Shown piece by piece: positions 1 to 30,860 of a DNA stretch of 30,860 nt. The stretch is from a virus: the IMG/VR virus record IMGVR_UViG_3300044991_000503, positions 1 to 30,860 of that record. One strand, 5' to 3'. The notes below the pieces were generated by a model. It made no database searches and was not told the origin of the DNA. It was given only the letters and a program-made list of their open reading frames with translations. The translations under genes and the position numbers were made by a program. Each line of letters starts with the position of its first letter. The stretch's first letter is position 1.

Positions 1-1413
1 TTCGATGCCGACCGCGTTCCGTTGCCGTCAGAAACTATTCGTAAGGGTTATTTAAGCGCCGGTATTGGGCGTAAGCCGCAAACGCCGGATCAAGAAGTTT
101 TGTTCCGTACTGTTGAAGGCGCCGGCGCCGGTCTAAGCGGTGCGTCGGCGTTTAAAGAACTTTCGCGGACTGCGACCCCCGGTGTAACCCGTAACGTCAT
201 GCAGGAACTTGGCCGCGGCCCCGGCGTGCAGACTGCGGCGGGCGCTGGCGCCGCTGCTGCCCCTACGATTGGCCGCGAATACGCAGGCATTGAGAACCCT
301 CTTGCACAATTTGGCTTGTCGGTAGCTGGCGGTATGACCGGCGGTCGGATAGCAACGCCGCGTGCTACACCTGTCTCACGTGAACAACTAGTTTCAAAGG
401 CGGCCAGCGACTACCGCCGCGCCGAAGAAGCAGGCGTTCAATTTGATGCGGCGGCTATTGCGGACCTGTCGCAAAGCATACGTCGGTCGCTTTCCGATCC
501 TAAAGTGCAGTTTGATGAGGTTCTTCACCCAAGGGTCAACCGCGTTTTACAGCGTATGGAAGCTGTTGTAGCTGACGCTGAAAAAAATAACGCGCCCATA
601 TCGTTTTCACAGTTAGAACTTTTGCGCCGTGTTGCGCGGACCGCCGGAAGTAGTCTTGATAAAGACGAGCGCCGCCTAACATCCAATATTATTCGTCAGT
701 TAGATGAGTTTGTAGGCGCTCCGCCCGCTAACGCTGTCATAGCTGGAGATGCCGTTGACGCCTCAAGATACATAGAAAATGCGCGCAAGTCGTGGCGGCG
801 TATGAGCCAGATGGATGCTATCGACGGCATGGTGGAGAAAGCCACTAACTCTGCCGAAGGGCTGTCAGCTAACTCACTGCGGTCAGTTGCGCGGACGGTA
901 GCCAACAACCCCAATAAAATGCGGTCTTTTGACCCAGACATTCAGAAGCAGATAAAAAGTTTGGTCCGCGGTTCTGGCGGTTTGTCAACGCTCCAAACGG
1001 TTGGGATGCTTGGGCCTAAGATACCTAAGACAGCGCCTGAAATGATACGCGCTATTCCCGGTGCGAGTTTGCTGACAGGGTCTGGTACAGCCGCCTACAG
1101 CGGTTCGCCGGGGTTAGCTGCCGCGGGTCTTACAGTAGCTGGTACTGGGTTGGCGTCTAACGCCGCCGCTAACAAGCTGGCACTTAGCAGGGTCAATAAG
1201 ATGGCTAACCAAGCAGGCGGCGCGCCTGCCCGCGAAATGTTTAAGCCGCAGATAGCTTCGCAAATCGCCCAGCAGTATAACTTTCCTGAAATAAGTTCTG
1301 ATTCTGGTGAGCCATTGGTAGACGTTGATTTTTCGGAAGGTTATCCTGTACCAATATACGGCAGGCTACCTAAAGAAATGCAGTTTAAATCTCTTAACGC
1401 TATGAGGCGCTAA
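1..1413 (+). CDS. Internal virion / DNA-transfer protein, C-terminal part (5' partial)
   Basis: The reading frame is open to the left edge, so only the last 470 residues are present; a TTG at 22 could serve as a start but the frame runs on upstream. The protein alternates Ala/Gly-rich low-complexity hydrophobic stretches (around residues 40-60, 80-115 and 350-395) with charged helical regions, including a long helix-rich middle. This composition is typical of the large injected proteins of podovirus-like phages, which leave the virion to help DNA cross the envelope. It lies directly upstream of the lysis cassette; if the genome is circularly permuted it would follow the P22-type tail genes at the right end of the window. 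No catalytic motif is visible in this part, and a lytic transglycosylase domain, if any, would be in the missing N-terminus. The functional call is inferred from composition and context. Confidence 0.5.
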   Translation, partial: FDADRVPLPSETIRKGYLSAGIGRKPQTPDQEVLFRTVEGAGAGLSGASAFKELSRTATPGVTRNVMQELGRGPGVQTAAGAGAAAAPTIGREYAGIENPLAQFGLSVAGGMTGGRIATPRATPVSREQLVSKAASDYRRAEEAGVQFDAAAIADLSQSIRRSLSDPKVQFDEVLHPRVNRVLQRMEAVVADAEKNNAPISFSQLELLRRVARTAGSSLDKDERRLTSNIIRQLDEFVGAPPANAVIAGDAVDASRYIENARKSWRRMSQMDAIDGMVEKATNSAEGLSANSLRSVARTVANNPNKMRSFDPDIQKQIKSLVRGSGGLSTLQTVGMLGPKIPKTAPEMIRAIPGASLLTGSGTAAYSGSPGLAAAGLTVAGTGLASNAAANKLALSRVNKMANQAGGAPAREMFKPQIASQIAQQYNFPEISSDSGEPLVDVDFSEGYPVPIYGRLPKEMQFKSLNAMRR

Positions 1414-1415
1414 CC

Positions 1416-1583
1416 GTGGCTACTATCAACGAAACCCAAGCGCAGCTTAACACGCACGAACAGGTCTGCGCGTTCCGGTACGAGAGCATCTGCGCGCGGC
1501 TGAAGCGTCTTGAAAAAATCGGTATGTCTGTGGCCGGCACAATCATTCTGCTGCTAATCGGCATACTGTTAAAGGCCGGCTAA
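1416..1583 (+). CDS. XhlA-like small membrane protein of the lysis cassette
   Basis: A 55-residue ORF starting with GTG two bases after the preceding stop. Its first 35 residues are charged and helical (a Glu/Arg/Lys-rich segment ending RLKRLEKIG), followed by one strongly hydrophobic segment (about residues 38-52) and a short basic tail. A soluble coiled N-terminus with one C-terminal membrane anchor is the architecture of the XhlA/hemolysin family, which assists holins. The start is inferred: no ATG precedes the membrane segment in this frame apart from an internal Met at 36. Its place at the head of a run of membrane-protein genes ending in an endolysin supports a lysis role. A structural or superinfection-exclusion role cannot be ruled out. 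Confidence 0.55.
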   Translation: MATINETQAQLNTHEQVCAFRYESICARLKRLEKIGMSVAGTIILLLIGILLKAG

Positions 1584-1592
1584 GGAAGTCGT

Positions 1593-1775
1593 ATGCGCGT
1601 AGTCAGCTTACTACTAGCGGCGTTGGCGCTGATGGGCTGCCAAGACCGCTACCGTTACGATTGTCAAGACCCTGCGAACTGGCAGCAGGAAATCTGCAAG
1701 AAGCCCAAATGCGTTGCTATGGGCTACTGCACCGAATGGCTAATAAATACGGGTGAAGAAAATGAAGCCGACTAG
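1593..1775 (+). CDS. Small Cys-rich lipoprotein in the lysis cassette
   Basis: The 60-residue product starts with a classical lipoprotein signal: Arg2, a hydrophobic core, then a lipobox LMGC with the lipidated cysteine at residue 16. The mature part is only about 45 residues and has four more cysteines (24, 35, 40, 47), which could form two disulfides outside the cytoplasm, plus conserved-looking Trp and Tyr residues. The start follows AAGGAAG with good spacing. In phages of Gram-negative hosts a short lipoprotein beside holin and endolysin genes is often an outer-membrane spanin (Rz1 type). This one is not proline-rich as Rz1 usually is, and no embedded partner gene in another frame was identified, so the spanin role is only a possibility. 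Its end overlaps the next gene by 14 nt. Confidence 0.6.
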   Translation: MRVVSLLLAALALMGCQDRYRYDCQDPANWQQEICKKPKCVAMGYCTEWLINTGEENEAD

Positions 1776-2037
1776 GGAATGGTCGCCAGAGGAACTGCTG
1801 CGATTCATCGTCGGCATCGTCCTGTCGCTGACGCTTACCTTTATCGTTGCGACTGTGCTATACTCGTTGGTGTTTGTATCGCAGCCAATGGAAGGGCAGT
1901 CCCCTAACGACGCTGAGTTTTTTAAGTTGATCAACCCGATAGCGACGTTCATTGTCGGCGCGTTGGCAGGATTGATGGCTGGGCAGGGCAGCGGCCCTAT
2001 GAAGAAAAAGGATAAAGAAGATGAGCTTCCTAAATAG
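1762..2037 (+). CDS. Holin-like two-TM membrane protein A
   Basis: A 91-residue protein with two hydrophobic segments (about residues 13-40 and 56-74) separated by a short polar loop, and a Lys/Asp/Glu-rich tail. This size and topology fit a class II-like holin. I chose ATG 1762, preceded by GGGTGA at good spacing, over the in-frame GTG at 1753. The second membrane segment has the pattern INP-x3-FIVGALAGL, which recurs in the next protein (INP-x3-TIIGALVGL), so the two are probably duplicated paralogues. It overlaps the lipoprotein gene upstream by 14 nt and the next gene by 17 nt, so translation of all three is likely coupled. No sequence family was recognised with certainty; holin is inferred from topology and the downstream endolysin. 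Confidence 0.6.
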   Translation: MKPTREWSPEELLRFIVGIVLSLTLTFIVATVLYSLVFVSQPMEGQSPNDAEFFKLINPIATFIVGALAGLMAGQGSGPMKKKDKEDELPK

Positions 2038-2482
2038 TTTTGAAAGCAGACAAGACGGCGTCAATGACACCGTTGAGTTTGTTATCCGCGTTGCCATCGT
2101 CACGCTGTCTGCGGTTATCCTTGTTGTTGTGCTGGCGCTTGTCGCCGGCCTGTTCATGCCGAACGATGTCGTGGATAGCACTGCCATTCTTGAGATGATT
2201 AACCCTGCGTTCCAGACCATCATCGGCGCGCTTGTCGGGCTGCTTGGTGGCTTGAGCCTCAACGCCAATGCGCGTGACAAAGCAGAGCCTGAGCCAGAAG
2301 CGCCTGCGCCAGAGCCTGAAGCGCCGCTTGAACTGACACCGGCGATGGCGCCAGCGGTGGATGATGATGATGACGATATGGCCCCGTGGGAGAAATACCG
2401 CAACGACCTACGCTACGACGCCAACGGCGACGGCGTGGTTGACGAAAGCGACTTTCCTGATTGGCGGAACCCAGCGGCGTAA
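2021..2482 (+). CDS. Holin-like membrane protein B with acidic linker and EF-hand-like C-terminal loop
   Basis: A 153-residue protein. Residues about 20-46 and 58-80 are hydrophobic membrane segments and match the preceding protein in layout and in the motif INP...IIGAL.GL. After the membrane part comes a linker of alternating Glu, Pro and Ala (about 88-112), a run of six Asp (114-119), and then a calcium-loop sequence at 133-144, DANGDGVVDESD, with Asp/Asn at loop positions 1, 3, 5, 9 and 12 and Gly at 6, as in EF-hands and especially dockerin-type loops. The tail ends a few residues later. The TAATG junction with the next gene implies coupled translation. The membrane half suggests a holin or holin partner; the function of the calcium-loop tail is unknown, and such a tail is unusual for a phage holin. 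Confidence 0.6.
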   Translation: MSFLNSFESRQDGVNDTVEFVIRVAIVTLSAVILVVVLALVAGLFMPNDVVDSTAILEMINPAFQTIIGALVGLLGGLSLNANARDKAEPEPEAPAPEPEAPLELTPAMAPAVDDDDDDMAPWEKYRNDLRYDANGDGVVDESDFPDWRNPAA

Positions 2483-2652
2483 TGGCGGGCGAACTTTCCA
2501 CCGTTGAGATGATCGGCCAGCTTTGGCCCATCGTCCTTGCGTTCATCACGCTTACGATCATCCTTGCTAAGATGGACGTGCGGCTGGGCGTGGCGGAAGA
2601 AAAGATTAAGACGCTGTTTGAACTTTGGAATAATCGGAAGGACGATAAATGA
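2482..2652 (+). CDS. Small single-TM protein of the lysis cassette
   Basis: A 56-residue product from ATG 2482, which shares its A with the TAA of the preceding gene (TAATG). An in-frame TTG at 2461 is possible but lies well inside the upstream gene. The N-terminus holds one hydrophobic segment (about residues 9-29), followed by an amphipathic, probably coiled-coil helix ending in a basic and acidic cluster. An N-terminal anchor with a periplasmic coiled coil resembles a miniature inner-membrane spanin or an XhlA relative in reversed order; which one cannot be decided from sequence alone. The gene overlaps the endolysin start by four bases (ATGA), so it is likely expressed together with it. 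Confidence 0.55.
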   Translation: MAGELSTVEMIGQLWPIVLAFITLTIILAKMDVRLGVAEEKIKTLFELWNNRKDDK

Positions 2653-3260
2653 GCCTTGTAAACCTTCAGAAGAAAATCGGAGTGACCGCAGATGGCGCAT
2701 TTGGTCCGGGTACATTTAAGGCGGCTGCGGCTTACTATAAACTATCACCTGATCGTGCTGCACATTTCTTTGCTCAGACGGCGCATGAGTCGGGCAACTT
2801 CAAAGCGTTCAGCGAGAACCTGAACTACGGCGCCAAGGGGCTGCGCGGAATTTTCCGCAAGTACTTCCCGACCGACGCACTGGCGCGCGCTTACGAGCGC
2901 AAGCCTGCAAAGATTGCTAACCGCGTTTACGGCAACCGCATGGGTAATGGCGACGAAGCGTCAGGCGAAGGTTTCGCTTTTCGCGGCAGAGGAGCCTTGC
3001 AACTCACTGGAAAATTTAACTATTCTGAGTTTGCTAAGTACGTGAACCGCCCAGACGTGATGACGAACCCAGACCTTGTAGCTACCGAACTGGCCTTTGA
3101 AAGTGCGCTTTGGTTCTTTGACAAAAATAAGCTATGGTCCATCTGCGACCAAGGCATCAACGACGCTGCCATTCTGGCGCTAACGAAGCGGATCAACGGG
3201 GGCACACACGGCCTTGATGACCGCAAACTGAAAACCAAGAAGTACGCTGCTTGGTTGTAA
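2649..3260 (+). CDS. Endolysin, glycoside hydrolase 19 (chitinase-like) family
   Basis: A 203-residue muralytic enzyme that would cut the peptidoglycan glycan strand at the end of infection. Residues 1-30 look like a shortened peptidoglycan-binding repeat (pattern QKKIGVTADGAFGPGTF). The catalytic domain follows, with the GH19 hallmark AHFFAQTAHESGNF (His46, putative catalytic Glu47), a second candidate acid near Glu57, the conserved GRGALQLTGKFNY block at about 115-127, and a C-terminal KRINGG segment. There is no signal peptide or anchor, so it needs a holin to reach the wall, matching the membrane-protein genes just upstream. The start overlaps the preceding gene by ATGA. Length is normal for phage GH19 endolysins. 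Confidence 0.9.
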   Translation: MSLVNLQKKIGVTADGAFGPGTFKAAAAYYKLSPDRAAHFFAQTAHESGNFKAFSENLNYGAKGLRGIFRKYFPTDALARAYERKPAKIANRVYGNRMGNGDEASGEGFAFRGRGALQLTGKFNYSEFAKYVNRPDVMTNPDLVATELAFESALWFFDKNKLWSICDQGINDAAILALTKRINGGTHGLDDRKLKTKKYAAWL

Positions 3261-3270
3261 GGAGAGTATC

Positions 3271-3438
3271 ATGAACTTAAAGAACCTCATCACGAAAATC
3301 GCCGTAAAAGAAGTTACCGGCAAAATCATACCTATGGACAATGCGCCGAAGGCTGCCCTTGGTTGGAAAGCCAAGCTGGCTGGCGCGCTTGCCATCATCG
3401 GCGCAGCAGCTACTGCGCTGTCACAATATCTGGCTTAG
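3271..3438 (+). CDS. Small hypothetical protein with hydrophobic C-terminus
   Basis: A 55-residue ORF beginning at ATG 3271 behind a strong GGAGAG ribosome-binding site, ten bases after the endolysin stop. The N-terminal half is basic and amphipathic; the C-terminal half (about residues 34-54) is an Ala/Leu/Ile-rich segment long enough to cross a membrane once. It is the last rightward gene of the lysis block and ends inside the final codons of the convergent leftward transcription unit. Very small membrane peptides at the end of lysis operons can be antiholins or spanin-like, but there is no recognisable family here. Confidence 0.55.
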   Translation: MNLKNLITKIAVKEVTGKIIPMDNAPKAALGWKAKLAGALAIIGAAATALSQYLA

Positions 3439-3481
3439 GTTCGCCTAGCCATCATACGCCCGATCAGTATAACCATCGGGC
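3432..3481. terminator. Hairpin pair between convergent operons
   Basis: Two inverted repeats lie where the rightward lysis operon meets the leftward helicase operon. The first (3432-3450) is GGC-TAGG with one bulged T, loop TTCG, then CCTA-GCC. The second (3458-3481) is GCCCGAT, a ten-base loop, ATCGGGC. Neither has a clear T-run, so they are weak as classical intrinsic terminators but could stop or pause transcription from both sides. The first overlaps the stop codons of both flanking genes. Confidence 0.4.
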
Positions 3482-3566
3482 CTAAGTCTTCTGGTGATTG
3501 TCCTGCACGTAGCATGGCAATCACCATTTCTAGCGCCTCAGCGGTTGCCGCTGCATGGTCTGTCAT
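3435..3566 (-). CDS. 43-residue hypothetical protein, last gene of leftward helicase operon
   Basis: A minus-strand ORF of 43 codons plus stop, starting at 3566 with an ATGA overlap with the stop of the upstream gene. The product is acidic at the N-terminus and Met-rich throughout (8 Met including the start) and ends in a basic RRT. It is probably alpha-helical, with a heptad-like Ala/Leu/Met pattern. Tight coupling to the upstream gene and normal codon use suggest it is real, but no family was recognised. It converges with and overlaps by four bases the end of the rightward gene at 3438. Confidence 0.45.
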   Translation of the reverse strand: MTDHAAATAEALEMVIAMLRAGQSPEDLGPMVILIGRMMARRT

Positions 3567-3754
3567 TTCTTCAGCCCTATCATAATCTCGACACGCTCCC
3601 GCGCCGTCCGCATGGCAGAGTAACGCTGATGCAACCGCCGAGCGATGGCTGGCCGCTTGTGCGTCTTCAGTTCGGCGTCCAGCGCCTGCTTTAGCTGCTC
3701 TTCCGTAAGGTCAGACAGCACGGCAATCATCGACCGCCAGTTTAGTTTACTCAT
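3563..3754 (-). CDS. Small conserved-looking helical phage protein
   Basis: A 63-residue, highly charged protein with no membrane segment. It has the pattern SDLTEEQLKQALDAEL near residue 14, followed by a basic stretch and RRLHQRYSAMRTARERVE, which looks like a small helical bundle. Similar short proteins accompany helicase genes in other phages as far as I recall, but no function is established. Its start overlaps the end of the helicase gene by eight bases, consistent with co-translation, and it may be a helicase partner or a nucleic-acid-binding accessory. Confidence 0.55.
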   Translation of the reverse strand: MSKLNWRSMIAVLSDLTEEQLKQALDAELKTHKRPAIARRLHQRYSAMRTARERVEIMIGLKK

Positions 3755-5060
3755 TTTTCAATTCCTCTAATGCTATGTCGGACACCGCACGCTTGTCGTG
3801 CAGCGCCGCCCATATGCGTTCGTCGATACTCTTTTCCGTCAGCATCACATAGACCCAGACATCCTTTGTCTGACCGCTGCGGTGCAGGCGCCCGACCGTC
3901 TGCTCGTACAGTTCCAGCGACCACGGCAGCGACAGGAACACCATGTGGCATCCGCCATGCTGTAGGTTCAGCCCGTGGCCTGCCGACTTAGGGTGGGCCA
4001 GCAGCAACTCGACCTCGCCAGCGTTCCAGCGTTCGATGACGTTGTCATCATCCATCGTCTGCGCGTGTGGGAAGCGGCGCTTCAGTTCTGCCAACTCTTC
4101 CTGATAGGTGTACGCGACAATGGTGTTCGCCCGCTGGTTTTCTGCCAGCAACTCTTCCAGCCGGTCAAACTTGTGGCTGCTGAACCAAATGGACGGCGTG
4201 CCTGCGTCGCGGTTGTAGACAAAGCCAGACGCCATCTGTTGCAGCTTGGTCGTTACCGCCGCTGCGTTCTGCGCTACGATCTGGTCATCACCAAAGCGCA
4301 CGACATACTCGCGCTTCATCTTTTCGTATGGCGCACGGTCTGTCAGCGCGACGCGCACCTCAGTGACATGGCATGGCGGTAGCTTGTCCTTGTACTCGCC
4401 CGGCTCCAACACGAACGTCGCAGGGCGGATGCGCTTCATGACTTGCTCAAGCCCGCCGGCTGCCGGAACCCATTGGCCGAAGTCGCGGTTGGTACAGATG
4501 AAATACTGCTGCATGAACGCACCCTTGGCGCGGCCCAGCAGCCCTTGGTCAATGATCTTGCACTGGCCGAAGACATCCTCCAGCCCGTTCGACGTGAACG
4601 AGCCGGTCAAGCCCCAGCGTATCTTCATAGAAGCCATCATCTTTTCCAGCGCCTTGAAGCGTTTGCCGGACGGGTTCTTCAGCCGCGTCAGTTCGTCAAA
4701 CACAACGCCGTCAAAACTGGATAAGTCCTCTAGCTTATCTAGGTTGTCGTAGTTAATGACCACCACACTGGCATCGCTTTGAAGTGCTGCGATGCGTTGC
4801 GACGGCGTGCCGACAGCAAGTGCAGGGGCGATGCCAGACCACTTCGGCGCTTCCACCGGCCACACATCTGTGCAGACACGCTTAGGCGCCACCACCAGCC
4901 AGCGTTTGACAGCGCCATCGCGCAGCATTTCATCCATCGCCGTCAAAGTAATGGCGGTCTTGCCAGCACCGACAGGCGCAAGGATCATGGCGCGGTCACG
5001 TTCGTACAGGAACGTCGCCGCCTGCTCCTGATACGGTCTTAGCTGAAGCGTTTGAGCCAT
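3747..5060 (-). CDS. SNF2-family DEAD/DEAH-like helicase
   Basis: A superfamily 2 helicase or translocase of 437 residues, counted from the ATG at 5060; the in-frame GTG at 5090 would add ten residues. The N-terminal RPYQEQA is the Q-like motif. Walker A is GAGKT (31-35), motif II is DELT (122-125) in place of DEAH, motif III is near GLTGSF, and motif VI is QTVGRLHRSGQ (about 387-397), with the HRSGQ typical of SNF2 proteins. The compact length, without large inserts, matches phage SNF2 helicases that sit beside VRR-NUC nucleases in replication modules. It overlaps the end of the nuclease gene by 22 nt and so is translated from the same leftward mRNA. Its likely role is in replication-fork or recombination-intermediate processing; the exact substrate is unknown. 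Confidence 0.9.
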   Translation of the reverse strand: MAQTLQLRPYQEQAATFLYERDRAMILAPVGAGKTAITLTAMDEMLRDGAVKRWLVVAPKRVCTDVWPVEAPKWSGIAPALAVGTPSQRIAALQSDASVVVINYDNLDKLEDLSSFDGVVFDELTRLKNPSGKRFKALEKMMASMKIRWGLTGSFTSNGLEDVFGQCKIIDQGLLGRAKGAFMQQYFICTNRDFGQWVPAAGGLEQVMKRIRPATFVLEPGEYKDKLPPCHVTEVRVALTDRAPYEKMKREYVVRFGDDQIVAQNAAAVTTKLQQMASGFVYNRDAGTPSIWFSSHKFDRLEELLAENQRANTIVAYTYQEELAELKRRFPHAQTMDDDNVIERWNAGEVELLLAHPKSAGHGLNLQHGGCHMVFLSLPWSLELYEQTVGRLHRSGQTKDVWVYVMLTEKSIDERIWAALHDKRAVSDIALEELKNE

Positions 5061-5314
5061 GCGTCTATGTCCTCTATCGACCACAGACACGCGTAGTGCT
5101 GCTTGGTGTGTGCCATCTCATCTGAAAAGATACGCTGCAACGCAGACAGGCGTCCGTTGGGCTGCTTGATCTCTACGAACCAAGCCTCGCCGTTAGGCAT
5201 ACAGGCTATGCGGTCGGCAACACCTATCTGCGTAACGCTGCGGAACTTGTAGGCAAAACCGCCTAGCGCCCGCACACGTTTACAGAAATACCGCTCTATT
5301 TCTTTCTCAGTCAT
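5039..5314 (-). CDS. VRR-NUC family nuclease
   Basis: A 91-residue stand-alone VRR-NUC domain of the PD-(D/E)XK superfamily. The active-site pattern is visible: Glu6 in the first helix, GVADRI with Asp34, then FVEIKQPNGRLSALQ with Glu48, Lys50 and Gln60. Stand-alone phage VRR-NUC proteins are structure-specific nucleases, thought to cut branched DNA such as Holliday junctions and to cooperate with the neighbouring SNF2 helicase. It is the first gene of the leftward unit that diverges from the replication operon at 5411. A GGAG lies about 12 bases before the start. Length is typical for the family. Confidence 0.9.
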   Translation of the reverse strand: MTEKEIERYFCKRVRALGGFAYKFRSVTQIGVADRIACMPNGEAWFVEIKQPNGRLSALQRIFSDEMAHTKQHYACLWSIEDIDAWLKRFS

Positions 5315-5352
5315 GACGAAGGGCTACTCCAAAATTTTTTGCGTTTCAAGGC

Positions 5353-5380
5353 TTGCATCAAATTTTGTTGTCTGTATGAT
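5353..5380 (+). promoter_or_regulatory. Sigma70-like promoter of the rightward replication operon
   Basis: TTGCAT (5353-5358), a 16-bp spacer and TATGAT (5375-5380) resemble host sigma70 elements. The expected start, near 5387, gives a leader of about 24 nt with GTGAGG before the ATG at 5411. This position also argues against an upstream start for the DUF2800 gene. Just after the -10 lies GAGGGT, the core of elements repeated in the 15.5-16.1 kb region, so the same regulator could bind here. Confidence 0.5.
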
Positions 5381-5410
5381 GAGGGTTCAAACAGTAAAGT
5401 GAGGTACATT

Positions 5411-6532
5411 ATGCAACACAGTAAGATAGTCGGCGGTTCGACCGCCAAGCGCGTCATAGGCTGCCCCGGCAGTGTGGCGCTGGTGGACACCATGCCGCCC
5501 CAGCCCAGCAGCAGCTACGCCGACGAAGGCACGCTTCTACACGACACCATCGCGTCTGTATTAGAGAGCGACCTTGACCCGTACAGCATGGTCGGCACGA
5601 CATACGCTAGTAGCGTACTGACCGAAGCGTTGGTTGATGACAAGCTGGTAGTGGCGCTGCGCGCGCTGGACGAAATAGACCCGCAGGGGGAGATGGAATA
5701 TGCGGTTGAAAGCAGGGTTGGCTTTGGTGATTTTCTTCCTAATGTTTTTGGTTCTACCGATCTTCTTGGTCGCCTTGGTGATCGAGCGATTGTTCTGGAT
5801 TGGAAGTTTGGCGATGGCGTGGCTGTCGAAGCCACCGAAAACGCGCAGCTACTCTTCTACGCTGCGGCTGCTAAACGCACGGCGGAAACGGCGTGGGCGT
5901 TTGACGGGGCTAAAGAAGTAGAACTGATCATCGTGCAGCCGCCGTTTGTTAAGCGGTGGGTGACAACGCTAGACCGCGTTGACGCGTTTGAGAAAGAACT
6001 TGCCGCTGCCGTCAAGATTGCTGCGCGCCCTGACGCGCCGTTGGCATCCGGCGACCATTGCAAGTGGTGCGCGGCCAAGCCCGTCTGCCCTGTCATGACC
6101 GGCGCTGTAGACCGCGCGCTGAAGGTCAAGGTTGATGCGCTGCCAATGGATCAGATAGCACACTATTTGGAACAGGCGCCGTTGGTCGAGGCGTTCATTA
6201 AGGATTTACAGCAGTTGGCGCATGGGCTTCTGGAAAGCGGGGCTAAAGTCCCCGGCTGGAAGCTGGTCAACAAACGCGCAACACGGCAGTGGACAAACGA
6301 GGATAAAGCTGTAGCATTCATGACCCAAGCGGGCGTGGAAGCATGGGCCGATCCGAAACCATTGTCACCCGCACAAGCGGAAAAGGCTTTGAAGAAAGCC
6401 AAAATAGAATTGCCAGCGGACTTAATCGTCGCTGTCTCCAGTGGCTCTACCCTTGCGCCGGAAAGTGATTCCCGGCCAGCGGTCTTGCAGATCGGACAGA
6501 TGCTTACAAAAGCTATGTCTAAAATACAGTAA
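5411..6532 (+). CDS. DUF2800 RecB/Cas4-like nuclease with probable Fe-S cluster
   Basis: A 373-residue protein matching the DUF2800 pattern: an N-terminal GGSTAKRVIGCPGSV, EG-x3-LH at 39-44, and the RecB-type nuclease core with Asp117 (STD), Asp130-x-Lys132 (LDWKFG) and Gln146-x3-Tyr150. Four cysteines (18, 217, 220, 226), the last three as CKWC...C, are spaced like the 4Fe-4S ligands of Cas4 and AddB nucleases: one N-terminal, three C-terminal. It is therefore probably a DNA exonuclease for replication or recombination. The ATG at 5411 was chosen because it has GTGAGG upstream and lies after the predicted promoter. It is the first gene of the replication operon; the next start is 18 bp beyond its stop. 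Confidence 0.85.
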   Translation: MQHSKIVGGSTAKRVIGCPGSVALVDTMPPQPSSSYADEGTLLHDTIASVLESDLDPYSMVGTTYASSVLTEALVDDKLVVALRALDEIDPQGEMEYAVESRVGFGDFLPNVFGSTDLLGRLGDRAIVLDWKFGDGVAVEATENAQLLFYAAAAKRTAETAWAFDGAKEVELIIVQPPFVKRWVTTLDRVDAFEKELAAAVKIAARPDAPLASGDHCKWCAAKPVCPVMTGAVDRALKVKVDALPMDQIAHYLEQAPLVEAFIKDLQQLAHGLLESGAKVPGWKLVNKRATRQWTNEDKAVAFMTQAGVEAWADPKPLSPAQAEKALKKAKIELPADLIVAVSSGSTLAPESDSRPAVLQIGQMLTKAMSKIQ

Positions 6533-6550
6533 CAGAAAAGGAATACAGTA

Positions 6551-7213
6551 ATGTCCAATATCACAACTTTTGGCGGCGCTAACTTGCCGTCAGTACAATC
6601 GCTCTCTGGCGCTTTGCGTTCCATCCAAGCTGAAAGTGCCCCCGGTGGCACAGTCATCCTAAAGATGGACAAGACAGGCCATTGGGTTTTTGGTGCAGAC
6701 CAGACCGAAGTCGAAGACGGCAGCCTGTGGGCCGCTAACCCGTTCTCGTTTGTCCACGGCTACATCGCATGGGGCAACGGCGAAGTGTTGGGTGAAAAGC
6801 TGGTTCCGGTGTCAGAGCCGCTGCCAGAGTTAGAGCCAGCACCAGCAGGCGCACAGCGCGGCTGGGAAATGCAAGTTGGCATGATGCTCGTTTGCACCAA
6901 CGGCGAAGACAAGGATATGCAGGCACGCTTCACGGCTACATCAGTCGGTGGCAAGCGCGCCGTGCAGGCGTTGGCTGTTGCCATCGCTGATCAGGTCGAG
7001 AAAGACCAGAACAAGCCGGTGCCATTGCTTGAATTGAAGACCGAGCATTACCAGCACAAGACCTATGGGCGTATCTTTACGCCTATCTTTGATATTACCG
7101 ATTGGGTGTCTATGGACGCCGACTCGGTTGCAGAGGCAGATGATGCAGAGTTGGAAGTCGCTGCTGAAACTGAAACCGCTGATGGTACGCGTCGCCGGCG
7201 TCGCGTAGTATAA
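6551..7213 (+). CDS. Probable single-stranded DNA-binding protein of the replication module
   Basis: A 220-residue soluble protein behind AAAAGGA. The middle is rich in beta-forming and aromatic residues (WAANPFSF near 58, YIAWGNGE near 71, then WEMQVGMM and VGGKRAVQALAVAI). Residues about 150-195 contain KPVPLLEL and YGRIFTPIFDITDWV. The C-terminus is acidic and then ends in RRRRRVV. Position between a RecB-like nuclease and DNA polymerase is where phages of this module type carry an ssDNA-binding protein (DUF2815-like), but I could not match DUF2815 signature residues, so this is mainly a context call. An alternative is a recombination annealing protein partnering the nuclease. Confidence 0.5.
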   Translation: MSNITTFGGANLPSVQSLSGALRSIQAESAPGGTVILKMDKTGHWVFGADQTEVEDGSLWAANPFSFVHGYIAWGNGEVLGEKLVPVSEPLPELEPAPAGAQRGWEMQVGMMLVCTNGEDKDMQARFTATSVGGKRAVQALAVAIADQVEKDQNKPVPLLELKTEHYQHKTYGRIFTPIFDITDWVSMDADSVAEADDAELEVAAETETADGTRRRRRVV

Positions 7214-7225
7214 CAGGGTGCGAAA

Positions 7226-7249
7226 GCCGGGGTGATCCACCACCCCGGC
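7226..7249 (+). other. Intercistronic hairpin before DNA polymerase
   Basis: A perfect 9-bp inverted repeat, GCCGGGGTG / CACCCCGGC, with a six-base loop. No T-run follows, so it is unlikely to be a full terminator. It could stabilise or process the mRNA, or lower expression of the polymerase relative to the abundant ssDNA-binding protein upstream. Confidence 0.5.
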
Positions 7250-7273
7250 GAGTAGCGGAAGAGTGAGAACTTC

Positions 7274-9229
7274 ATGACTAAACTTTGGTGCGATTTCGAA
7301 ACGCGCAGCCGGTGCGACCTACGCAGCCGCGGCGTGTACAATTACGCGCAGGACGCCAGCACCGACGTGCTGTGTATGTCATACGCATTTGATGACGAAG
7401 ACGTGCGGACGTGGCTACCCGGTGAGCCTTTCCCGCAAGCCGTGCATGATCACACAGGGCTGGTGTACGCGCACAACGCAGCGTTTGAGCGCCTGATATT
7501 CTGGTATGTCCTTCAGGTTGAGTTTAAGCTGGAGCAGTTCTACTGCACCGCAGCCCAAGCCCGCGCCAACTGTGCGCCGGGTAGCCTTGAGGATGTGGGC
7601 CGGTTCGCTGGCGCGACCATGAAGAAAGACCACCGCGGCGGACAACTGATCCGCGCGCTGTCCATCCCGCAAGCAGACGGCGAGTTTCGCCAAGACGCAA
7701 AGCTGATGCAAGAGATGGTTGACTATTGCGAACAGGATGTGCGGGCCATGCGTGCCATCACGCTGGCGCAGCGCCCGCTGTCCGCCGAAGAGTTAGCAGA
7801 CTATCACGTCAACGAGCGCATCAACGACCGCGGCGTGCTGCTCGACAGGCCGCTGGCGTTGGCAGCGGTGCGCTACGCTGAAGCTGAATTGACAGAGATA
7901 CAAGACATCGTCGCAGAGGTGACGCACGGCGAGATTAAGTCTGTCCGCAGCCCCAAGATGAAGGATTGGGTGTTAGCTAGGGTAGGGCCACAGGCTGTAG
8001 CCGTGGCAACCGTGATGAAGGATGGCGTCGAAAAGCTGTCCATTGACAAGAACGTGCGCGCCAACTTACTTGTGCTGGCAGAGGAGAACCCAGATGAAGT
8101 ACCGGCGGAAGTTGCAGAAGTCATCCAGTGCGCGGACGATCTGTGGGCATCGTCCGTTGCGAAATTCCAACGTGCAGCGGCGCTTGCTGATGCGGAGGAT
8201 TTTCGCGTTAGAGGAGCGTTCGTATTTTCTGGAGGCAGTGCTACTGGGCGCGCTTCATCGTTTGGGCTTCAGGTCCATAACTTCCCAAGAAAGTGCGCCG
8301 CAGACCCTGCATTAGTCAGGCAGGCTATGGTGCGCGGTCACAGGATCGTTCCCGATCATGGCCGGCGCGTAACAGACGTGCTGAAAGGTATGCTGCGCCC
8401 GTCGCTAATGGCTGACAAAGGCAAGCGGCTTGTTGTTGCCGATTGGGCTGCGATTGAGGCGCGGGTGACGCCGTGGGCGTCCAACAGTACCTTCGGCGCG
8501 AACAAGCTGGACATCTTTGCCAAGGGTGAGGATGTCTACAAGCACAACGCTATGGCGACCTTCCATGTCGGCTATGATGACGTTGACAAAGACCAACGCC
8601 AGATTGGTAAGGTGCAAGAGTTAGCCTGTGGCTTTGCCGGCGGTGTCGGTGCGTTCGCCAGCATGGGCCGCATCTACGGCTTGATGATGTCAGAGAGCGA
8701 CGCAAAGCGCATGGTTGACGCATGGCGCAGGGCTAACAAGTGGGCCGTGCCGTACTGGTCTGGCCTTGAAGACACCTATATGCGCGCCATGCGGAACAAG
8801 AACCGCGAGTTCACTGTTGGCCGCATCACATATTTATTTGACGGACTGCATCTTTGGTATGCTCTTCCGTCTGGACGTGTGTTATGTTATCCTTTCGCCC
8901 GTTTCGACGAGGAAGGCAGTCTGACCTACGCGAAGGCTTCTTGGAAGCCCGCCGCTGATGCGAAAGAGTGGCCGAGGGCGCGGCTATGGCGCGGTTTGGC
9001 GTGTGAAAACATCACGCAGGCTGTCGCTAACGACTTGCTGCGCTACGCCTTGCGTCGGCTGGACGATGTAGTCTTGCACATCCACGATGAAATCGTCTTG
9101 GAAGTGCCAGAAGCAGATGCAGAGGCCGCCGCAGCGCGGCTGGTGCAGGTTATGTGTGAGCCGCCACCTTGGGCAGCAGGGCTACCCCTGAACGCTGAAG
9201 TGGCAATTATGGAACGTTATGGCAAATAA
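7274..9229 (+). CDS. DNA polymerase, family A, with 3'-5' exonuclease
   Basis: A 651-residue replicative polymerase. The N-terminal proofreading domain shows DFET (Asp7, Glu9), VYAHNAAFE near 69 and YCEQDVRA near 152. The polymerase domain has motif A VVADWAAIEARV with Asp390, the O-helix R442-x3-K446-x3-L450-x3-F454, and motif C HIHDEIV with His604-Asp605-Glu606. All catalytic residues are present. The residue equivalent to E. coli Pol I Phe762 is Leu450, and the Tyr766 equivalent is Phe454. The start is preceded by GGAAGAGTGAGAAC, resembling the leaders of three leftward genes. The next start (9240) lies 11 bases past its stop. Together with the primase-helicase it forms the core replisome. 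Confidence 0.95.
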   Translation: MTKLWCDFETRSRCDLRSRGVYNYAQDASTDVLCMSYAFDDEDVRTWLPGEPFPQAVHDHTGLVYAHNAAFERLIFWYVLQVEFKLEQFYCTAAQARANCAPGSLEDVGRFAGATMKKDHRGGQLIRALSIPQADGEFRQDAKLMQEMVDYCEQDVRAMRAITLAQRPLSAEELADYHVNERINDRGVLLDRPLALAAVRYAEAELTEIQDIVAEVTHGEIKSVRSPKMKDWVLARVGPQAVAVATVMKDGVEKLSIDKNVRANLLVLAEENPDEVPAEVAEVIQCADDLWASSVAKFQRAAALADAEDFRVRGAFVFSGGSATGRASSFGLQVHNFPRKCAADPALVRQAMVRGHRIVPDHGRRVTDVLKGMLRPSLMADKGKRLVVADWAAIEARVTPWASNSTFGANKLDIFAKGEDVYKHNAMATFHVGYDDVDKDQRQIGKVQELACGFAGGVGAFASMGRIYGLMMSESDAKRMVDAWRRANKWAVPYWSGLEDTYMRAMRNKNREFTVGRITYLFDGLHLWYALPSGRVLCYPFARFDEEGSLTYAKASWKPAADAKEWPRARLWRGLACENITQAVANDLLRYALRRLDDVVLHIHDEIVLEVPEADAEAAAARLVQVMCEPPPWAAGLPLNAEVAIMERYGK

Positions 9230-9239
9230 GGAGCAAGCG

Positions 9240-11588
9240 ATGAGTGAGGATCGCACGAAATTCATAGACTATATAGTTGGATTAGCTGCCGCTACGGTAG
9301 GCGAGACAGCCTTATTGTTGCGTCAGAAGCCGCGCTACGACAGCGAAGGCAATATGATGTACCACGCAGATGGCACGCCTAACGCTACGTTTCCGTCGTT
9401 CATGCCAGACAAGGCGCGCGTCAAAGAAGGCGAGTCTTGGTATGTTAACACTGGCGCATACATCGTCAGCCGCTTTGAAGACGGTAAGCCGTCAGCCAGA
9501 ACGACTAACGTAGAGTTTGTCTTGTTCATGATGCTGGATGACATCGGCACAAAGTCAAAAACGCCGCTAATAGAGCCGACATGGATAATGGAAACCAGCG
9601 AAGGTTCGTTCCAGTGGGGCTATGCTTTTTATGAGCAGCCCGACAAGGGCGACTTCTGCGCTGCTATCAAGGCCATTGCAGCCGCCGGCTACACTGATCC
9701 GGGCGCAACCAACGCTGTGCGTAACTGCCGCGTTCCGGGCAGCATAAACATGAAGCTAGGGCGGGGCAACTTCCCTGCGCGGCTGGTCGAGTTCCACCCT
9801 GAACGCAAATACACGATAGAGCAAATCTGCGAAGCGTTGGGCGTCACGCCAGAAGAAGGCGACACAGCAGAATTTAAGGCCGTCAAGATACGCGACACTG
9901 GACAGGACAACGTCCTGACATGGTTGAGCGAACAGAACCTAGTCCTTAGCACTATCAACAACGACGGCTGGTGCGGCATTGTCTGCCCTAACCACGGGGA
10001 ACACAGCGACGGCATGATCGAAGCGCGCTACAAGCCGCTGGATCGTTCGTTCTGCTGCTACCACGGCCATTGCCAAGACTTAGACAGCCGCACGTTCCTT
10101 GATTGGGTAGCGACTAACGGCGGGCCAAAGGCAACGCCGGGCTTGCGTGACGAACTAATCGCTGAACGCATGGCGTCCATACTGGACAAGATTTCGCCTA
10201 CGGAAGCATTTCCTGACGAAGCCGCAGCGCGTGTGCGTGAGGTCGAAAAGAAAGAAGCAGGACGGCTGGAACAAAGCGAGTGGTTTGAGCGTTTCGCTTA
10301 TATACAGTCTGATGACTGCTATTTCGACATGGTCACACGCCAAGAGATAGCGCGTAACGTCTTCAACGCCCTGTTCCGTCACGTTGACTGTCGCTCCATC
10401 CATAAGAAAGCCCAGCGTGTGCAGGCGTCCGTCTATTATGATGAGCGCCGGCAGGATCGCGGCGCGCCAGCGTTGGCAGCGGTGACGTTTGCCGCTGGCG
10501 ATGATGTGTTAGTGACGCGCGACGGGTTGGTCTACGGCAACAGGTGGGTCAACGCCCGCCCTGACGTATCAACCAGCGACAAGATTGCAGATTACGATGT
10601 CGAGCCGTGGCTAAATCATTGCCGCAACCTGATAGTTGACGATAAAGAGTTAGACCACATCCTCAACGCCATAGCGTTCAAGATACAGAACCCAACTGTC
10701 AAGATTAACCATGCCATCTTGATTGGCGGCGATGAAGGCGCGGGCAAGGACACTATATTCCAGCCGTTCCTGTGGGCGCTTGGCGGCAAGCACTGGCGCA
10801 ACAGGTCAGTCATTGAAGCTGGCGGGTTGGACAGTCAGTGGGGCTATGCGTTGGAAGCTGAAGTGGTCATCCTGAACGAGTTAAAGGAGCCAGAGGCAAG
10901 AGAACGCCGCGCTATGGCTAACAAGCTAAAGCCGCTAATCGCTGCGCCGCCTGAAACACTGTCGGTCAATCGTAAGGGTATGCACCCTTATGACTTGGTC
11001 AACCGCCTCATGGTGCTTGCCTACACGAACGACTCGCTGCCTATCACACTGCCTACGCAGGATCGTCGGTGGTTCTGCGTCTGGACGCACGCGCCCCGCA
11101 TGACAACGCCAGCAGCGGACGCGCTGTGGGGCTGGTATAAGACAGGCGGCTATGAAAAGTGCGCCGCTTGGCTGCACCAGCGCGACGTTTCGTCGTTCAA
11201 CCCTTCTGCGCCGCCGCCAGTGACCGAATGGAAGCTAAACATGGTCGAGCATGGTATGAGCGCATCGGAAAGCTATCTGGTCGAGTTGATGCACCAACGG
11301 GTCGGCGTGTTTGCTGACGGTGTCATCGGTGGGCCGTTCCATCGCGTCTATGACTTGCTTGGGCCTTTGTTGCCTGTTGGCTTAAAGGTTCCGCCGGCGG
11401 CACTGCTTCATGCGTTCAAGGAAGCTGGCTGGATCGACATGGGCCGGATCGGGTCAAAGGAATATAGCAGTAAAAAGCACGTCTTTGCCGCGCCTGACGC
11501 GCTCCAGAAGCATAGCAAGTCAGAGTTGCGCCGCATGGTAGAGAATACATCAAACAATAGTGCCATGCCAAAGATAGGCAAGAATTGA
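9240..11588 (+). CDS. Primase-helicase: AEP-like primase fused to D5-type SF3 helicase
   Basis: A 782-residue protein from ATG 9240 behind AAGGAG; an ATG at 9219 would overlap the polymerase. Residues about 90-180 fit a RepB/archaeo-eukaryotic primase core: LMMLDD-type acidic pair at Asp100-Asp101, IMETSEGSFQWGYAF, and RNCRVPGSINMK with Arg161, Arg164 and Asn170. Residues 245-278 form a Cys/His-rich segment (Cys245, Cys249, His252, Cys272, Cys273, His275, His277, Cys278) that could bind zinc. The C-terminal helicase has a Walker A GDEGAGKDT (497-505) and a Walker B ILNE ending at Glu547, as in DUF5906/VirE-like D5 helicases. It would unwind and prime the phage DNA. It is the last gene of the rightward replication operon and is followed by a terminator. 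Confidence 0.9.
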   Translation: MSEDRTKFIDYIVGLAAATVGETALLLRQKPRYDSEGNMMYHADGTPNATFPSFMPDKARVKEGESWYVNTGAYIVSRFEDGKPSARTTNVEFVLFMMLDDIGTKSKTPLIEPTWIMETSEGSFQWGYAFYEQPDKGDFCAAIKAIAAAGYTDPGATNAVRNCRVPGSINMKLGRGNFPARLVEFHPERKYTIEQICEALGVTPEEGDTAEFKAVKIRDTGQDNVLTWLSEQNLVLSTINNDGWCGIVCPNHGEHSDGMIEARYKPLDRSFCCYHGHCQDLDSRTFLDWVATNGGPKATPGLRDELIAERMASILDKISPTEAFPDEAAARVREVEKKEAGRLEQSEWFERFAYIQSDDCYFDMVTRQEIARNVFNALFRHVDCRSIHKKAQRVQASVYYDERRQDRGAPALAAVTFAAGDDVLVTRDGLVYGNRWVNARPDVSTSDKIADYDVEPWLNHCRNLIVDDKELDHILNAIAFKIQNPTVKINHAILIGGDEGAGKDTIFQPFLWALGGKHWRNRSVIEAGGLDSQWGYALEAEVVILNELKEPEARERRAMANKLKPLIAAPPETLSVNRKGMHPYDLVNRLMVLAYTNDSLPITLPTQDRRWFCVWTHAPRMTTPAADALWGWYKTGGYEKCAAWLHQRDVSSFNPSAPPPVTEWKLNMVEHGMSASESYLVELMHQRVGVFADGVIGGPFHRVYDLLGPLLPVGLKVPPAALLHAFKEAGWIDMGRIGSKEYSSKKHVFAAPDALQKHSKSELRRMVENTSNNSAMPKIGKN

Positions 11589-11614
11589 CAACCGATTGGT
11601 TGCAATGATATATG
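11585..11614 (+). promoter_or_regulatory. Possible promoter at the end of the primase-helicase gene
   Basis: A perfect TTGACA (11585-11590) overlaps the stop codon of the primase-helicase gene. It is followed after 18 bp by TATATG (11609-11614). Predicted initiation near 11621 would yield a short RNA ending at the terminator near 11706. The -10 matches only four of six consensus positions, so it may be chance. Confidence 0.3.
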
Positions 11615-11620
11615 GGGATA

Positions 11621-11706
11621 GTTGGTAATGCTCTACTAACCCCTTGGTGTCGCTTTGCTGACCCTTTTAAGCCCCCTGCGTCCTCACTCCGCAGGGGGCT
11701 TTTCTT
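11621..11706 (+). ncRNA. Candidate small RNA of about 86 nt with two hairpins
   Basis: The segment begins where the TTGACA/TATATG promoter would start transcription and ends at a strong intrinsic terminator. Its first 20 nt can fold as GUUGGUA, loop AUGCUC, UACUAAC (7 bp with one G-U), followed by about 28 nt of pyrimidine-rich linker and then the GC-rich terminator stem. No ORF is present. It could instead be only the 3' untranslated region of the replication mRNA. Confidence 0.3.
11669..11706 (+). terminator. Strong rho-independent terminator after the replication operon
   Basis: A 12-bp perfect stem, AAGCCCCCTGCG / CGCAGGGGGCTT, with a nine-base loop is followed by a T-rich run (TTCTTT). 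It ends rightward transcription from the replication operon just before the convergent leftward gene array. The other strand has no T-run after the stem, so it should work mainly rightward. Confidence 0.9.
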
Positions 11707-11712
11707 TGTCTG

Positions 11713-12180
11713 CTATTGCATTACGGCGCTGTAGTCGAAGTTCTCGACGCAATCTTTGATTGTCACCATTTCATCGCTGAACCCCTCGACTTCGGCGTTG
11801 TAGGTGTAGACCTTCTTTGGGACTTGCAGTTGGTTGTTCGCAAACTCGACACCCTTTTGGGTCACGCGCCAGTAGCCGGAATGCTTTTTGGTCGGATCGT
11901 CTTCGTTATACATACGTTCGACAAGCCCCCACCAGCGCAGCGTCGGTAACTGGTTAGACCGCACCAACCAGCGCGGCCCTGTCTTCGGAACGTCAACCCA
12001 TGTGCCGCCCGCGCTGTTGTGCGCCAGCCAAACCACAGACCTAGCCATAGTTTCGTTGAGTGTGCGGGCGTAAATCTTGCCCCACCTGTCGCAGCATGGG
12101 CAGCGCCCGCCATCGCCGTCGATAACTTTCCGCCATGCGGAACGCAGTTTGTCTATAAATGTGTGTTCTTCGTCGGTCAT
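11713..12180 (-). CDS. Hypothetical protein with CPCC knuckle and winged-helix-like segment
   Basis: A 155-residue soluble protein and the last gene of the leftward micro-gene array. Residues about 27-30 are CPCC within GGRCPCCDRWGKIY, a possible zinc knuckle half-site. Residues about 78-110 (LPTLRWWGLVE ... SGYWRVTQKGVEF) look like a winged-helix recognition helix and wing, as in small phage regulators and archaeal-type wHTH proteins. The C-terminus is acidic. It overlaps the upstream gene by ATGA. A DNA-binding or host-takeover role is plausible, but no named family was recognised. It converges on the strong terminator of the replication operon, seven bases beyond its stop. Confidence 0.6.
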   Translation of the reverse strand: MTDEEHTFIDKLRSAWRKVIDGDGGRCPCCDRWGKIYARTLNETMARSVVWLAHNSAGGTWVDVPKTGPRWLVRSNQLPTLRWWGLVERMYNEDDPTKKHSGYWRVTQKGVEFANNQLQVPKKVYTYNAEVEGFSDEMVTIKDCVENFDYSAVMQ

Positions 12181-12362
12181 GTCTCATCCTTTAATGCTGC
12201 TTCGGCGTCTTCGATCAGTTCTATCGGGGGCCAGCGCAGATAGCAGACATGGTCTGCGGTTATCACGCCAAGGGATTCTAGATATTCCATTAGCCGATAG
12301 GCTAAAGTAGCTTCGGCCCGTTCGGTGTATCGGTCGGGCAGCGCGTCATCATCATCTATCAT
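12177..12362 (-). CDS. Small acidic hypothetical protein
   Basis: A 61-residue acidic product. I chose the ATG at 12362, which overlaps the preceding stop as ATGA; a TTG at 12374 would start further upstream. The sequence begins MIDDDD, continues as two probable helices (TLAYRLMEYLESLGV and ELIEDAEAAL), and has no membrane segment. Negative charge and small size are common among early phage proteins that bind host enzymes or mimic DNA, but there is no specific evidence for either. It is coupled by ATGA to the genes on both sides. Confidence 0.5.
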   Translation of the reverse strand: MIDDDDALPDRYTERAEATLAYRLMEYLESLGVITADHVCYLRWPPIELIEDAEAALKDET

Positions 12363-12544
12363 TCTGGTGTCCAATCTTTAGGGTAGGGGACAGACTTATA
12401 ACTGGTTCTGTAAAGTCTGCCGTTTTCGTCGTAATGCTCGGTCACTGTCGAGCCGTCATCGTTCAGGACAACGGCAAGATCGCCAAGCAGATGCAATGGT
12501 CGCCCTGTCTTGGGGTCCATTCGGTATTTTATTTCTTTGGTCAT
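12359..12544 (-). CDS. Small hypothetical protein, beta-rich
   Basis: A 61-residue protein beginning MTKEIKYRMDPKTGRP. The middle resembles a short beta-meander with YDENGRLYRTSY, a pattern like the RHS/YD-type beta hairpin. It ends in a Trp-Thr-Pro-Glu tail. No domain could be assigned. It overlaps the next upstream and downstream genes by ATGA, placing it firmly in the co-translated chain. Confidence 0.5.
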   Translation of the reverse strand: MTKEIKYRMDPKTGRPLHLLGDLAVVLNDDGSTVTEHYDENGRLYRTSYKSVPYPKDWTPE

Positions 12545-12720
12545 TTCTTTTCCTCAATCCAAAAGTGATGCACCATGTAATGCGTAGCGGTTTCGTCTGT
12601 CACCCTATCGCCTATCCCGCCGCTTGCGGTGGTCAGGTGATTGGTGAAGGTGTTGGGGTCTTTAGCTGAACGCACTGCTGGGATGCGTGTCAGTTTCATA
12701 TAGCCATTTTGGTCGGTCAT
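12541..12720 (-). CDS. 59-residue hypothetical protein
   Basis: An ORF from ATG 12720 to the TGA at 12541. A GGTGA motif lies eight bases before the ATG, overlapping the upstream stop. The product starts MTDQNGYMKLTRIP and ends in a His/Trp-containing, Lys-terminated tail (HHFWIEEKK). It has no membrane segment and no recognisable motif. Evidence that it is real is its fit in the array: it fills the space between genes and overlaps the next by ATGA. It is short enough to have been missed by a simple length cutoff. Confidence 0.5.
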   Translation of the reverse strand: MTDQNGYMKLTRIPAVRSAKDPNTFTNHLTTASGGIGDRVTDETATHYMVHHFWIEEKK

Positions 12721-12723
12721 ATG

Positions 12724-12909
12724 TCACCCTAACCTAGTGATGAAGGTGACGCCGTTGATCGTGCGGCACATGAAGCACTTGCCGTTACGGATGCCGTATT
12801 GCGACACGTTGCGGCTGGTGCGCTTGGCTGCGCCCTTGTCGGTGGCTGGCATAGTGCCAACATCGCCAACGGCTAGCGTCCCCATTGGGTAAAACATTGG
12901 TCGGCTCAT
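12724..12909 (-). CDS. Small basic hypothetical protein, possible nucleic-acid binder
   Basis: A 61-residue product from ATG 12909, overlapping the upstream stop as ATGA (a TTG at 12915 is less likely). The segment AAKRTSRNVSQYGIRNGKCFMCR is basic and contains a C-x2-C pair with aromatic neighbours; it is followed by a short hydrophobic beta strand (GVTFITRL). This could be a small DNA- or RNA-binding fold or a half zinc site, but there is no firm assignment. The gene is part of the co-translated leftward chain. Confidence 0.5.
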   Translation of the reverse strand: MSRPMFYPMGTLAVGDVGTMPATDKGAAKRTSRNVSQYGIRNGKCFMCRTINGVTFITRLG

Positions 12910-13439
12910 TCGCAATTCCAGACTTGTGTTGATGTTGCAATGTCAGTCGGCCAGCCGGTGTCTTCAGTAAAGCTGCGTTCCTCAAATAAGACCATGTTGG
13001 TCGGTCGGATTAGCAGACGGTCGCCTGTCGTTCGCATAAACATAAATTCCTTTGATTGTTCTGGTGCTGCGCTGAACCCGTCACCATGTGGGCAAGCCGT
13101 GAACAGACACGTTGCGCGGTTTTCTGTGCCGTCATAGCGGGCCGTTAAGTCTGCTAGGTAATCGTATTTAATAACGTCAAACTGCGTCCCGTAGCAGTCC
13201 CACACTTGCGCCTGTTGTAGTGTCCAGACGGGATCAGGGCTGCTGCTGAAGGCTAACGCATGAGGTGGTAGGTTGCGGTAGACTGCGCCGCACTCTAGCA
13301 TCACATGGCAACCCCAAGCGCGGTTGGGTGTCGAGCGTATGGCGAACCAAACGGCTGGTTCGTATCGCGGCTTGCCCTTGCGGACAAATGCGCTGTCAAC
13401 GTGAACGTAAAGGTGGTGCGGTAGGTTACGGCTGCTCAT
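12906..13439 (-). CDS. Conserved-type phage protein of unknown function (177 aa)
   Basis: The largest gene in the leftward array. The protein is soluble and rich in aromatic and beta-forming residues. It has the segments LPHHLYVHVDSAFVRKGKP near the N-terminus and AWGCHVMLECGAVYRNLPPHA near 41-61, followed by several cysteines and histidines. I recall similar stretches in uncharacterised proteins of other environmental phages, but no function is known to me. The fold looks like a compact mixed alpha/beta domain. It overlaps both neighbours by ATGA. Confidence 0.6.
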   Translation of the reverse strand: MSSRNLPHHLYVHVDSAFVRKGKPRYEPAVWFAIRSTPNRAWGCHVMLECGAVYRNLPPHALAFSSSPDPVWTLQQAQVWDCYGTQFDVIKYDYLADLTARYDGTENRATCLFTACPHGDGFSAAPEQSKEFMFMRTTGDRLLIRPTNMVLFEERSFTEDTGWPTDIATSTQVWNCE

Positions 13440-13645
13440 GCCAACAACCCCCGCGCAATACAGGCTTGGCGCAGATGCTCAGGCCGCACGCCCCACAGCT
13501 TATGTGTGTTGCCGTAATCCTGACAGACAAGCGACAGATAATTTTCCTGCTGGCGCAGCTTTGCCTTGATGCGGTCATGCTCTTTTATAGCTTTTGCCGC
13601 TGTGCGTAGCACGCGCATTTGGTCTTTGGTGTCGAGATTGCTCAT
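13436..13645 (-). CDS. Small helical hypothetical protein
   Basis: A 69-residue, charged, mostly helical protein with a probable coiled coil over residues 5-38 (Lys/Ala/Arg/Glu heptads, ending in KLRQQENYLSL). The C-terminal half contains WGVRPEHLRQACIARGLL, which could be a short helix-turn-helix-like pair. It starts one base after the upstream gene's stop and overlaps the downstream gene by ATGA. Role unknown; a DNA-binding or adaptor protein is one possibility. Confidence 0.5.
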   Translation of the reverse strand: MSNLDTKDQMRVLRTAAKAIKEHDRIKAKLRQQENYLSLVCQDYGNTHKLWGVRPEHLRQACIARGLLA

Positions 13646-13646
13646 A

Positions 13647-13982
13647 TTATAGTTCCACTGTTATGTCGGGCTTCGCCCGTTTGTCGTTTAGTCGTTCCAT
13701 CCAAAAGGTCTGGTCATCACCAAAGGCGCGCGCTGCGTGATATTTAAACAGCGCAACGGCTAGTGGGTCGTAACCCTTCCACTTGTGCGTCACGATCAGG
13801 GGCGATGGCATCATGGCTTCTAGGCTGGTGCGTGTCGGGCGCTCTTTGGCTTTTGCCACAGCGTCTAGATCGCGCAACGTTAGGTTGATGTTAAATTCGC
13901 GGTTTATGTGCTGCATTACGGCTGTTCTGTCGGTGATATAGCCGCACAGGTGCTGGACGCGCTTTTTTACTGCATGGTCCAT
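13647..13982 (-). CDS. Hypothetical protein with helix-turn-helix-like N-terminus
   Basis: A 111-residue basic protein. Residues about 14-48 (YITDRTAVMQHINREF ... LTLRDLDAVAKAKER) have the spacing of a small helix-turn-helix: an arm, a helix, a turn with NINLTL and a second helix with Arg/Lys at the exposed face. The C-terminal half (ALFKYHAARAFGDDQTFW) is helical and aromatic. This may be a regulator of the leftward operon, but that is inference. It starts in a one-base TAATG overlap with the preceding gene. Confidence 0.55.
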   Translation of the reverse strand: MDHAVKKRVQHLCGYITDRTAVMQHINREFNINLTLRDLDAVAKAKERPTRTSLEAMMPSPLIVTHKWKGYDPLAVALFKYHAARAFGDDQTFWMERLNDKRAKPDITVEL

Positions 13983-14182
13983 TAGCTTTGGTCGCGCTTG
14001 ACGTACTTGCCCGACTTAGGATCGCGCATTACGGCATGGCGTTTCCAGTGCAGCAATTCTTTCGTGTCGCGCACCCATGCGTTGCGAAACCAACTGTATT
14101 GCCGGTGCGTGTCCCACAGGATAGCTAGCGTTGCGGCTTGTGCTGCTAACAGCACTGCGATTGTCATGTATTCAGGTGTCAT
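13982..14182 (-). CDS. Small membrane-anchored protein
   Basis: A 66-residue product with one hydrophobic N-terminal segment (about residues 5-23) followed by an aromatic and basic tail (HRQYSWFRNAW ... HWKRHAVMRD). This suggests an inner-membrane anchor with the tail in the cytoplasm, interacting with the membrane surface or nucleic acid. The start has an ideal GGAGG seven bases upstream, located inside the preceding tiny ORF. Membrane peptides in early regions often act in superinfection exclusion, but there is no direct evidence here. Confidence 0.55.
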   Translation of the reverse strand: MTPEYMTIAVLLAAQAATLAILWDTHRQYSWFRNAWVRDTKELLHWKRHAVMRDPKSGKYVKRDQS

Positions 14183-14184
14183 AA

Positions 14185-14244
14185 TTAATCCTCCAATATT
14201 AGTGTTAATAGAAATAGGGCTGCGCCAGCGAGTAGCGCCGTCAT
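14185..14244 (-). CDS. 19-residue putative transmembrane micro-peptide
   Basis: The ORF MTALLAGAALFLLTLILED starts with an ATGA overlap to the upstream gene and stops just before the next. Apart from the last two acidic residues it is entirely hydrophobic, long enough to cross a membrane once. Its last codons contain the GGAGG of the next gene, so its translation would control ribosome access there. It could be a real membrane peptide, a leader peptide for coupling, or chance; the overlap pattern shared by its neighbours favours translation. Confidence 0.35.
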   Translation of the reverse strand: MTALLAGAALFLLTLILED

Positions 14245-14483
14245 TCGGCGCAACGCAGGGTGTCTAATTCGTCTTCAGCGTGAATTGCGCCCATGCGCCA
14301 ATGGTCGCGGCTTGCGGTCAATTCGATTATTTCGGCTTTCGCGGTTTCTAGTCGCGCCTCAACGTCCACTAAGTCTGCTAGGCGGTCAGCCAGCACAATT
14401 GCCAGTTCGTCCATGCTGTCACGGCCTTCATTGATTAGGCTATCATCATCCAGCATCCGAAAATAATTACGGTCGTATTTCAT
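14241..14483 (-). CDS. Small acidic coiled-coil protein
   Basis: An 80-residue, strongly acidic protein. The N-terminus (YDRNYFRMLDDDSL) is followed by a long helix with heptads of Leu/Val/Ile/Ala (about 24-60) and a C-terminal acidic segment. It has no hydrophobic segment and no metal site. The start has AAAGGAAAC upstream. Candidate roles are oligomeric scaffold or host-protein binder, none of them supported by a motif. It overlaps the next micro-peptide by ATGA. Confidence 0.5.
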   Translation of the reverse strand: MKYDRNYFRMLDDDSLINEGRDSMDELAIVLADRLADLVDVEARLETAKAEIIELTASRDHWRMGAIHAEDELDTLRCAE

Positions 14484-14486
14484 TGC

Positions 14487-14576
14487 TCAGTTTCCTTTTA
14501 ATGTGTGAATGATTGACCATATCGCCAGCGCACCAGCGCCAGCGAATAGGGTTAGGGCGGCGATATGCGCGGTCAT
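14487..14576 (-). CDS. 29-residue putative membrane peptide
   Basis: MTAHIAALTLFAGAGALAIW forms one hydrophobic helix, followed by a short tail with His, Thr, Lys and Asn. The start overlaps the preceding stop as ATGA and the stop lies three bases before the next start. The peptide resembles the 19-residue one further down the array (both start MTA, both Ala/Leu-rich), so the two may be related or redundant. Function unknown. Confidence 0.4.
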   Translation of the reverse strand: MTAHIAALTLFAGAGALAIWSIIHTLKGN

Positions 14577-14800
14577 GCTACGGCTTCCGCCGATATGACT
14601 TCTTTGGCGCGGGCGATGCTGTTGCGGATATACTCTGGCTTCATAAGTTCGACGCCCATGCGCTCTTGCATCGACAGCAACCAGTCGCCGTAGATGTAGA
14701 TGCCATTGTTATCGCCAGCCGCGACATCGCGCATATACCAGCTAAAGGTGTGCGCCAGTTCGGCAGCGTCAATCTTGGATATTGTTGTTTCGGTAGTCAT
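14573..14800 (-). CDS. Small hypothetical protein
   Basis: A 75-residue soluble protein from ATG 14800; GGAG lies eight bases upstream, and the in-frame GTG at 14809 would place the start almost on the ribosome-binding site. The sequence is mixed alpha/beta with an aromatic patch (HTFSWYMRDV, GIYIYGDWLL) and an Ala/Glu-rich helical tail. No family was identified. Its leader resembles those of two other genes in this array. It overlaps the 29-residue gene downstream by ATGA. Confidence 0.5.
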   Translation of the reverse strand: MTTETTISKIDAAELAHTFSWYMRDVAAGDNNGIYIYGDWLLSMQERMGVELMKPEYIRNSIARAKEVISAEAVA

Positions 14801-14823
14801 CTCACTCACTCCGGTTGAATTGA

Positions 14824-15093
14824 TTAAAAGCTATGGGTGCGGCCTGTGATGTCGGCGACCTTGCCGCAATCGATAATGTCGGGGACTGTGCCGCCAGAGA
14901 TCCGCACTTGCCGCCAATCGTATGCGATGCGCTTGTGCAGTTCTGCCATCGCTTCTTCCAACGTGTCATGCGAGACTGTGTTGAAGCCATCCTTTTGTGT
15001 GCCGTAACGTTCTGTCGGCCACGCGACATATGAAAAGACTGTGACGCCATTCTTGCGCTTGCTGTGCGCGATGCGGATAGTTGGGGTAGTCAT
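14824..15093 (-). CDS. Small hypothetical protein
   Basis: An 89-residue basic protein. The first 30 residues look like an antiparallel beta sheet (TIRIAHSKRKNGVTVFSYVAW), followed by one helix (LEEAMAELHKRI) and further strands. This beta-beta-helix order is common in small nucleic-acid-binding folds, but no motif confirms it. It overlaps the upstream 50-residue gene by ATGA. A 23-bp gap separates it from the next gene, which has its own ribosome-binding site. Confidence 0.5.
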   Translation of the reverse strand: MTTPTIRIAHSKRKNGVTVFSYVAWPTERYGTQKDGFNTVSHDTLEEAMAELHKRIAYDWRQVRISGGTVPDIIDCGKVADITGRTHSF

Positions 15094-15242
15094 GCTGCAC
15101 CGCCTTTCTTGCGTATCGCTAGTTTGATAAGTGCAACGTGAATGGCTGGCATGGCTTGGAATCTAGTTTCTTCCAATATGATTGCGGCAAGCCAGTGAAG
15201 CTCTTGTTGCATGGCAAGGTTAAAGTAATCGCGTTTAGTCAT
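15090..15242 (-). CDS. 50-residue hypothetical protein
   Basis: An ORF from ATG 15242 behind AGGAGTGAGAACC to the TGA at 15090, which overlaps the next start as ATGA. The product is helical and amphipathic: MTKRDYFNLAMQQELHWLAA, then a second helix with Leu/Ile/Ala, ending KKGGAA. It could associate with a membrane surface but has no true transmembrane segment. No family was recognised. A GC-rich hairpin lies upstream between it and the first gene of the array. Confidence 0.45.
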   Translation of the reverse strand: MTKRDYFNLAMQQELHWLAAIILEETRFQAMPAIHVALIKLAIRKKGGAA

Positions 15243-15267
15243 GGTTCTCACTCCTGTTGAAAATGGT

Positions 15268-15292
15268 CTGCGCGGCGGGCTGCACCGCGCAG
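15268..15292 (-). terminator. Attenuator-like hairpin in the leftward array
   Basis: A perfect 8-bp GC-rich inverted repeat, CTGCGCGG / CCGCGCAG, with a nine-base loop lies between the first and second leftward genes. Read leftward it is followed by ACCATTTTC, a weak T-run. It may reduce transcription into the rest of the array or stabilise the mRNA end; full termination is unlikely. Confidence 0.4.
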
Positions 15293-15299
15293 GATAAAA

Positions 15300-15497
15300 T
15301 TAAACGTATTGGCCGCGCCATGAGGCGACTAAATCCCACTCGCGTCCGTCATCAAGACGCACAGTCACCATTGGCAGATGACCAGCCATGCACGAACGGA
15401 CAACAGGGAACGCCTGCGCGTTCTCGCCAGTGCCGTTGCCTGTGGCCTTGAGCCATTCGGCGGATACTTCGTAATAACCTTCTGTTGTCTGTGTCAT
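15300..15497 (-). CDS. Small hypothetical protein, first gene of the leftward array
   Basis: A 65-residue protein from ATG 15497, with GGAG about eight bases upstream; a GTG at 15506 is in frame but collides with that site. Residues form a probable helix (YYEVSAEWLKATG) and a beta hairpin (MVTVRLDDGREWDLV). A similar domain in other small phage proteins is not known to me. It is the gene nearest the repeat-rich control region and so probably the most strongly and earliest expressed gene of the leftward unit. Confidence 0.5.
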   Translation of the reverse strand: MTQTTEGYYEVSAEWLKATGNGTGENAQAFPVVRSCMAGHLPMVTVRLDDGREWDLVASWRGQYV

Positions 15498-15520
15498 GTC
15501 ACTCACTCCGTTGCTGTTTA

Positions 15521-15682
15521 ACTACCCTCTTAATGGCATAGTTTGAGGGCATACACCAAACGATATTTTGCCCTCTTATGTCGATTTATTGGTTTTGCAC
15601 TAAATTGTGTTGCATTTATGCACTACCCTCTAAAACCGATTTTAAGGCCCGTACAGAGCAATAATAGTTTGAGGGTACCTCA
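15521..15682. repeat. GAGGG-type repeated elements (operator-like)
   Basis: ATAGTTTGAGGG occurs at 15538 and 15664, with a third copy as CAGTTTGAGGG at 16047. Inverse elements ACTACCCTC occur at 15521 and 15622, and GCCCTCTTA at 15570. Two units share the order ACTACCCTC ... ATAGTTTGAGGG. These sites lie just upstream of the first leftward gene, where a regulator of that operon would bind. A short dyad TGCAT-TT-ATGCA (15611-15622) sits among them. Confidence 0.5.
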
Positions 15683-15761
15683 GTATGGAAAGTGGTCGAG
15701 TCTTAAAACGTTCTAGTATTGTTCTGTTTCTGTTCCATAGCCTAAATGACCTAACAAATGA

Positions 15762-15856
15762 CCTACCTTTTGACTATTTTATGACCTACCTTTTTGACGA
15801 AAATAAACCTGTGGATAACTTTATGATCAAGTTCGGCAAAATAGTCAAAAGTTAGG
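15762..15856. repeat. 19-bp inverted repeat around a DnaA box
   Basis: CCTACCTTTTGACTATTTT (15762-15780) and AAAATAGTCAAAAGTTAGG (15838-15856) are complementary at 18 of 19 positions and 57 bp apart. The left arm includes part of an iteron. A related half-site, ATGACTATTTAGCCTACC on the minus strand, lies at 15918-15935. Confidence 0.65.
15810..15818 (-). promoter_or_regulatory. Perfect DnaA box
   Basis: TGTGGATAA is the reverse complement of the consensus DnaA box TTATCCACA with no mismatch. It lies almost exactly at the centre of the 19-bp inverted repeat and among the ATGACCTA iterons. It suggests that host DnaA takes part in starting replication here. One box alone could be chance; the context makes it credible. 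Confidence 0.55.
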
Positions 15857-16384
15857 CTATTCTGACACAGTAAATGACCTACCGAAAAACGGCGCAAAAC
15901 AGCGCATCTTGGGGTTTGGTAGGCTAAATAGTCATAGTTTCTGTGAAATGTCTGAATAATAAAATATATAACCTATATGGTACGTAGTATGCTTTTTACG
16001 AGCGAGTAGGTGTTTTGAAAATAATAGCCTACCTGTGGTACTAACACAGTTTGAGGGCCACCTCATTTGCGCGCGTAATCGACCGTCGATTGCATAGCCT
16101 AAATGACCTACCTTTATTGTGCGATGCAACATGGCCAGACAGCAATGGGCCATGCACCCCTAGCTCGGATTTATTACTGACACCAATGTTAGCAATGGAA
16201 AAAGGCCAACTCTAATTCTAGCAGGAACATAGCAAGAACGCTATTTGCTGCGCTGCGTAGCGCAATCGCTAGCCGCGCGCGCTAGGTTGCCACCCGTTTT
16301 TGCTTTTCTGCCAGAGGCAGGGGGGTAGGGCCGGCGGTCGGGCCGTAGATTGCAGTAGGGGCCGCAAACAGTTTTTATTTTTTT

Positions 16385-16413
16385 TTGCAATCTGGTTTGC
16401 AACACACTATAGT
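16385..16413 (+). promoter_or_regulatory. Late promoter for the terminase-head operon, probably leaderless
   Basis: TTGCAA (16385-16390), a 17-bp spacer and TATAGT (16408-16413) form a good sigma70-like promoter. Predicted initiation at 16420-16421 coincides with the ATG of the small terminase gene, and no Shine-Dalgarno precedes that ATG. An 8-bp inverted repeat, AGATTGCA (16347-16354) / TGCAATCT (16386-16393), covers the -35 and could be an operator; a T-rich tract lies between its arms. Confidence 0.6.
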
Positions 16414-16420
16414 ACGCCCA

Positions 16421-16930
16421 ATGACTTTCTACTCACTGCCATTTACACCAGAGCGGATGCAGGCCACCGAGTCGCGGCTGGAGTCTATCTACGAAGCTGC
16501 ACGCTATGGGCTAAAGGGTGACAGCCTAGCTATGGCGTCCGGCATGACGCCGCGGCAGTTCCGCGTGCTGGCAGAGTCTGACCCGCTGGTCGAGATGGCT
16601 GAGATCAAGGGCAGGGCTGATGGCGAGTTGACTGCGGCCAAGACCATGTACGAAGCGGCACGCGATGGCGACGCTAAGGCGGCGCTCGACATACTGAAGC
16701 ACAATCATGGCTGGGTAGCCAAGCAGCAGATCGACGTAAACATCGACCAACAGATAAGCATCACAGGCGCGCTAGAAAAAGCACAGACGCGCGTCATCGA
16801 AGGGCTGTACACAGAACTGCCCCGACTAGAGGAAAAGACCAATGGCAGACAAATTGACACCGGAAGAACAGGAAGTCTTGGACTACCACCGTCGCAACTT
16901 AGCGACAGGAATGTATCAGAAGAACGCTGA
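16421..16930 (+). CDS. terS: Terminase small subunit (probable)
   Basis: A 169-residue protein directly upstream of the large terminase. The N-terminal half has a helix-turn-helix-like DNA-binding pattern (YEAARYGLKGDSLAMASGMTP then RQFRVLAESDP), as in small terminases that recognise the packaging site. A helical region follows (MYEAARDGDAKAALDILKHN), with a QISITGALEKA segment typical of these proteins near residue 110. The chosen ATG follows the predicted transcription start almost immediately; an internal ATG at 16457 is a weaker alternative. The last 89 nt overlap the next gene in another frame, so the final 29 residues (low complexity, Gly/Ser/Arg) may be constrained by that overlap. Confidence 0.8.
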   Translation: MTFYSLPFTPERMQATESRLESIYEAARYGLKGDSLAMASGMTPRQFRVLAESDPLVEMAEIKGRADGELTAAKTMYEAARDGDAKAALDILKHNHGWVAKQQIDVNIDQQISITGALEKAQTRVIEGLYTELPRLEEKTNGRQIDTGRTGSLGLPPSQLSDRNVSEER

Positions 16931-17165
16931 CGGTAGCCTGACTACGTTCAAGGGCGCTGTCGTAGGTCTGCCGCAGGGCGAGACTCTGATACCGACATAC
17001 TGGCATGGGCAAGAACGCGATGTCCCTTCGGCGGTGCGGCTGGCTATGAAGTCAGGCATTAAGTTCCCGTCGTACAAGACGCCAGAAGAAGCAATGTCGC
17101 GGGAACAGACGATCCACAAGATGATGGAAAAAGACATAGCGGACTTTCAGAAGACTAAACGCTAA
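16842..17165 (+). CDS. Small protein between the terminase genes
   Basis: A 107-residue ORF with ATG 16842 behind GGAAAAG. The segment KNADGSLTTFKGAVVGLPQGETLIPTYW and the following SAVRLAMKSG ... TPEEAMSREQTIHKMM resemble a domain that I recall inside larger phage virion proteins (pattern DGSLSTVR ... LIPT ... A-x2-Y-x3-LH). Here it stands alone. It overlaps the small terminase gene by 89 nt and joins the large terminase gene by TAATG. Possible roles are packaging accessory or structural processing factor; no function is established to my knowledge. Confidence 0.55.
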   Translation: MADKLTPEEQEVLDYHRRNLATGMYQKNADGSLTTFKGAVVGLPQGETLIPTYWHGQERDVPSAVRLAMKSGIKFPSYKTPEEAMSREQTIHKMMEKDIADFQKTKR

Positions 17166-18700
17166 TGCAAGCACCGATATACTCAGCCCAAGACGAGATG
17201 GAGTTGATGGCAAGGTTGTGGTCGCCGACGCTGAAGGATGACCCGCTAGCGTTCGTGCTGTACACATTCCCGTGGGGTCAAGCTGGCACGCCGCTGGAAC
17301 ACTTCCCCGGACCGCGTAAATGGCAGCGTCAGATACTAGCTGACTTGCGTGACCACATCAAAGAGAACAATGGTAAGGTTGACTTCTCAACCGCACGGCT
17401 GGCGATTGCGTCAGGCCGCGGTATCGGTAAGTCCGCCTTAGTGTCATGGCTAACGATATGGATGCTATCATCAAGGATCGGCAGCACTACCATCGTGTCG
17501 GCAAACTCCGAGGCGCAGTTGCGGTCGGTCACATGGGCAGAAATAACCAAGTGGCTGGCGATGTCGCTCAACAGTCACTGGTTTGAGATAGCAGCCACAC
17601 GCATCATGCCCGCCAAGTGGCTGACGGAACTGGTCGAGCGCGACCTAAAGAAAGGTACGCGCTATTGGTCAGTCGAAGGCCGGCTGTGGTCAGAAGAGAA
17701 CCCTGACGCATACGCGGGTGTCCACAACTTCGACGGTGTGATGTTAATCTTCGACGAAGCCAGCGGTATACCTGACAGCATCTGGTCGGTGAGTGACGGC
17801 TTTTTCACAGAGAATACGCCGCACCGCTTCCATCTGGCGTTCTCCAACCCGCGGCGCAACACAGGCTATTTCTACGAAACGTTCCACAGCAAGCGGGCGT
17901 TCTGGTCAACGCGGGTCATCGACGCCCGCGATGTCGAGGGTACAGACAAAAACCTGTACCAGCGCATCATCGACGAGTACGGGCCAGACAGCTATCAAGC
18001 CAGTGTCGAAGTGTACGGTAACTTCCCGTCAGAAGGTGACGATCAGTTCATCGGCAGCAATTTGGTTGATGACGCCATGAAACGTGCGCCGGTCAAAGAT
18101 ACTAGCGCGCCCATCGTCATAGGAGTTGACCCTGCACGGTTCGGGGCTGACGCCACCGTCATCGCCATACGGCAGGGCCGTGACATCCTAGAGTTGCGGA
18201 GACACCGCGGCGCGGACACTATGGAAGTGGCAGGCCATGTCATCGACGCCATAGAGCAGTTCCAGCCGGCGCTGGTCTGCATCGACGAAGGCGGGCTAGG
18301 CGCAGGCGTCGTGGATAGGCTAAAGGAGCAGCGGTACAAGATACGCGGCGTGAACTTCGGCAACAAGGCTAAGAACCAGACCATGTGGGGTAACAAGCGC
18401 GCAGAGATGTGGGGCGCGATGCGGGATTGGCTCAGGACGGGTCACATCCCATCGGATAGGTTCCTGAAGACAGACCTCATCAGCCCGCGCACTAAGCCTG
18501 ACAGCAGGGGGACGCTGTTCCTAGAAAGCAAGAAAGATATGAAGTCACGCGGGCTGGCCTCGCCAGACGCAGCAGACGCCATAGCGGTCACGTTCGCGTT
18601 TCCTGTAGCATCTACTGATCCGCGTCTGACACGCGTTGACAAGCATCGCACAAGAGGCTATTCTCCCGCAGGAATATCTACATCGTGGATGGGCAGTTAA
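17165..18700 (+). CDS. terL: Terminase large subunit
   Basis: The 511-residue motor and nuclease that packages DNA into proheads. ATPase: Walker A SGRGIGKS (83-90), Walker B LIFDEAS with Asp197-Glu198, and a coupling motif near SNPRRN (228-232). Nuclease of the RNase H fold: GVDPARFGAD with Asp322, CIDEGGLGAGV with Asp374, and SPDAADAI with Asp468 and Asp471. Complete in length and start (TAATG overlap with the preceding gene). The presence of a P22-type portal and coat downstream suggests headful packaging, but this cannot be proven from sequence alone. The next gene also starts in a TAATG overlap. Confidence 0.95.
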   Translation: MQAPIYSAQDEMELMARLWSPTLKDDPLAFVLYTFPWGQAGTPLEHFPGPRKWQRQILADLRDHIKENNGKVDFSTARLAIASGRGIGKSALVSWLTIWMLSSRIGSTTIVSANSEAQLRSVTWAEITKWLAMSLNSHWFEIAATRIMPAKWLTELVERDLKKGTRYWSVEGRLWSEENPDAYAGVHNFDGVMLIFDEASGIPDSIWSVSDGFFTENTPHRFHLAFSNPRRNTGYFYETFHSKRAFWSTRVIDARDVEGTDKNLYQRIIDEYGPDSYQASVEVYGNFPSEGDDQFIGSNLVDDAMKRAPVKDTSAPIVIGVDPARFGADATVIAIRQGRDILELRRHRGADTMEVAGHVIDAIEQFQPALVCIDEGGLGAGVVDRLKEQRYKIRGVNFGNKAKNQTMWGNKRAEMWGAMRDWLRTGHIPSDRFLKTDLISPRTKPDSRGTLFLESKKDMKSRGLASPDAADAIAVTFAFPVASTDPRLTRVDKHRTRGYSPAGISTSWMGS

Positions 18701-18966
18701 TGGCTGACAAGAAGAAATCAGTGTCGCTATCCGTTGGCAGAGGCGAGAAACTGCCTGTGTCAAAGGGCGCGGGTCTGACAGCCGCTGGCAGAGCCAAGTA
18801 TAATGCTGCTACAGGTAGTAACTTAAAGGCGCCTGCGCCCAGCCCGAAAACAAAGGCTGACGCAGGACGCAAAGCGTCATTCTGCGCGCGCATGGGCGCA
18901 GTAGCTGCTAAGGCAAAAGACGGCGAGCGTGCCAAAGCTAGTTTGAAAAGGTGGAAATGCTCATGA
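18700..18966 (+). CDS. Small basic protein, DUF6321-like
   Basis: An 88-residue, Lys/Ala-rich protein. It contains GLTAAGRAKYNAATGSNLKAP (about 25-45), then RKASFCARMG and a terminal SLKRWKC, which together match my memory of the DUF6321 family from environmental phages. Function of the family is unknown. I used ATG 18700 (TAATG with the large terminase); an ATG at 18685 inside that gene is less likely. Its position between terminase and portal, its strong positive charge and its two invariant-looking cysteines suggest a DNA- or head-associated role, but this is inference. Confidence 0.65.
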   Translation: MADKKKSVSLSVGRGEKLPVSKGAGLTAAGRAKYNAATGSNLKAPAPSPKTKADAGRKASFCARMGAVAAKAKDGERAKASLKRWKCS

Positions 18967-19121
18967 AGCCCGGATTGTATGCAAACATCCACGCTAAGAA
19001 AGCCCGCATAGCTGCTGGTTCTGGCGAGAAAATGCGTAAACCGGGTGCTAAAGGCGCACCTACAGCAAAAGATTTCAAAGAAAGCGCCAAGACGGCCAAG
19101 CCAACTAAGAAGGGTAAGTAA
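18963..19121 (+). CDS. 52-residue Lys-rich protein
   Basis: A short ORF overlapping the previous stop as ATGA and ending one base before the next start. It begins MKPGLYANIHAKKARIAAGS, continues with GEKMRKPGAKGAPTAKDF, and ends in a Lys-rich KKGK. The pattern is one I recognise from small proteins near the terminase and portal genes of many environmental phages, without known function. It has no hydrophobic segment and is almost certainly intrinsically disordered and nucleic-acid-binding. Confidence 0.6.
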   Translation: MKPGLYANIHAKKARIAAGSGEKMRKPGAKGAPTAKDFKESAKTAKPTKKGK

Positions 19122-19370
19122 ATGCCAGCCAATAAATATACGCGCGCGCTGTACAAAACCGGCACTGTAGCTTCTGAGAAGGCTGCCATTGCTAACCGCG
19201 ACCCAGCCCGCAAGGCTGCTGCCGAGAAGGTTTTGTCGCGCGAAGGCACAACAAGCCCAGCCGGCGGACGCGCAGTTAAGATGCCACCCAAACCTACCGC
19301 GCCAAAGATGCAAAAGACCATCAGCTTGACTACAAACATGAAGTCTTCGCCAATGGGTAAAAAGCGTTAA
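19122..19370 (+). CDS. 82-residue basic protein
   Basis: A Lys/Ala/Pro-rich product, with MPANKYTRALYKTGTVASEK at the start and a C-terminal SSPMGKKR. It is predicted mostly disordered, highly positively charged and cysteine-free. It starts one base after the preceding stop. It is the third of four successive basic proteins and has no recognised domain. A role in binding DNA or the negatively charged prohead interior is possible. Confidence 0.55.
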   Translation: MPANKYTRALYKTGTVASEKAAIANRDPARKAAAEKVLSREGTTSPAGGRAVKMPPKPTAPKMQKTISLTTNMKSSPMGKKR

Positions 19371-19372
19371 TC

Positions 19373-19510
19373 ATGCCCCTTAGTAAGTCACCCAGCAAAG
19401 CTGCGTTTCGCAAGAACATCAAAGCAGAAGTAAATGCGGGTAAACCTGTGAAACAAGCCGTCGCCATCGCTTACAGCGTAAAGCGCGCCGCCAGCAAAGG
19501 CAAGAAATAA
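19373..19510 (+). CDS. 45-residue basic protein, DUF6496-like
   Basis: MPLSKSPSKAAFRKNIKAEV then NAGKPVKQAVAIAYSVKRA and a KKGKK-type ending. The core, N-I-x2-E-x3-GKP-x-KQAVAIA, matches my memory of the DUF6496 family of tiny phage and bacterial proteins of unknown function. It would form a single basic amphipathic helix. The start lies two bases after the preceding stop; the portal start follows its stop by three bases. It is too short for most gene-length cutoffs. Confidence 0.65.
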   Translation: MPLSKSPSKAAFRKNIKAEVNAGKPVKQAVAIAYSVKRAASKGKK

Positions 19511-19513
19511 TCT

Positions 19514-21745
19514 ATGGCCGACCCCACAGGCATTGAAGCGGCAGGTAAAGTCGCCAACGTAGGATCGAACGCGCCTAAGACAACGCGCGACGATCACGAT
19601 AAGATGGCTACCATGCGTAGCCGTCTTACGATGGCGCAGGCTGCGTATTCAGACAGCCGTGAGGACGAACTAGACGATCTACGCTTTATGGCCGGCAGCC
19701 CTGACAACCAGTGGCAGTGGCCCGCTGACGTATTGTCAACACGCGGCAGCGTGCAAGGACAGGCTATCAACGCACGTCCATGCCTGACAATCAACAAGCT
19801 ACCACAGCACGTCCGTCAGGTGACGAACGAGCAACGTCAGAACCGTCCAAACGGTAAAGTAATACCCGCGGATGACAACGCTGACGTACAGGTTGCTGAA
19901 ATATTCAACGGTGTGGTCCGCCACATTGAGTATATGTCAGATGCTGACGTTGCATATGACACAGCCTGCGACAACCAAGTCACCTACGGCGAAGGTTACA
20001 TCCGTCTGCTGACTGAGTATTGCAACGACGATACGTTTGACCAAGACATTAAGATTGGCCGTGTCCGTAACGCATTTAGCGTTTACATGGACCCCACCAT
20101 CCAAGACCCATGCGGCTCAGATGCTGAATGGTGCTTTATCACCGAAGATATACTAAAATCCGAATATGAGCGTTTGTTCCCTGACGCATCGCCAATCAGC
20201 ACATTATATAGCCAAGGCGTCGGTGATCAGGGCATTTCGTCGTGGCTGCAAGAAGATACGATCCGCATTGCGGAGTATTTTTACAACGTTTACGAGCCTG
20301 AAACGCTGCATCTGTACCCAAATAACCAGACTGCCAAGGCTAATTCGCCAGAAGACAAGCAGCTTAAAGAAATGTACGGCAAACCGCTTCGCACACGCAA
20401 AGTGGACCGAAAAAAAGTCATGTGGATGAAGACCAATGGCTATGACATTCTTGATGAACGCGAGTGGTCGGGCAAATATATTCCTGTCGTGCGCGTAATT
20501 GGCAACGAATGGGAAGTTGACGGCCAAATATACATCTCTGGGCTTGTGCGTAACGCCAAAGATGCCCAGCGTATGTACAACTACTGGACCAGCCAAGAGG
20601 CAGAAATGCTTGCATTGGCGCCTAAAGCGCCATTTATCGGTTACGGCGGCCAGTTTGAAGGCTACGAAAACCAGTGGAAGACTGCCAACACGACCAACTG
20701 GCCGTATTTGGAAGTCAATCCAGACGTTACAGACGGCGCTGGCGGTGTTCTACCGCTGCCTATGCGCGCACAGCCACCTTTGCCCCAAACAGGTCTGATA
20801 CAGGCTAAAATGGGCGCTGGCGAGGACATCAAGGCCACAACCGGCCAGTATGATGCGTCGCTGGGCCAACAAGGCAACGAACGGTCTGCAAAAGCTATCG
20901 TCGCACGCGAAAAGCAGGGCGATGTTGGCACGTATCACTACGTTGACAACCTTGCGCGGGCCATTCGCTACATTACGCGCCAAATTGTCGATATGATCCC
21001 TAAAATCTACGACACACAGCGCATTGCACGCATCATTGGTGCTGATGGCGAAGTCAGCATGGTCAAGATGGACCCGTCGCAGGAAGAACCAGTGCGTGAA
21101 GTGCGCGATGCTGAAACCGGCGGTCTAATCGAAAAGATTTACAACCCCGGCGTTGGTACATACGACGTTATGGTCACTACTGGCCCCGGCTACATGACCA
21201 AGCGTCAAGAAGCACTTGATGCCATGAGCCAGATTCTGCAATCCAACCCACAACTTTGGGCTGTTGCAGGCGATTTGTTCATTAAGAACATGGATTGGCC
21301 CGGCGCGCAAGAAATGGCCGAGCGGTTCAAGAAAATCCTTGATCCCAAGGTGCTTGCTACAGGCGATGAGTCACCTGAAATGGCCGCAGCGCAGCAGCAG
21401 ATGGAAGTCATGGCTGAAGAACTCAACCGCATGGTCGATATTATCGAAGGCGTGCAGGCTGACGTTGCGAAACGCGAAGTAGACATCAAGGAATACAAGG
21501 CACAGGTAGACGCCTACGATGCGGAAACAAAACGTATCAGTGCGATGCAAGCAGGGATGACAGAAGAGCAAATTCAGGATATTGTCATGGGGACGATTGC
21601 AGGCGCGTTAGATACAGGTGATTTGATTAGCGGATCACCAGAAATGCGTGAGCAGCCTCAAATGGACGAAGAAATGCCTCAACAGCAACCAATGCAAGAT
21701 ATGGGTGGTATGCCTGAGATGCCGCCTGAAGGAATGATGGAATGA
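19514..21745 (+). CDS. Portal protein, P22-like
   Basis: A 743-residue protein, close to the P22 portal length (725). The N-terminal part has [18 protein letters not shown], then [20 protein letters not shown], the signature of the P22-type portal family. The middle contains the conserved VTYGEGYIR and the C-terminal third is helical and acidic, ending in a Gln/Met/Pro-rich, probably disordered tail (about 710-743). It forms the ring at the capsid vertex through which DNA passes and, with terminase, sets headful packaging. It follows four small basic genes and overlaps the next gene by ATGA. Confidence 0.92.
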
Positions 21746-23199
21746 CCGTAAGCCTCAAACATACCTTTCAGTCTGCCAAAACTGACAGTCTTGACACGTC
21801 ACTTGTTCAGCCGTCCAACTGGAACGAAGAGCATGAGTTGGAACTCGCCACCGATAAGCTGCTAGGCCGCGCTACCGCTGGCACAGGCGCTGCCGAAGAA
21901 ATTGGTATAGGCGCTGCCTTGTCAATATCAGGCGGCACGCTAGCGGTTACTAACGTACCTGTCGCAAACGGCGGTACAGGCGCATCAACGCTTACTGGTG
22001 TAGTTAAAGGCAACGGCACGTCGCCTATGACCGCCGGCACTGTCTCACTTACATCTGAAGTGTCTGGAGTTTTGGCGGCTGCAAACGGCGGCACAGGGCT
22101 AAGCGCGCCCGGCACAGCGGGTAATCTGCTGATAAGTAACGGTACATCGTGGACTAGTGCAACTTTTGGTGGTTCTGAAATTTTACGGGTAGCGCGTACT
22201 AGCAATACGCAAATTGGCGCATCCAATCGTTCAAACTTAATTGATATTACATCAGGCACTTTTACACAAACTTTTGTGGCTGCGGCAACATTAACTAGTG
22301 GCTGGTTTTGCTATATCCGTAATAGTGGTACCGGCGACATTACGTTAGACCCTAATGGCTCTGAAACTATTGATGGGCTGACAACTTATATTATGTATCC
22401 GGGCGAAGTGCGTCTAGTTCAGTGCGATGGCACTGCACTCAGAACAATAGTTCTAAGTGCTTTTTACAGCGTATTTACTGCTTCAGGCACCTTTACTAAA
22501 CCGCCGGGCTATGCCGGATTTACTGGGCTGCTTTGGGGCGGCGGCGGCAGCGGCTGCGGCGGCGGCTCCAGCGTTTTCCCCGGCGGCGGCGGCGGCGCCT
22601 GCAATATTTTTTCGGTAAATAGCGCATTTTTGTCGGCGTCTTGCACTGTGACCATAGGTGCTGGCGGAGCAGCTTCTAGCAGCGCGGGGCTTGTAGGCGG
22701 AAATTCATCTTTTGACGGTAAATTTTTTGCTTATGGCGGTGGCGGCGCTACCAGTACTTCAGGCGCCGCCCCCGGCGGCGGCGGCGGCGGCACTTTAAGC
22801 GCGGGGGCTAACAACGGCAATGGCGGCAATCCGGGCGGCGGCAATGGCGCTCTTGTCGGCAATAGTGGTTTCGGCGGCGCAACCGGATCAAATGGCGCTG
22901 CGACAACTTCTTTTGCTGGTGGCGCTTCTGGCGGAGGGACTGCGGGCAACACCGACTCCAAAGTCGGCGGGGATAGTGTTTTTGGCGGCGCCGGCGGCGG
23001 GTCCATAAGTGTGTTTGGGTCCGCTAAGGCTGGCGGCACGTCTGTCTATGGCGGCAACGGGGGTGCATCGGGTGGCACGACGGGCGTAGCTGGCAGCGCG
23101 CCGGGCGGCGGCGGCGGCGGCGCGGGTGATACCAGCGGGGGTCCCTTTATTAGTGGTGCGGGCGCGCGCGGTGAATTGCGTATCTGGGGTATTGTCTAA
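21742..23199 (+). CDS. Glycine-rich tail fibre / adhesin-like protein
   Basis: A 485-residue virion protein. The N-terminus (1-40) may anchor to the tail. Residues about 44-120 contain fibre-type repeats with ANGGTG at 75 and 114, common in tail fibre shafts. Residues 150-265 form a beta-rich domain. Residues about 266-475 are dominated by runs of Gly with Ala/Ser/Asn, like the polyglycine-II helix bundles of T4-like gp38 adhesins, and the end [11 protein letters not shown] is the usual terminus of such domains. It probably binds the host surface. The gene overlaps the portal by ATGA and sits unusually inside the head operon, before scaffold and coat. The GGC-rich repeats make this DNA prone to slippage and recombination. 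Confidence 0.75.
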
Positions 23200-23531
23200 T
23201 GAGAGCGCACATTGTCGAAAACGGTGTTGTTGTAAACACTATTGAAGTTGATAGCTTGGATGTAATACCGGGCTTAATTGATGGCGATATTGGTGGAATC
23301 GGTTGGCTATGGGATGGAGAAAATCTTACCCCACCAGCACCAGACACCGAAGCGCAGTGGGCTGCCATTCGGGCTGAACGTAACAAACTGCTGGTTGCTT
23401 CGGATTGGACGCAGCTACCTGACGCACCTGTAGACGCTGCTGTATGGGCTACATACCGCCAAGCCTTGCGCGACGTAACGACTCAATCTGATCCGTTTGC
23501 TATCGTCTGGCCTGAAAGCCCAACATCATGA
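23199..23531 (+). CDS. Tail fibre assembly / chaperone-like protein
   Basis: A 110-residue protein. The C-terminal part has AIRAERNKLLVASDWTQLPD and WATYRQALRDVTTQSD ... WPESP, the pattern shared by small tail-assembly proteins that follow fibre genes. The N-terminus (AHIVENGVVVNTIEV) has a beta-hairpin pattern like that of the product at 25373. The start shares TAATG with the fibre gene, so it likely helps fold or attach that fibre. The conserved tail is reliable; the exact role is inferred. Confidence 0.7.
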   Translation: MRAHIVENGVVVNTIEVDSLDVIPGLIDGDIGGIGWLWDGENLTPPAPDTEAQWAAIRAERNKLLVASDWTQLPDAPVDAAVWATYRQALRDVTTQSDPFAIVWPESPTS

Positions 23532-23890
23532 AATGCGCTGATTTCGTAGGCACACTGTTTCTTGCGCGCGATGTAGCCCATTCGACGCACCTGAACACAC
23601 GCAGCTTTGCCAAGCACTCTGCCTTGAACACTTTTTACGATGAAGTGATTGAACTGGCTGACAAGTTTGCAGAAGCCTACCAAGGCAAATACGGCCTTAT
23701 CGGCCCCATTTCGCTTATGTCAGCTAAGAAGACAAACAACATTGTCGCGTTTCTTGAAGGTCAGGTAGACGAACTTGAGGAAATGCGGTATAAAGTCGTT
23801 GATAAGGATTGCACTCCAATCCAAAACATTATCGACGAGATTTTTGGGTTGTATTACTCAACCTTGTACAAACTTAAATTTCTCGCATAA
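23528..23890 (+). CDS. DUF5856-like, Dps/ferritin-like protein
   Basis: A 120-residue helical protein. It has FLARDVAHSTHLNTRSFAKH and then a YDEVIELADKFAEAYQG segment, with His18, His21, His30, Asp38, Asp45 and Glu49 spaced somewhat like the ferroxidase helices of Dps proteins (H-x3-W ... H-x10-D-x3-E). I recall DUF5856 for this family in large phages, with remote resemblance to Dps. Whether it binds iron or protects DNA is unknown, and the Dps Trp is replaced by Leu. It overlaps the preceding gene by four bases and lies within the fibre block. Confidence 0.6.
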   Translation: MKCADFVGTLFLARDVAHSTHLNTRSFAKHSALNTFYDEVIELADKFAEAYQGKYGLIGPISLMSAKKTNNIVAFLEGQVDELEEMRYKVVDKDCTPIQNIIDEIFGLYYSTLYKLKFLA

Positions 23891-23901
23891 GGACGCGACA
23901 T

Positions 23902-24219
23902 ATGGAAATTTTACGCCCTCTTAACGACCCTGCCTTTGGTACGCAAAGCGTAGCTTACACTGGAACTGCTGGTTCTGTAACTGGTTGGAACTCTGGCCCG
24001 CAAGCCGTGCTGGTATGGTGTACATCTGACGCGTACATCCGCGTCGGTAACAGCGCCACAGCTACATCGGCTGACACACCGCTGCCTGCCAACACACCTG
24101 TACCAGTTTATGTCCCGCAGCCTAGCGACGCAGGCGGCAACGGTGGTACATGGCGCGTCAGCGCAATCCAGATCAGCGCCGGCGGCACAATGTACGCAAA
24201 GCCGATTAACATCAGATGA
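23902..24219 (+). CDS. Small beta-rich virion-type protein
   Basis: A 105-residue protein with an all-beta pattern: short Thr/Ser/Gly/Val-rich strands (SVAYTGTAGSVTGW, AVLVWCTSDAYIRVGNSAT, PVPVYVPQP) and almost no helices. Such sequences are found in head or tail decoration proteins of environmental phages. It has AAGGA before the ATG and joins the Fn3/Gly-rich gene by ATGA. A structural role is probable; which particle part is unknown. Confidence 0.55.
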   Translation: MEILRPLNDPAFGTQSVAYTGTAGSVTGWNSGPQAVLVWCTSDAYIRVGNSATATSADTPLPANTPVPVYVPQPSDAGGNGGTWRVSAIQISAGGTMYAKPINIR

Positions 24220-25376
24220 GTTTTGGCATCCCCGTCCGTAATGGTGTAGGTATAGGCTTAAAAGCCTCTACTTCTGTGGCTACGCGCAGCGGACCGGGCG
24301 GGGCGGTACCCGGCGCGCCCACCAGCGTGTCCGCTACATCCTCTACGGCGACCACAGCTTCTGTATCGTTTACTGCACCTGTCAACCCCGGTGTACCGCC
24401 AATTATTACAGGGTATACGGTCACTTCAAGTCCGGGAGGCATTACAGCTACTGGTTCATCTTCACCGATAACGGTAACTGGGCTGACCACAGGCGTCGCA
24501 TATACCTTTACAGTTACAGCTACTAATGCTTCTGGCACTGGGCCAGCAAGCGCGCCGTCTAACAGCGTTACGCCAGTAGCCCCTAGTACTAGCATACTTA
24601 TTATTGCTGGCGCGGGCGGCGGCGGCGGTGCAGGCGGCGGCGGCGGTGCAGGTGGATACATATCACTTACTAACCAAACACTTACTCCATCTACAACATA
24701 CAATATTACAGTAGGCGCGGGGGCCGCCGGCGGATTCAACATTGTTACCGCGGGGTCATCAGGCACTAATAGTTCGTTTAGCGGCGTTGCAAACGGTACT
24801 GCTACTGGCGGCGGCGGCGGCGGCGCGGCAAACGATCAAAATGGACGCAACGGCGGTTCTGGCGGCGGCGCTAATAGAAACTCTGGCGTTTCTGGTACTG
24901 CGGGAACGGGCGTTGCAGGGCAAGGTTTTGCTGGTGGCACCACTGCTTTTGATTTTACAGGTGGCGGCGGCGGCGGCGCCTCTGCTGTCGGGGCCAATTC
25001 TACCAGCGGAACTAATCCGGGCGCAGGCGGAAACGGCCTAGCATCGCTAATTACAGGTACATCAATTACGCGCGCGGGCGGCGGCGGCGGCGGTAATACT
25101 AATGACTCAACGCTAGCGGCAGGCGGAGCCGGCGGCGGGGGCGGGGGCGGAACTACGGTGACTTCGTCTGTTGCAGGCACTGCTAATACCGGCGGCGGCG
25201 GCGGGGGCGGCGGCGCGGCTGGCGGCTATGCCGGCGCGGCGGGCGGTTCAGGAGTAGTAATTTTGTCTGTACCTACGTCTATTTACAGCGGCGTAACAAC
25301 AGGCTCCCCTACAGTCACAACTTCAGGTGCGCTTACAATTCTTCAATACAACTCGTCGGGAAGCTACAGGGCATGA
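24216..25376 (+). CDS. Fn3-domain plus glycine-rich adhesin-like virion protein
   Basis: A 386-residue protein. Residues about 30-123 form a fibronectin type III domain (GAPTSVSATSSTATTASVSF, GYTVTSSPGG, TGLTTGVAYTFTVTATNASG ending in SNSVTP). Residues 130-345 are Gly-rich with polyglycine runs like the other adhesin in this block. A beta tail follows. Fn3 domains are common in surface-exposed phage proteins that bind carbohydrates. It probably decorates the tail or neck and binds host surfaces. It lies between a beta-rich gene and a possible chaperone, overlapping both by four bases. Confidence 0.7.
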   Translation: MSFGIPVRNGVGIGLKASTSVATRSGPGGAVPGAPTSVSATSSTATTASVSFTAPVNPGVPPIITGYTVTSSPGGITATGSSSPITVTGLTTGVAYTFTVTATNASGTGPASAPSNSVTPVAPSTSILIIAGAGGGGGAGGGGGAGGYISLTNQTLTPSTTYNITVGAGAAGGFNIVTAGSSGTNSSFSGVANGTATGGGGGGAANDQNGRNGGSGGGANRNSGVSGTAGTGVAGQGFAGGTTAFDFTGGGGGGASAVGANSTSGTNPGAGGNGLASLITGTSITRAGGGGGGNTNDSTLAAGGAGGGGGGGTTVTSSVAGTANTGGGGGGGGAAGGYAGAAGGSGVVILSVPTSIYSGVTTGSPTVTTSGALTILQYNSSGSYRA

Positions 25377-25717
25377 GCCACTTTGCAAAAGTCATTGATG
25401 GCGTTGTCACCGCGGTTCTTGTGATCGAACAGGATGTTATTGACACAGGCGCATTTGGCGACCCTGCGCTATTTGTGCAGACATCGTACAACACGCACGG
25501 CGGACAGCATCCTGAAGGGCGCCCGCTGCGTAAAAACTACGCCGGCGTCGGCTACACTTACGACGCAGAGCGCGACGCTTTTATTGCGCCGCAGCCGTTT
25601 CCGTCGTGGACGCTTAACGAAGACACCTGTTTATGGACATCCCCAGTTGCAATGCCAGATGACGGCAAAGTCTACTATTGGGACGAAGAAACTCAAGCAT
25701 ATTGTCAAGCCACATAA
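25373..25717 (+). CDS. Conserved phage protein with SYNTHGG motif; possible fibre-associated factor
   Basis: A 114-residue protein. It contains FVQTSYNTHGGQHPEGRPL, RKNYAGVGYTYDAERDAFI and FPSWTLNEDTCLWTSP, a set of motifs I recognise from many marine and freshwater phage proteins without known function. The N-terminus HFAKVIDGVVTAVLVIEQ resembles that of the tail-assembly-like gene at 23199. Each follows a Gly-rich fibre-like gene directly, so the two may do the same job for different fibres. ATGA overlap with the preceding gene. Function remains inferred. Confidence 0.65.
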   Translation: MSHFAKVIDGVVTAVLVIEQDVIDTGAFGDPALFVQTSYNTHGGQHPEGRPLRKNYAGVGYTYDAERDAFIAPQPFPSWTLNEDTCLWTSPVAMPDDGKVYYWDEETQAYCQAT

Positions 25718-25762
25718 TTTACTGTAGTTTGACCATTAACCGTACTGGTGCGGCACATCAGG

Positions 25763-25777
25763 AACTCCATAGGAGTT
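25763..25777 (+). promoter_or_regulatory. Hairpin covering the scaffold ribosome-binding site
   Basis: AACTCC, loop ATA, GGAGTT: a 6-bp stem whose right arm contains the GGAG Shine-Dalgarno of the scaffold gene (ATG 25782). When folded it would hide the ribosome-binding site, giving a possible translational switch for scaffold synthesis. Confidence 0.5.
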
Positions 25778-25781
25778 AAAC

Positions 25782-26567
25782 ATGGACGAAACAGTCCCCA
25801 ACGTAGCGGATGCCTCCGCGCCAGAACTCGAAGCCACGGCAGCAATCGAGCCTGTAGAAAACACGACGCCGGAAACGCCTGCTGAACAGGAAGCTAATAA
25901 GTCCTTCACACAAGAAGAACTTGACGCAATTGTTGGCAAGCGCCTCGCAAGAGAACAGCGCAAATGGGAGCGCGAACAGGCTCAAAGAGCAGAGGAATTA
26001 CAGGCCCGCCAACAAGCAGGCTATGATATTACCCCTGATCAATTTGAGACATATGAAGATTACGCAGAGGTTTTGGCCGAACGTAAAGCTGAAGAATTGC
26101 TGGCACGGCGAGATACCGCCCGTCAGCAAGCTGAAATGCAGGATGCCTACCATGATCTAGAAGAGGCAGCGCGGGACAAATATGATGACTTTGAACAAGT
26201 CGCATACAACCCCAACCTTCCGATTACAGATTTCATGGCGCAAAGCATCCAAGCGTCAGACGCAGGCCCAGACGTTCTATATTATCTCGGCTCTAATCCG
26301 AAAGAAGCTGATCGTATCGCCCGTCTAGCGCCAATTTTGCAGGCAAAAGAAATTGGAAAACTTGAGGCTTCATTGTCCTCAAATCCGCCGGTTAAAAGAA
26401 CTTCAAACGCCCCGGCTCCGATTGCGCCTGTCACAGCACGTTCTACTGGGTCAAACCAGTTTGACACAACTGATCCTCGTTCGACTAAGTCAATGACTAC
26501 GTCGGAATGGATCGAAGCAGAACGTATGCGGCAGATCAAGAAGTACGAGGCACAACGCAACAGATAA
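25782..26567 (+). CDS. Capsid scaffolding protein
   Basis: A 261-residue, acidic, mostly helical protein just upstream of the coat gene. Residues 1-40 are disordered and acidic; about 45-130 form coiled coil (Arg/Glu/Gln-rich heptads); 180-225 are Pro/Ala/Thr-rich; and the C-terminus (WIEAERMRQIKKYEAQRNR) is a basic amphipathic helix like the coat-binding helix-turn-helix of P22 scaffold. It would direct prohead assembly and then leave. Its ribosome-binding site lies in a hairpin. Length (P22: 303) and position support the call. Confidence 0.85.
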   Translation: MDETVPNVADASAPELEATAAIEPVENTTPETPAEQEANKSFTQEELDAIVGKRLAREQRKWEREQAQRAEELQARQQAGYDITPDQFETYEDYAEVLAERKAEELLARRDTARQQAEMQDAYHDLEEAARDKYDDFEQVAYNPNLPITDFMAQSIQASDAGPDVLYYLGSNPKEADRIARLAPILQAKEIGKLEASLSSNPPVKRTSNAPAPIAPVTARSTGSNQFDTTDPRSTKSMTTSEWIEAERMRQIKKYEAQRNR

Positions 26568-26582
26568 TTTGGGATTATTACC

Positions 26583-27791
26583 ATGTCTAACTCGATTTTA
26601 ACAATTGATATGATCACGCGGAAGGCTCTAGAAATTCTAGAGAATAACCTTGTGCTGACACGTAACGTAAACCGCCAGTACGACGATAGCTTTGCTGTCG
26701 AAGGTGCTAAAATTGGCTCAACCCTGCGTATCCGTCTTCCAGACCGTGCGCTTGTAACTGACGGCGCAGCCCTTCAGGTACAGGATGACAACGAGCAGTT
26801 CACAACTCTTGCTGTTTCCACCCAGAAGCACATCGGCGTCAACTTCACGACTGCTGAATTGACGATGCAGCTTGACGATTTCGCAGACCGCGTTCTCAAG
26901 CCACGTATCTCGCAGCTTGCATCCAGCATCGACGCTGACGTTGCCAACTCGTATTTGACCATCGGTAACACGGTCGGCACGCCCGGCACAACTCCCGGTA
27001 CTTCGGCAGTCCTTCTTGCTGCACAGCAGAAGCTGAACGAAAACGCTGCGGTAATGTCGCCACGTTATGCCACTGTTAACCCAGCCGCTAACGCTGGTTT
27101 GGTTGAAGGTCTGAAGGGTCTATTCAACCCAACCGACACGATCAGCAAGCAGTTCAAGAACGGCATGATGGGTACAGGCGTACTTGGCTACGACGAAATC
27201 AATATGTCGCAGTCAATCAAGCAGTTCACCACTGGTTCGCGTACTGCAACTGGCGGCACGACTTCGGCTGCTGTTACTACTGAAGGTGCAACCACCATCG
27301 CCATCACCGGCGCTGGTGCATCGGCAACGGTTAAGGCTGGCGACGTTTTCACTGTAGCTGACTGCTTCAGCGTTAACCCACAGACCCGTGAAAGCACAGG
27401 TTCGTTGTTCCAGTTCGTTGCCCTTGCTGATGTCACACTCAGCGGCGCAGGCGCTGGTAACGTAACTGTTTCACCGATCTACTCGGCTACGCAGGCACTT
27501 GCTACTGTCAACACGCTGCCCGGCAACTCCAAAGCAATCGTGTTTGTTGGTACGGCTTCTACGCAATACGCGCAGAACCTTGTATACCACAAGGACGCTA
27601 TCACCTTCGCAACCGCCGACCTTCTGCTCCCACAGGGCGTAGATATGGCTTCGCGTCAGGTGCATAACGGCATCAGCTTGCGCGTTGTTCGTCAGTACGA
27701 CATCAACAACGACCGTCTGCCTTGCCGTATTGACGTTCTGTACGGTTACAGCACAATCCGTCCACAGATGGCTGTTCGGATGTGGGGTTAA
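26583..27791 (+). CDS. Major capsid (coat) protein, P22-like
   Basis: A 402-residue protein (P22 coat: 430). The N-terminal MITRKALEILENNL and AKIGSTLRIRLPDRA motifs fit the P22 coat family (HK97 fold): a spine-helix and strand near the start, then QKHIGVNFTTAELTMQLDDF near 81. The middle (residues about 210-310) is Thr/Ala/Gly-rich and beta-like, as expected for the inserted I-domain. The C-terminal part ends in a beta-rich segment with YSTIRPQMAVRMWG. It follows the scaffold gene by 15 bp and is followed by a hairpin. Confidence 0.92.
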   Translation: MSNSILTIDMITRKALEILENNLVLTRNVNRQYDDSFAVEGAKIGSTLRIRLPDRALVTDGAALQVQDDNEQFTTLAVSTQKHIGVNFTTAELTMQLDDFADRVLKPRISQLASSIDADVANSYLTIGNTVGTPGTTPGTSAVLLAAQQKLNENAAVMSPRYATVNPAANAGLVEGLKGLFNPTDTISKQFKNGMMGTGVLGYDEINMSQSIKQFTTGSRTATGGTTSAAVTTEGATTIAITGAGASATVKAGDVFTVADCFSVNPQTRESTGSLFQFVALADVTLSGAGAGNVTVSPIYSATQALATVNTLPGNSKAIVFVGTASTQYAQNLVYHKDAITFATADLLLPQGVDMASRQVHNGISLRVVRQYDINNDRLPCRIDVLYGYSTIRPQMAVRMWG

Positions 27792-27800
27792 TCTAATACC

Positions 27801-27822
27801 GGCCCTCGGTTCGCCGGGGGCC
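27801..27822 (+). terminator. TTCG-loop hairpin after the coat gene
   Basis: GGCCCTCGG, loop TTCG, CCGGGGGCC: nine base pairs with one G-T. A weak T-containing segment (CTATTTTA) follows. It may terminate part of the late transcripts or protect the coat mRNA end, keeping coat expression above that of downstream genes. Confidence 0.55.
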
Positions 27823-27845
27823 AACTATTTTAAAGGATTTTTACT

Positions 27846-28244
27846 ATGCCTACTTTACCTAATGGCGCTGGCGGCTATCAACTCGGTGACGGCAACCTTA
27901 CCGAAGTTAACATGACCACGTCCCCTGTTGCTGTTGCATACACCGCAGCAGCTACCCTAACTGCTGCCGATTTGGGCGGTGGTCTGGTTGTCTACACTTC
28001 TGCAAGTACAGCCGACCTTACACTCCCAACAGTTGCTATTGTTAACGCAACCATCAGCAGCGCAAAAACAAACTCAGCATTTGATATTGCTTTGGTTGCT
28101 ACCAGCACCGGCGTTCCTACTATCGTAGTAGGCACCGGCTGGACCTTGGTTGGTTCAGGCGCAGGCGTTGCTTCTAAGAGCGTATTGTTCCGCGCTGTTA
28201 AAACAAGCGACACTACGTACAACCTGTACCGTATCGCTGGCTAA
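27846..28244 (+). CDS. Small beta-rich head-decoration-like protein
   Basis: A 132-residue protein behind AAAGGA. Apart from a Gly-rich start (PNGAGGYQLGDGNL) it consists of Thr/Val/Ala-rich strands (AYTAAATLTAADLGG, ADLTLPTVAIVNATI, IVVGTGWTLVG) typical of beta-sandwich decoration proteins. Its location next to the coat gene, in its own hairpin-bounded unit, suggests a virion protein made in large amounts. It resembles segments of the Gly-rich fibre gene (fibre residues about 150-225), perhaps a shared fold. No firm family call. Confidence 0.6.
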   Translation: MPTLPNGAGGYQLGDGNLTEVNMTTSPVAVAYTAAATLTAADLGGGLVVYTSASTADLTLPTVAIVNATISSAKTNSAFDIALVATSTGVPTIVVGTGWTLVGSGAGVASKSVLFRAVKTSDTTYNLYRIAG

Positions 28245-28250
28245 TAGGTT

Positions 28251-28278
28251 TGCCCCGGCTTCGGTCGGGGCATCCTTT
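28251..28278 (+). terminator. Hairpin with C(TTCG)G tetraloop and T-run
   Basis: TGCCCCGGC, loop TTCG, GTCGGGGCA: a nine-pair stem including one G-T, closed by the very stable C(UUCG)G tetraloop, followed by TCCTTTTC. This is a good intrinsic terminator or partial terminator. Confidence 0.7.
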
Positions 28279-28292
28279 TCAGGAGAAAATCA

Positions 28293-28706
28293 ATGGCTAA
28301 CAACAAATCTATTGGTGTTGCCTTCCTCGACCAAGACATTATTGGCGCACAATATGTCTTGGCTGATGAGCAAATCGGCTACACCGCCGCAGCACAGGGT
28401 ACGGTTACGCAGGCTACCAGCAAGTCAACAGCAGTTACGCTGAACAAGCCGGCTGGCCGTATTACAATGGACGCCGCGTCGTTGGCTACTGCCACTAACG
28501 CTACGTTCACGCTGAACAACAGCTTTATTTCTGCAAATGACACTGTTGTACTAACTATTTCTGGTGGTCAAACGACCCCCGGATCATACAACGTATTTGC
28601 AAACTCTTTGGGTGCAGGCACTGTCAGCATCACACTACGCAACATTTCTGGCGGTTCGCTGTCAGAAGCAGTAGTGATTAACTTTGCAATCATTCATTGC
28701 ATATAA
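28293..28706 (+). CDS. Small beta-rich virion protein
   Basis: A 137-residue protein with an AGGAG ribosome-binding site. The C-terminal two thirds are beta-rich: GRITMDAASLATATNATFTL, DTVVLTISGGQTTPGSYNVF, SITLRNISGGSLSEAVVINF. I recall this pattern from uncharacterised phage structural proteins found near coat genes. The N-terminus is helical. It is probably a decoration or head-fibre protein. It is enclosed by hairpins on both sides. Confidence 0.6.
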   Translation: MANNKSIGVAFLDQDIIGAQYVLADEQIGYTAAAQGTVTQATSKSTAVTLNKPAGRITMDAASLATATNATFTLNNSFISANDTVVLTISGGQTTPGSYNVFANSLGAGTVSITLRNISGGSLSEAVVINFAIIHCI

Positions 28707-28713
28707 TTAATTT

Positions 28714-28740
28714 GGACGGCTTTCGGGCCGTCCATTTTTA
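28714..28740 (+). terminator. Hairpin with T-run before the gp4-like gene
   Basis: GGACGGC / GCCGTCC with a six-base loop TTTCGG, followed by ATTTTTAAT. This is a convincing intrinsic terminator, probably leaky because the tail genes downstream have no obvious own promoter. Confidence 0.7.
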
Positions 28741-28762
28741 ATAGTTTTATGGGGATTTTGGC

Positions 28763-29473
28763 ATGGCTACGGCTGGTGAAACAATCAACGGTTCGCTTAG
28801 ACTTCTAGGTGTTCTAGCAGAAGGCGAAACTCCATCGGCTGAAACGTCGCAGGACGCACTGCGCGCCATGAACCAGATGATTGATAGCTGGAACACTGAG
28901 CGCCTCGCTGTCTTCTCGACACAAGACCAAGTCTTCACATGGCCTTCTGGCGTACTTAGCCGCACGCTTGGGCCAACCGGCAACTTTGTTGGCAACCGTC
29001 CTATCTTGCTGGATGACGCTACGTATTTCAAAGACCCTAGCTCTGGTATTAGCTACGGCATTAAAATGATCAACCAGCAGCAGTATGATGGCATCGCGGT
29101 CAAGACCGTGTCCTCTACGTTCCCGCAGGTTATCTTTACCAACATGACGTATCCTGACATTGAAATGTTTATCTACCCGCGCCCGACGCGCGATCTAGAA
29201 TGGCATTTCATTTCGGTCGAAGAACTGACACAGCCAGCAACGCTTGACACAGTCCTTTCGTTCCCGCCCGGCTATCTGCGTGCGTTCCGCTATAACCTAG
29301 CGTGCGAACTAGCGCCTGAGTTTGGCGAAGAGCCGTCGCCACAAGTTCAGCGCATAGCTATGTATTCCAAGCGCAACCTGAAGCGCATCAACAATCCTGA
29401 TGACATCATGTCGATGCCATACAGCCTTATTGCATCGCGCCAGCGGTATAACATTTTTGCAGGAAACTACTAA
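28763..29473 (+). CDS. P22 gp4-like tail accessory / head-completion factor
   Basis: A 236-residue protein with the family pattern: AGETINGSLRLLGVLAEGE at the start, DALRAMNQMIDSWNTERL at about 31-48, YFKDPSSGISYGIKMIN near 93, and LSFPPGYLRAFRYNLACELA near 172-191. It matches the P22 tail accessory factor gp4 in order and size (P22: 166; this group is longer). It attaches to the portal after packaging and keeps DNA inside while linking to the tail. It joins the next gene by TAATG. Confidence 0.88.
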   Translation: MATAGETINGSLRLLGVLAEGETPSAETSQDALRAMNQMIDSWNTERLAVFSTQDQVFTWPSGVLSRTLGPTGNFVGNRPILLDDATYFKDPSSGISYGIKMINQQQYDGIAVKTVSSTFPQVIFTNMTYPDIEMFIYPRPTRDLEWHFISVEELTQPATLDTVLSFPPGYLRAFRYNLACELAPEFGEEPSPQVQRIAMYSKRNLKRINNPDDIMSMPYSLIASRQRYNIFAGNY

Positions 29474-30860
29474 TGAAGACGCCCATACTGGGCAGCGCGT
29501 ATGTGGCCCGTTCAATAAACGCTGCCAACGCACGCATGGTAAACTTGTTTCCAGAAGCTGTGCCAGAAGGCGGCATAGAGCCGGCGTTTATCCAGCGTTG
29601 CCCCGGCTTGCAGCTTCAGCAAGTTATAGGTGAAGGCCCGATCCGCGGGCTATGGGCGCACCAGACACGCGGCGATGACTTTTACGTTGTGTCTGGCTTT
29701 GAAGTCTACAAGCTGTCCAGCCTTACTGGAACACCCACTAAGCTAGGCGACGTAACCGGCACTGGCCCTGTGTCCATCGCCGACAACGGCACACAGATAT
29801 TCTTTGCCTGCAATCCTGACGCGTATATCTACGATGAGTCAACCAACACGTTTGGGCAGATCACCGACCCTGACTTCCCCGGCGCGGTTACTGTCGGCTA
29901 TCTCGACGGCTATTTTGTATTTAACGAGCCTAATAGCCAGAAACTTTGGGTAACGCAGCTTTTTGATGGCTTCCAGATTGACCCGCTAGAGTTCGCCAGC
30001 GCCGAAGGTAGCCCTGATGGCGTCGTTGGCATACTCGTAGACCACCGCGAATGTTGGGTGTTTGGTACTGACTCGACCGAAGTGTGGTACAACTCTGGCG
30101 GGCTAGACTTTCCGCTATCGCCAATCCAAGGCGCGTTCAACGAAATCGGTTGCGCTGCGCCATACTCCATCGCCAAGATGGACAACACTGTGTTCTGGCT
30201 GGGCGCTGACGCGCGCGGCCAAGGCGTCATTTACAGGGCTGCGGGCTATAGCGCGCAGCGTATTTCTACGCACGCGATTGAATGGCAAATCCAAAACTAC
30301 CTAGATATGAGCGACGCTGTGGGCTACACCTACCAGCAGGACGGCCATGCGTTCTATGTCTTGTCATTTCCGTCCGCGGATGAAACATGGGTGTATGACG
30401 CTGCCACTGGCGCATGGCATCAGCGGTCATCCTACGCCGCCCTTGCGCCAACTGAAGGTGCGTTTGAGGCCGAATCGTTCTATACCGAAGCGTTCTACAC
30501 GGTGCTGCCGCTCACACCTTCTGGCGTCAGCGGTGCGTTCTCACGCCACCGTAGCAACTGCCAGTGTAACTTCCAAGGCAACATCATCGTCGGTGACTAC
30601 GCCAACGGCAACATCTACACGTTTGAACTAAACGTTTTTGCGGACAACGATATAGCGCAGCGTTGGTTGCGGTCGTGGCGCGCTCTGCCGACAGGCCAAA
30701 ACAATCTCACGCGTACAGCAAACCATAGCTTGCAGCTTCAGTGCGAAACAGGCGTTGGCCTGAACGACGGCCAAGGAAGTGATCCGCAAGCCATGCTCCG
30801 CTGGTCCGACGATGGCGGCCATACATGGTCCAACGAACACTGGGCGGCTATGGGCAAGAT
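29473..30860 (+). CDS. P22 gp10-like packaged-DNA stabilisation protein (3' partial)
   Basis: The frame is open from ATG 29473 to the right edge, with 462 codons visible; P22 gp10 has 472 residues, so little may be missing unless this is a longer variant. The N-terminus KTPILGSAYVARSINAANAR then MVNLFPEAVPEG ... RCPGL is the hallmark of this family. Repeated beta-propeller-like segments follow (VGYLDGYFVFNEPNSQKLWV, HRECWVFGTDSTEVWYNSGG), then GHAFYVLSFPSADETWVYD with TGAWHQRSS, as in the phage head-tail stabilisation proteins. It is probably the tail hub next to gp4. Confidence 0.88.
   Translation, partial: MKTPILGSAYVARSINAANARMVNLFPEAVPEGGIEPAFIQRCPGLQLQQVIGEGPIRGLWAHQTRGDDFYVVSGFEVYKLSSLTGTPTKLGDVTGTGPVSIADNGTQIFFACNPDAYIYDESTNTFGQITDPDFPGAVTVGYLDGYFVFNEPNSQKLWVTQLFDGFQIDPLEFASAEGSPDGVVGILVDHRECWVFGTDSTEVWYNSGGLDFPLSPIQGAFNEIGCAAPYSIAKMDNTVFWLGADARGQGVIYRAAGYSAQRISTHAIEWQIQNYLDMSDAVGYTYQQDGHAFYVLSFPSADETWVYDAATGAWHQRSSYAALAPTEGAFEAESFYTEAFYTVLPLTPSGVSGAFSRHRSNCQCNFQGNIIVGDYANGNIYTFELNVFADNDIAQRWLRSWRALPTGQNNLTRTANHSLQLQCETGVGLNDGQGSDPQAMLRWSDDGGHTWSNEHWAAMGK

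Follow-up and report, generated by a model that had tools for sequence, protein, structure and literature searches.

A positionally conserved repeat array that covaries with the wing tip of a primase-helicase, proposed as the iteron replication origin of a podovirus-like phage

Several described initiators combine priming, unwinding and recognition of origin repeats. P4 alpha is a primase-helicase whose winged helix binds the origin repeats, after which the protein unwinds and primes (PMC4234260). The C-terminal domains of SaPI Rep and SCCmec Cch2 bind short iterons, and both proteins are thought to be self-loading initiator helicases (PMC7581432). In pRN1 ORF904 and the Bordetella BPP-1 and BIP-1 primases, an archaeo-eukaryotic primase, an SF3 helicase and a winged helix are found in one protein; a stem-loop target was proposed for such proteins, and repeats in phage BIP-1 were set aside (PMC4234260). 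Initiator domains that covary with their iterons have already been shown in PLE satellites, where the DNA-binding domain of the RepA_N initiator and the origin iterons covary and are swapped between elements (PMC8263062), and in geminiviruses, where a few residues in the iteron-related domain of Rep correlate with the iteron sequence (PMC2974675). For phages, we found no report of a relation between wing tip and repeat word in the literature searched, our coverage of which was partial.

Here, we describe a repeat array in a viral record of 30,860 bases that has no end repeats (the window, the whole stretch of DNA analyzed). We consider it very likely, with a probability of roughly 0.87, that this array is the iteron replication origin of a podovirus-like phage and is read by the phage's own primase-helicase, a reading for which there are no binding or replication data.

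The repeat array and its gene-free gap

The array lies in a gap (15507-16420) that separates small ORFs on the minus strand from the genes for the small and large terminase subunits. The left border is the first of the divergent minus-strand genes, a small ORF at 15300..15506 (minus strand), and the right border is the plus-strand ORF 16421..16930, a small terminase subunit gene by position, which had no PHROG or Pfam family match and whose homologue anchors the array in relatives. The plus-strand genes to the left encode a DUF2800/PD-(D/E)XK exonuclease, a nucleotidyltransferase-like protein, a family A DNA polymerase (7274-9229) and a 789-residue primase-helicase. A SNF2/DEAD-type helicase gene (window 3747-5090) lies on the minus strand amid plus-strand genes. 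Relatives' contigs were binned into MAGs from lakes, of which some carry the label Rhodoferax or Betaproteobacteria; as phage contigs are prone to mis-binning, this is only weak evidence on the host.

A preliminary description, made from sequence alone, had reported five plus-strand copies of ATGACCTA (15746, 15758, 15781, 15874 and 16103), an exact repeat, a DnaA box and an AT-rich tract at 15952-15980, all within a gene-free segment, and each of these claims held. The full window contains exactly five copies of ATGACCTA, none of them outside the gap, compared with a mean of 0.41 in shuffled sequence, and 0/100 shuffles reached five. The exact repeat is the 18-mer CATAGCCTAAATGACCTA at 15736-15753 and 16093-16110, and the only ORF within the gap is chance-like (73 aa, 15932-16153, minus strand). 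Two features were absent from the preliminary description. The first is a set of four ATAGCCTA copies (15737 +, 15853 -, 16024 + and 16094 +), which makes the window's own array (15737..16110, not assigned to a strand) a mix of two words, with five copies of ATGACCTA and four of ATAGCCTA. The second is an inverted repeat (15757..15861, likewise unstranded) with 24-base arms at 15757-15780 and 15838-15861 that are 88% complementary; the arms are facing iterons and flank the DnaA box. One criterion for an iteron origin, a short word clustered at the locus and rare elsewhere, was met.

The DnaA box, TTATCCACA at 15810-15818 on the minus strand, lies inside the array and is the sole exact copy in the window. 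Exact boxes were found in the corresponding regions of 25/60 close relatives, where mononucleotide shuffles would give 0.34, and most of them sit in the context AAATAAA(C/T)CTGTGGATAA; in a distant clade, 10/58 phages have one. Measured against the criterion of a DnaA-dependent origin, the window offers a single box that part of the family shares. In one relative class (L055, L048, L303 and others), the iteron upstream of terS, TTGTCCACA, is one base from this DnaA box.

The AT-rich tract (15938..15990, unstranded) lies between iteron blocks and is a candidate DNA unwinding element; its richest 40-base stretch, starting at about 15938, is 80% AT. The 40-base AT maximum had words on both sides in 44/50 close relatives, and AACCTATATGG was common to 28/50 of them. 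A further iteron-origin criterion, that AT-rich DNA for unwinding lie next to or among the iterons, was thereby met, with the AT maximum inside the array. Across the window, GC skew showed no turn at the array. This was one of the outcomes that the preliminary description had named as refuting an origin, and it is weak evidence here because skew follows gene direction.

Elements of the CCCTC/GAGGG type are repeated around the array (window 15521-15676 and 16045-16058), with copies of ACTACCCTCT at 15521 and 15622, ATAGTTTGAGGG at 15538 and 15664, and CACAGTTTGAGGG at 16045, and also recur in relatives. They could possibly be operators or promoters.

Same place, different word: covariation with the primase wing

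Relatives were collected by scans with TerL, TerS, the primase and the 18-mer, which returned over 300 loci, many of them overlapping, and the comparison is based on about 150 related phages. A second scan with the L206 primase yielded almost no new phages, and a DNA-similarity search of the phage collection returned MW202483 only. This closest named phage record (L339:10317-10571) has eight GTTTACAT copies in the corresponding region and a different primase wing (GMCFAPELSTKRH).

Most relatives carry a multi-copy word of 8-9 bp, in both orientations, upstream of the small terminase gene, and the word itself varies by phage (ATGACCTA, ATGACGTCC, ATAGCCTA, ATGACCCAG, ATGACCCAA, TTGTCCACA, TGACTCAC, TGACCCAC, CTGCCGAA and others). 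Copies that neighbor each other on one strand are typically spaced by 9 to 12 bp, with 9 the commonest distance. Summed over 54 loci longer than 11 kb, we counted 338 occurrences of the phage's own word within the 850-base array regions (7.36 per kb) and 18 beyond them (0.021 per kb). Two further refutations named by the preliminary description, equal frequency of the word elsewhere and absence of the region from related phages, therefore failed: the density differed as above and arrays stand at the same place in most relatives. A home-made motif finder returned weak, overextended motifs and was replaced by word counts. In the right part of the gap, L183, L201 and L181 have ACGTTAACGT(C/A)AAG-type elements, which are repeated in several relatives.

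When primase C-termini were sorted by word, the segment following GWxDxGR changed with the word: GRIGS(T/V/S) paired with ATAGCCTA, GR(I/L)NSK with ATGACGTCC, GR(I/V)HSVEY with ATGACCCAG, and the window's GRIGSKEY with ATGACCTA. We scored 857 variable columns in seven proteins from 50 close relatives against four word classes, using adjusted mutual information. The best predictors of the word were primase residues 745 (0.86), 747 (0.64) and 751 (0.61), followed by 750 and 757, while the best columns elsewhere reached 0.20 (m4), 0.18 (terS), 0.18 (m5), 0.17 (m6), 0.16 (pol) and 0.07 (terL), and the maximum over all columns in 60 label shuffles was 0.29. Among these 50 relatives, residue 745 was N 15 times, matching 15 with ATGACGTC; H or A seven times, matching seven with ATGACCCAG; and G 28 times, matching 28 with ATAGCCTA or ATGACCTA, and the listed sequences pair accordingly.

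To ask whether kinship alone explains this covariation, we used a tree of primase residues 1-640, on which 15 changes are required for the word and 14 for residue 745. Independent pairs on that tree agreed in 6/6, 6/7 (one tie) and 5/5 cases (sign-test p 0.03, 0.03 and 0.06). L183 and L181 form the clearest pair: their primases have five differences in residues 1-640 (99.2% identical) and 20 in residues 641-789, including G745N, T747K and T751N in the wing. Their gaps differ in the array block and the word and are nearly identical in the right part, and their polymerases are 98.3% identical.

A separate clade of 58 new phages was found later by a scan with the distant primase L059. TGACCCA(A/T) is the word in 35 of them and TTGTCCAC in 23, and residue 745 (A or K) separates the two in 58/58; the best of 294 variable primase columns were 744 and 745 (1.0), 741 (0.83), 747 (0.77) and 750 (0.76). 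This tests the rule on new members and is not a blind prediction of words, because the words of K/R and A/G wings had already been seen in a few phages. In the contig L347, from a Rhodoferax MAG, the wing is LKSR and TGTCCACA occurs ten times upstream of terS.

The rule has exceptions, and the word classes were defined by us. Initially, 16/88 phages fell into no word class. Six N745 phages carry nothing but degenerate words of the TGAC type, and a looser word, TTGCC[CT]A, had to be allowed for the RIACVDH group; both patterns were chosen after the fact. Moreover, K745/R747 alone does not suffice to fix the word, which may be TTGTCCACA, TGACCCAC or TGACTCAC, all ending in CAC(A).

The proposed initiator, its mechanism and rival explanations

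The preliminary description had recognized no initiator. Covariation now proposes one, the 789-aa primase/SF3-helicase-like protein encoded at 9219..11588 on the plus strand, about 4.1 kb left of the array. Another iteron-origin criterion, a cognate initiator on the same replicon, is met by covariation only, through residues 745, 747 and 751. The protein comprises a weak RepB_primase match, DUF5906 and a C-terminal winged-helix-like domain. Support for a primase domain is limited: the RepB_primase match (E 4.9e-5, 23.7 bits) is under the cutoff of 24.3, and the match to phrog_1156, 'DNA primase', spans residues 457-695, that is, the helicase part. The criterion of an SF3-type helicase core was met by a match to the NrS-1 primase, an SF3 relative (E 5e-7 over residues 473-620); the DUF5906 match is above its cutoff, and the Walker-A-like residues G504, G507, G509 and K510 are invariant.

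From covariation and a structure model, we propose the C-terminal 150 residues (640-789; 11136..11585, plus strand) as the origin-binding domain, with residues 745-751 (11451-11471, plus strand) as the wing tip. The AlphaFold2 model of residues 640-789 is winged-helix-like with middling confidence (pLDDT 73, pTM 0.57) and places residues 745, 747 and 751 in the wing, a loop that joins strand 739-744 to strand 753-757. A fold search with this model returned generic winged helices (best Z 6.0) and no strong match; the P4 origin-binding domain (1KA8) was absent from the listed matches, which is uninformative either way. When the sequence of the last 122 residues was compared with solved structures, FimX alone was matched, and weakly.

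The preliminary reading of iterons, DnaA box and AT-rich DNA as an origin is supported in that many relatives share the combination and covariation supplies a candidate initiator; theta mode and origin firing remain inferred. In the mechanism we propose, the C-terminal winged helix of the primase/SF3-helicase would bind the 8-9 bp words (ATGACCTA/ATAGCCTA) in either orientation, and residues 744-751 at the tip of the wing would be the main determinant of which bases are chosen. Once bound, the protein would form helicase rings and open the AT-rich tract inside the array, then prime synthesis and hand over to the family A polymerase. Host DnaA may help through the DnaA box in part of the family. 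What the data establish is the array, its constant position, the change of its word between phages and the close covariation of that word with the wing; binding, unwinding, origin firing and a role for DnaA are all inferences.

The rival that survives best, although we consider it unlikely, is that the words are not an origin but operators controlling divergent transcription of the minus-strand early genes and the terminase genes, via the same protein or another regulator. In its favor, the array lies between divergent gene blocks, CCCTC/GAGGG elements are repeated there too, and an initiator can also regulate genes. Against it, the covariation indicates a helicase-primase, whose known work is initiation, and the internal AT-rich tract and DnaA box are common to many relatives. 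Nor is the word tracked by m4-m6, small ORFs on the minus strand (best 0.20); the remaining ORFs of that strand occurred too sparsely among the relatives to be scored.

That the small terminase binds the array as a packaging site (pac or cosB) appears very unlikely. The array is directly upstream of the small terminase gene, but that protein fails to track the word (best column 0.18), and words differ between L183 and L181, whose terS are 94.3% identical, and between the window and L002, whose terS are 98.6% identical. Column scoring rejected TerS as reader of the word. We likewise give very little weight to the possibility that host DnaA opens the origin and the phage words are secondary. The excess of exact boxes in close relatives (25/60 vs 0.34 expected) speaks for it; against it, there is one box only, an exact box is missing from most relatives, and in the distant clade, where 10/58 have one, the words persist.

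With the array read as an origin recognized by the phage's primase-helicase, a bolder interpretation can be formulated, which we regard as slightly more apt to be wrong than right: that a large phage family keeps changing the specificity of its replication through swaps of wing and iteron modules that match each other, yielding many mutually foreign origins with one protein fold and a small wing-tip code, perhaps as an escape from origin-targeting nucleases or origin-borrowing parasites. If binding is confirmed, these phages would offer wing variants from nature, each with its own target, and therefore origin choice by a winged-helix initiator would be directly testable via wing swaps; they would also provide a rule for locating origins in phages with such a primase-helicase, and a hint that selection on replication specificity changes, in the way suggested for PLE satellites (PMC8263062).

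Comparison with described initiators

The proposed initiator resembles P4 alpha in being a primase-helicase with winged-helix binding of origin repeats, which is inferred here. The two differ in that P4 alpha has a Toprim primase, whereas the N-terminus here has a weak RepB_primase match. The model fits a C-terminal winged helix, one criterion for the P4 alpha and SaPI Rep type, again with middling confidence. The origin of SaPI Rep and SCCmec Cch2 is directly downstream of the gene, while here the array lies about 4.1 kb away from the primase-helicase gene, upstream of the phage small terminase gene.

For the pRN1 ORF904 and BPP-1 type, the proposed target is a stem-loop, in contrast to the iteron array found here. 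In BPP-1 itself (L338:4608-4711, record 26607-26710), the gap that precedes the terminase genes contains four copies of the 9-bp word TTTGCCTCG, of which two are tandem and two inverted; these repeats are a candidate origin.

Geminivirus Rep is a rolling-circle initiator with its determinant near the N-terminus, and is a different kind of initiator. Compared with the locus described here, the PLE RepA_N system has an initiator of another family, longer iterons (about 30 bp) and few alleles.
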